A stretch of DNA of 37,508 nt from Candidatus Kaiserbacteria bacterium. Lineage in GTDB: Bacteria; Patescibacteriota; Minisyncoccia; Phycocordibacterales; UBA2100. How positions within the stretch are numbered: the first letter of the stretch is position 1; each line of letters starts with the position of its first letter. The DNA lies in assembly GCA_016867375.1 (NCBI GenBank), contig VGJQ01000010.1:1-37508 (forward strand), read 5' to 3'. Position numbers and translations under genes: made by a program. A model generated the notes under the pieces. It had not been told where the DNA came from and ran no database searches. It saw only the letters and a program-made list of their open reading frames with translations. Shown here piece by piece: positions 1 to 37,508 of the stretch.

Positions 1-1207
1 CGCCCCCCGGTGATCCTGGAGAAGATCCATAAAAACATCCTGTACCACCTCCTGCACCTTTGAGTTGGATATTTACGGATGTGACCCCAGTGGGCACTGT
101 GAATGTGTGCGTGCCAGGAGTGGTGTAGTTGTAAGAACCAGGTACAACATTGTTCACCGTTACACTCACAACTGCACTCGTCGTTTGGTTCCCCGCGGCA
201 TCGCGCGCGACGGCGGTGAGGGTATGCGATCCGTTGGCAGAACCCGTGGTACTCCAAGAGGTACTGTATGGAGAGGTCGTGTCTTCGGCTCCGAGGTTTG
301 CACCGTCGAGCTTGAACTGGACGCCGACGACGCCGACGTTGTCGGAGGCGGTGGCATTGACCGCTATAGTGCCCGCGACAGTGGCACCGTTTGATGGTGC
401 GGTGATGGAGACCGTCGGGGCAGTGACGTCATTAGACACTGTCACCGAAATGGGTGAGCTCGTCGTTGTGTTGCCGGCAGCATCGCGCGCGACGGCGGTG
501 AGGGTGTGTGAGCCATTCGCTGTCGATGTCGTATTGTACGAAACGCTGTAGGGAGAGGTCGTGTCTTCGGCTCCGAGGTTTGCACCGTCGAGCTTGAATT
601 GCACACCCGCAACGCCGATGTTGTCGGAGGCGGTGGCATTGACCGCTATAGTGCCCGCGACAGTGGCGCCGTTTGATGGTGCGGTGATGGAGACGGTGGG
701 GGGAGTGGTGTCGCCAGCACTCCATGAACAGGCGGACGCATTATAGTCAAACACCCACGAGGAGCCGTTGCACACACAGATGCGACCGGATCCTGCGTAC
801 GCGATGGTGCCCTTTAATGACGCTGAGCACGTGGCTGGTGCAGACGTATGTTTCTTAAGATGCACAGTCCCGTTTACGTCGAGAGTTGCGACCGGCGACG
901 ATGTCTGTATCGCTACGCTGCCGCCTAAGTAATAGAGACTCGTTCCTGACAATGACCACGGGCTTGTTGTCCATGAACTGATGCAAGAGCCGCCGATGCA
1001 ATATCCTGTGTCTGAACCAATCGCGGATGCCCAAAAACTGCCCGATTTTACTTGAGAAACGGGACCGATATTTATAGGCAGGGGCGTATTGCCGCCGGGG
1101 GCCGTCTGTGTGGGACCTGTCCAGGCAAAGGCCACATTCACCGAGAAAGCAATGGTCATTATGCCCATCGCGATAAGCGTATTCGGTATGTTGGTGTTAT
1201 TGTTCAT
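1..1207 (-). CDS. Exported protein with tandem bacterial Ig-like domains (partial, C-terminus off the left edge)
   Basis: The reading frame is open from ATG at 1207 to the window edge, about 402 codons without a stop. It starts with a signal peptide (about residues 1-28, ending VAFAWTG). A Cys-containing N-terminal region of about 160 residues follows (CIGGSC, CVCNGSSW). Then come at least two Ig-like repeats beginning TAPTVSITAPSNGATVAG and containing GVQFKLDGANLGAEDTTSPY and TLTAVARDAAGN. The repeats are nearly identical at DNA level with a period of 282 bp (94 residues). After the second repeat the protein becomes Gly-rich with a TPGTHTFTVPTGVTSVNI motif, as in many surface proteins with glycine-rich domains. 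The start lies one base after the TGA of the upstream gene, with GAGGAAAA as ribosome-binding site, so translational coupling is likely. The probable role is a cell-surface or adhesion protein; this is inferred from domain type only. Confidence 0.88.
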   Translation of the reverse strand, partial: MNNNTNIPNTLIAMGIMTIAFSVNVAFAWTGPTQTAPGGNTPLPINIGPVSQVKSGSFWASAIGSDTGYCIGGSCISSWTTSPWSLSGTSLYYLGGSVAIQTSSPVATLDVNGTVHLKKHTSAPATCSASLKGTIAYAGSGRICVCNGSSWVFDYNASACSWSAGDTTPPTVSITAPSNGATVAGTIAVNATASDNIGVAGVQFKLDGANLGAEDTTSPYSVSYNTTSTANGSHTLTAVARDAAGNTTTSSPISVTVSNDVTAPTVSITAPSNGATVAGTIAVNATASDNVGVVGVQFKLDGANLGAEDTTSPYSTSWSTTGSANGSHTLTAVARDAAGNQTTSAVVSVTVNNVVPGSYNYTTPGTHTFTVPTGVTSVNIQLKGAGGGTGCFYGSSPGSPGG

Positions 1208-1208
1208 G

Positions 1209-2240
1209 TCATTTTTCCTCAAATGTCGGAACAATCCTGACCGTCGTTTGCGCATCGTATGAGAGTATCGGGACAGCGGCACCATTGCAATGAAGTGTGT
1301 AGGTCGTGTTTTCATTGATAGGGCCACTCGTGACCGTGGCAGATGCCTGGCCAGCCCACGAATCACCATTGGTGCCCGTCACCGTGCAGGATGCCGGGTT
1401 GGCATTCGCGACATCCCATGAAATTTGAACAGTATCTCCTGGGCGCACGAGACGTGGCGTAGCAGTAATACCCCCTGGGACTGTACCTTCGCCTGGAGAA
1501 GGGGGCACAAGACATGCGTTTCCAGAGCAGCCATATCCGTATGATGCGAACTGGCAAGTCGCATCAGTGTAGGTGCAATCGGCGTTGTAATGTCGAATCG
1601 TCTGGCCATCTATACAGACATCGGAATTGGGAACGCAGGGTTGGAATGTTGTCTGCGCCTGGAAATAGTATGGTCCGCTGTTGTAGTTGGATGCAGTATA
1701 GGACGCTAGCTCATTGGCATAGTACGGGGCACTCGGCGCGAGTCCAGCAAAGGAAAGCCACCCTACCACCGTGCTTCCCCACGCATAACCGCGAAACGCA
1801 CCTCCACTCAATGAAGGGCCGTACCCCGCTCCACTCAGGCTGATCCAGCCGTCCCATCCTCCGCCATATGCAAGCGCACGGAACCACCCACTCATTGCAC
1901 CAGTGGTGATGTTGATAGAGGGCGTACATGGGGCGGAGGGACAGGCAGACACATCGGCACCTTGTGCACTCACCCAGCCGATGTTGTCGCTCCATGCATA
2001 ACCAGCAACCGTACCATTCGGCGCTATCCACAATCCATAATTTGATGTGCCACACGAGCTCGTATTGGAACAACTGAATGACACCCAGCCGATGTTGTCG
2101 CTCCATGCATAACCGGTGATGGGCGTTGCCGACTGAGACGACACTAAAGGAGGTAAGGTGAGTATGGCAACGCCCAAAAGCACTACGCCTACAAGAAGTA
2201 GTGTGATTGATGGAATACGTGTGCGTACCTGTGCATGCAT
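1209..2240 (-). CDS. Exported GYAW-repeat protein with C-terminal Ig-like domain
   Basis: This 343-residue protein has an N-terminal hydrophobic signal/anchor (about residues 10-35). Repeats of the type GYAWSDNIGWVSF follow near residues 43, 80 and 149, plus a divergent one (GWDGWISLSG) near 127. This repeat is common in Parcubacteria surface proteins and its function is unknown. A Cys-rich stretch (about 195-250: QPCVPNSDVC, DCTYTDATC) leads to an Ig-like domain (about 255-340, PRLVRPGDTVQISWDV and SCTVTGTNG) like those found at the ends of such proteins. The gene sits between a small membrane protein (8 nt upstream) and the Ig-repeat protein (1 nt downstream), forming a three-gene exported-protein operon. 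Identification as an envelope protein is firm; its ligand is unknown. Confidence 0.88.
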   Translation of the reverse strand: MHAQVRTRIPSITLLLVGVVLLGVAILTLPPLVSSQSATPITGYAWSDNIGWVSFSCSNTSSCGTSNYGLWIAPNGTVAGYAWSDNIGWVSAQGADVSACPSAPCTPSINITTGAMSGWFRALAYGGGWDGWISLSGAGYGPSLSGGAFRGYAWGSTVVGWLSFAGLAPSAPYYANELASYTASNYNSGPYYFQAQTTFQPCVPNSDVCIDGQTIRHYNADCTYTDATCQFASYGYGCSGNACLVPPSPGEGTVPGGITATPRLVRPGDTVQISWDVANANPASCTVTGTNGDSWAGQASATVTSGPINENTTYTLHCNGAAVPILSYDAQTTVRIVPTFEEK

Positions 2241-2248
2241 GGAAATGA

Positions 2249-2623
2249 TTATTGCGCATTACGGAGAGAATCCAATAACTTCAACTTTGCTTCCGTCTCG
2301 ACGGCCGTGGGGACCTGAGAACCATCCGGCGCAGTGACAACGGTCTTTTGTACTTTACCGGAATTTTCCTCAATCTGTGCGACGACCGCGCGATGAGCAG
2401 CAGCGAGATTGTCGAGAAGGGCTGTCTTCTCTTCATCGGTCTTAGGAGCGGGCGGCTGACTGGCGATCAGATCATTGAGCGTCTGTGCGGCAATGTCTTT
2501 CTTTTGGAGTGAATACCAAAGTACCACATCCGCCGAGACGGCTGCGAGAAAAAGAAATGAGAGGACGATGGTAATAAGTTTCCAATTCGTCCACATACTT
2601 TCACGTGCGGGTACAGCACTCAT
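2249..2623 (-). CDS. Small membrane-anchored protein of unknown function, first gene of the surface-protein operon
   Basis: The 124-residue protein has one transmembrane helix (about residues 14-36, LITIVLSFLFLAAVSADVVL). A charged Ala/Glu-rich helical region follows (about 40-124, including KTDEEKTALLDNLAAAHRAVVAQIEEN). I recognise no family. It is the promoter-proximal gene of the operon running to the left edge. A TATACT hexamer at 2631-2636 lies 7 nt before the ATG, and no ribosome-binding site fits in between, so the transcript is probably leaderless or nearly so. Confidence 0.75.
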   Translation of the reverse strand: MSAVPARESMWTNWKLITIVLSFLFLAAVSADVVLWYSLQKKDIAAQTLNDLIASQPPAPKTDEEKTALLDNLAAAHRAVVAQIEENSGKVQKTVVTAPDGSQVPTAVETEAKLKLLDSLRNAQ

Positions 2624-2630
2624 ATCTAAC

Positions 2631-2679
2631 AGTATATCTGCTGGTCACGCATGGAAGTGTGTTATCCACATGTGGATTA
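2631..2679 (-). promoter_or_regulatory. Promoter region with two abutting DnaA-box-like sequences
   Basis: TTATCCACA at 2662-2670, a perfect match to the classical DnaA box, is followed directly by its near mirror TGTGGATTA at 2671-2679 (TAATCCACA on the other strand). Together they form a 14-bp perfect palindrome at 2664-2677. The second box includes the TAA stop codon of tyrS. The pair lies about 40-55 bp upstream of the small membrane protein start and about 26-43 bp upstream of its -10-like TATACT (2631-2636). DnaA binding is inferred from sequence only. Confidence 0.4.
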
Positions 2680-3939
2680 TATGCGCATCAAGACGACTAC
2701 CGCGCGCTTGCCGCGCTTGAGGAGTGCGAGGCCGTTGTGAAAATCTGATTCCGCGATCGTATGGGCGGCATCGCTCACCCGTGCACCATTGAGTGAGACG
2801 GCGCCATCTTCAATGAATTGCCGCGCTTCGCGCTTGGAGGAGGCAATGAGGCTGCCGACGAGCGCATCAATAATAGTGTCCCCCGCGGCGACTTTGAGCA
2901 TCGGCGCTTTGATCGCCCGCAGGATGTCGGCATCCGTTTCGGTGATGTCGACAATGTCTTTTGAGTACAGTATTTCGGGTGTCATTTCGCAGCCGCGAGC
3001 GATTTCTTCGCCGTGGACAAGCTGCGTCACCTCAAAAGCGAGCTTTTTCTGTGCGATGCGGTGCGATGGATCGGCACTATGCTCGGACATGACCGCGTCT
3101 ATCTCGGGCTTGGAGAGCATTGTCATCTTGAAGAGGAACTCTTCGACCGATTCATCATCGGTGTTGAACCAAAACTGGTAAAACTCGAAGGGGGAGGTCT
3201 TGGCAGAGTCGAGCCAGACCGCGCCGCCCTCACTCTTGCCGAATTTCTTGCCGGTGGATTTGTTGATGAGAAGCGGACATGAGAAGGCGTAGGTGGTGTC
3301 GCCCGTTTTTCTGCGGATCAGATCAATACCCGAGACCATGTTGCCCCACTGATCGGAGGCGCCGATCTGGAGATCACAGCCGTATTCCTGATGCAGATGT
3401 AGGAAATCATACGACTGGAGGAGCATGTAGGAAAATTCGGTGTATGAGATCCCCTCTTCCTGATTTTGAATGCGATTTTTGACCGAATCACGCTGCAGCA
3501 TGGCATTGACGGAGAAATGCTTGCCGATATCGCGCAGGAAGCCGATCAGATCGAGTGACCCTAGCCAATCGGCATTATTGACGATCTGAAAATCCAGTCC
3601 ACCGAAGAGGTATTCAGCCTGGACGCGCAATGCAGCGGTATTGTGGGTGACCGTCGCGTCGTCTAGGAGATTGCGCTCTTCACTCTTGCCCGATGGATCG
3701 CCGATCATGCCGGTACCTCCGCCGACAAGGAGGATCACTTTGTGTCCCGCCTCCAGAAAACGGCGTAGCACAAGGAGGGCCTGTAGATTGCCAATATGGA
3801 ATGAATCGGCAGACGGATCGATACCGAGATAGACGGTACGCTTCTGACCAGACACCGGATCGGTGATCTCTTCGAGCGTCTCGGATGAATACTGGTAGAC
3901 GTATCCGCGCTCGCGCAGCGTATCAGAAAGCTTTTGCAT
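2677..3939 (-). CDS. tyrS: Tyrosyl-tRNA synthetase
   Basis: This class I aminoacyl-tRNA synthetase charges tRNA-Tyr in the cytoplasm. The 420-residue product shows the HIGH-type signature as FHIGN (residues about 47-51) after YLGIDPSADS, the region SYMLLQSYDFLHLHQEYGCDLQIGASDQWGN, and the KMSKS-type loop as KKFGKSEGG (about 230-237). The C-terminal part (about 350-420, DALVGSLIASSKREARQFIEDGAVSLNG) is an S4-type RNA-binding domain. An open frame extends 36 codons upstream but lacks family similarity. I chose ATG at 3939, whose product begins MQKLSDTLRERG as in the family. A TATATT hexamer ends 6 nt before this ATG, suggesting a leaderless mRNA. The gene lies just downstream of lysS, separated by a terminator-like hairpin. 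Confidence 0.96.
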   Translation of the reverse strand: MQKLSDTLRERGYVYQYSSETLEEITDPVSGQKRTVYLGIDPSADSFHIGNLQALLVLRRFLEAGHKVILLVGGGTGMIGDPSGKSEERNLLDDATVTHNTAALRVQAEYLFGGLDFQIVNNADWLGSLDLIGFLRDIGKHFSVNAMLQRDSVKNRIQNQEEGISYTEFSYMLLQSYDFLHLHQEYGCDLQIGASDQWGNMVSGIDLIRRKTGDTTYAFSCPLLINKSTGKKFGKSEGGAVWLDSAKTSPFEFYQFWFNTDDESVEEFLFKMTMLSKPEIDAVMSEHSADPSHRIAQKKLAFEVTQLVHGEEIARGCEMTPEILYSKDIVDITETDADILRAIKAPMLKVAAGDTIIDALVGSLIASSKREARQFIEDGAVSLNGARVSDAAHTIAESDFHNGLALLKRGKRAVVVLMRI

Positions 3940-3945
3940 GATAAA

Positions 3946-3991
3946 AATATACCATAGAAAGGGCGTCTCGCGGATACACCGCGAGACGCCC
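3946..3991 (-). terminator. Hairpin after lysS, abutting the tyrS promoter
   Basis: A perfect 13-bp stem (GGGCGTCTCGCGG at 3961-3973 with its complement at 3979-3991) has a 5-nt loop. On the minus strand it is followed by TTTCTATGG and then TATATTTTT. It lies downstream of lysS and ends about 20 bp before the tyrS ATG. The -10-like TATATT of tyrS (3946-3951) comes directly after. The T-tract is weak, so the hairpin might instead act on tyrS transcription. Confidence 0.6.
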
Positions 3992-4097
3992 TCCGAAACA
4001 CCCTCATTGGACAGAGCAAGTACTGTGCTAATTTGGCAAAGTGACATTCCAGGTCATTCCAAGTCACGTTTGTGAAGGTCTGACCTCCACAGAGTGG

Positions 4098-5582
4098 TTA
4101 TTGCTCTTTTGGTCTCAAAAGTGGGAACATTTGCGCCTCGTGAGCGGGGCGATTTTCGAGGAATGAGAAGAGACGCTCAGAGATACCGAGTCCGAAGGCT
4201 GGCGGCATACCGTATTCGAGCGCACGGACGTATTCGAGATCGAGTCGCTGCGCTTCATCGTCACCCGCCTCGCGCATCGCCTGCTGCTCTGCGAAGCGTC
4301 CGTACTGATCCTGTGGATCATTGAGCTCGCTGAAGCCCTTGCCCATCTCAGAGCCAGCGATGAGTATCTGGAATCGCTCGACAGTACGCGGATCGCCCGC
4401 AGAGCGCTTGGCCAATGGCTCGAGGTATACCGGGACATTGACGAGAAATGCGGGGCCGCTGATCCCCTTGCGGATCACCTTCCACAGATGATCCACAGCG
4501 CGCGCGAGATTGAGCTCTTCTCCTACTTGAATATCTCCATCGCGTACAGCCTGTATAGCCTCTTCTTCGTTGCAATTGAGCGGGTCGACACCGAAGCGCT
4601 CCCGGATGACGGTGCAAAAATCCACCTCCGGCCACTGCGCAGCAAAGTCGACCTGATGACCATTGATCTCAAATGTGTATGTGCCATACACTTCTTTCAC
4701 GATTGTGCGATACATGTCTTGCATGAATCGCTGTCCGCCACGCATGTCATTGAATGCTTCGTATGATTCCACCTGCGTATAATCCTGCAAGTGCTCGCGC
4801 GACTGGCCTTCGTTGCGGAAGATGCGACCGATCTCGAAGACCTTGGGGTACCCGGCGACGAGAAGCCTCTTCTGCCAGAGCTCGCCACAGGAGATGCGCA
4901 GGTATACGTCCATGTCGAGCGCATTGTGATGTGTGATGAACGGCCGTGCATCGGCACCACCAGGGCTATTTTCAAGGACTGGCGTCTCGACTTCGAGGAA
5001 TCCGCGATCGAGATAAAACTGGCGGATAGTCGCCCAAAATTTGGCGCGGCGGACAAACATGTCGCGCACATCGGTATTGAGGAGGATATCGAGATAGCGC
5101 TCGCGCAAGATCTTCTCCTCGTCTTTGAGACCGTACCACTGATCGGGAATCGGGATGAGCGATTTGGATGCCATGCGCCAGCTACTGACCTGCAGTGACT
5201 TCTCACCGCGCTTGGTGGTGAAGAGTGTGCCGGTGACTCCGATCCAATCGCCTGTATCCGAAGCATCTGCAAAGAGTGAAAAAAGTGCCTCGTCCATTGA
5301 TTCTTTCTGAAAAACCGCCTGGAATTTACCCGTACCGCCTGTGGTGAGGGTACTCGAACCATCATAGAGATCAGCAAACATGATGCCGCCCTGTCCGCGG
5401 CGCGCCATGATACGCCCCGCGAGGCTTATCGTGGCACCATCACCCGCCAGCGCATCAAATCGCTCGGCCGCCTCGGCTAGCGTGTAATCCCGCCCGACCG
5501 TCGAGGGATACGGGTCCATCCCCGCCTCCTTGAGCATGTCGAGCTTACGCAATCGATCTTCACGAATATCTGCTTCTGCCAT
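4098..5582 (-). CDS. lysS: Lysyl-tRNA synthetase, class II
   Basis: This enzyme charges tRNA-Lys. The 494-residue product has the OB-fold anticodon-binding domain first (about 45-150, ISLAGRIMARRGQGGIMFADLYDG). A linker with DQWYGLKDEEKILRERYLDIL follows, and then the class II core: FLEVETPVLENSPGGADARPFITHHN, IGRIFRNEGQSREHLQDYTQVESYEAF (motif 2 region), and FGLGISERLF near the C-terminus (motif 3). Length and motif order are normal for bacterial LysS. ATG at 5582 was chosen over an in-frame codon at 5627 because the family starts near MAEADIREDRLRKL. A TATGAT hexamer (5592-5597) ends 9 nt before the ATG and there is no good ribosome-binding site. The RAYT unit with its palindrome lies only about 40 bp upstream. 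Confidence 0.96.
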   Translation of the reverse strand: MAEADIREDRLRKLDMLKEAGMDPYPSTVGRDYTLAEAAERFDALAGDGATISLAGRIMARRGQGGIMFADLYDGSSTLTTGGTGKFQAVFQKESMDEALFSLFADASDTGDWIGVTGTLFTTKRGEKSLQVSSWRMASKSLIPIPDQWYGLKDEEKILRERYLDILLNTDVRDMFVRRAKFWATIRQFYLDRGFLEVETPVLENSPGGADARPFITHHNALDMDVYLRISCGELWQKRLLVAGYPKVFEIGRIFRNEGQSREHLQDYTQVESYEAFNDMRGGQRFMQDMYRTIVKEVYGTYTFEINGHQVDFAAQWPEVDFCTVIRERFGVDPLNCNEEEAIQAVRDGDIQVGEELNLARAVDHLWKVIRKGISGPAFLVNVPVYLEPLAKRSAGDPRTVERFQILIAGSEMGKGFSELNDPQDQYGRFAEQQAMREAGDDEAQRLDLEYVRALEYGMPPAFGLGISERLFSFLENRPAHEAQMFPLLRPKEQ

Positions 5583-5622
5583 ATGGGATCTATCATAACA
5601 GAAACCCACGGTTCCGCTTAAT

Positions 5623-5643
5623 GGCACAAGTCAGACTTGTGCC
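5623..5643. repeat. 21-bp palindrome, AAGTC-A-GACTT core, left flank of RAYT
   Basis: This is a perfect palindrome with 10-bp arms GGCACAAGTC around a central A. It is identical to 6567-6587 and abuts the 145-bp element copy A directly. Confidence 0.85.
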
Positions 5644-5788
5644 TTAGAGCCTGTTCATAAGGCTCACTTCTGCATATATGACTTTTGGTCATGTATGCAA
5701 GTGTGCACTTATAAGTTCAACACAAAATGAACGGGCCCATACGTGTAGTCCACACATAACGGGTACGTTATTTGTGGACGAGCCCTTA
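5644..5788 (+). repeat. Palindromic element, copy A (long form, 145 bp)
   Basis: The left end is TTAGAGCCTGTTCAT and the right end GAGCCCTTA. The outer hairpin pairs the left GTTCAT with ATGAAC. A nested hairpin pairs GCATATATGAC with GTCATGTATGC. The second hairpin (GTCCACACATAACG, loop GGTA, then CGTTATTTGTGGAC) is preceded by GTAG. The last three bases are the TAA stop codon of the RAYT gene on the minus strand. It is one of eight related copies in the window. Confidence 0.9.
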
Positions 5789-6547
5789 CCAATCTTCCAA
5801 AAAAATGTTGCTGTGCTCCTCTCGGATTTCCTTTGAATTCATATGCGTCATAAGCATATCCCAAGAAGCTGTCTTGAATGTCGATCCTTCCGTAACACCG
5901 AGGGAACGTAAATGTGCCATGTCAATAATGGGAGAAGCGCTTTTGAAAGCATGCGTTTGGAAACTGGTAAATGGATACTCTTTCGCCCATTGCCACGCGG
6001 TATCATAGTCGCGCAATGCTTCCCGTAATCCCCCTGGATATAACTCAAATACGTTTTTCACCGCGATGTACGGAACGATGTGATGGAAGTACGGATCAGA
6101 ATCAATGGTCCGACTTTTGTATGCTCCTTGGAAAATACTTCCCTTCTCGTCATATTTTTCATTAAAGGCAGCACTCATACTTCCGCACAGTCGCTGCATA
6201 AATTTTGAGATGCCGCCCTCCCGAATCTCTTGGAGCAACAGATGGAAATGGTTTGGCATGAGCGTCCACGCAAGTATCGCCACCAAAGGATCTCGCTCGG
6301 GCCAATGATCTGGTCGTATAAACAATCGGGAGTCAAGGCACAAGTCTGACTTGTGCCTCTCTGGACTTGGAGAAGACTGGTGCTCGCGGCGATGTTTTGT
6401 TTGATGTGAATCGTTGAGCAGATACAAGATCCGCGCAAAGCGCCAACGATCCGCTTCATCACGGACAATTTCCATACCCCGTGCTCCACGTTTCACTACA
6501 TGAACCACAGAGCCGACCCCAAATGGCTCAACTCTCATCAGCGCCAT
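5786..6547 (-). CDS. REP-associated tyrosine transposase (RAYT, Y1 HUH family)
   Basis: This single-strand DNA transposase cleaves and joins hairpin-bearing DNA through a 5'-phosphotyrosine link. The 253-residue product opens with FGVGSVVHVVKRGARGMEIVRDE, the usual RAYT N-terminus. It carries the HUH motif MPNHFHLLLQ (His100 and His102) and a conserved region DPYFHHIVPYIAVKNVF with the candidate nucleophile Tyr160. An in-frame GTG at 6571 lies within the flanking palindrome, so ATG at 6547 (or 6538) is more likely. Residues about 64-70 (RHKSDLC) are encoded by an internal copy of the flanking 21-bp palindrome, exactly seven codons. The TAA stop is the last triplet of element copy A. The gene is the only transposase in the window and a candidate mover of its repeats. 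Confidence 0.9.
   Translation of the reverse strand: MALMRVEPFGVGSVVHVVKRGARGMEIVRDEADRWRFARILYLLNDSHQTKHRREHQSSPSPERHKSDLCLDSRLFIRPDHWPERDPLVAILAWTLMPNHFHLLLQEIREGGISKFMQRLCGSMSAAFNEKYDEKGSIFQGAYKSRTIDSDPYFHHIVPYIAVKNVFELYPGGLREALRDYDTAWQWAKEYPFTSFQTHAFKSASPIIDMAHLRSLGVTEGSTFKTASWDMLMTHMNSKEIREEHSNIFLEDW
6337..6357. repeat. 21-bp palindrome inside the RAYT gene
   Basis: The arms are the same GGCACAAGTC as the flanking copies, with a central T instead of A. The 21 bases are in frame with the transposase and encode seven residues in the variable loop before the HUH motif. Confidence 0.85.
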
Positions 6548-6566
6548 TATAGTGGCGTTTGCAGTT

Positions 6567-6587
6567 GGCACAAGTCAGACTTGTGCC
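6567..6587. repeat. 21-bp palindrome, right flank of RAYT
   Basis: This is identical to 5623-5643. It lies about 20 bp upstream of the RAYT ATG, in its promoter or leader region. Confidence 0.85.
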
Positions 6588-6683
6588 ATTGAACAAGAGG
6601 CTGCGTGTGGACCATGAGAGGCAAACCATGAGAGATTAAGTATCATGGCTGTATAATGAGACGATGCTCGATATATCGCCTCG

Positions 6684-7241
6684 TTGGACCTTTCGATACT
6701 CGCCTACATATTCGCGCAGCGCGATCCTACCGCACTTGCCTTCTTCCTGCATGTGACACAACTCGGCAGCGTGGTCGCTATCCTCTTTATCACGCTCGCC
6801 ATCATACTTATACTCGCACTGCATCAGCGCCTCGCGGAGACGATCGGGCTCATCGTGGCAGTCGGCGGTACCGCAGTCTCTGCCCGCGCGCTCAAGACCC
6901 TGATCGAGCGCCCGCGCCCTGACGCAATGTACCAGGCGTATTTGGAGACCGGCTATGCACTCCCGAGCGAGCACACCGCACTCTCGACCGCACTGTGCGC
7001 TTTTCTCGTCTATCTCGTATTCCGGATCGCTCCTTCACAAGGAGCGCGTACCGTCGCCGTATGCGCGGCGGTCCTCATCGTCGCCGAAGTCGGCTTCAGC
7101 CGCATGTATCTCGGCGTGCACTACGCCAGTGATGTGGCCGCCGGCTTCGCGCTCGGCATCATCATGGCCGGAATCGGCATTCTGATTGAGTGTGCGATTG
7201 AACGCATCACTTCCCGACCGCAGCGAGTACGGGCTCGGTAA
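6684..7241 (+). CDS. PAP2-superfamily membrane phosphatase
   Basis: This is an integral membrane phosphatase of the type that removes phosphate from lipid phosphates such as undecaprenyl pyrophosphate. The 185-residue product has five to six transmembrane helices and the complete PAP2 signature: KTLIERPRP (residues 71-79), PSEHT (94-98, usually PSGH) and SRMYLGVHYASD (139-150). The TTG at 6684 is the only start in frame after the stop at 6657. The ATGs at 6656 and 6664 are in another frame, so a start-site frameshift is possible. The substrate is not shown by the sequence. The 3' end overlaps the convergent CAP-domain gene by 35 bp. Confidence 0.88.
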   Translation: MDLSILAYIFAQRDPTALAFFLHVTQLGSVVAILFITLAIILILALHQRLAETIGLIVAVGGTAVSARALKTLIERPRPDAMYQAYLETGYALPSEHTALSTALCAFLVYLVFRIAPSQGARTVAVCAAVLIVAEVGFSRMYLGVHYASDVAAGFALGIIMAGIGILIECAIERITSRPQRVRAR

Positions 7242-8313
7242 AGACTATGTAGTGCGCGACGAAAAGCAGGGTCCCCATGAGTCCGATCAGAAATCCTGCA
7301 CCGGTGGCATGGCGGATGTGGTGTTTGCGCAGCTCGAAGCGCGTCGTGTAGGCAAGCGCCGCGAGGATAAAGAGCCCGAGCGCATAATACAGGTACCAGA
7401 GCATCTGATGCGGGACGCCGATCAGATAGGCCCATGCGGGTGCTGCTTTTTCGTAGACAGGTTTTATCTCGACAGGGACCGCATCTTCTACGGCCTTGTG
7501 CGTGGCATTTTGAGCAATCGCTTTTTGTGGCGATGATGCCTCAGGGGTGGGCGCGACATCGACAGCATGCTGCGCGGCAGCTACGACAGCGCGCGCTTCT
7601 GCGCCTGCCACACTACCCTGGGGCACCGGGATCACGCGCTGCGCGAACGCGGGCTCTTGTGGATCTTTCGGCACCACTGCTGTCTGCGCTTGCGCGATCG
7701 GGCTCGCCTGCGTCTTGGGCGAAGCAAATGCCTGCACGACAAACGTCGTCATGCGGCCCTGATACATGCCGATCGCCGTCGCAATGCCGATCTCGGTGAA
7801 ATGCGCATTGAGGATGTTTTCGCGATGTGTGGGGCTATTCATCCATGCGCGCTCCACGCCCGCCGAATCGGAAAAGTCGATCGCGAGATTCTCCCCTGCG
7901 TATTCGTATTCATATCCCGCCTTATCAAACCAATGCCACGGGTCGGTGCCATCGGGTGCCGTGTGGGCGAAATAGCCGAGCGCCGCCATGTGGTCAGCCT
8001 TGGCCTGCGCCGCCGCGACCAAGACCGGATTGACCTTGAGAGCCGAGAGGTCGTGGGCCATACGATCACCATTGGTGAGATCGACGATAACCGAGGATAT
8101 GACCGAGGCCACCTGAGGGAAACGCATCGCATAGTGCGGCACGGCCGCACCTGCACCAAACATGAGTACGATGACGATCGTGAGTGCACTGATCGATGCG
8201 CCGCCGAGGAGCTCGAATTCGCGACGCGCCTTTTTGCTCCGCGACAAGAGCGGGGCCGCGCCCCTGGCGCGGCCCCGCTCGCGCTTGCGCTTCCGATTGA
8301 TCGGCACCTTCAT
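7207..8313 (-). CDS. Membrane-anchored CAP/SCP-domain protein
   Basis: The 368-residue product begins with a very basic tail (MKVPINRKRKRERGRARG). One transmembrane helix follows (about 40-60), then a CAP (SCP/YkwD-like) domain at about 72-195 with HDLSALKVNPVLVAAAQAKADHM, YFAHTAPDGTDPWHWF, AGENLAIDF and SPTHRENILNAHFTEIGIA. These contain the His and Glu residues typical of the CAP cavity. An Ala/Pro-rich linker leads to two C-terminal transmembrane helices (about 302-322 and 340-362). ATG at 8313 was chosen over an upstream frame starting at 8493, because the extension has no domain and overlaps the promoter of the divergent gene. Function beyond an envelope role is unknown. The last 35 bp overlap the PAP2 gene. 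Confidence 0.88.
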   Translation of the reverse strand: MKVPINRKRKRERGRARGAAPLLSRSKKARREFELLGGASISALTIVIVLMFGAGAAVPHYAMRFPQVASVISSVIVDLTNGDRMAHDLSALKVNPVLVAAAQAKADHMAALGYFAHTAPDGTDPWHWFDKAGYEYEYAGENLAIDFSDSAGVERAWMNSPTHRENILNAHFTEIGIATAIGMYQGRMTTFVVQAFASPKTQASPIAQAQTAVVPKDPQEPAFAQRVIPVPQGSVAGAEARAVVAAAQHAVDVAPTPEASSPQKAIAQNATHKAVEDAVPVEIKPVYEKAAPAWAYLIGVPHQMLWYLYYALGLFILAALAYTTRFELRKHHIRHATGAGFLIGLMGTLLFVAHYIVFTEPVLAAVGK

Positions 8314-8380
8314 TGCTCTATTTTCGCATGCTTTTGCACAATACAAAACGGACCCTCCACAGATGGACTCGTACATACAC

Positions 8381-8409
8381 TTGCTACTATCGATGGACTG
8401 TGTTATTAC
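8381..8409 (+). promoter_or_regulatory. Candidate sigma-70-type promoter for the CPBP protease gene
   Basis: TTGCTA (8381-8386) and TATTAC (8404-8409) are separated by 17 bp. They lie 34 bp before the ATG of the CPBP gene. Each hexamer deviates from consensus at about two positions. Confidence 0.4.
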
Positions 8410-8442
8410 ACTTCCAGCTCGATACAGACAAAGGAGGCACCG

Positions 8443-8937
8443 ATGTACCATCGGATGAATGCTTGGTTGGAGAGGGAGATAGTGACCAAACATGTGCCCT
8501 ATTTCGTCATTCTAGCGATTTTATGTGCTTTCATCGCAGGTGCACTCGGGCAGACACTCCTCTCTCTGTGGGGGATACAAGTATCAAAGGGGAATGTGGT
8601 AGATATCAGGCAGGCATTATCATTCTGGGGATTTATGGACCTTATGATCCCGGCGATAGTACTCGAAGAATTGATATACCGAGCACCTCTGATGATCGTG
8701 GCGTATTTAGACCCTCCATTGATCATCCCGTCCATCTTGATATCTTCGGCACTCTTCGGATGGGCACATGGCGACTGGACTAATCTGTTCGTACAGGGAA
8801 TAGATGGGATCATATTTTCCGTGGTGCTTTTAAAGTGTGGGGGCATGCACAACAAACTCGTCAAGAGCGCCTTATCCGTGACTATGACCCACGCACTCTA
8901 CAATATGAGTGTCTGGACGCTGGTCACGCTCAGATAA
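8443..8937 (+). CDS. CPBP-family intramembrane metalloprotease (CAAX-protease-like)
   Basis: The 164-residue product is almost entirely membrane helices. It carries the three CPBP motifs: EELIYR (residues 75-80), FGWAHG with His109, and the third-motif His/Asn in THALYN (150 and 154). The family includes CAAX prenyl endopeptidases and bacteriocin-immunity proteins; the substrate here is unknown. It is short for the family, close to the minimal core. The start at 8443 is fixed by a strong ribosome-binding site, AAAGGAGG, at 8430-8437. A longer open frame from 7567 is antisense to the CAP gene and not coding. A clear terminator follows. Confidence 0.9.
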   Translation: MYHRMNAWLEREIVTKHVPYFVILAILCAFIAGALGQTLLSLWGIQVSKGNVVDIRQALSFWGFMDLMIPAIVLEELIYRAPLMIVAYLDPPLIIPSILISSALFGWAHGDWTNLFVQGIDGIIFSVVLLKCGGMHNKLVKSALSVTMTHALYNMSVWTLVTLR

Positions 8938-8957
8938 TTATATTCACCAGACTACAT

Positions 8958-8992
8958 CCGCCGACATATCAGGTGTCGGCGGGTTTTCTTTT
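8958..8992 (+). terminator. Factor-independent terminator after the CPBP gene
   Basis: A 9-bp stem (CCGCCGACA with TGTCGGCGG), a 7-nt loop, then GTTTTCTTTT on the plus strand. Confidence 0.9.
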
Positions 8993-9008
8993 GGGACACA
9001 TCCAAACA

Positions 9009-9653
9009 CTACCTCCCCATCACATGTGCGTGATCATTCCATGTCCACAGCCACCAGGGTCGCGATACTGTCTCGTCGTAGATGAGGAGTGATATGCCGG
9101 CATTGGCCGTGCGCAGCGACGAGAGGAAATGCTCGCACAACTGTGGCGTGAGACTCTCGCCACAAATCGCGACAGCGAGCATCACGCGCATGAAGTATCC
9201 GTGCATGACGACGACGATTTCGTCCCGTGGATGCTCCGTGAGAAGCAATAACGCCTTGCGCGCGCGAGCCGTCATATCTTCATAATTCTCTTCGTCACTA
9301 TGTCGCCACCCAGCTTGCGTAAAATGCGCAGCCACGAGCTTATCGATCTCAAGTGATGATGGGTCAGAACGCTCCATACCGATCTGTATTGAGGGTTTGC
9401 GTCGCTCGACGAAGAGGTCAGAATACTCAATCTCAGTATCCCAGCTGGTATGCTCGGCGATGATAGCGGCCGTCTCCCGTGCACGCTGCATAGGGCTCGA
9501 TACGAACGCTGTAAAAGGTATACCTGCAAGCCGCGCCCCGAGCGCATGCGACTGCTCGCGCCCATGCTCGGTCAGTCCGCCCTCAGTACTCTGCCAGCGA
9601 TTGTCCGCATTGCCTTCGCTTTCGCCATGTCGGATCAGATAGATTTTCTTCAT
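9009..9653 (-). CDS. Histidine phosphatase-family protein (phosphoglycerate mutase-like)
   Basis: The 214-residue product begins MKKIYLIRHGESEGN, the RHG motif with the catalytic His9. It continues with LTEHGREQSHALG, FVSSPMQRARETA, and a second catalytic-site His in VVVMHGYFMRV. Such proteins are phosphatases or cofactor-dependent phosphoglycerate mutases. The sequence does not decide the substrate, so a general phosphatase is the safe call. ATG at 9653 starts at the conserved strand. A TACAAT hexamer (9660-9665) ends 6 nt before it, and the intervening AGGACG might serve as a minimal ribosome-binding site if the mRNA begins further upstream. Confidence 0.9.
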   Translation of the reverse strand: MKKIYLIRHGESEGNADNRWQSTEGGLTEHGREQSHALGARLAGIPFTAFVSSPMQRARETAAIIAEHTSWDTEIEYSDLFVERRKPSIQIGMERSDPSSLEIDKLVAAHFTQAGWRHSDEENYEDMTARARKALLLLTEHPRDEIVVVMHGYFMRVMLAVAICGESLTPQLCEHFLSSLRTANAGISLLIYDETVSRPWWLWTWNDHAHVMGR

Positions 9654-9663
9654 CGTCCTATTG

Positions 9664-9709
9664 TACAAAAAAGAAAGGCCGCCGGCGAACCTAAAGGTTC
9701 GCCGGCGGC
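9664..9709 (-). terminator. Factor-independent terminator after the M29 aminopeptidase gene
   Basis: A perfect 14-bp stem (9678-9691 with 9696-9709) has a 4-nt loop and is followed on the minus strand by CTTTCTTTTTTG. The T-tract runs into the -10-like hexamer of the histidine phosphatase gene. Confidence 0.92.
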
Positions 9710-9757
9710 AGATTGCACTACACCACCAGCTCCACGTAGTCAGACTATGTGGATTTT

Positions 9758-10975
9758 TTAGAGCACAAATTGGCCCTTGGTGTAGATGACTTTGGTCTTG
9801 CCGTCATGTAGGTGCGCGGTCACGGTGCGTGGTGCGGTCGAGACGACGTCGGTATGCACGGATGAGTCGTTGTAGCCGAGTTTTTCTGCTTGCGCTTTGG
9901 TCATCTTGGAGACGTCACCTGAATAGCATTCTTTGTATGAAGCACCGAGCGCAATGTGCGTATTGCCCTCCGGACCCCCCATGTTTTCGTCGAATAGGGT
10001 CTCGGCCATGAAGCGCGTGATGCGCGAGAAGCGCGTATCGGTGAGCGAGAATTCGCCGACCATATTGGCCCCCGGCGTCTTGATCATCTCTTTGAGCAGA
10101 TTTTCATTGGTCTTGGCACTACTCTTGATGACCTTGCCACCTTTGAAGTGAAGTTCGATACCCTCTACTTTGTTGCCGTAGCGGAAAAGCGGCTGGTTGA
10201 CGCGTAGCCAGCCCTCGGTACCGCGCCTATCTGGTGAAGTGAAGAGCTCGAAACTCGGGATATTGCGCCCGCTGCCGCCGAGCCATACACGCTTGTCGCC
10301 CAGCTGGATCCAGAGGTCGGCATCGGGACCCGCGACATGCAGCCGGTCAATCTTGGGCGAGAGGGTATTGAGCTTGCGGCGATATGATTCGAGCGCGCGG
10401 TACACGTCTTTCCATTTTCTAATCGGATCTTTCTCATCGAGGAAACATGCCTTAATGATCTGGTCCCAGTATTCCTCACTGGTCAATCTGGCTTCCTGTG
10501 CCATGGCCTCGGTGCCGTAGAGTGCAATAGTCCAGGTAAATTTTCCCTTGTGCTCTTTTTCGGTGCGCCAATCGCGATAGGGCTTAATCGCTTCGCCGCG
10601 CCGCATGATTTTTTTCGGATCGACTCCGTTGAGGGCATGCGGATCATTGGATGCGGCAATGTAGACTGAGTGGTCGATATGATCGACGAGCGCGCGCATG
10701 TATTTCGCCGGAAAAAAGTCGATCTGGTGATTCTGTGCGAGCTCGAAAAAAGTCCGCTGCATGCCGGCGTCGTCGTCGAGATGATAATCCGACACCATAT
10801 GCCCGCCGGCTTTTACGATTGCCTGATGAAGTGCGACGAAGAGGGGCTTAGCGCTTTCGGTCGTCGTGACGCGGACGACCTCGCCCTTTTTGATACCTTT
10901 GCCACCACCGAGCGCAAAATTGACCAGCACATCGGCGTATTTCTCTAGTATGTCTTTTGATGGTGTGTATGACAT
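9758..10975 (-). CDS. M29-family aminopeptidase
   Basis: This is a cytoplasmic metallo-aminopeptidase of the thermophilic aminopeptidase T/PepS family, which trims N-terminal residues from peptides. The 405-residue product shows the expected metal-ligand regions in order: VEGIELHFKGGKV (Glu), MVGEFSLTD (Glu), GNTHIALGASYKE (His and Tyr) and SSVHTDVV (His and Asp). ATG at 10975 gives MSYTPSKDILEKYADVLVNFALG, the normal start; the 33-codon upstream extension has no similarity. TATCCT ends 6 nt before the ATG with a TTTACG 17 bp further upstream, so the mRNA is probably leaderless. A peptide-salvage role fits an organism with few biosynthetic genes. Confidence 0.92.
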   Translation of the reverse strand: MSYTPSKDILEKYADVLVNFALGGGKGIKKGEVVRVTTTESAKPLFVALHQAIVKAGGHMVSDYHLDDDAGMQRTFFELAQNHQIDFFPAKYMRALVDHIDHSVYIAASNDPHALNGVDPKKIMRRGEAIKPYRDWRTEKEHKGKFTWTIALYGTEAMAQEARLTSEEYWDQIIKACFLDEKDPIRKWKDVYRALESYRRKLNTLSPKIDRLHVAGPDADLWIQLGDKRVWLGGSGRNIPSFELFTSPDRRGTEGWLRVNQPLFRYGNKVEGIELHFKGGKVIKSSAKTNENLLKEMIKTPGANMVGEFSLTDTRFSRITRFMAETLFDENMGGPEGNTHIALGASYKECYSGDVSKMTKAQAEKLGYNDSSVHTDVVSTAPRTVTAHLHDGKTKVIYTKGQFVL

Positions 10976-10981
10976 AGCAAG

Positions 10982-11010
10982 AGGATACTGCCATTTACCC
11001 TCCACGTAAA
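10982..11010 (-). promoter_or_regulatory. Promoter of the M29 aminopeptidase gene (leaderless geometry)
   Basis: On the minus strand TTTACG (11005-11010) and TATCCT (10982-10987) are 17 bp apart. The -10 ends 6 nt before the ATG at 10975. Confidence 0.5.
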
Positions 11011-11044
11011 GAAAAACATCGTGACTCCGGGACAGTGTCAAAAG

Positions 11045-11073
11045 TCTGTCAAAAGTCAGACTTTTGACAGACA
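11045..11073. repeat. Palindrome with AAGTC-A-GACTT core, GTCAA-type arms (29 bp)
   Basis: The arms GTCTGTCAAAAGTC pair perfectly around a central A. The central 11 bp are the same as in the RAYT palindromes, while the outer arms differ and still pair. It lies in the divergent intergenic region between the M29 gene and the plus-strand gene at 11239. Confidence 0.85.
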
Positions 11074-11083
11074 CCCTTACTTA

Positions 11084-11154
11084 GGTGTCGAGAATGAATA
11101 TAGTTGTCAAAAGTCAGACTTTTGACACTTTTAACCACTACATTCTCGACACCT
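11084..11154. repeat. 71-bp inverted-repeat element enclosing a second GTCAA-type palindrome
   Basis: Fourteen-bp perfect terminal inverted repeats (AGGTGTCGAGAATG at 11084-11097, its complement at 11141-11154) flank a 21-bp palindrome at 11106-11126. That palindrome has the same sequence as the core of 11045-11073. The arrangement resembles a very small MITE. Confidence 0.8.
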
Positions 11155-11238
11155 CCAGCAAGGGTGTGTATAGTCTGGGGAGTACATGGCACACGAACAT
11201 CGAGGGTATAGCGATGACACAGGGGACACACACCTGAA

Positions 11239-11727
11239 ATGACACCTGACAAAAAGCGCTCCACTCGTTCATTCTTGATGATGCATCGATCGTTTTTGAT
11301 AAAGTTGGGGATGGGGCTCGTCTTCCTCCTCTTCTTTGCTGTTTTCTGGTGTACCATCACCTACCTAAGCTCGTACTATGGTGCGAGACACGGCGTGGCA
11401 TCCACCCCGCTTTATCGCATGGAAACATCCCATGCATATGTCCGCATGATTCAAGGTACGCCGCTCGCCACGCGCGTACTCCATAAGCGATCCGATCAGA
11501 CATATGCGAGCGGACTCGGAAGCTGCAAACTCGAAGACGGGGGCGCCTTCATACGCGGTACTGCCCGCATCGAGGGAGTACCGATGAGGATCACGGAGTC
11601 AAATGACAACGATGCCACATTCGGACTCTACGTGCCGCCCCACCAGACGCCATCAGGAGATGGATTCTGCGAGTCGGGGTTCGTCCAGATACAGTCTGAT
11701 GAACTGCCGAAAGCGTTCAAGCCATAA
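11239..11727 (+). CDS. Single-pass membrane or secreted protein of unknown function
   Basis: The 162-residue product has a basic N-terminus and one hydrophobic segment (about residues 22-45, LGMGLVFLLFFAVFWCTITYL). A soluble domain of about 115 residues follows, with two Cys (SCKLEDGGAF and DGFCESGFV) that could form a disulfide outside the cell. I recognise no family. Alternative starts at 11278 and 11281 would still retain the hydrophobic segment. A strong terminator follows, supporting a real transcription unit. Confidence 0.65.
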   Translation: MTPDKKRSTRSFLMMHRSFLIKLGMGLVFLLFFAVFWCTITYLSSYYGARHGVASTPLYRMETSHAYVRMIQGTPLATRVLHKRSDQTYASGLGSCKLEDGGAFIRGTARIEGVPMRITESNDNDATFGLYVPPHQTPSGDGFCESGFVQIQSDELPKAFKP

Positions 11728-11744
11728 CGGCGTAGCATGCGAAA

Positions 11745-11781
11745 GCGCCCGACGGAAAAATCCGTCGGGCGCTTCATTTTT
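11745..11781 (+). terminator. Factor-independent terminator
   Basis: A perfect 12-bp stem (GCGCCCGACGGA, loop AAAA) is followed by TTCATTTTTATG. The palindromic element copy B starts 18 bp later. Confidence 0.9.
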
Positions 11782-11798
11782 ATGTTTACCTTCACTGC

Positions 11799-11943
11799 TT
11801 AGATCCCGTTCATGAGGCTCACTTCTGCATACATGACTTTTGGTCATGTATGCAAGTGTGCACCTATAACTTCAACACAAAATGAACGGGCCCATAAGTG
11901 TAGTCCACAAATAGCGAGTACGTTATTTGTGGACGAGCCCTTA
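11799..11943 (+). repeat. Palindromic element, copy B (long form, 145 bp)
   Basis: It has the same architecture as copy A: left end TTAGATCCCGTTCAT, nested hairpin GCATACATGAC/GTCATGTATGC, GTAG, second hairpin, and right end GAGCCCTTA. The terminal TTA is the TAA stop of the coiled-coil gene at 11941. It lies between convergent gene ends. Confidence 0.9.
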
Positions 11944-12777
11944 CTGTGTGGTGGTTGCTGTTGTGGTAGCAGCAGCTGATGCACTCACACGCATCTCTTT
12001 GAGCGCCTTCGCGATATCGCCCGCCATCTTGCGCGCCGACTTGATGTCTTCGCGCGCAGCCTTGAGCTTGGCCTGCGCGTCTTTGAGGGCTTTCTTATTG
12101 GCATCCGCGATAGCTTTGTCGCCGTTGTCGGGCTTCAAGGTCGCCGTGAGCGCGATCGCTGCCTCAGCCGATGCTTTCGCGCTATCAATCTTTGTCTTCA
12201 TGTCGGCAAGAGAAGCGCTGAGTGCTGCCGTGTCACCGCCTTTCGCCTGAGCTTCAGCAATTCGAGTCTCAAGCTTGCCCGCAAGCGTAGTCAGAGACGC
12301 CGCGGTGATCTGGAGACTATCAGCTGCAGTCGCGATGCGTCCCTGCGGCAAGACGAGCATGAAGATACGGTACGATTCCGTGATCGATTTAATGTCCGCC
12401 TTGAGCGTGTCGAGGTCTGTATCCGCTTCGATCTTCGCCTGCAGCGACAAAAGCATAGTGATCTGCGACTGTACGGTCCCGGAAATCGATGCTTTCATGT
12501 CGTCGCTCACACGGGCCATTGCCTGCACCTTTTCGGCGAGCGCTCCAAGTGCGGCAATGCGGCGTGCGATTTCTTCTTTGGCTCGCTCCTTACCCTTTTC
12601 GATGCGCGCGAGGGCCTTGTCCGAAGTTTTCGCTTTAACAGTCGTACTTGCCTTGGCAGCAACGGTCGGCGCGCCCCTATTGACCTCGATGGCAAACGCC
12701 GGTAGCGCGGCGCCAAATGCGAGTGTCGCCCCCATGACCATAGCGGCGGCTTTTAATTTCAGAGTGATGGTGTTCAT
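11941..12777 (-). CDS. Exported coiled-coil protein, module copy 1
   Basis: The 278-residue product has a signal peptide (MNTITLKLKAAAMVMGATLA to PAFAIE, about 1-30). A long Ala/Lys/Glu-rich helical region follows, and then a Ser/Ala/Thr-rich tail (ATTTATTTQ). The middle KLETRIAEAQAKGGDTAALSASL is clearly related to KLDGIIDRAAASGADTAAAQASL in the gene at 16833, so the two are paralogues. I recognise no named family. It begins 4 nt after the stop of the small membrane protein gene at 12782, so the pair is an operon. Its TAA stop is supplied by element copy B. A role as an envelope spacer or stalk is plausible but unproven. Confidence 0.85.
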   Translation of the reverse strand: MNTITLKLKAAAMVMGATLAFGAALPAFAIEVNRGAPTVAAKASTTVKAKTSDKALARIEKGKERAKEEIARRIAALGALAEKVQAMARVSDDMKASISGTVQSQITMLLSLQAKIEADTDLDTLKADIKSITESYRIFMLVLPQGRIATAADSLQITAASLTTLAGKLETRIAEAQAKGGDTAALSASLADMKTKIDSAKASAEAAIALTATLKPDNGDKAIADANKKALKDAQAKLKAAREDIKSARKMAGDIAKALKEMRVSASAAATTTATTTQ

Positions 12778-12781
12778 AGAG

Positions 12782-13075
12782 TTATTCAGTTTGTGCGACC
12801 GGCTTATCATTAAAGCTTTCATCGACAGATGCCGATTGCGTATCGACGGCCTTGAGCTGCGTATCGATGGAAATCAGATCCGCTTCGAGACCTTCGTCTG
12901 TCGACGGACCGATATCAGGCGTATTTGATACCTGTTCGGTGGTAGTGGCCACCTGCTGTGTATCGGCAGGATTTTCCTCCATCATCTGCGGCGATGCATA
13001 GTACCAATAAATAAAGCCGACGACCGCAAGGACGACGACGAGAAGAAACACGATGACTTGCCAGGGTTTGAACAT
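12782..13075 (-). CDS. Small membrane-anchored protein with acidic tail, module copy 1
   Basis: The 97-residue product has one transmembrane helix (about 6-27, QVIVFLLVVVLAVVGFIYWYY) and an acidic Thr/Asp/Glu-rich tail. The tail includes EGLEADLISIDTQLKAVDTQ, which resembles SAEADLVAAEIEAL and LGQIDTELLQ in the gene at 16497. It is the first gene of a two-gene operon with the coiled-coil protein. Element copy C lies 20 bp upstream of the ATG, where the promoter should be. Confidence 0.8.
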   Translation of the reverse strand: MFKPWQVIVFLLVVVLAVVGFIYWYYASPQMMEENPADTQQVATTTEQVSNTPDIGPSTDEGLEADLISIDTQLKAVDTQSASVDESFNDKPVAQTE

Positions 13076-13095
13076 ACTGTGTGGAATTGAATTGA

Positions 13096-13190
13096 TAAGG
13101 GCTCGTCCACAAATAATGTACCCGTTATGTGTGGACTACACTTATGGGCCCGTTCATTTTGTGTTGAAATTATTTATGAACGGGACCTAA
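13096..13190 (-). repeat. Palindromic element, copy C (short form, 95 bp)
   Basis: On the plus strand it reads TAAGGGCTCGTCC, the second hairpin, CTAC (GTAG on the other strand), then GGGCCCGTTCAT to ATGAACGGGACCTAA. The nested hairpin of the long form is absent. A degenerate extra end (TAAGGGTTCGT) follows at 13188. Confidence 0.88.
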
Positions 13191-13269
13191 GGGTTCGTAG
13201 CTTTTTATAGAGCCCGTCCGTCTATGCTACAACGCGAATAAATGAACGCAAGTGTCGCGTCCGTGTGTA

Positions 13270-13381
13270 ATACCATCTCCAAAATATATTGTCCGGGTAA
13301 AAGTACTTGTTTATAATTCGCGGCCGCGAATCATAAACAAGTACTACAAAAACACAGGAACGGGTTTGTTGGGAATGGTAT
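13270..13381. repeat. 44-bp near-perfect palindrome with flanking inverted repeats
   Basis: 13302-13345 is a 44-bp palindrome (centre ATTCGCGG/CCGCGAAT, arms AGTACTTGTTTAT) with a single mismatched pair. It lies between element copies C and D and is bracketed by ATACCAT at 13270-13276 and ATGGTAT at 13375-13381. No gene was found in 13191-13381. Confidence 0.75.
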
Positions 13382-13494
13382 AAGGGCTCGTCCATGAATG
13401 CTAAGGGCTCGTCCACAAATTAACGTACCCGTTATGTGTGGACTACACTTATGGGCCCGTTCATTTTGTGTTGCAGGTATTTATGAACGGGACC
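13381..13494 (-). repeat. Palindromic element, copy D (short form) with an extra partial end
   Basis: The main copy is 13402-13494. A second TAAGGGCTCGTCC end at 13381-13393 precedes it, giving two tandem ends 21 bp apart. The other end (GAACGGGACC) runs directly into the T-tract of the helicase terminator. Confidence 0.85.
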
Positions 13495-13527
13495 AAAAAG
13501 CAGGCGGCCCCTTGAGGGGCCGCCTGC
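13495..13527 (-). terminator. Factor-independent terminator after the DEAD-box helicase gene
   Basis: A perfect 12-bp stem (GCAGGCGGCCCC with its complement, loop 4 nt) is followed on the minus strand by TTTTTGG, immediately before element copy D. Confidence 0.9.
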
Positions 13528-13550
13528 CAAACCTCTATGACTCCTACAGA

Positions 13551-14837
13551 TTAGCGCCTCGGGCGCGCAAACGAGCGCGATTCACGGCGTGGTCCGCGGC
13601 CAAATGATGCGCGAGAACCCGCGGGAAAGGGCCTTCGAGAGCGAAAACGTCGCTCCTCTCCCTCCTCCACAATCGGCATTGGGGAGCGCGAAGGCGGCAA
13701 ATCCGGCATCTGCGACAGCGGGATCGACATACGGATCAACCGCTCGATATCACGGATCTCGCGTCGCTGCGATGGCTCGGCAAACGAGATCGCATGGCCT
13801 TCCGCTCCGGCGCGCGCCGTGCGGCCAATGCGGTGCACGTAGTCTTCGCTCGTCGAGGGAAGATCGTAGTTGACGACAAGCTCGATACCTTTGACATCGA
13901 TACCGCGCGCGGCGATATCGGTCGCCACGAGCACGCGATAGGAGCCCTTCTTGAATCCTTCGAGCGCCAGGCGTCGCTGACTCAGCGATCGATTGGAGTG
14001 TATCTCGGCAGCCGTGTGTCCCATCGCCTTGATCTGGCGCATGATACGCGATGCGCCGTGCTTGGTGCGGGTGAAAACGATCGTCGATCCCACGTTTTTG
14101 CTCAAGACCGATTCGAGCAAGCGCACTTTATCCTGTTTGGGGACGATGAAAAATTCTTGCGAGACGCGCTCAGCGGTCGTACCCGGCGGTGAGACTTCGA
14201 TCGAGACCGGCGTCTTCATGTGCTTGGTCGCAAGGTCCATGATCTCGCGGCTCAGCGTCGCCGAGAAGGCAAACGTCTGACGCTCCGTGGGTACAGCAGC
14301 GATGATCTGCTTGATCTGCGGCCAGAAGCCCATATCGAGCATACGATCGGCTTCGTCGAGCACGAGGACTTCGATACCATCGAGACGAATCGTCCCTTGC
14401 TGCAAGTGATCGATGAGTCGTCCCGGTGTCGCAATGATGATGTTGGGACTGCGGCGCAAGTCATTGACCTGTATATTCATCGAAGCGCCGCCGATGAGCA
14501 CGGCTCCGCGCAAGCCCAAAGGCCGCGCGAAATTGCCGAGTGATTCATAGACCTGGAGCGCGAGCTCACGTGTCGGCAGGAGGATGAGCGCTTTGCCGCG
14601 CGTCACAGCAAGCCGCTGCACGACGGGAATACCGAATGCGAGCGTCTTGCCCGTGCCGGTCTGTGCGATACCAACGACGTCACGACCCTCGACACCGGCC
14701 GGAATGGCCTGGTGCTGGATCGGCGTCGGTGAGGTGAGACGCAGTTTATCAATAATAGCCAGAATCTCTGGCGCAATGCCAAGACCTTGGAATGTCGGCG
14801 CATTCGTATGCGCCTCTGTACCTGTAGAATGAGACAT
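13551..14837 (-). CDS. DEAD-box ATP-dependent RNA helicase (RhlE-like)
   Basis: This enzyme unwinds RNA duplexes, typically in ribosome assembly, mRNA decay and cold adaptation. The 428-residue product has the complete motif set: Q-motif (FQGLGIAPEILAIID and PTPIQ), AQTGTGKT (motif I), PTRELA, TPGRL, DEAD as LDEADRM, SAT, IVFTRTK, VATDIAARGID and HRIGRTARA. The C-terminal 70 residues are an Arg/Ser/Pro-rich tail (RRFRSRRPFPAGSRASFGRG) likely to bind RNA. ATG at 14837 gives MSHSTGTEAH; there is no clear ribosome-binding site. A promoter about 90 bp upstream gives an approximately 80-nt leader, long compared with its neighbours. Confidence 0.96.
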   Translation of the reverse strand: MSHSTGTEAHTNAPTFQGLGIAPEILAIIDKLRLTSPTPIQHQAIPAGVEGRDVVGIAQTGTGKTLAFGIPVVQRLAVTRGKALILLPTRELALQVYESLGNFARPLGLRGAVLIGGASMNIQVNDLRRSPNIIIATPGRLIDHLQQGTIRLDGIEVLVLDEADRMLDMGFWPQIKQIIAAVPTERQTFAFSATLSREIMDLATKHMKTPVSIEVSPPGTTAERVSQEFFIVPKQDKVRLLESVLSKNVGSTIVFTRTKHGASRIMRQIKAMGHTAAEIHSNRSLSQRRLALEGFKKGSYRVLVATDIAARGIDVKGIELVVNYDLPSTSEDYVHRIGRTARAGAEGHAISFAEPSQRREIRDIERLIRMSIPLSQMPDLPPSRSPMPIVEEGEERRFRSRRPFPAGSRASFGRGPRRESRSFARPRR

Positions 14838-14926
14838 ATGTGTAATGAGAACCATTAAAAACGCACAGATGGCTCCCTACATATACGAAACTCAATGTCA
14901 GAGCCGAGTTTTGTTCGTTGGAAGGG

Positions 14927-14954
14927 ATTATAACACACCCCATATTTTTTGCAA
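14927..14954 (-). promoter_or_regulatory. Promoter of the DEAD-box helicase gene
   Basis: On the minus strand TTGCAA (14949-14954) and a perfect TATAAT (14927-14932) are separated by 16 bp. Transcription starting near 14920 would give a leader of about 80 nt. Confidence 0.65.
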
Positions 14955-14961
14955 GCCCTTA

Positions 14962-14992
14962 CATAAGAAAAGCGCTCCGTTGCCGGAGCGCT
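14962..14992 (-). terminator. Factor-independent terminator after the unknown gene at 15026
   Basis: A 9-bp stem (AGCGCTCCG with CGGAGCGCT, 4-nt loop) is followed on the minus strand by TTTCTTATG. Confidence 0.85.
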
Positions 14993-15025
14993 ATCACAGA
15001 GACGAGCCCTGCAGTTTTTCGAGTC

Positions 15026-16027
15026 TTAGGCAAGCAAAATGTGCTTACCGGCCGACTTCATCATTTCGTCGCGAAGGGTGTACACCTCCACCTGGTCGCC
15101 TTGTTGAGCGACTACGGCGACATACGCCCCCGTATTGAGGCCGGCTTTGGCCGCCGCGCGGATGGCGTCGGTCGAAGCGAAGAGAAGAACCTCAAAGGCT
15201 CCTTTCGCGGTGTCGATGAACGATATCCGCATCGGTTTCGTCACCGAAACCTTCGCGGCCTCCGGACACTGCGTCGTGACCGGCTTCACTCCATACCGCT
15301 GGGGATTGCGACCATGCTCTTTGACGACACGGAACCACTCCCGTGCGTCGCCAATCTTGCCATCCGCGCCGATCGGATCATCGACGATGACAGCATAAGC
15401 GCCGTTACCGAGTGAAGACCACTCCTTCTCGGTCACCGGAATGCCCGAGAGCTTCTTTCCATCCGCCGCATAGACGACGATGGCCGACCTCGAACGGATC
15501 GCTTTGATCCGCTCTTGGCGTGCCGCCTGACGCACTTCAGCTTCTACAGCCTGACGCGCTTCCTCGTCTTCGCGCCGACGAGCCTCGTCGAAATCGAAGA
15601 GTTTCTGTTCGATTTCGGTGAGCTTAACCTTCTTCTTGAGGAAGTCGGCCGCAGCCCTTTTGAGGTCGATGGTCACCCGCAGATCGTGCTGCTTGCTGCC
15701 GCTGAGCGATGAAAGCGGAATGACCCGCTCGACCGCGCCGCTGCCGCTGCCACAGAGAGCGACCACAACCGCCTCGTCCGCTTTCGCGAGCAAGCCGACG
15801 CCATGGAAATTCTCTTTCTTGAAGGTCCACAATTCCTCCCCCTTGTCGTCAGCGATGCTCGCGACGAGGAAAGGGCGGTCTTGGAAGGCCTTACTGCGAA
15901 TCATGGTCAGGATAAAGACGGCACCGCCGTCTTTGATGGTGACCCTCTCGACCTGATGCGTCGAGGTGTCTTCCGTGTCCCAAGTCAGAAGACCCGGGAA
16001 GGAGAATCGGCTGGTACCGTTGGACAT
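15026..16027 (-). CDS. Soluble protein of unknown function with a charged central helix
   Basis: The 333-residue product has no signal peptide or membrane helix. The N-terminal part (about 1-125) looks beta-rich (FSFPGLLTWDTEDTS, RVTIKDGGAVFILTM, LVASIADDKGEELWTFKK). A highly charged helix follows at about 135-178 (FDEARRREDEEARQAVEAEV). The C-terminal half has KKLSGIPVTEKEWSSLGNGAYAVIVDD, then a short SPOR- or PilZ-like-sized segment that I cannot assign. I recognise no family. The start is well fixed by AGGAGG at 16033-16038, 5 nt before the ATG. It has its own terminator, so it is probably a single-gene unit. Confidence 0.8.
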   Translation of the reverse strand: MSNGTSRFSFPGLLTWDTEDTSTHQVERVTIKDGGAVFILTMIRSKAFQDRPFLVASIADDKGEELWTFKKENFHGVGLLAKADEAVVVALCGSGSGAVERVIPLSSLSGSKQHDLRVTIDLKRAAADFLKKKVKLTEIEQKLFDFDEARRREDEEARQAVEAEVRQAARQERIKAIRSRSAIVVYAADGKKLSGIPVTEKEWSSLGNGAYAVIVDDPIGADGKIGDAREWFRVVKEHGRNPQRYGVKPVTTQCPEAAKVSVTKPMRISFIDTAKGAFEVLLFASTDAIRAAAKAGLNTGAYVAVVAQQGDQVEVYTLRDEMMKSAGKHILLA

Positions 16028-16057
16028 GTTCGCCTCCTAAGCGATGTTTGATAGTAA

Positions 16058-16334
<277 letters not shown>

Positions 16335-16336
<2 letters not shown>

Positions 16337-16366
16337 AAGCCAAGCGTCGCTGGGCTTTTTGTGTTT
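16335..16366 (+). terminator. Terminator directly after the flavoprotein stump
   Basis: AAAAGCC (16335-16341) pairs with GGCTTTT (16353-16359), enclosing AGCG/CGCT. It is followed by TGTGTTTG and overlaps the TAA stop of the stump. Confidence 0.7.
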
Positions 16367-16387
16367 GTGGTATAACGAATATAAGGC

Positions 16388-16441
16388 GTAATCCGTAAGG
16401 CGACGCCTTACGGAGTAGTAAGGTGACGCCTTACGGATTAC
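16388..16441. repeat. Nested palindromes with GTAAGGCG arms
   Basis: Outer 15-bp arms GTAATCCGTAAGGCG (16388-16402) pair with 16427-16441. Inside lie two overlapping palindromes centred on A: TCCGTAAGGCG-A at 16392-16414 and GTAAGG-type at 16418-16434. The layout (odd-length palindrome around a central A) resembles the AAGTC-core family but the sequence is unrelated. Confidence 0.75.
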
Positions 16442-16450
16442 TCAGGTAGC

Positions 16451-16478
16451 AGAAGTCCGCGCGGTAGCGCGGACTTCT
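16451..16478 (-). terminator. Perfect hairpin downstream of the small membrane protein gene
   Basis: A 12-bp perfect stem (AGAAGTCCGCGC, loop GGTA on the plus strand) lies 19 bp after the stop codon of the gene at 16497. No T-tract follows on either strand, so termination is uncertain. Confidence 0.4.
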
Positions 16479-16496
16479 TGCGACGCGCACTACACG

Positions 16497-16808
16497 TTAC
16501 TGGAGTAATTCAGTATCAATTTGACCAAGCTCAGCATCGAGGGTGTCGGTCGAGAGCGCTTCGATCTCGGCAGCGACTAGGTCGGCCTCTGCCGAAACCT
16601 GCGCCTGCGTGACCTCGCCAGCCTGCTCTTGCGATGCCGATGGCGGCATGATCATAACCCAGTAGAGAGCAGCCGCAGCGACAATGATCACGATTGCAAC
16701 AAGAACCATCCACACATATGAGTGCGAGGGTTCAGGTGCAGGCGTCGGCGGCATGGTCGGAGTCGACATGGCTGGCTGCGGAGAAGATGAAATATCGGTT
16801 GGTTCCAT
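16497..16808 (-). CDS. Small membrane-anchored protein with acidic tail, module copy 2
   Basis: The 103-residue product has a Pro/Thr/Ser-rich N-terminus of about 30 residues. One transmembrane helix follows (about 33-53, VWMVLVAIVIIVAAAALYWVM), and then an acidic tail with SAEADLVAAEIEAL and LDAELGQIDTELLQ. The tail matches that of the gene at 12782 in composition and in the EADL and ID-T-L pattern. It follows the coiled-coil gene by 24 nt. In copy 1 the gene order is the opposite. Confidence 0.8.
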   Translation of the reverse strand: MEPTDISSSPQPAMSTPTMPPTPAPEPSHSYVWMVLVAIVIIVAAAALYWVMIMPPSASQEQAGEVTQAQVSAEADLVAAEIEALSTDTLDAELGQIDTELLQ

Positions 16809-16832
16809 AGAGATGATAGAGATTAGGAGATG

Positions 16833-17816
16833 TTAATTAGTTGCTGTCGATGTAGTAGTAGGAGCGGGACGTAATGCACGCACCAACGGTATCACATCCA
16901 TAAGGGCTTGGCGCGCAGCGCGAATCTTGGCACTCACATCCTGCACTGAAGCGCGGACAGCCTCAAATGCGGCCTTCGGATCACTGCTTACGGTCATAGA
17001 GGCGTACTGTGTCTTGGCGGTGTCCAGGGCTGTGACGGCTTCCGCGATCTTCCCGGTCGCCGTATCGAGTGAAGCCTGTGCAGCAGCTGTATCAGCACCG
17101 GATGCAGCAGCACGATCAATGATGCCATCAAGCTTGGTAGCGAGATCGTTGAGTCGACCTATGGCATCTTCAAGCTTTTCGACCATGGCGGAGAAGAATT
17201 GCTCGATATTTTCGCCCTTGCGTTCGCCGAGCTTCTCCTTGAGTGCATCGCGACGCTCTTGTGCTCCCTCTTTGAAGGCTTCACGTTTCTGCATCAGCAC
17301 GGCTTTTACTTCCCCGCGCCTCGCTTTAAAAGCATTCTGTAATTCTTCGCGCTTTTCCATCATAGTGTCTTTGATATCTGCGCGCTTTTCTTGCATGTGG
17401 GTCTTTATATCCTCGCGCTTCATCTGCATGGTGTCTTTGATTTCGTCACGCTTTTCTTGCATGTTGGTCTTTACGGTCTCACGCTTTTCCTGGATATTGG
17501 TCTTTATATCCTCGCGCTTCATCTGCATCGTGTCTTTCACTTCGGTACGCTTGTCTTGCATGTTTTGCTTGGCAGTATCGACATGCTCTCGCATCTCCTG
17601 CCGTACCGCGTCTGCTTTTTCCCTTAATGCCGGGCGTACCGGAGGCTTCTGACCAGGTGACGGCGGCATACCGCTTCCTGTGGGAGCTGAGCCACCGGTC
17701 GGGACCGTCCCCGTATCGGTATGCGCATACGCCGCTTGTGCGAAGAAAAGCGCCGACATGAGCAGGGCAAGCGCGGCGAGCCGGATCGCCGTGTGCTCGT
17801 TCGTAGTGGATATCAT
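16833..17816 (-). CDS. Exported protein with long 11-residue-repeat coiled coil, module copy 2
   Basis: The 327-residue product has a signal peptide (about 1-32, LAALALLMSALFFAQAAYA) and a Pro/Gly linker. About 140 residues of near-regular repeats follow, of the type DTMQMKREDIKT / NMQEKRETVK. A 22-residue double unit (MQMKREDIKT plus MQEKR) occurs twice almost exactly. The C-terminal domain (KLDGIIDRAAASGADTAAAQASL) is shared with the gene at 11941, and both end in a Thr-rich tail. Eleven-residue amphipathic repeats usually form extended or membrane-surface helices. ATG at 17816 was chosen because the frame upstream adds 18 residues that do not fit a signal peptide. Function unknown. Confidence 0.85.
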   Translation of the reverse strand: MISTTNEHTAIRLAALALLMSALFFAQAAYAHTDTGTVPTGGSAPTGSGMPPSPGQKPPVRPALREKADAVRQEMREHVDTAKQNMQDKRTEVKDTMQMKREDIKTNIQEKRETVKTNMQEKRDEIKDTMQMKREDIKTHMQEKRADIKDTMMEKREELQNAFKARRGEVKAVLMQKREAFKEGAQERRDALKEKLGERKGENIEQFFSAMVEKLEDAIGRLNDLATKLDGIIDRAAASGADTAAAQASLDTATGKIAEAVTALDTAKTQYASMTVSSDPKAAFEAVRASVQDVSAKIRAARQALMDVIPLVRALRPAPTTTSTATN

Positions 17817-17892
17817 ATGATTATTCGTGCTGCTATTTAATATGATGTCAGCATAACACCCCTCTGACACGTCTCTGTGATATTATCCCCAT

Positions 17893-20800
17893 CTATTTAA
17901 GCATTTCCGTACTGTCCGGGCTCCTGCCCGTCCGCACGATCAGATCCGTGCGATATCGGACATCCTCAGCAAAAACCTTCGATGAGGCGAAGCGTTTGGT
18001 CGGGACATCGGTGCGCGGTATGACAAAGGTAAAATTGCGCTCGGCTTTGGGATTGGCACTCGACCGCTTGGTCGTCGCAGCGGCACGCTCGTAGACATCT
18101 TCTCTATCAAGCCTTTTGAGCATCTCTGAATAGGTCTTATCAAAATCCGACAACCGCTTGATTTCGTCATCTATGACTTTACGACGTTGGCTGGCACCTT
18201 TCTCTTTGGAGCCCTTGGACTCTCCGTGCATGTCTTTGAGTACCTCTATCTCGGCGCGCGCGACACCGATACGCAAGCGTATGTGCCCGCGCGCCGCATC
18301 GCGGAAGACGCTGCGTGCGTCGGCAGGCATCGCCGCGAGCTGCTTGAATACGTCGCGCGCATCGCCTTCCTCAGCCTTAGCCACCGCACCTTTGAGCACA
18401 CTGCTTTGTGCTTCGGAAATGCCTGGTGCGATGAGATCCGCAAAGCGCTCCTGCATTTTTGAACTCGTCGCGAGAAGCTCAAGGAAGTGCTGGAATGATT
18501 TAATCTCTTCGACCGATCCGGCATACGGACCAGGACTGACAGCCTCCTTCAGCACATACGCGGTACGCTGACCTATGGTCGGAGCTTCGGCAAGTGTCGC
18601 CGGAAACGAGTCTTCTGCCGCAAGACGAAGCGCCGCATGCAGTGTACTGAAGCTCATAGGGGGCATCTGATCGAAGAGGGGAAGCGAGCGGAGCGTGTCG
18701 TTGAGCGAACGCTGGAGATTCTTGACCACGCCAATTTCTGCCTTGAGGAGTTTTTCTTCAAAATCGGGTGCTGCCTTGTCGAGCAGTTTGTTGACACGGC
18801 GGACCGCCGGTATCGCACCGAGCAATACGCCCAAAATCGCACCGGCGATCGCGCCGCTCAATACCCCGCCCCCGAGGACGACAGCCTCGGACTCATGGGT
18901 GCGCAAAATCTCTTCTGTCTTTTCTTTCGGCAATTCTTTCCACGCATTTTTATCAAAATGCACTGATTCAGGCGGCAGTGTGCCGTGCATGATGAGATTC
19001 CAGGCGTCGGGCTTGAGTGTGATACGCGCACCTCCGTCGATCTTCTGTTCGCCGTTGATCCAGAGACGAACTTCATTACCAAGAGCGGCCGGATCCCATG
19101 GTTTTTCAGTGATTGTCGTTTTTTCGGTCTTGTGATTATTTTCGACTATCAATTTTCCCTCTTTTGCCGCAATCTCAAGCGCGAGTTTACCGAGATCAGC
19201 ATCGGACATACTGTTGATTTGGTCGGGGGTCTGTGCGCGCACTTTTCCTAAAAGACGCTCGAGTACACCTCCTTCGGGCGTATCCTGGACTTTTTGCGTA
19301 TGCTCCCGCTGTGAAGCGCTGACAGGCTGTGTGCGTTCATACATATGTGCCTCTGCGCCGACCAATTCGACATGGTAGCCGCGCCAGCGCGCAATCTGGA
19401 ATTCAAACCATTGCTTGGTGTGCTCCCATTTCTTTCCACCCGGAACAAAGCGATCCATCAGTGAATGGATCGATCCTGCCGCGGCTTCATTGGGCACCGC
19501 AGCAGCCTGATGATCGGCGAGTTCGGTGATGAAGCGGGCAAGCTGTTCCATGTCGGAGACATCGAGATTCACGCTCGGACTCACCATATCGACGGATGCG
19601 CCGGCGACCTTGAGCGCTTCGCCCATTGTCGCAAATAAATGTTGTATAGGGCCGACGAGCTTATCCTGCGCAGCCTTGTCGATCTGTGTACGCGCTTCGA
19701 TGATAGCGCGCACATGCGGCATCATGATCTCCGGATCGATGGGTGCGACCCCTTCAATGCTGCGCCAGAAAGTGCCCCAATAATCCTCTCCCTGAACACG
19801 AATGGTATGCGCCTGCCGCAGCGCGACTTCCTGATGCGCGCTGATATCGGCAAAGACCGGCGAGGCCATGAAGCTCTTGATGATTTCGTGCATTTTCTTT
19901 TCGAGCGACATGGATCCCGCGAGTCCCATCTTGTCGCGGATCGCTTGCACATACGCTTCGGTCGTCGGGTGATCTCCTGCCAGCTTTCGAAGCCGCTCAC
20001 ACGTATCTGCGGGATATGCAGACAACGGCGGCAATTCTTTCAAATCGCCCGTATACAGTGCTTGCTTGAATTTAGCCGCAATCCCGTGCCCGAGCTCTTT
20101 GGGCTGATTGAATACGAGCCGCTGCGTAAGCGCGGGGTCAAGCCCGGCAGCTTCGAAGAGTGTGCGGAGTTCGGTGATGAAACCCTGCTTTTCGGTGTCC
20201 GACCATGGTACATACACGCGGTCTTCTCCACTGCGCGTCTTTTTGGTCGCCTCGGTGCGTTTGCCCTCTTCGATCTTCTGCGCGATTTCGAGGATCTTGT
20301 CGGGCACACGAGCAAATGCATCAAGATTTTTGCGGAATTGCTCTTGCTTCGATGCAAAACGATCGAGTGGGTCGACGACACCCCCTGCAGCACGTTCGGA
20401 TTGCAGGGTCTTACTGATCGTATCCTGGCTGACACTTATCGTCGCAGCCGGTGTGGCAAGCAGAAGCGCGACGCCGCCGGCGCGGATGGCGTTGTCCCTG
20501 ATCGACCCCCACTCTTTTCCCCCGAGCCATTTGAGGACATTGGCCTCCGTGCTCGCATTGACGACACCGACACCAAGACCCGCGACGATGTACGTCGCGA
20601 TGTGCCCGACGGACCCCGGTGTGATCTCGATGCCTGCCGACTGCAAGATATTGGTCGCGACGAGTGAAATGAGTCCTGCCTCAGCAAGCACTTTTACACC
20701 CTCTAGCTTGGGTCGAATATGCATTAAGGGCGCATGTTTCGCATAGCTCCCCATAGCAGGCGGCAAATCCTTTACCGCGCGTCCGATATCTGCAAGAATC

Positions 20801-21093
20801 GTGCGGACTTCTGGATCAATCTCTCCTTTGGAAGTATATTTCTCACGCAAAATTGAGGCGGCGCGCTCGATCAGGCCCTTGATCGAATCCGCTGTGCTGC
20901 GCTCGATGGATTCCTGAGGGTGCTCGGCTTTTGCAGCTTCTATCGCCGCGCGCAGCTGCACGCGTCGCTCTGGAGCGACATTTGATTCAGATGATGGTGG
21001 CGCGTCCTGTCTCGGAACATCAGGAGGAGTCTCCGTTCGTTTCGGCCTTTGATGCCTTTCTTTGTCATGCAGATGTCGTGGTCGCTCGTTCAC
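17893..21093 (-). CDS. Giant (1066-residue) membrane protein of unknown function
   Basis: The first 130 residues are charged and Pro-rich, then helical. Three hydrophobic segments follow at about 133-153, 161-181 and 202-220. A large soluble region spans about 230-735 with motifs such as RVYVPWSDTEKQGFITELRTLFEAAG, EDYWGTFWRSIEGVAPIDPEIM and RFVPGGKKWEHTKQWFEFQIARWRGYH. A Gly/Ala/Leu membrane segment lies at about 736-763 (VVLGGGVLSGAIAGAILGVLLGAI). The C-terminal part (about 300 residues) is helical and basic. There is no signal peptide, so the N-terminus is probably cytoplasmic. I recognise no family; large proteins of this kind occur in many CPR genomes. The stop lies 76 bp before the start of the coiled-coil gene, so they may be co-transcribed. 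Confidence 0.85.
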   Translation of the reverse strand: MNERPRHLHDKERHQRPKRTETPPDVPRQDAPPSSESNVAPERRVQLRAAIEAAKAEHPQESIERSTADSIKGLIERAASILREKYTSKGEIDPEVRTILADIGRAVKDLPPAMGSYAKHAPLMHIRPKLEGVKVLAEAGLISLVATNILQSAGIEITPGSVGHIATYIVAGLGVGVVNASTEANVLKWLGGKEWGSIRDNAIRAGGVALLLATPAATISVSQDTISKTLQSERAAGGVVDPLDRFASKQEQFRKNLDAFARVPDKILEIAQKIEEGKRTEATKKTRSGEDRVYVPWSDTEKQGFITELRTLFEAAGLDPALTQRLVFNQPKELGHGIAAKFKQALYTGDLKELPPLSAYPADTCERLRKLAGDHPTTEAYVQAIRDKMGLAGSMSLEKKMHEIIKSFMASPVFADISAHQEVALRQAHTIRVQGEDYWGTFWRSIEGVAPIDPEIMMPHVRAIIEARTQIDKAAQDKLVGPIQHLFATMGEALKVAGASVDMVSPSVNLDVSDMEQLARFITELADHQAAAVPNEAAAGSIHSLMDRFVPGGKKWEHTKQWFEFQIARWRGYHVELVGAEAHMYERTQPVSASQREHTQKVQDTPEGGVLERLLGKVRAQTPDQINSMSDADLGKLALEIAAKEGKLIVENNHKTEKTTITEKPWDPAALGNEVRLWINGEQKIDGGARITLKPDAWNLIMHGTLPPESVHFDKNAWKELPKEKTEEILRTHESEAVVLGGGVLSGAIAGAILGVLLGAIPAVRRVNKLLDKAAPDFEEKLLKAEIGVVKNLQRSLNDTLRSLPLFDQMPPMSFSTLHAALRLAAEDSFPATLAEAPTIGQRTAYVLKEAVSPGPYAGSVEEIKSFQHFLELLATSSKMQERFADLIAPGISEAQSSVLKGAVAKAEEGDARDVFKQLAAMPADARSVFRDAARGHIRLRIGVARAEIEVLKDMHGESKGSKEKGASQRRKVIDDEIKRLSDFDKTYSEMLKRLDREDVYERAAATTKRSSANPKAERNFTFVIPRTDVPTKRFASSKVFAEDVRYRTDLIVRTGRSPDSTEMLK

Positions 21094-21195
21094 ACGGCAA
21101 TTATACAGCGCTCACGTGCGCAGTGAAATACACACTATGTGATATGGGGAGAACAGGGGGGCACCGCTTCTGGAGATCATACCCCTACCAACCGT

Positions 21196-21233
21196 ATATG
21201 CTATCGACGCGCTATAGCGACAAAATAGCATAT
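21196..21233. repeat. 38-bp double cruciform repeat, copy 1
   Basis: Outer arms ATATGCTAT (21196-21204) and ATAGCATAT (21225-21233) enclose the palindrome CGCTATAGCG (21210-21219). It has the same length and layout as 25781-25818. The intergenic stretch 21094-21310 around it shows no convincing gene. Confidence 0.8.
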
Positions 21234-21310
21234 GCATACCCTTATCATTTTGAGGACACTGAGAATACTCCACGGCTGCTGGGATGGATCGATGAGTCGG
21301 ACGCCTTTAT

Positions 21311-21455
21311 TTAGGTCCCGTTCATAAGGCTCACTTTTGCATACATGACTTTTGGTCGTGTATGCAAGTGTGCACTTATAAGTTCAACACAAAATGAACG
21401 GGCCCATAAGTGTAGTCCACACATAACGGGTACGTTATGTGTGGACAAGCCCTTA
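21311..21455 (+). repeat. Palindromic element, copy E (long form, 145 bp)
   Basis: Left end TTAGGTCCCGTTCAT, nested GCATACATGAC hairpin, outer hairpin closed by ATGAACGGG, GTAG, second hairpin GTCCACACATAACG/CGTTATGTGTGGAC, right end AAGCCCTTA. The terminal TTA is the TAA stop of the gene at 21453. This copy is close to the consensus. Confidence 0.92.
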
Positions 21456-22559
21456 TTGATACTGGATGAATACGGGGCGTGGGGAGAGCTTGAGGAGATC
21501 TTGCGGAGTGAGGAGCTGTGTAGAGGGCGGCTTCATGTCGTTTTTATAGAAAATCTTGAATCCGGTAAATTGCACCGGCTCAGGCGCCACGAATGCATTA
21601 TAGGTGCCGATTTTGTTCTCCGGCGGGCCCCAGCCGTCCATATCGATCACGATTTGCACTTCGGGCAGCGGCTTGATCTGCTTGTAATTGGTGACCATGT
21701 CGCGCGTGAAGCGATGCACGACGAGGACTTTGGGTGGGAGATTGTGCTCTCGGACGAGCCGCGCGAGATACTCCGCCGCCCAATTGATGTCTGATGCATC
21801 AAATGTACCGATCACGGTGCCGGGCCTGCCGCCACGCTTCATGGAAAACTCCGGATCGATCGCCAAATGCACCTCCGGCATCTTGAAGTAGTCCTCATAG
21901 ATAGGCAGCTCGGTCTGTAGATTGCTCAAGCCGACTTGGATGTCCAGGATCACGATGCCGTCGACTTCCCGCGCGAGATCGAGCGCATGATCGATCTGAT
22001 CATCGGGCATGCGCAAGCGATACTTGCCGTCCTTACCCGCGCTCTCCTGCGCCGTGATCGCGATGTAGTCGATTGCAGGCATGATAGGGGTCGAAGGATC
22101 GGCAGCTTCCCACCGCGCGATCTCGCTGCGGAGCTTGGCAAGCATCTCTTCGCGCGGGTATTCGCCCAAGACACCCATGCCTTTGGAGTAGAAATTGCCG
22201 TAGTATGCAAGGATGCGCTTGAACGGGAGGATGGCACCGGGATTGGGATAGGCTGTCTGTACTGGCCAGAGCGAAGGGGTCGAGCTCGCTGTCGAAGATG
22301 CCGTCGGTGGGAGATTGGCGAGCGCGAGCATGCGCGCATCGTAGTCGGCTATGTCAAGAGGCGGCAGTGAGGGCGCTTTCACCGTGAATATCTCATTCGT
22401 CTCGGCTTCAGCTGATCGATAGTGCAAAAAAGGCGCACCCGGGTAGAAGAGGATGTATCCGATCACGAGCACGACAAGCCCCGTGGATATGCCGCCCGCA
22501 AAAAAGAGGAGTCGTCGCTCCCCTTCGGTATAGTCTCTGTATCGGCGGCGTTTGGACAT
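21453..22559 (-). CDS. Exported TIM-barrel-like (putative glycoside hydrolase-like) protein
   Basis: The 368-residue product has a basic N-terminus, one signal anchor (about 17-40, LLFFAGGISTGLVVLVIGYILFY) and a linker rich in Ser/Thr/Pro. A domain from about 112 onward shows alternating strands and helices: ILAYYGNFYSKGMGVLGEY, IMPAIDYIAITAQ, GIVILDIQVG, EVHLAIDPEFSM, VLVVHRFT, QIVIDMDG, and FTGFKIFYKND. This pattern and the HLAIDPEFSM motif resemble putative glycoside hydrolase-type barrels in envelope proteins of Gram-positive bacteria; activity is not demonstrated. The start is supported by CAGGAG 7 nt upstream of ATG. Its TAA stop is supplied by element copy E. Confidence 0.75.
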   Translation of the reverse strand: MSKRRRYRDYTEGERRLLFFAGGISTGLVVLVIGYILFYPGAPFLHYRSAEAETNEIFTVKAPSLPPLDIADYDARMLALANLPPTASSTASSTPSLWPVQTAYPNPGAILPFKRILAYYGNFYSKGMGVLGEYPREEMLAKLRSEIARWEAADPSTPIMPAIDYIAITAQESAGKDGKYRLRMPDDQIDHALDLAREVDGIVILDIQVGLSNLQTELPIYEDYFKMPEVHLAIDPEFSMKRGGRPGTVIGTFDASDINWAAEYLARLVREHNLPPKVLVVHRFTRDMVTNYKQIKPLPEVQIVIDMDGWGPPENKIGTYNAFVAPEPVQFTGFKIFYKNDMKPPSTQLLTPQDLLKLSPRPVFIQYQ

Positions 22560-22647
22560 ATCGTACTCCTGTAATCCTCGAGTCTGTGTATTCTATCACG
22601 GACACCTCCATCGCAGCGAACGGAATACCCCATCGATACGGCGTGCA

Positions 22648-23487
22648 TCAGGCGCGCCAGATGCTCAAGCGTGTATGCAAAAGCGTGTATGCAAATGCGA
22701 CGAGGAAGAGCATGCTCTGGATAAAGACGATGGAGCCGCCCGTCGACACGTCGAGATAATAGCTCGTATATGCTCCGATGACCGAGCTTACGACGCTCAC
22801 GCAGACGGCGATCGCGAGCATAGCAGGAAAGCGCTTGGTCAGGAGGAATGCCGTCGAGCCCGGCGTGATGAGCATCGCGATCACGAGGATAATACCGACC
22901 GTCTGCAGAGATGCCGTGATCGTAATGGCAAGCAATACCAGGAGTGCATAGTGGACGAGCGTGGTCGAAATGCCGATCGATTGCGCATGGATCGGATCAA
23001 AGCAATACAAAAGAAGTGTCCGCCGGAATGCGAGCACCACGAGAGCGACAGCGCCCGCTGCGATCATGGTGTAGAGCGCCGCTGCATCGGAAATCCCGAG
23101 CACATATCCGAAGAGGACATGCATGAGATCGACCGAGCTGACCGTGCGCGATATGAGGATGAGTCCAAACGCAAAAAGCGTCGTAAAGACGATACCCATG
23201 ACCGCATCTTCCTTGATTTTGGTATTGCTCTTGACCACACCGATGATAAAGACCGCGAGAAGCGCAAAGACGAACGCACCGATCGAATACGGGATACCGA
23301 TGATATAGGCTAAGACGACGCCGGGAAGCACGGCATGCGAGATCGCATCCCCCAGGAGCGACCAGCCCTTGAGAATGAGAAAACACGAGAGGATCGCGCA
23401 GACAGCGCCCACCGCCGCCGAGACCATGATCGCCTTAGTCATGAAGGCATATTGCAACGGCTCCAAAATGAGTGTGAGTATATCCAT
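22648..23487 (-). CDS. Metal (Mn/Zn-type) ABC transporter permease
   Basis: This is the membrane channel subunit of an ABC-3 family metal importer (ZnuB/MntB/SitC-like). The 279-residue product has about eight to nine transmembrane helices. It includes the family hallmarks GDAISHAVLPGVVLAY, VVLAFRRTLLLYCFDPIHAQSIGI and VGIILVIAMLITPGSTAFLL. ATG at 23487 lies 4 nt after the ATPase stop codon; the longer open frame upstream lies inside the ATPase gene. It is the last gene of the regulator-binding protein-ATPase-permease operon. Confidence 0.93.
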   Translation of the reverse strand: MDILTLILEPLQYAFMTKAIMVSAAVGAVCAILSCFLILKGWSLLGDAISHAVLPGVVLAYIIGIPYSIGAFVFALLAVFIIGVVKSNTKIKEDAVMGIVFTTLFAFGLILISRTVSSVDLMHVLFGYVLGISDAAALYTMIAAGAVALVVLAFRRTLLLYCFDPIHAQSIGISTTLVHYALLVLLAITITASLQTVGIILVIAMLITPGSTAFLLTKRFPAMLAIAVCVSVVSSVIGAYTSYYLDVSTGGSIVFIQSMLFLVAFAYTLLHTRLSIWRA

Positions 23488-23491
23488 ATGA

Positions 23492-24244
23492 TTATTGGGC
23501 AAATCGAATGCGATGTACCATGCCGTCAAATGTTTGAGACACCAGATCACGCGTGAATACTTCGTGCGTCGGTCCGTAGGCGATTACCGTCTTTTTCACG
23601 AGTGCGACATGATCGCAATATTCTGAGAGCGACGTAAGCTCATGCGTCGAGAGTACGATCGTCTTGCCTTCTTCTTTGAGTGTAAGCAGGAGGTCGGTGA
23701 GCGCCTTCTCGCTCTTGGCGTCGATACCAGCAAATGGTTCGTCAAGCAAGAGTATATCGGCACCCTGTGCGAGTGCACGCGCCACAAACACGCGCTTGCG
23801 CTGACCACCAGAAAGCTCTCCGATCTGACGATCTTTGTATTCGTGCATACCGACGCGATGGAGGGCTTGCGAGACTTTGGCCACATCTTCTTCGGAAGGT
23901 GTGCGGAAGATATTTTGGACGCCGTATCGCCCCATCATGACGACGTCGTGGACCGACACAGGGAAATCCCAGTCCACTGTTTCGTTTTGCGGGACGTATG
24001 CGACACAGCCGAGGCGCTGGGCGTCGTGTGTCGAGCGCTCGCACACCTGTACCGTGCCATGAGAAGGCTCCACCAGGCCCATGATCACCTTAAACAACGT
24101 CGATTTGCCCGCGCCGTTCATACCGATCACGCCAGAGAATGTGCCGTGCGGAATACTGATCGATGCGTCGCGCAACGCGGTGAAATCGCGGTATCGTACC
24201 GACACATTGTGTATTTCTATGGCATGTTTCGTCTTGTCGATCAT
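23492..24244 (-). CDS. Metal ABC transporter ATP-binding protein, manganese type
   Basis: The 250-residue ATPase has Walker A GMNGAGKST (about 41-49), the Q-loop VPQNETVDWDFPVSVHDVVMMGRYG that is typical of Mn importers, signature LSGGQ, Walker B ILLLDEP, D-loop GIDAKS and switch His in STHEL. Its ATG overlaps the stop of the binding-protein gene as ATGA, so the two are translationally coupled. It powers metal uptake with the permease encoded 4 nt downstream. Confidence 0.95.
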   Translation of the reverse strand: MIDKTKHAIEIHNVSVRYRDFTALRDASISIPHGTFSGVIGMNGAGKSTLFKVIMGLVEPSHGTVQVCERSTHDAQRLGCVAYVPQNETVDWDFPVSVHDVVMMGRYGVQNIFRTPSEEDVAKVSQALHRVGMHEYKDRQIGELSGGQRKRVFVARALAQGADILLLDEPFAGIDAKSEKALTDLLLTLKEEGKTIVLSTHELTSLSEYCDHVALVKKTVIAYGPTHEVFTRDLVSQTFDGMVHRIRFAQ

Positions 24245-25173
24245 AGCGCGTCGGGATGCACGAGGCCTTCGGTGATCGTATCGACCGTGTGCTCAAGCAA
24301 TGCAAGATAGGTGGGTGCCGGGCCAGACGCAGCAGAAAGGGAGTCGACATAGAGCACGCCGCCCATCTTTGCCCCCGATGCCTGTACCACCTCGCGCTGA
24401 ATATGCGGCTCTACCGTGCTTTCACAAAAGACGGTCGATATCTTGCGCGCTTTGACGGTATCTACCACTTTGGCGATCTGCTGGGGAGATCCCTGTGACT
24501 CGTCGTTGATCGCCCAGAGGTAGAGCTCCTGCATGCCGTAGTCTTTGGCAAGGTAACTGAACGCGCCTTCGCACGTCACGAGGTACCGACTCGACGCAGG
24601 GATCGTAGAGAGCGAGCTGCGCAGCTCGCCATCAAGCGCACGTATCTGATCGGAGTATGCTTGCGCACGCGCATTGAAATATGCCTCATCTGAAGGGGAG
24701 AGCTCCACGAGCGCGCGGCGGATGTTTTCTACATAGACGAGCGCCTGTTGGGGCGACATCCACGCATGCGGATTTGGTTTGTCTTTGTAAGCACCTTCAC
24801 TGATCGGGATAACCTGTACGCCTTCGCTGATCGTGACGTGGGGCACGTCGGGGACACTTGCGTAGAGCTTGGATGCCCATACTTCCAAATTCATACCGTT
24901 GTCGAAGATAATGTCCGCTTCGGAGGCACGTACGAGGTCTCCCGGTGTGGGCTCATAACCATGGATCTCGACACCCGGCTTGGTGAGCGACACAGCGTCC
25001 ACACGATCGCCGCCGACTTCGCGGACCATGTCCGAGATCACGGTAAAGGTGCTCAAGACAGTGATTCTTTCGCCCGAAGATTGCGGCGCAAACACGTCGC
25101 CACGAAAGGCGAGAAAACCGATTCCGGCGATAATGATAATCCCGATCGCACTACTGATGTGTTTTATGTTCAT
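24241..25173 (-). CDS. Metal ABC transporter substrate-binding protein (PsaA/MntC-like)
   Basis: The 310-residue product has an N-terminal signal anchor (about 6-24, SSAIGIIIIAGIGFLAF) without an obvious lipobox Cys. Expected metal ligands of cluster A-I binding proteins are present: His in GVEIHGYEPTPGD, His in NPHAWMSP, Glu in TCEGAFSYLAKDYG and Asp in YVDSLS. Glu at the third position, where Zn-specific members have His, points to Mn(II) (or Fe(II)). ATG at 25173 was chosen because the 42 codons upstream have no signal-peptide character. It lies 31 nt downstream of the regulator gene. Confidence 0.93.
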   Translation of the reverse strand: MNIKHISSAIGIIIIAGIGFLAFRGDVFAPQSSGERITVLSTFTVISDMVREVGGDRVDAVSLTKPGVEIHGYEPTPGDLVRASEADIIFDNGMNLEVWASKLYASVPDVPHVTISEGVQVIPISEGAYKDKPNPHAWMSPQQALVYVENIRRALVELSPSDEAYFNARAQAYSDQIRALDGELRSSLSTIPASSRYLVTCEGAFSYLAKDYGMQELYLWAINDESQGSPQQIAKVVDTVKARKISTVFCESTVEPHIQREVVQASGAKMGGVLYVDSLSAASGPAPTYLALLEHTVDTITEGLVHPDAL

Positions 25174-25204
25174 ACTTTTGATTGATTGAATAGAGACATG
25201 ATTT

Positions 25205-25624
25205 CTAGTGAAGCTGCGGAATGCGTGTGCCATGCGGATCGACGGTTGGATTGCCGAGGAAGATGCCGAGCCTTTTGATGACGGTATCACTGAGGGCATG
25301 TTCGAGCTGATGTGCCTCGATGTGCGCCTCGGCTTTTGAGAGCCTCAAGACATCATGCAAGAAGACTTCGACCATACGGTGCTTATGAGTGAGTTTCTTG
25401 GCGAGCTCGCGCCCACGTCGAGTAAATGAAAGCTGGCCGTACTTGGCATGCTTGACATAGCCCTGAGCCACGAGTTCACGGACGCGTTCGGAAACCGTCG
25501 AACGGCTGAGCCCCAAATATCCGGCAACGTCGACAAGACGCACGGATTCAGCCCCATCTTCCTGCAGGCGGAAAATGGCACGGAGGTAATCCTCTTTCAC
25601 CGCCGTCGGCTTCGATGTTCGCAT
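25205..25624 (-). CDS. DtxR/MntR-family metal-dependent repressor
   Basis: The 139-residue product has an N-terminal winged helix (VRLVDVAGYLGLSRSTVSERVRELVAQGYVKH) and a dimerisation/metal domain with THKHRMVEVFLHDVL and EAHQLEHALSD, which carry the His/Glu ligands of the family. The residue aligned to DtxR Met10/MntR Asp8 is Asp (KEDYLRAI), while DtxR Cys102 is replaced by His. It is therefore of mixed type, more likely a Mn sensor given the neighbouring Mn-type importer. There is no SH3-like third domain, so it is the short MntR-like form. It leads the importer operon, and a palindrome over its start codon may be its own operator. Confidence 0.9.
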   Translation of the reverse strand: MRTSKPTAVKEDYLRAIFRLQEDGAESVRLVDVAGYLGLSRSTVSERVRELVAQGYVKHAKYGQLSFTRRGRELAKKLTHKHRMVEVFLHDVLRLSKAEAHIEAHQLEHALSDTVIKRLGIFLGNPTVDPHGTRIPQLH

Positions 25625-25633
25625 ATACGAACA
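25616..25633. promoter_or_regulatory. Candidate operator overlapping the start codon of the metal regulator gene
   Basis: The 18-bp palindrome TGTTCGCATATACGAACA has one mismatched pair and spans the ATG (25622-25624). Its position at the head of the importer operon fits autoregulation by the encoded repressor. It does not match the published DtxR or MntR boxes, so the assignment is inference. Confidence 0.45.
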
Positions 25634-25673
25634 ATCTACCACAGCACAAAAAAAGCGCAAGCAACAAGTACCT

Positions 25674-25684
25674 AAGTCTGACTT
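25674..25684. repeat. AAGTC-T-GACTT core with non-pairing arms
   Basis: The 11-bp core shared by the palindromes at 5623, 6337, 6567, 11049 and 11106 recurs here, but the flanks (CAAGTACCT and GCAAGTATCC) pair poorly. It may be a degenerate copy. Confidence 0.45.
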
Positions 25685-25780
25685 GCAAGTATCCAGATCT
25701 GGCCTGGGTTCCCTTCTGGATACCCTCTGCGCACCTGCTCTATACGGAGCAGTGTTCTATACCGGAGTAGTGCATATCCG

Positions 25781-25818
25781 ATATGCTATCTCGGCGCTAT
25801 AGCGTAGAGATAGCATAT
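25781..25818. repeat. 38-bp double cruciform repeat, copy 2
   Basis: Outer arms ATATGCTATCT (25781-25791) and AGATAGCATAT (25808-25818) enclose CGCTATAGCG (25795-25804). Copy 1 is at 21196-21233. In both places an element copy follows 49-77 bp later. The stretch 25625-25867 holds no convincing gene. Confidence 0.8.
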
Positions 25819-25867
25819 ACGTGGATGATCTGTATTTTGATATTGATGAAAGAGTGGCGAGAGCGAC

Positions 25868-25962
25868 TTTGGTCCCGTTCATACATACGTTCAACACAAG
25901 ATGAACTGGCCCATAAGTGTAGTCCACACATAACGGGTACGTTATGTGTGGACGAGCCCTTA
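25868..25962 (+). repeat. Palindromic element, copy F (short form, 95 bp)
   Basis: Left end TTTGGTCCCGTTCAT, outer hairpin closed by ATGAACTGG, GTAG, second hairpin GTCCACACATAACG/CGTTATGTGTGGAC, right end GAGCCCTTA. The terminal TTA is the TAA stop of the gene at 25960. Confidence 0.9.
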
Positions 25963-26316
25963 TCGCTTCCGCCGCTTGTATTCTGCCTTGAGCCTCCCGA
26001 TCAAGGTCGCCCACCAGAGCGCCTTGATCACCGCAAGAAACTCGCGCTCATCTGTGAGGAGTTCGGCCAGCTTCTGCGCACGTGCCTCATCCGGTGTCTT
26101 GTCCGACGTCAACATATGGTACCGACGACTCAATAGATAAGCTTGTGCGTGCAAGGCTGCCACCATTTGCTCTTTTGTAGGCGTCCTTCCCCGCGCGGCC
26201 ATGGTGGCAAGATCATATCCGGCCCATGCACATAGGATGTACATGTGCTTCATGATCCAGCGCCGCATGACAAACTCGATCGCCCTCCCGAGGAGGTACT
26301 TCAACCATGCGTACAT
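25960..26316 (-). CDS. Small basic protein of unknown function
   Basis: The 118-residue product is helical and basic (YAWLKYLLGRAIEFVMRRWIMKHMY, HAQAYLLSRRYHMLTSDKTPDEARAQKLAELL) and ends in KAEYKRRKR. I recognise no family. The start at 26316 is fixed by GGGGAGGAAGAC directly before ATG; an upstream in-frame start at 26367 would place this site inside the gene. Its TAA stop is supplied by element copy F. Confidence 0.7.
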   Translation of the reverse strand: MYAWLKYLLGRAIEFVMRRWIMKHMYILCAWAGYDLATMAARGRTPTKEQMVAALHAQAYLLSRRYHMLTSDKTPDEARAQKLAELLTDEREFLAVIKALWWATLIGRLKAEYKRRKR

Positions 26317-26407
26317 GTCTTCCTCCCCTGCTTGAGAGCCGCTATTGCACTCGTTCCATAGTAGCACCTCTGTGCGAGGTCAAGCGCGACGAGCTCTCAC
26401 AACATTC

Positions 26408-26926
26408 CTAAATATACACAAACCGCCACTCCTTCTTCGCCCACACGGGTCCCGCATTCTCAACACCGATACGAGCGGTCTTTTTGATATGCGTCGGATC
26501 GATCCTCACTCCCCTATCTTCTATCCACAGCCCCGTCACTTTGCTCACTTTCTTGGTGTTGAAATCGCGCGTGATGGACAGGCGCTTAGTAAGCCGTCCG
26601 GGACCATCGATCCCTTCCACTGCGCGTATAAGCACTGCTGATGGATGCCCGTCGTCTCCGGTCACTACATTGAGCATCTGATACATGCCATAAATGAGAT
26701 ACACATACCAGTGTCCCGCCGGACCAAACATCACTTCCGTCCGCTTGGTGCGCCCCCTCGATGCATGCGATGCACGATCATCCAAACCCTCATAGGCTTC
26801 CGTCTCGGTGATCATGTAGGCCTCCTGTGCACCATTCATTTCCCGCACAAGATACTTCCCTATCAGATCCGGTGCGACCTCGGGTGCCGATCTCCTAAAA
26901 AATGCCTTTCCGAGCACTTTTCTCAT
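26408..26926 (-). CDS. 3-methyladenine DNA glycosylase (AAG/MPG family)
   Basis: This base-excision repair enzyme removes alkylated purines. The 172-residue product carries the family core ITETEAYEGLDDRASHASRGRTKRTEVMFGPAGHWYVYLIYGMYQMLNVVTG, with the catalytic Glu in TETEAY and the Tyr/His of the base-flipping region. It continues with AVLIRAVEGIDGPGRLTKRLSI. Length is slightly short of the usual 190-200. The start at 26926 (MRKVLGKAFFRRSA) fits the family; ATG at 26938 is possible. Confidence 0.93.
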   Translation of the reverse strand: MRKVLGKAFFRRSAPEVAPDLIGKYLVREMNGAQEAYMITETEAYEGLDDRASHASRGRTKRTEVMFGPAGHWYVYLIYGMYQMLNVVTGDDGHPSAVLIRAVEGIDGPGRLTKRLSITRDFNTKKVSKVTGLWIEDRGVRIDPTHIKKTARIGVENAGPVWAKKEWRFVYI

Positions 26927-27019
26927 ACCTCGCACCATACCATGAAGGGACGGTGCGGCGCAGACGCGCCCCACTGTCGCTCCTCATGAAAGTATATTAG
27001 TATGACCGTGGACCAGCCT

Positions 27020-27058
27020 GGCCCCATGAGATAGGCGAAGCCGCCATCTCCCGGGGCC
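27020..27058 (+). promoter_or_regulatory. Structured 5' leader hairpin of the PPDK gene
   Basis: GGCCCC (27020-27025) pairs with GGGGCC (27053-27058), then across a 2x2 internal loop GAGAT pairs with ATCTC. An apical GGC-GAA-GCC stem sits within. The hairpin ends about 30 nt before the PPDK ATG and 11 nt before its AGGAGG region. A regulatory role is inferred; no known riboswitch was recognised. Confidence 0.5.
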
Positions 27059-27088
27059 GCGCTCTTTGATTCACTATAGGAGGAAACG

Positions 27089-29788
27089 ATGCGCAAAAAC
27101 TACGTGTATTCGTTTGAGCAAGGGCGCGCCGACGGCGACGCCTCGATGAAAGATCTGCTTGGGGGAAAAGGCGCCAACTTGGCCGAAATGGCAAAGCTTG
27201 GCTTGCCGGTCCCTCCCGGATTCACCATCACGACAGACGCATGCAAATACCTTCTCGTCAACGACACGCTGCCTGCCGGACTCGAAGATGAAGTCATGGA
27301 AGCGCTCGGTACCCTGACGCGGTGCCACGGCGGCTCTCTGGGTACGACATTCCTCGTCTCGGTACGCTCGGGTGCGAAATTTTCGATGCCCGGCATGATG
27401 GATACCACCCTCAATCTCGGCCTCAATGACGAGAATGTGGAGGAATTCGCCAAGCACACGGGTAACCCGCATCTGGCGTGGGACTGTTATCGACGATTTC
27501 TCGAGATGTACGGTACTACCGTCTTTGGCATCAAACGCAAGCGCTTCTTACACTGCATCAAGAAGCTGATGAACCGCAAAGGAATCACACACGATTGGCA
27601 GCTTGAGATTTCTGATCTCAAAAAACTCGTCGCGCAGTTCAAGCAGATCATTGAGAAGCATGGCCATGTGGTTCCGCAAGATCCGCATGAACAGCTCTGG
27701 GGCGCGATCCGCGCCGTATTTGGCTCATGGAAAAGCGATCGTGCGATCATCTATCGCAACATGCACGACATTCCAGATGATCTCGGCACCGCCGCAAACA
27801 TCCAGACGATGGTTTACGGCAACATGAACGATCGTTCGGCCACCGGTGTGGCGTTCACACGCAATCCGTCGACCGGCGAAAAAGGACTCTTTGGCGAATA
27901 CCTCGTCAACGCACAAGGCGAAGAAGTGGTGGCAGGTATCCGGACGCCGCTTCCTGTCACTGAAGCGGCGTGTGCGGCAAAGGATCTGCATGGCCACTCT
28001 CTTGAGGTCTTGCTCCCGAAAGCGTACGCCGATCTTCGTCGGTATGCGGCTCTTCTCGAGGGACACTATCGTGACCTTATGGATCTGGAGTTCACCATCA
28101 TGGATGGTGTGCTCTACATGCTCCAGTGCCGCGCCGGCAAACGTACCGGACGCGCCGCATTCACGATCGCGCACGACCTTGTTCTGGAAGGTGTCATCAC
28201 CGAAGACGACGGAATCTTGCGCGTCAGTGCCATGCAACATGAGCAAATCTTGCACAAGACGATCGACCCAAGTGCGACAGTCGAAGAGATCGCCACAGGG
28301 CTTCCGGCTTCGCCGGGTGCCGCGGTGGGCGAAATCGTGTTTAGTCCCGAAGAAGCAGCGCGTCTTAAGGAGTTGGGTCGCTCAGTGATCCTCGTCCGCA
28401 TCGAAACGAGTCCGGAAGACATCGGGGGCATGCGTGCCGCCGAAGGTATCCTGACTCAAAGTGGCGGCATGACCAGTCACGCGGCACTCGTCGCTCGCGG
28501 CATGGGTAAGCCATGTGTCTGTGGTGTCGAAGCACTTGAAATCGATTACGCGACAAGCAGCTTCACCGTCGGCGGTGCACGCTACGCCGCTGGAGACACG
28601 ATCACTATCGACGGATCAGGTCCGTTGGTCGGACATGTGTATAAGGGCAGTGTACCGCTCTTGAAGTCCGAGCCAACAGCCGAATATCTTGCACTCACGA
28701 AATGGGCTGAGAGCAGACGGCGGCTGCGTGTCCGTGCCAATGCCGAGACACCAGAGGAGGCGCGTGAAGCGCGTCGACTTGGAGCCGAAGGTATCGGACT
28801 CAGCCGCACAGAGCATATGTTCTTCGGGGACAATCGCATCACCGCGGTGCGCGAGATGATCCTCGCCGACACGACCGAAGATCGTCGCATGGCGCTCGCG
28901 AAGCTCTTGCCCATGCAGCGCGATGATTTCAAACAGATCTTCGAGATCATGGCGGGACTTCCCGTCACGATCCGACTGCTTGATCCGCCACTGCATGAGT
29001 TCTTGCCGCACGACGAGGTTGGCATCAAAAATGTCGCCTGGTCGCTCGGCATTGATGTCGAACGGGTCCGTAAGCGGGTGAACTCACTCAAAGAGTTCAA
29101 TCCGATGCTCGGGTTCCGCGGCGTCCGCCTCGCAATCGTCTTCCCGGAAATAGTCGAAATGCAGGTGCGCGCCATTTTCGAGGCAGCGATCGAAGCAGGG
29201 TATTCGCTCAACGGTGAAACGCTGCTTGAGATTATGGTGCCACTCGTCGGTTTCCAAAAAGAGATCGAACAAGCGGCCATTATGATCAATCGCGTGTACC
29301 TCGGCACATGTCGTGATGACGGACCAATCGTATCGTACAAAATCGGAACGATGATCGAGCTTCCACGCGCCTGCAAAGTGGCGCATCAGATCGCACAATG
29401 TGTCGAGTTCTTCAGCTTCGGGACCAACGACCTGACGCAGACGACACTCGGGATTTCGCGCGACGATATCAAGACATTCTTGGAATCGTACCTTGCGCAA
29501 GGCATCTTTGACCGCGATCCGTTTACATCGATCGATGTCGAGGGTGTCGGCGCTCTGATGAAAGAGGCAGTGGAAGCTGCGCGTCGTGTGGATCCGCACT
29601 TCAAACTCGGTATCTGCGGCGAACATGGCGGCGACGAGAAGTCGATTCTTTTCTTCGAAGAGATCGGGCTCGACTACGTCTCGTGCTCACCTCCACGTGT
29701 ACCGATTGCCCGCCTCGCGGCGGCGCAAGCGGCTATCACACAGGGACGAATGACGGCGACACGCGCGCGACATTCTGCTCTCGTGTGA
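27089..29788 (+). CDS. ppdK: Pyruvate, phosphate dikinase
   Basis: This enzyme interconverts pyruvate, ATP and phosphate with phosphoenolpyruvate, AMP and pyrophosphate, a central step of lower glycolysis or gluconeogenesis in many CPR. The 899-residue product has the complete family order. The nucleotide-binding domain starts FEQGRADGDASMKDLLGGKGANLAEM. The swivelling phosphohistidine domain has GGMTSHAALVARGMGKPCVCG with the catalytic His near residue 463. The PEP/pyruvate TIM barrel has EGIGLSRTEHMFFGD, RLLDPPLHEFLP, NPMLGFRGVRL, EIMVPLVGF, SFGTNDLTQTTLGISRDD and GICGEHGGD. Length is normal. The start is fixed by AGGAGGAAACG before ATG. It is followed by a strong terminator, so it is a single-gene unit. 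Confidence 0.97.
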   Translation: MRKNYVYSFEQGRADGDASMKDLLGGKGANLAEMAKLGLPVPPGFTITTDACKYLLVNDTLPAGLEDEVMEALGTLTRCHGGSLGTTFLVSVRSGAKFSMPGMMDTTLNLGLNDENVEEFAKHTGNPHLAWDCYRRFLEMYGTTVFGIKRKRFLHCIKKLMNRKGITHDWQLEISDLKKLVAQFKQIIEKHGHVVPQDPHEQLWGAIRAVFGSWKSDRAIIYRNMHDIPDDLGTAANIQTMVYGNMNDRSATGVAFTRNPSTGEKGLFGEYLVNAQGEEVVAGIRTPLPVTEAACAAKDLHGHSLEVLLPKAYADLRRYAALLEGHYRDLMDLEFTIMDGVLYMLQCRAGKRTGRAAFTIAHDLVLEGVITEDDGILRVSAMQHEQILHKTIDPSATVEEIATGLPASPGAAVGEIVFSPEEAARLKELGRSVILVRIETSPEDIGGMRAAEGILTQSGGMTSHAALVARGMGKPCVCGVEALEIDYATSSFTVGGARYAAGDTITIDGSGPLVGHVYKGSVPLLKSEPTAEYLALTKWAESRRRLRVRANAETPEEAREARRLGAEGIGLSRTEHMFFGDNRITAVREMILADTTEDRRMALAKLLPMQRDDFKQIFEIMAGLPVTIRLLDPPLHEFLPHDEVGIKNVAWSLGIDVERVRKRVNSLKEFNPMLGFRGVRLAIVFPEIVEMQVRAIFEAAIEAGYSLNGETLLEIMVPLVGFQKEIEQAAIMINRVYLGTCRDDGPIVSYKIGTMIELPRACKVAHQIAQCVEFFSFGTNDLTQTTLGISRDDIKTFLESYLAQGIFDRDPFTSIDVEGVGALMKEAVEAARRVDPHFKLGICGEHGGDEKSILFFEEIGLDYVSCSPPRVPIARLAAAQAAITQGRMTATRARHSALV

Positions 29789-29793
29789 GTCTA

Positions 29794-29833
29794 GGGGCCA
29801 GAATCTGCTACAGGCAGATTCCGGCCCTTTTTT
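29794..29833 (+). terminator. Factor-independent terminator after PPDK
   Basis: A stem of about 14 bp (GGGCCAGAATCTGC region with GCAGATTCCGGCCC, one mismatch) is followed by TTTTTT. Confidence 0.92.
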
Positions 29834-29888
29834 ATTCCATCACATGCTACATTGGTATGAGTCTGTCCACGTACTTATGGAGCAGGTC

Positions 29889-30173
29889 ATGTTCTCCCGC
29901 ACACTTCCACACACCCTCAATCCCGGTTTTATCGTCATTGTCTTGTTCGTGCTTGCGGGTGAAATCCAGCATTGGATAGATGGCACGGATCGCACACTCA
30001 CCCTCATTCTCTGTCTCGTGTTCTGGTTTGGTTTTGGCCTTGATACCGTCTCGCGCGCGATCGCAGTACGCCACACGCGCGTCGATCAGGTGGGCATGCT
30101 CAATATGACCCGTGTATGCGCACAAGCACTCCTATGGGGACCCTTTGCTCACAGAATATTCCGCAAAAGATAA
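29889..30173 (+). CDS. Small two-helix membrane protein of unknown function
   Basis: The 94-residue product has two hydrophobic segments (about 12-27, FIVIVLFVLAGEIQHW; about 34-50, LTLILCLVFWFGFGLDTV) and a basic end (FAHRIFRKR). I recognise no family. ATG at 29889 is preceded by GGAG with 6-nt spacing; in-frame ATGs at 29844 and 29877 would add up to 15 residues. A bidirectional terminator follows. Confidence 0.6.
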   Translation: MFSRTLPHTLNPGFIVIVLFVLAGEIQHWIDGTDRTLTLILCLVFWFGFGLDTVSRAIAVRHTRVDQVGMLNMTRVCAQALLWGPFAHRIFRKR

Positions 30174-30179
30174 GAAAAG

Positions 30180-30217
30180 GCCCGCCACTGCTCTACTGCA
30201 TGGCGGGCTTTCTTTCT
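30180..30217. terminator. Bidirectional terminator between convergent genes
   Basis: GCCCGCCA (30180-30187) pairs with TGGCGGGC (30201-30208). T-rich tracts follow on both strands: TTTCTTTCT on plus and CTTTTCTTATC on minus. Confidence 0.8.
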
Positions 30218-30228
30218 GTGTCACAGAT

Positions 30229-30573
30229 TCAACGCGACGCGGGCCATTTTGGGATAGGACCGAATTGTCCCTCCCACCATCCCTTGTCGGCAAAACCATC
30301 TTCGGTGGCGTACCGACGGAGAAGCTCGCGCGCACGCGGCTCATCGCCGGCACATCTGGCCGCCTCGACGGCGCCGTGCCGCGCCACGAATCCCGCCTCA
30401 CACTTCGGAGAAAGCATGCTGGCTATGATCTCCTTCAAACAAGAAACTTCATACCATGCAGCTTTCGCTTCTACGGCCTCCGGAGACAGTTTCTGGGCCT
30501 CCGCCATTGCGACAATCAATTTGACGTGCATTTCCTGCAGGAGCGTTATGCCCCCTTCCTCAGCACCGGACAT
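30229..30573 (-). CDS. Small soluble protein of unknown function
   Basis: The 114-residue product is Ala/Glu-rich and helical with three Cys (SCLKEIIA, PKCEAGF, ARCAGDE). It ends in RARELLRRYATEDGFADKGWWEGQFGPIPKW. I recognise no family. The start is fixed by a strong AGGGAGGT before ATG, and the gene has its own terminator at 30180-30217. Confidence 0.72.
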   Translation of the reverse strand: MSGAEEGGITLLQEMHVKLIVAMAEAQKLSPEAVEAKAAWYEVSCLKEIIASMLSPKCEAGFVARHGAVEAARCAGDEPRARELLRRYATEDGFADKGWWEGQFGPIPKWPASR

Positions 30574-30701
30574 ATTGACCTCCCTTTAGGTCTTTTTATG
30601 GCTTTTACTGACACCTATCCTAGCACAGTATCCTTCATCGCAAAGACGTATGCACAGACACGCATTGGAGATATCACCACATGCGGTACAATGAGAGATA
30701 C

Positions 30702-30795
30702 TTAGGACCCGTTCATAAAAAGCTCAGCACAAAATGAACGGGCCCATAAGTGGACTCCATGGATAACGGGCACGTTACTCGTGGATGAGCTCTTA
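30702..30795 (+). repeat. Palindromic element, copy G (short form, degenerate, 94 bp)
   Basis: Left end TTAGGACCCGTTCAT and outer hairpin closed by ATGAACGGG are intact. The second hairpin has several changes (GACTCCATGGATAACG, loop GGCA, CGTTACTCGTGGAT), and GTAG is changed to GGAC. It ends GAGCTCTTA, 16 bp before the start of the gene at 30812. Confidence 0.85.
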
Positions 30796-30811
30796 TTGGA
30801 AGTAGCTATTT

Positions 30812-32506
30812 ATGTATATGTTAAAAAAATTACTACCCGGATTTTTGGTAGCGGCCATCCTGTTCGTCGGAGTGGCACCTGTCGCCTCTTCCGCACTCGA
30901 TACAGGTGATGTACAGGCACAGATTCAGGCTCTACTCGCCAAAATCCAAGAACTTACCAAGCAACTCAACGATTTGCGTGAGCAATTATCAAAAATACCT
31001 CCTTCGCCTACTCCCAGCACACCTACCACACGGCCTATAGAACTACCATACCTCATCTGCCGTGTTGTCCCTCGCACTCTTACTTTCGGAGGCAGTGGTG
31101 ATGATGTCCACAACCTGCAGGAATTCCTCAAAGGTGAGGGCTTCCTGAAAGCCGAACCTACGGGCTACTTCGGGAGTCTCACTCAGGATGCCGTCATGAA
31201 ATGGCAGATTGAGTACGGCGTCGTCAATTCCGATGGGATCACCGGATCCGGCGCTGGCGTTTTTGGCCCCAAGAGCCGCGAATTCCTCAAAATACGGTGT
31301 AAAGGAATACACCCTGGCTATTCCGAGCGATTCAATGCTTCGCCGACCCGCGGTGACGCCCCGCTTACCGTTACCTTCTCGACCTGGCTGAGTGGATTCC
31401 GCCCCAACACCATCACCTATACGATCGACTTTGGCGATGGCACCAGCGCGCCAGCCACCTCGTGCCCTGCGCCAGCCGATGCGTGCACCGGACCGGGTAC
31501 CAATACTCACACCTATACCGAGAACGGCACCTATGTCGCGACGCTTGCAAAGATCATTGATCCGTGCGCCGGACAGACCGCATGCCGCGCCGCAATCCAT
31601 CGCGAAATCGTCGCCAAGCAGATTATCAATGTCGGACCTGTCGCCTGCACCAAGGAGTACCGTCCTGTCTGCGGTGCGCAGCCAATCACCTGCATTACGA
31701 CGCCCTGCAATCCGATTCCGACCACCTACAGCAATAAATGCATGATGGAAGCGGCCAAGGCGACCTTCCTCTACGAAGGCCAATGCCGCCCGACCACCGC
31801 CACCAGCACGAATCCGGCTGATGATCCACAATGCAAGATATGGTACGACGGCTGCAACAACTGCTCTCGTTCGACACCTGGTGGCCCCGGTATGTGCACT
31901 ATGATGGCCTGTATAGGAGTTGGCTCGGAAGCGCCCACCGCTTACTGCAAGGCTCGCTTCGATGATACTCCGAGCAACGGAGCGCCGATCATTAAAGGTA
32001 TGTCGGGGCCGACGTCGCTCATGGTCAACATGAGTGGCACATGGGTGGTCAAGGCATCGGATCCGGACAATGATCCTCTCTCCTATTCGGTCACGTGGGG
32101 CGACGAAGGGGCATCAGGCGCAGCGCAGACGAACACCGCAATGGCATCGACACCTTTCACTCAGGCGACGTCGTTTACCCATGCCTATGCGCTCGCGGGC
32201 ACCTACACGATCGTTATCATCGTACGCGATACTGCCGGCCATGAGGCCCGCACGAGCACGACCGTTCAAGTGACGACTGCTGACATGCCACCTGTCGCCT
32301 GCACTCTCCAATACGATCCGGTCTGTGGACGCCCACCAGGATGTTCCAACACCTGCCCCGCAGGCATGTACTGCACCGCCATCTGCCGCCTTCCTGACGC
32401 AGTCACGTATTCCAACAAGTGCTTCATGAGCGCCGCTGGAGCGATGTTCATATCTCGCGGTGTCTGTCCTGCGACAACCACCAACATGACTTCAATCACC
32501 CAGTAG
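30812..32506 (+). CDS. Secreted protein with peptidoglycan-binding, PKD-like and Kazal-like domains
   Basis: The 564-residue product has a signal peptide (about 1-28) and a short coiled coil (about 31-60, IQALLAKIQELTKQLNDLREQL). A Pro/Thr linker follows, then a PG-binding-1-type domain (about 92-160, GSGDDVHNLQEFLKGEGFL to VFGPKSREFL). A PKD-like domain (about 175-275, TIDFGDGTS), a Kazal-like Cys domain (about 279-325, CTKEYRPVCG to TYSNKCMMEAAKATFLYEGQC), a Cys-rich linker, a second PKD-like domain (about 395-487) and a second Kazal-like domain (about 498-552) complete it. Kazal domains are usually serine-protease inhibitors, so this may be a cell-wall-bound inhibitor or adhesin; that is inference. 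A terminator follows. Confidence 0.88.
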   Translation: MYMLKKLLPGFLVAAILFVGVAPVASSALDTGDVQAQIQALLAKIQELTKQLNDLREQLSKIPPSPTPSTPTTRPIELPYLICRVVPRTLTFGGSGDDVHNLQEFLKGEGFLKAEPTGYFGSLTQDAVMKWQIEYGVVNSDGITGSGAGVFGPKSREFLKIRCKGIHPGYSERFNASPTRGDAPLTVTFSTWLSGFRPNTITYTIDFGDGTSAPATSCPAPADACTGPGTNTHTYTENGTYVATLAKIIDPCAGQTACRAAIHREIVAKQIINVGPVACTKEYRPVCGAQPITCITTPCNPIPTTYSNKCMMEAAKATFLYEGQCRPTTATSTNPADDPQCKIWYDGCNNCSRSTPGGPGMCTMMACIGVGSEAPTAYCKARFDDTPSNGAPIIKGMSGPTSLMVNMSGTWVVKASDPDNDPLSYSVTWGDEGASGAAQTNTAMASTPFTQATSFTHAYALAGTYTIVIIVRDTAGHEARTSTTVQVTTADMPPVACTLQYDPVCGRPPGCSNTCPAGMYCTAICRLPDAVTYSNKCFMSAAGAMFISRGVCPATTTNMTSITQ

Positions 32507-32524
32507 TAAGCTGAGAAGGGCTCG

Positions 32525-32552
32525 AAAAAGCGGCGGTTTTCCGCCGCTTTTT
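32525..32552 (+). terminator. Factor-independent terminator
   Basis: A perfect 12-bp stem AAAAAGCGGCGG with CCGCCGCTTTTT and loop TTTT. The A and T runs make it usable on both strands, but only the plus strand has a gene before it. Confidence 0.92.
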
Positions 32553-32570
32553 CGTTTGGTCCGTAGAGTA

Positions 32571-32599
32571 TTGATTTTTCTCATGAAAGGTTGTATAAT
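32571..32599 (+). promoter_or_regulatory. Sigma-70-type promoter of the gene at 32632
   Basis: TTGATT (32571-32576), a 17-bp spacer and a perfect TATAAT (32594-32599), giving a leader of about 26 nt. It is one of the best promoters in the window. Confidence 0.8.
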
Positions 32600-32631
32600 A
32601 AACTTTAGTGTAATGGTAATGGGAGAAGAAA

Positions 32632-32949
32632 ATGTTGACAGCAAGCGAACGGAAGGCGCTGATGACCGCGGGGAAGATCACTCTGGTGCGAAATTACATA
32701 AGCATGCTCCCCCCTCAGACGCAAATCTCTATCAAGGCCTATGAGGAATTTATCGACAAGAAGCTCGAAGAGCCCACCGCACTTCGTGTCGATGGTTTCG
32801 AGCTATTCGGATCATGGGATGATAGTCCCGGGGAAAATGTCCTCAATGCTCTTACGCGCCTCTATGAGGCGGGAGGGTATCACGTCACCTGGCGAAGTGC
32901 ACGCACGGACGGTCCGAAGAATATGATGTGTCTGGAGTATCCTTTCTGA
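32632..32949 (+). CDS. Small soluble protein of unknown function
   Basis: The 105-residue product (MLTASERKALMTAGKITLVR to MMCLEYPF) is mixed alpha/beta with no signal peptide, membrane helix or known motif. Features include YEEFIDKKLEEPTALRVDGFELFGSWDD and AGGYHVTWRS. It has a strong promoter, GGGAGAAG as ribosome-binding site, and its own terminator. It is therefore very likely expressed, but I recognise no family. Confidence 0.75.
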   Translation: MLTASERKALMTAGKITLVRNYISMLPPQTQISIKAYEEFIDKKLEEPTALRVDGFELFGSWDDSPGENVLNALTRLYEAGGYHVTWRSARTDGPKNMMCLEYPF

Positions 32950-32969
32950 CAGACAGATCTCGACTCGAT

Positions 32970-33004
32970 AAGCCCGACCGGAAGGTCGGGCTTCTCTTTT
33001 TTCT
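32970..33004 (+). terminator. Factor-independent terminator
   Basis: A perfect 10-bp stem AAGCCCGACC with GGTCGGGCTT, GGAA loop, followed by CTCTTTTTTCT. Confidence 0.92.
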
Positions 33005-33007
33005 CTA

Positions 33008-33385
33008 CTATGCAGCTGCTTGCGGAAACATCGACTTGAGTTTGGACACGACGTCTTCAGGACTCATCTGCGCCTTGACGAGATACTCGGTGACACCAAA
33101 TTTCTTGACCTGATCCATGACTTCCGGGCCGGAGAGATTACTCAGTACGACGACTTTCGTATGGAAGGTCTCAGTATCAGACCGGATCGTCCGCAAGACG
33201 CCAAAACCGTCTTCATTGGGCATGAGAAGGTCGAGCAAGATCACATCGGGATGCCAGCTCTTCGCCTCTACCTCCGCCTCAAAGCCGTCCATCGCCGCAT
33301 GCGTATCGAAGCCAGCTTTAATCAGCGTGTTTACAAGAATCTTTGAAAGCAACGTGTCATCTTCTGCCACCAATACTTTTGTCAT
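33008..33385 (-). CDS. Stand-alone response-regulator receiver (CheY-like)
   Basis: The 125-residue product is a single receiver domain: acidic pair EDD (residues 8-10), phospho-acceptor Asp52 in VILLDLLMP, Ser82 in VVLSN, and Lys104 in YLVKA. There is no output domain and no histidine kinase nearby, so it is an orphan. A TATAAT at 33392-33397 ends 6 nt before the ATG, so its mRNA is probably leaderless. The promoter overlaps the 3' end of the multicopper oxidase gene. Confidence 0.93.
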   Translation of the reverse strand: MTKVLVAEDDTLLSKILVNTLIKAGFDTHAAMDGFEAEVEAKSWHPDVILLDLLMPNEDGFGVLRTIRSDTETFHTKVVVLSNLSGPEVMDQVKKFGVTEYLVKAQMSPEDVVSKLKSMFPQAAA

Positions 33386-33391
33386 GAATTG

Positions 33392-33419
33392 ATTATAATA
33401 CCGTTATTCGACCTTGAAA
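33392..33419 (-). promoter_or_regulatory. Promoter of the response regulator gene, inside the oxidase 3' end
   Basis: On the minus strand TTTCAA (33414-33419), a 16-bp spacer and a perfect TATAAT (33392-33397), then 6 nt to the ATG. It overlaps the oxidase stop codon at 33404. Confidence 0.6.
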
Positions 33420-34987
33420 GTAAGCATCATGCCTGCCTCAATGTGCTCGAGGATGTGGCAATGCGCCATCCAAGTGCCGGGATTGGAGGTGTCGAGGATG
33501 ATATCGACCGTTTCCCCCGCTTTTACGAGCACCGTATCTTTCCAGACCAGATTCCTCTGCGGTACACCATCGCGCGAGACGACGAGGAAGCGTTGCCCAT
33601 GGAAGTGAATCGGGTGTTGCATGGGATGCATGGACTTTGCGTCATTCGTGATACGGATTTTAACTGGTTCGCCTTTCTTGAAGGTCCAATCGATGTCCAT
33701 ATTTTTCTTTCCGGTGCCTTGATCGATTATGTTCCACTTCACGGAGTCGGCATTGGACATGTGATTCATCATGCTCGTATCCGAATCATCCCATTCGATA
33801 CCTTCTTCGGGCACTCCTCCCATCATGCCGCCCATCATCGAGCCGTTCGTCATCATGCGAGCGCCGTGCCCGCCTCCGGCCATCGTCCCCATCATGTCGA
33901 CGGTGAGCGCGACGCGCTTGTCGGGCTCCTTCGTGAAGTAAGAGCGGAATGGATCTATGCTCGTTTTTGTAGCAACATTTTCTTGCAATTGATTGAACTC
34001 GATGGCATATGATGTACCGATTGGTTCGTCACTCGCAGCAATAGTACCGAGCGTTGTCGTTCCGTCCGGCGTTTGGTTCACCATCGCCGCATTCTCTGTG
34101 ACGAGCACATCCATAGTTGCTCGCTCTGATGGCCCAATGAGTACGCTCTCTACCCACTGCGCTTTCTCGTATGCGCCGCTGTCGCCGCCCACAAGCTTCA
34201 TTTTCGTTCCCGGAATCGCAAAATTGAACGGACGCGTATTTGCCGCATTGGTAAGGTAGAGGCGCACCACTTCCCCCTTCTGTGCATTGAGCACATAATC
34301 TGGCTCACCGTTTATAAGCATGACATTGCCGAAGCGTCCCATGAGCGTGCGGTCTGCCTTCTTGGCGCTTATGTTGATCTTGCCGCTTGTGGTGAGCGAA
34401 GTCGAACCATCCTCAATGAGGATGTCGTCGAGAAAGAGCGCAACTTCACGGTTGACTGGTGGCCAATAATTCTCATCCTCTGGCACGACGAGGTACTGTC
34501 CGTACGCACCAAGCTCTTGAGCATAGTCATCGCGCACGTGCGGGTGGTACCAGTACATGCCAGCGTCGGGGAACTTCAGTACGTAGGTGAATGAGCCACT
34601 GGGCGGGATTTCCTTCTGTGTCGATTGCGAACCGTCGAACGCATTGTCCATCCTAACGCCGTGGGAGTGCAACATCGTCGGGATGGCACTCTTATTCTTG
34701 AAGTTGATCGTCACTTCCGCGCCTTGCGCGATCTTGATCAGAGGCCCCGGTATCGAGCCATTGTACGCAAGCATCGCATACGCCGTGCCGTTGATCTCTT
34801 TCGTCACTTCGTCCATAACGAGATCGTACGTGTCGCCGTTTTTGAGCTCGACAATCTCGCTCGCTTTGGCAAGTGGCGCCGAGCGATTGAATGCGGGTAT
34901 CGCGGCAATGATGGCAATGACGACAATCACCAACCCCGCGAAGAAGAATTGTCTGCCTGCACTGAGGGGACTCGAAGTGTTAGTCAT
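33404..34987 (-). CDS. Multicopper oxidase (CueO/CopA-like) with Met-rich insert
   Basis: This envelope enzyme oxidises Cu(I) or other reduced substrates with O2. The 527-residue product has a signal anchor (about 11-32) and all four copper-ligand motifs: HSHG (107-110), YWYHPH (145-150), HPIHFHG (458-464) and HCHILEHIEAGM (509-520, with the type 1 Cys510 and axial Met520). Residues about 365-412 form a Met/His/Gly-rich insert (MMGTMAGGGHGARMM, SMMGGMMGG, SMMNHM), like the methionine-rich segments of copper-tolerance oxidases. It overlaps the stop of the His-rich gene upstream by 8 bp and belongs to the copper/redox cluster running from 37415. A strict O2-dependent enzyme suggests at least microaerobic conditions. 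Confidence 0.95.
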   Translation of the reverse strand: MTNTSSPLSAGRQFFFAGLVIVVIAIIAAIPAFNRSAPLAKASEIVELKNGDTYDLVMDEVTKEINGTAYAMLAYNGSIPGPLIKIAQGAEVTINFKNKSAIPTMLHSHGVRMDNAFDGSQSTQKEIPPSGSFTYVLKFPDAGMYWYHPHVRDDYAQELGAYGQYLVVPEDENYWPPVNREVALFLDDILIEDGSTSLTTSGKINISAKKADRTLMGRFGNVMLINGEPDYVLNAQKGEVVRLYLTNAANTRPFNFAIPGTKMKLVGGDSGAYEKAQWVESVLIGPSERATMDVLVTENAAMVNQTPDGTTTLGTIAASDEPIGTSYAIEFNQLQENVATKTSIDPFRSYFTKEPDKRVALTVDMMGTMAGGGHGARMMTNGSMMGGMMGGVPEEGIEWDDSDTSMMNHMSNADSVKWNIIDQGTGKKNMDIDWTFKKGEPVKIRITNDAKSMHPMQHPIHFHGQRFLVVSRDGVPQRNLVWKDTVLVKAGETVDIILDTSNPGTWMAHCHILEHIEAGMMLTFKVE

Positions 34988-35402
34988 ATTGTAATTCTAT
35001 TTTATCATTATCCCTCATAATGTAATTCTCGTATTCGGTATTCTCTTTGCCGTTGACTGTCATGCGCATATTTGAGCCGAATTGACGCATGTCTTTACCC
35101 CAGATCTTGAAGAATTGCCCGAGCATGATGTCCCCTTTCCTTACCACACCCTGAAACTCAAGGTGTATAAGTGGAAGATCCTCATGCGTGTGCATCGGCT
35201 GATGCACCGCACCCAGGCCGATATTCTGCGGTATTTCTACCTTCTCGCCTTTGACGTAGATCGCGAGTTGCGGGTGGGAGTGCAACCCGCGCCGTGCGAT
35301 CACGTCTGGATCGCTTGGCTGCAAGAAAGCCGACCATGCGAATAAAGCCGCAATCACGGCGACAATGCCGATAATCCATACTGTTGTAGAAATGTTTTTC
35401 AT
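34980..35402 (-). CDS. Membrane-anchored His-rich protein, likely metal-related
   Basis: The 140-residue product has one N-terminal helix (about 6-27, TVWIIGIVAVIAALFAWSAFL). An exported domain follows with RGLHSHPQLAIYVKGEKVEIPQNIGL, VHQPMHTHEDLPLIHLEF and FKIWGKDMRQFGSNMRM. The His, Met and acidic residues suggest copper binding, and its 8-bp overlap with the multicopper oxidase gene suggests joint function. I do not recognise a named family. ATG at 35402 was chosen because the longer frame begins inside element copy H. Confidence 0.8.
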   Translation of the reverse strand: MKNISTTVWIIGIVAVIAALFAWSAFLQPSDPDVIARRGLHSHPQLAIYVKGEKVEIPQNIGLGAVHQPMHTHEDLPLIHLEFQGVVRKGDIMLGQFFKIWGKDMRQFGSNMRMTVNGKENTEYENYIMRDNDKIELQYD

Positions 35403-35462
35403 AACGAATGATGTTGGTCCACCAAATACCGCAGTGACACTTCGGTATTGGCGGATGTTTTC

Positions 35463-35608
35463 TAAGGGCTCGTCCACAAATTAACGTACCCGTTATTTGT
35501 GGACTACACTTATGGGCCCGTTCATTTTGTGTTGCAGTTATAAGTGCTCACTTGCATACATGACCACAAGTCATGTATGCAAAAGTGAGCCTTATGAACG
35601 GGACCTAA
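35463..35608 (-). repeat. Palindromic element, copy H (long form, 146 bp)
   Basis: On the plus strand it reads TAAGGGCTCGTCC, second hairpin, CTAC, GGGCCCGTTCAT. A nested hairpin with long arms follows (GCTCACTTGCATACATGAC paired with GTCATGTATGC and AAGTGAGC), then ATGAACGGGACCTAA. The nested stem is the best preserved of all copies. It separates the His-rich gene from the membrane protein gene of the copper cluster. Confidence 0.92.
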
Positions 35609-35653
35609 TGTTAATGCGCGTGCTCGCTGGCGCCGCCACAGCCGTTCATACGA

Positions 35654-36202
35654 TTACGGATTGATGCTGCACACGGCCGGATTTTGGATGTACATGGCGG
35701 TGATGATAATGGAAGCAATGAGGAGCGCGACACCGAGCAGGCCGAATTCGGCGCCGCCGAAGGGCAGAATCGCCAAGGCGCCGGAGGCCCCGACAAGCGA
35801 AAACCCGCTCATAAGGACAAACGATCCGCACGCGGCGCAGCCTGTCCCCAGTACCCCGCTGACGACTCCGAGGAATCCAGTGGCGATACCGCCTCTTTGC
35901 ACGAGCGCGACGCGATACTTGAGATAGTACGCGAACATGGCGAGATTGATCCCGAACAAGATTGCGATCGCAATCGTCAGCACACCCGAGAACACGCTGA
36001 AATTGGTCGTGATCGACCCAAGCAGCGAGAGCGGCAACCCGATCTTGTCTTTTAGCGAAGCGTCCGTGTGGCCCATGACGCGTATGATGAGCGGCAAGTT
36101 CGGCAGCCACACCGCCAGGGCAAACACCGTTGCTCCGGAAACGAATGCCACTATCGTGTATGCCGGTTGTCGAAACACTTTGTACAGTGCCTGGATGAGC
36201 AT
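35654..36202 (-). CDS. Multi-pass membrane protein of the copper/redox cluster
   Basis: The 182-residue product has about four to five transmembrane helices and a conspicuous LGTGCAACGSFVLMSG segment whose two Cys face a membrane segment. It ends NPAVCSINP. I recognise no named family. The start lies 2 nt after the stop of the DsbA-like gene, so the two are co-transcribed. The Cys pair next to a thiol oxidoreductase gene suggests thiol or metal chemistry in the membrane, which is inference. Confidence 0.8.
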   Translation of the reverse strand: MLIQALYKVFRQPAYTIVAFVSGATVFALAVWLPNLPLIIRVMGHTDASLKDKIGLPLSLLGSITTNFSVFSGVLTIAIAILFGINLAMFAYYLKYRVALVQRGGIATGFLGVVSGVLGTGCAACGSFVLMSGFSLVGASGALAILPFGGAEFGLLGVALLIASIIITAMYIQNPAVCSINP

Positions 36203-36204
36203 GA

Positions 36205-36924
36205 TTATTTCTCTTTAAGCGCAAGCTCAATGAGCTGTTTCACCGTCGCTTCAGGTTGTGCGCCCGAGAGTTCGAACTTCTTGCCGTTTGCCGCGACGAT
36301 GATGCTCCACGGGGTACCGCTGCCGCCCGTTGCCATGGCATTTTGCGTATCCTCCTCGACATGCGCCGCCCATTTTCCGCTTGAGAGACACGTGTTGAAC
36401 TCTTGGACATCGAGACCGATGAATTTCGCGATGTTCGGCAGCTCCGCCGCATCAAGGCCATTGTTCGCCGGCGTTACCTCGAAGAGACGATCGGCGTATT
36501 TCCAGAACGCTTCATTGCCACCCAGCTCGCCTGCGCATTCGAGCGCCTCTGCCTCCTTGTCGGCTTTGGGGTGCAGTTGGTCGAGCGGAAAGTGCCGATA
36601 CACCCAAGCAACCTTCCCCGAGGGTCCGTATTCATCCATCACGTTGCGCATTGTCTCGTGGAAGCGTTTGCAGAAGGGGCACTCAGTGTCGGAGTATTCG
36701 ACGATTTTTACAGGCGCATCGGGATTGCCGCGGATATGATCGCTCTTGGATACAGCGGTCATTTTCTCGAGATCGCCGCTTCCTTGTGCGACTGCTTGCG
36801 GCCGCTGCGCACTTCCTTGTGTGGGGGTACGTATGCCTGCATACACTGCTCCGGCAATGATGACTCCCGCTATCACGATTGCAATGGGGATCAATAGGTA
36901 ATTCGATGTTGATTTTGTTTCCAT
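36205..36924 (-). CDS. DsbA-like membrane-anchored thiol oxidoreductase
   Basis: This protein forms or shuffles disulfides outside the membrane. The 239-residue product has a signal anchor (about 9-30) and a linker. A thioredoxin-fold domain follows with DAPVKIVEYSDTECPFCKRFHE (active site CPFC, residues 82-85), VAWVYRHFPLDQLHPKA, and the cis-Pro loop as SGTPWSIIV. The usual loop is TPT; Trp after Pro is less common. It belongs to the DsbA/BdbD-like group used by CPR. It lies directly upstream of the membrane protein gene. Disulfide-rich exported proteins in this window (such as the one at 30812) are possible clients. Confidence 0.93.
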   Translation of the reverse strand: METKSTSNYLLIPIAIVIAGVIIAGAVYAGIRTPTQGSAQRPQAVAQGSGDLEKMTAVSKSDHIRGNPDAPVKIVEYSDTECPFCKRFHETMRNVMDEYGPSGKVAWVYRHFPLDQLHPKADKEAEALECAGELGGNEAFWKYADRLFEVTPANNGLDAAELPNIAKFIGLDVQEFNTCLSSGKWAAHVEEDTQNAMATGGSGTPWSIIVAANGKKFELSGAQPEATVKQLIELALKEK

Positions 36925-37007
36925 GGAGTTTTTGTGTCTAAGAATGGGCACGAGTAAATACATGCTAAGAGCCTGCCCCCTGACAGGGACAAGCTACGGT
37001 AGGCGCG

Positions 37008-37415
37008 TTAGAAAACTTTCGAGTGGAGGATCCCGTTAGAGAATAGCTCTTGGAATGGATTCGCGGGCGGCAGGTACTCCTTTCGTGCGTAGCGCGCAGG
37101 CACCCGTTGGAGAGAAGGGGGCCGGATGGGTATCTTATTGATCCAACATACAAGCCCGACGGAAAAAGCGAGGAGCAGTAACAAGAGCGACGCGATATCC
37201 TTTTGCCACGGCAGTGCGGCAAACGTGACCTTCCATGCCGCGATATGCTCAAGGGGCGATATCTGGCAGATCGCCGTCATACCCGGCATGAAGCAATCTG
37301 CATTCATACTGCCGTCCATTTCCATATGCATGCCAAGATGGGGCACACCGGAACCCCCGACAATGAGGAGGGTGATGATGAGTACTGAGAATATAGGGCT
37401 CGTCCGGAAATACAT
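37008..37415 (-). CDS. Membrane protein with Met/His/Cys-rich extracytoplasmic loop
   Basis: The 135-residue product has a first hydrophobic segment (about 6-24). An exported loop rich in metal-binding side chains follows (HLGMHMEMDGSMNADCFMPGMTAICQISPLEH), then a second helix (about 74-93, IASLLLLLLAFSVGLVCWI) and a Pro-rich tail. The Met/His/Cys loop beside a multicopper oxidase cluster suggests copper handling. ATG at 37415 is preceded by AGGA; a TTG at 37466 would add 17 basic residues. I recognise no named family. Confidence 0.75.
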   Translation of the reverse strand: MYFRTSPIFSVLIITLLIVGGSGVPHLGMHMEMDGSMNADCFMPGMTAICQISPLEHIAAWKVTFAALPWQKDIASLLLLLLAFSVGLVCWINKIPIRPPSLQRVPARYARKEYLPPANPFQELFSNGILHSKVF

Positions 37416-37462
37416 TGATCCTATAGACTTCAGTGCGCGTCGAATACGGCCGCGACGATTGA

Positions 37463-37503
37463 GCAAAAAGCGAGGCGTACCCGAGGTACGATGAGCTTTT
37501 TGC
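37463..37503. terminator. Hairpin at the right window edge
   Basis: GCAAAAAGC (37463-37471) pairs with GCTTTTTGC (37495-37503), and an inner GTACC pairs with GGTAC. It may be a terminator of a gene outside the window, or part of a leader. Confidence 0.4.
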
Positions 37504-37508
37504 GATTG

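Follow-up and report, generated by a model that had tools for sequence, protein, structure and literature searches.

The window analysed here is a whole stretch of 37,508 nucleotides (contig VGJQ01000010.1, positions 1 to 37,508), one contig of a Candidatus Kaiserbacteria genome of 1.008 Mb in 50 contigs (GCA_016867375.1). It carries one RAYT-type transposase gene, three copies of a palindrome that belongs to that gene's unit, a repeated element in a 95-bp and a 145-bp form, and a cut-off copy of a different element, E2, that has the same termini. The original prediction had counted eight copies of the 95/145-bp element in the window, and all eight (A to H) could be located, as listed.

5623..5643, no strand: RAYT-unit palindrome on the 3' side of the gene; one of 7 genome sites, matching exactly
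5644..5788, plus strand: copy A, 145-bp form, between the 3' palindrome and the RAYT gene; terminal TTA is the RAYT stop codon
5748..5779, plus strand: second hairpin of copy A (GTCCACACATAACGGGTACGTTATTTGTGGAC); GTAG at 5745-5748 overlaps the first paired base
5786..6538, minus strand: RAYT-type Y1 (HUH) transposase coding sequence, 250 aa, ATG start, from PF01797 and alignment with relatives
6337..6357, no strand: RAYT-unit palindrome, in frame inside the RAYT coding sequence; an insertion relative to homologues
6567..6587, no strand: RAYT-unit palindrome on the 5' side of the gene; one of 7 genome sites
11799..11943, plus strand: copy B, 145-bp form; terminal TTA serves as a stop codon
13096..13190, minus strand: copy C, 95-bp form
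13402..13497, minus strand: copy D, 95-bp form
21311..21455, plus strand: copy E, 145-bp form; its end coincides with the conserved stop codon of gene 21453-22559
25868..25962, plus strand: copy F, 95-bp form; terminal TTA serves as a stop codon
30702..30795, plus strand: copy G, 95-bp form, divergent, without GTAG
35463..35608, minus strand: copy H, 145-bp form
37396..37508, plus strand: cut-off E2 copy, terminus GGGCTCGTCCGGAAATACATT, no GTAG hairpin, continuing past the window end

The presence of a RAYT-type transposase was confirmed. The open reading frame 5786-6571 on the minus strand matched PF01797 (Y1_Tnp) with 38.2 bits against a cut-off of 23, and an alignment with 10 relatives showed H97-F-H99 and Y157 to be invariant, giving the gene the domain, the HUH motif and the catalytic tyrosine of a Y1 transposase. 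From general knowledge of these enzymes, we take Y157 to be the most likely catalytic tyrosine; we first considered that the residue might be missing from RAYTs of this clade and dropped the idea, as the invariant Y157 fits the usual position. With the HUH and tyrosine residues kept, the enzyme looks intact. The match to the NCBIfam model REP_Tyr_transpos reached only 36 bits, below its curated threshold of 80, and a PDB sequence search with the protein gave no match. Since the homologues begin at the ATG at 6538 (MRVEP...), the coding sequence is 5786-6538, shorter than the open reading frame. The gene had been called the only transposase of the window, and no second one was found among the main open reading frames tested with Pfam; genome-wide it is one of 13 Y1/RAYT genes. 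A search of the literature on Patescibacteria RAYTs or CPR MITEs returned nothing relevant. The window also contains a direct duplication of about 254 bp with 85% identity (177-712), and 33-bp tandem repeats (17317-17579) within an open reading frame (16833-17870) whose match, apolipoprotein-like and of the coiled-coil type, lies below the cut-off.

The palindrome of the RAYT unit, GGCACAAGTC(A/T)GACTTGTGCC, is 21 bp long. As had been predicted, it flanks the gene at both ends, and a further copy lies in frame inside. Its seven genome sites are the three of its own unit and those on contigs C1, C17, C23 and C45, the last with two mismatches. Each RAYT gene of the genome has distinct palindromes of its own, 19-52 bp long, at or near the gene ends and inside several genes, and the 12 sister units are similar to the window unit in layout, with different palindromes. 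The unit's own palindrome lies in frame within the coding sequence in the window RAYT and in two others (L031 and L037) and near the end of a further one (L034); these in-frame copies resemble Rickettsia palindromic elements. Because the palindrome stands at both ends of the gene and in frame inside it, recurs at four further genome sites and has counterparts in 12 similar units, it is a plausible RAYT substrate, and the window RAYT probably acts on it. The unit would thus consist of a transposase gene flanked, and once interrupted in frame, by the 21-bp palindrome that is its likely substrate. The proposal that the RAYT may mobilise the 95/145-bp element, the palindromes, or both is therefore plausible for the palindromes, and the evidence given below speaks against it for the element. 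A palindrome with a similar centre, TGTCAAAAGTCAGACTTTTGACA, occurs twice at a peptidase gene (11047-11069 and 11105-11127), with no RAYT nearby.

These flanks (GGCACAAGTCNGACTTGTGCC) carry no GTAG tag, which sets the unit apart from a REPtron, in which GTAG-tagged REPs flank the RAYT gene. They agree with the TIRtron or TIRYT, in which the inverted repeats on either side of a RAYT-like gene have no relation to GTAG REPs, a small family of such repeats being allowed (Di Nocera et al. 2013, PMC3733652). The likeness covers the self-complementary flanks, the low-copy dispersal of the repeat and the retention of the HUH and tyrosine residues. What differs here is that 13 units with different palindromes share one 1-Mb CPR-type genome, and that several genes carry their own palindrome in frame.

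With a covariance model built from 28 copies of the 95/145-bp element, we collected 64 full-length copies and some 15-20 partial or solo right-hairpin copies in the 1.0-Mb genome. Each element folds into two stable hairpins (z about -7 to -9) on the same strand, with the 5' arm motif GTYCAYAMATAAC common to both, and the long form carries a 50-bp inner hairpin, a further insertion into the loop of hairpin 1. Pairing in hairpin 2 is preserved by compensatory changes (744 pairs versus at most 716 in shuffles), and hairpin 2 also occurs in solo copies, some of which begin at TGTAG. Neither an Rfam search nor a scan of IMG/VR with the right end of the element gave a match. Other small repeats accompany the element in places: a nested array at C24:12000-12400 (L146) holds two inner-hairpin variants in tandem and further small hairpin insertions inside one element; a repeat of ~140 bp, X (CCAATGGTGTCTTTGCGAGC...), adjoins the right end of five copies in an apparently composite arrangement (C13:735, C41:2284, C44:1260, C20:13506 and C1:77979); and a 38-bp palindrome, ATATGCTATC...GATAGCATAT, lies 50-115 bp upstream of copies E and F (21196-21233 and 25781-25818) and also near C5:22502.

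Two copies of the element lie in repeats of which other copies are empty. The empty sites hold a single trinucleotide (TTA at C22:15029, seen in three paralogous repeats, and TTC at C15:14377), and filled sites have TTA on both sides, as in the short target duplication of a MITE, although the right-end TTA could belong to the element. The site logo, Y-TTA-N-C-R-A-Y (YTTA.NCRAY), is asymmetric and stronger in copies away from stop codons. TTA has a strict orientation with respect to the element, with 47 TTA to 2 TAA at the left end and 60 to 0 at the right, and the strict YTTA at the left end agrees with the insertion of IS200/IS605-type elements (PATEs) 3' of a strand-specific tetra- or pentanucleotide. 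Outside stop codons, the TTA had changed 13 versus 5 times at the two ends, an asymmetry considered as a way to tell the mechanisms apart and not significant (p = 0.085). Nested empty sites, conserved stop codons and the copy number together show that the element is mobile, with a precise TTA target.

Of the 64 copies, 21 have a terminal TTA that serves as the in-frame stop codon of a converging open reading frame of at least 90 codons, and for copy E this codon is precisely where nine orthologues in relatives stop. The right end regenerates TTA (TAA on the other strand), so that the element can occupy stop codons without damage. Among the TTA sites of the window that are non-coding or TAA stops, 18 of 89 are stops, so about a third of insertions on stops is roughly what survives the loss of in-gene insertions; this share mostly reflects survival under selection. 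Copy A fits this pattern. It had been placed within the RAYT unit, between the left palindrome and the transposase stop codon, and it does lie there (5644-5788, plus strand), its TTA being the stop. In the 12 sister units, the 3' palindrome starts -25 to +20 nt relative to the stop codon; in the window unit the distance is 142 nt, a gap explained by insertion of the 145-bp copy A exactly at the stop codon. By its position, copy A inserted secondarily at the RAYT stop codon, which it occupies without damage; 20 other genes have a copy on their stop codon likewise.

In copies A-F and H the second hairpin has GTAG at its foot, and copy G lacks it; the count of seven in eight that had been reported is correct. 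This is not seven independent observations, because the copies share one ancestor. Genome-wide, GTAG is present in 54/64 copies (35/36 young, 19/28 older), and its mean divergence is 0.070 versus 0.077 at an average position of the element. Its G is paired with C in 49/58 copies, and therefore the tetranucleotide is no free 5' foot. In its place, the homologues of the element in G034, G035, G039 and MHLS01000030 carry different feet (GACT, CTAA, GTAA). With a divergence near the average and absence from the homologues in these four other Lloydbacteria, GTAG lacks the conservation of a recognition motif. TnpA-REP enzymes studied experimentally depend on GTAG to varying degrees (PMC8266576), so these data oppose a fixed recognition signal and are compatible with a guide-like role. 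The sequences thus argue against GTAG as a fixed recognition signal of the element.

The element resembles the GTAG REP/RAYT system (REPtron, TnpA-REP; PMC8266576) in its high-copy hairpin preceded by GTAG and in C next to T near its ends. A GTAG REP is a palindrome of 20-40 bp with an unpaired GTAG at one of its ends; here the tetranucleotide is partly paired and unconserved in homologues, the unit of 95-145 bp contains another hairpin and has termini of its own, and no RAYT is flanked by the element hairpin as its own repeat. Like REPINs, the paired inverted REPs, the element has two hairpins per unit, a high copy number and extragenic positions. It differs from them in that GTAG is internal and on one hairpin only, rather than at each outer foot, and in having TTA and terminal inverted repeats as its borders.

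Proximity and co-occurrence were evaluated as well. The element lies within 200 bp of 2/13 RAYT genes versus 13/39 genes of the window, so there is no special RAYT-element association beyond chance. None of the Y1 genes in the four element-bearing genomes (13 + 22, that is, 35) is bounded by element ends, save for insertions beside the gene; a PATE would have its TnpA gene bounded by the same ends. Among 36 same-genus genomes searched for both, with a clade relative defined by at least about 170 bits, the element occurs in 3/11 clade-positive genomes (G000, G034 and G035) versus 0/25 clade-negative ones (Fisher p about 0.02, uncorrected for kinship). The expected correlation of this RAYT clade with the element thus exists nominally; against it stand eight same-genus genomes with the clade and no element, and the reverse case, G039, which has two element homologues and only distant RAYTs (32% identity), the clade being absent. 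The element is limited to 4/52 same-genus genomes, with a high copy number only in that of the window. The proposed link of the RAYT to the element through GTAG did not stand: copy A is accounted for by the stop codon, proximity is at chance level, and GTAG has average divergence and is missing in homologues. The adjacency of the RAYT gene and a GTAG-bearing element is probably a coincidence.

The conserved part of the element is its termini: one reads TTA followed by GGNCYCGTYCAYAAATAAC, and the other carries this in inverted form. Compared with the right end GGGCTCGTCCACAAATAAC as its reverse complement, the left end GGTCCCGTTCATAAATAAC is identical at 15/20 positions, a value reached in 0/200,000 shuffles, and the terminal motif is retained in G034, G035, G039 and MHLS01000030. 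The same termini bound E2, a different element of about 180 bp without the GTAG hairpin, which has copies on C12, C13 and C29 and the cut-off copy at 37396 of the window; in 397 genomes of the order, the E2 terminus was found solely in the window's genome. They also bound an element at C1:64520, again with no GTAG hairpin and with TAA flanks on both sides, and mini-forms of 34-54 bp hold little beyond the two ends. For E2 and the C1:64520 element, both orientations of TTA are found. Termini shared in this way, among elements with different interiors and among species, make up the anatomy of a MITE family. As in bacterial MITEs (RUP, NEMIS and Nezha, listed in PMC3733652), the unit falls within 70-300 bp and is non-coding and gene-adjacent, with terminal inverted repeats and a short target repeat; it differs in its strictly oriented, asymmetric target, in its imperfect repeats and in that no mobilising transposase was found in our searches.

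Overall, we consider it rather likely that the element is a non-autonomous miniature transposable element of the TIR type, targeting TTA and separate from the RAYT unit, with a DDE-type mobiliser as the probable agent. The 95/145-bp repeat has imperfect terminal inverted repeats of about 20 bp and inserts at TTA, leaving TTA on both sides. From the shared termini we infer that it was moved by a TIR-recognising transposase, probably of the DDE type, which is no longer detected in the genome. No gene of DDE_Tnp_1 (PF01609), the DDE family searched, was found in the window's genome, and limited searches gave no autonomous partner with the element termini. Solo left ends, considered as borders of a longer autonomous element, all proved to be mini-forms, remnants or E2-type, and a left end 0.8 kb from a solo right end encloses a gene that reads like ribosomal protein L27, not a transposase. 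IS5-type DDE elements have a 3-bp TNA target. Similar to these is a DDE_Tnp_1 gene in another genome (G035:C30:10685-11143, L169), with TTA flanks, outer termini loosely similar to those of the element, and the terminal sequence G(A/T)ACC(T/A)ATCCAC(T/C)ATCTCC. It was rejected as the partner, since its inner termini differ from the element and are closer to the ends of repeat Z. Z is another miniature family (TACCATTCCC...GCGGCCGC...GGAGATGGTA), present in the window at about 13271-13380 (minus strand), on the right flank of copy D, and at C19:2200-2500 (L147), where one copy lies within the loop of an element; it has 3-bp TTA/TAA duplications in both orientations.

The strict TTA orientation and the asymmetric target are not explained by a symmetric DDE reaction, from which both orientations would be expected, and a single-strand mechanism therefore stays a candidate. 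Likewise, the covariation in hairpin 2 is as expected if folded strands matter, and it counts against the DDE reading. A tentative alternative is that the element moves single-stranded through a Y1/HUH enzyme other than the window RAYT, either a lost TnpA of the IS200/IS605 type or another RAYT, which would recognise the end hairpins, with the foot of hairpin 2 guiding cleavage between C and TTA or directly after TTA. Besides the orientation and the covariation, the two same-strand hairpins with their common arm motif agree with such an enzyme, as do the related feet GTAA in three other lineages, the 13 Y1 genes of the window's genome and a canonical IS200-type TnpA in G035. The targets of IS200/IS605 elements are not known to continue 3' of the insertion point, as that of the element does. 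Also against this alternative, E2 and the C1:64520 element bear these termini, lack the second hairpin and take both TTA orientations, 0/35 Y1 genes in the four element-bearing genomes are bounded by the termini, and the replication-strand bias of the copies is weak, with nothing clear per contig or by GC skew. In its favour again, the right end, and often the left one too, shows C next to T, the dinucleotide cleaved by TnpA-REP under GTAG guidance (PMC8266576). We regard as unlikely a mixed case in which DDE-like inverted termini go together with a strict one-strand move into a 9-nt asymmetric TTA target and regeneration of the stop, by an HUH enzyme or a transposase type new for CPR bacteria.

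That the window RAYT itself mobilises the element through GTAG and the second hairpin is improbable. Its intact HUH and tyrosine residues, the near-constant GTAG in young copies (35/36; 54/64 in all) and the solo copies of hairpin 2, some starting from TGTAG, would suit it, but its own palindromes are different and untagged, copy A is a stop-codon insertion, GTAG is neither specially conserved nor present in homologues, and eight genomes with the clade and G039 dissociate enzyme and element. The suggestion that the repeat is immobile and serves at gene ends as a regulatory RNA or a bidirectional terminator hairpin has the stable hairpins and the many copies at 3' ends of converging genes on its side and is scarcely credible, being contradicted by the empty sites, nested insertions and precise TTA junctions, by the restriction to 4/52 same-genus genomes with high copy in one, and by the lack of an Rfam match.

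Taken together, with a MITE-like element separate from the RAYT unit as the preferred reading, these results remove a tempting but weak link between the RAYT and the GTAG hairpin, and they illustrate that adjacency misleads when a mobile element targets stop codons. A Lloydbacteria-type genome of 1 Mb can hold 13 RAYT units, each with palindromes of its own, and more than 60 copies of one nested miniature element. Such a genome is a rich natural system for asking which substrates Y1 enzymes act on.
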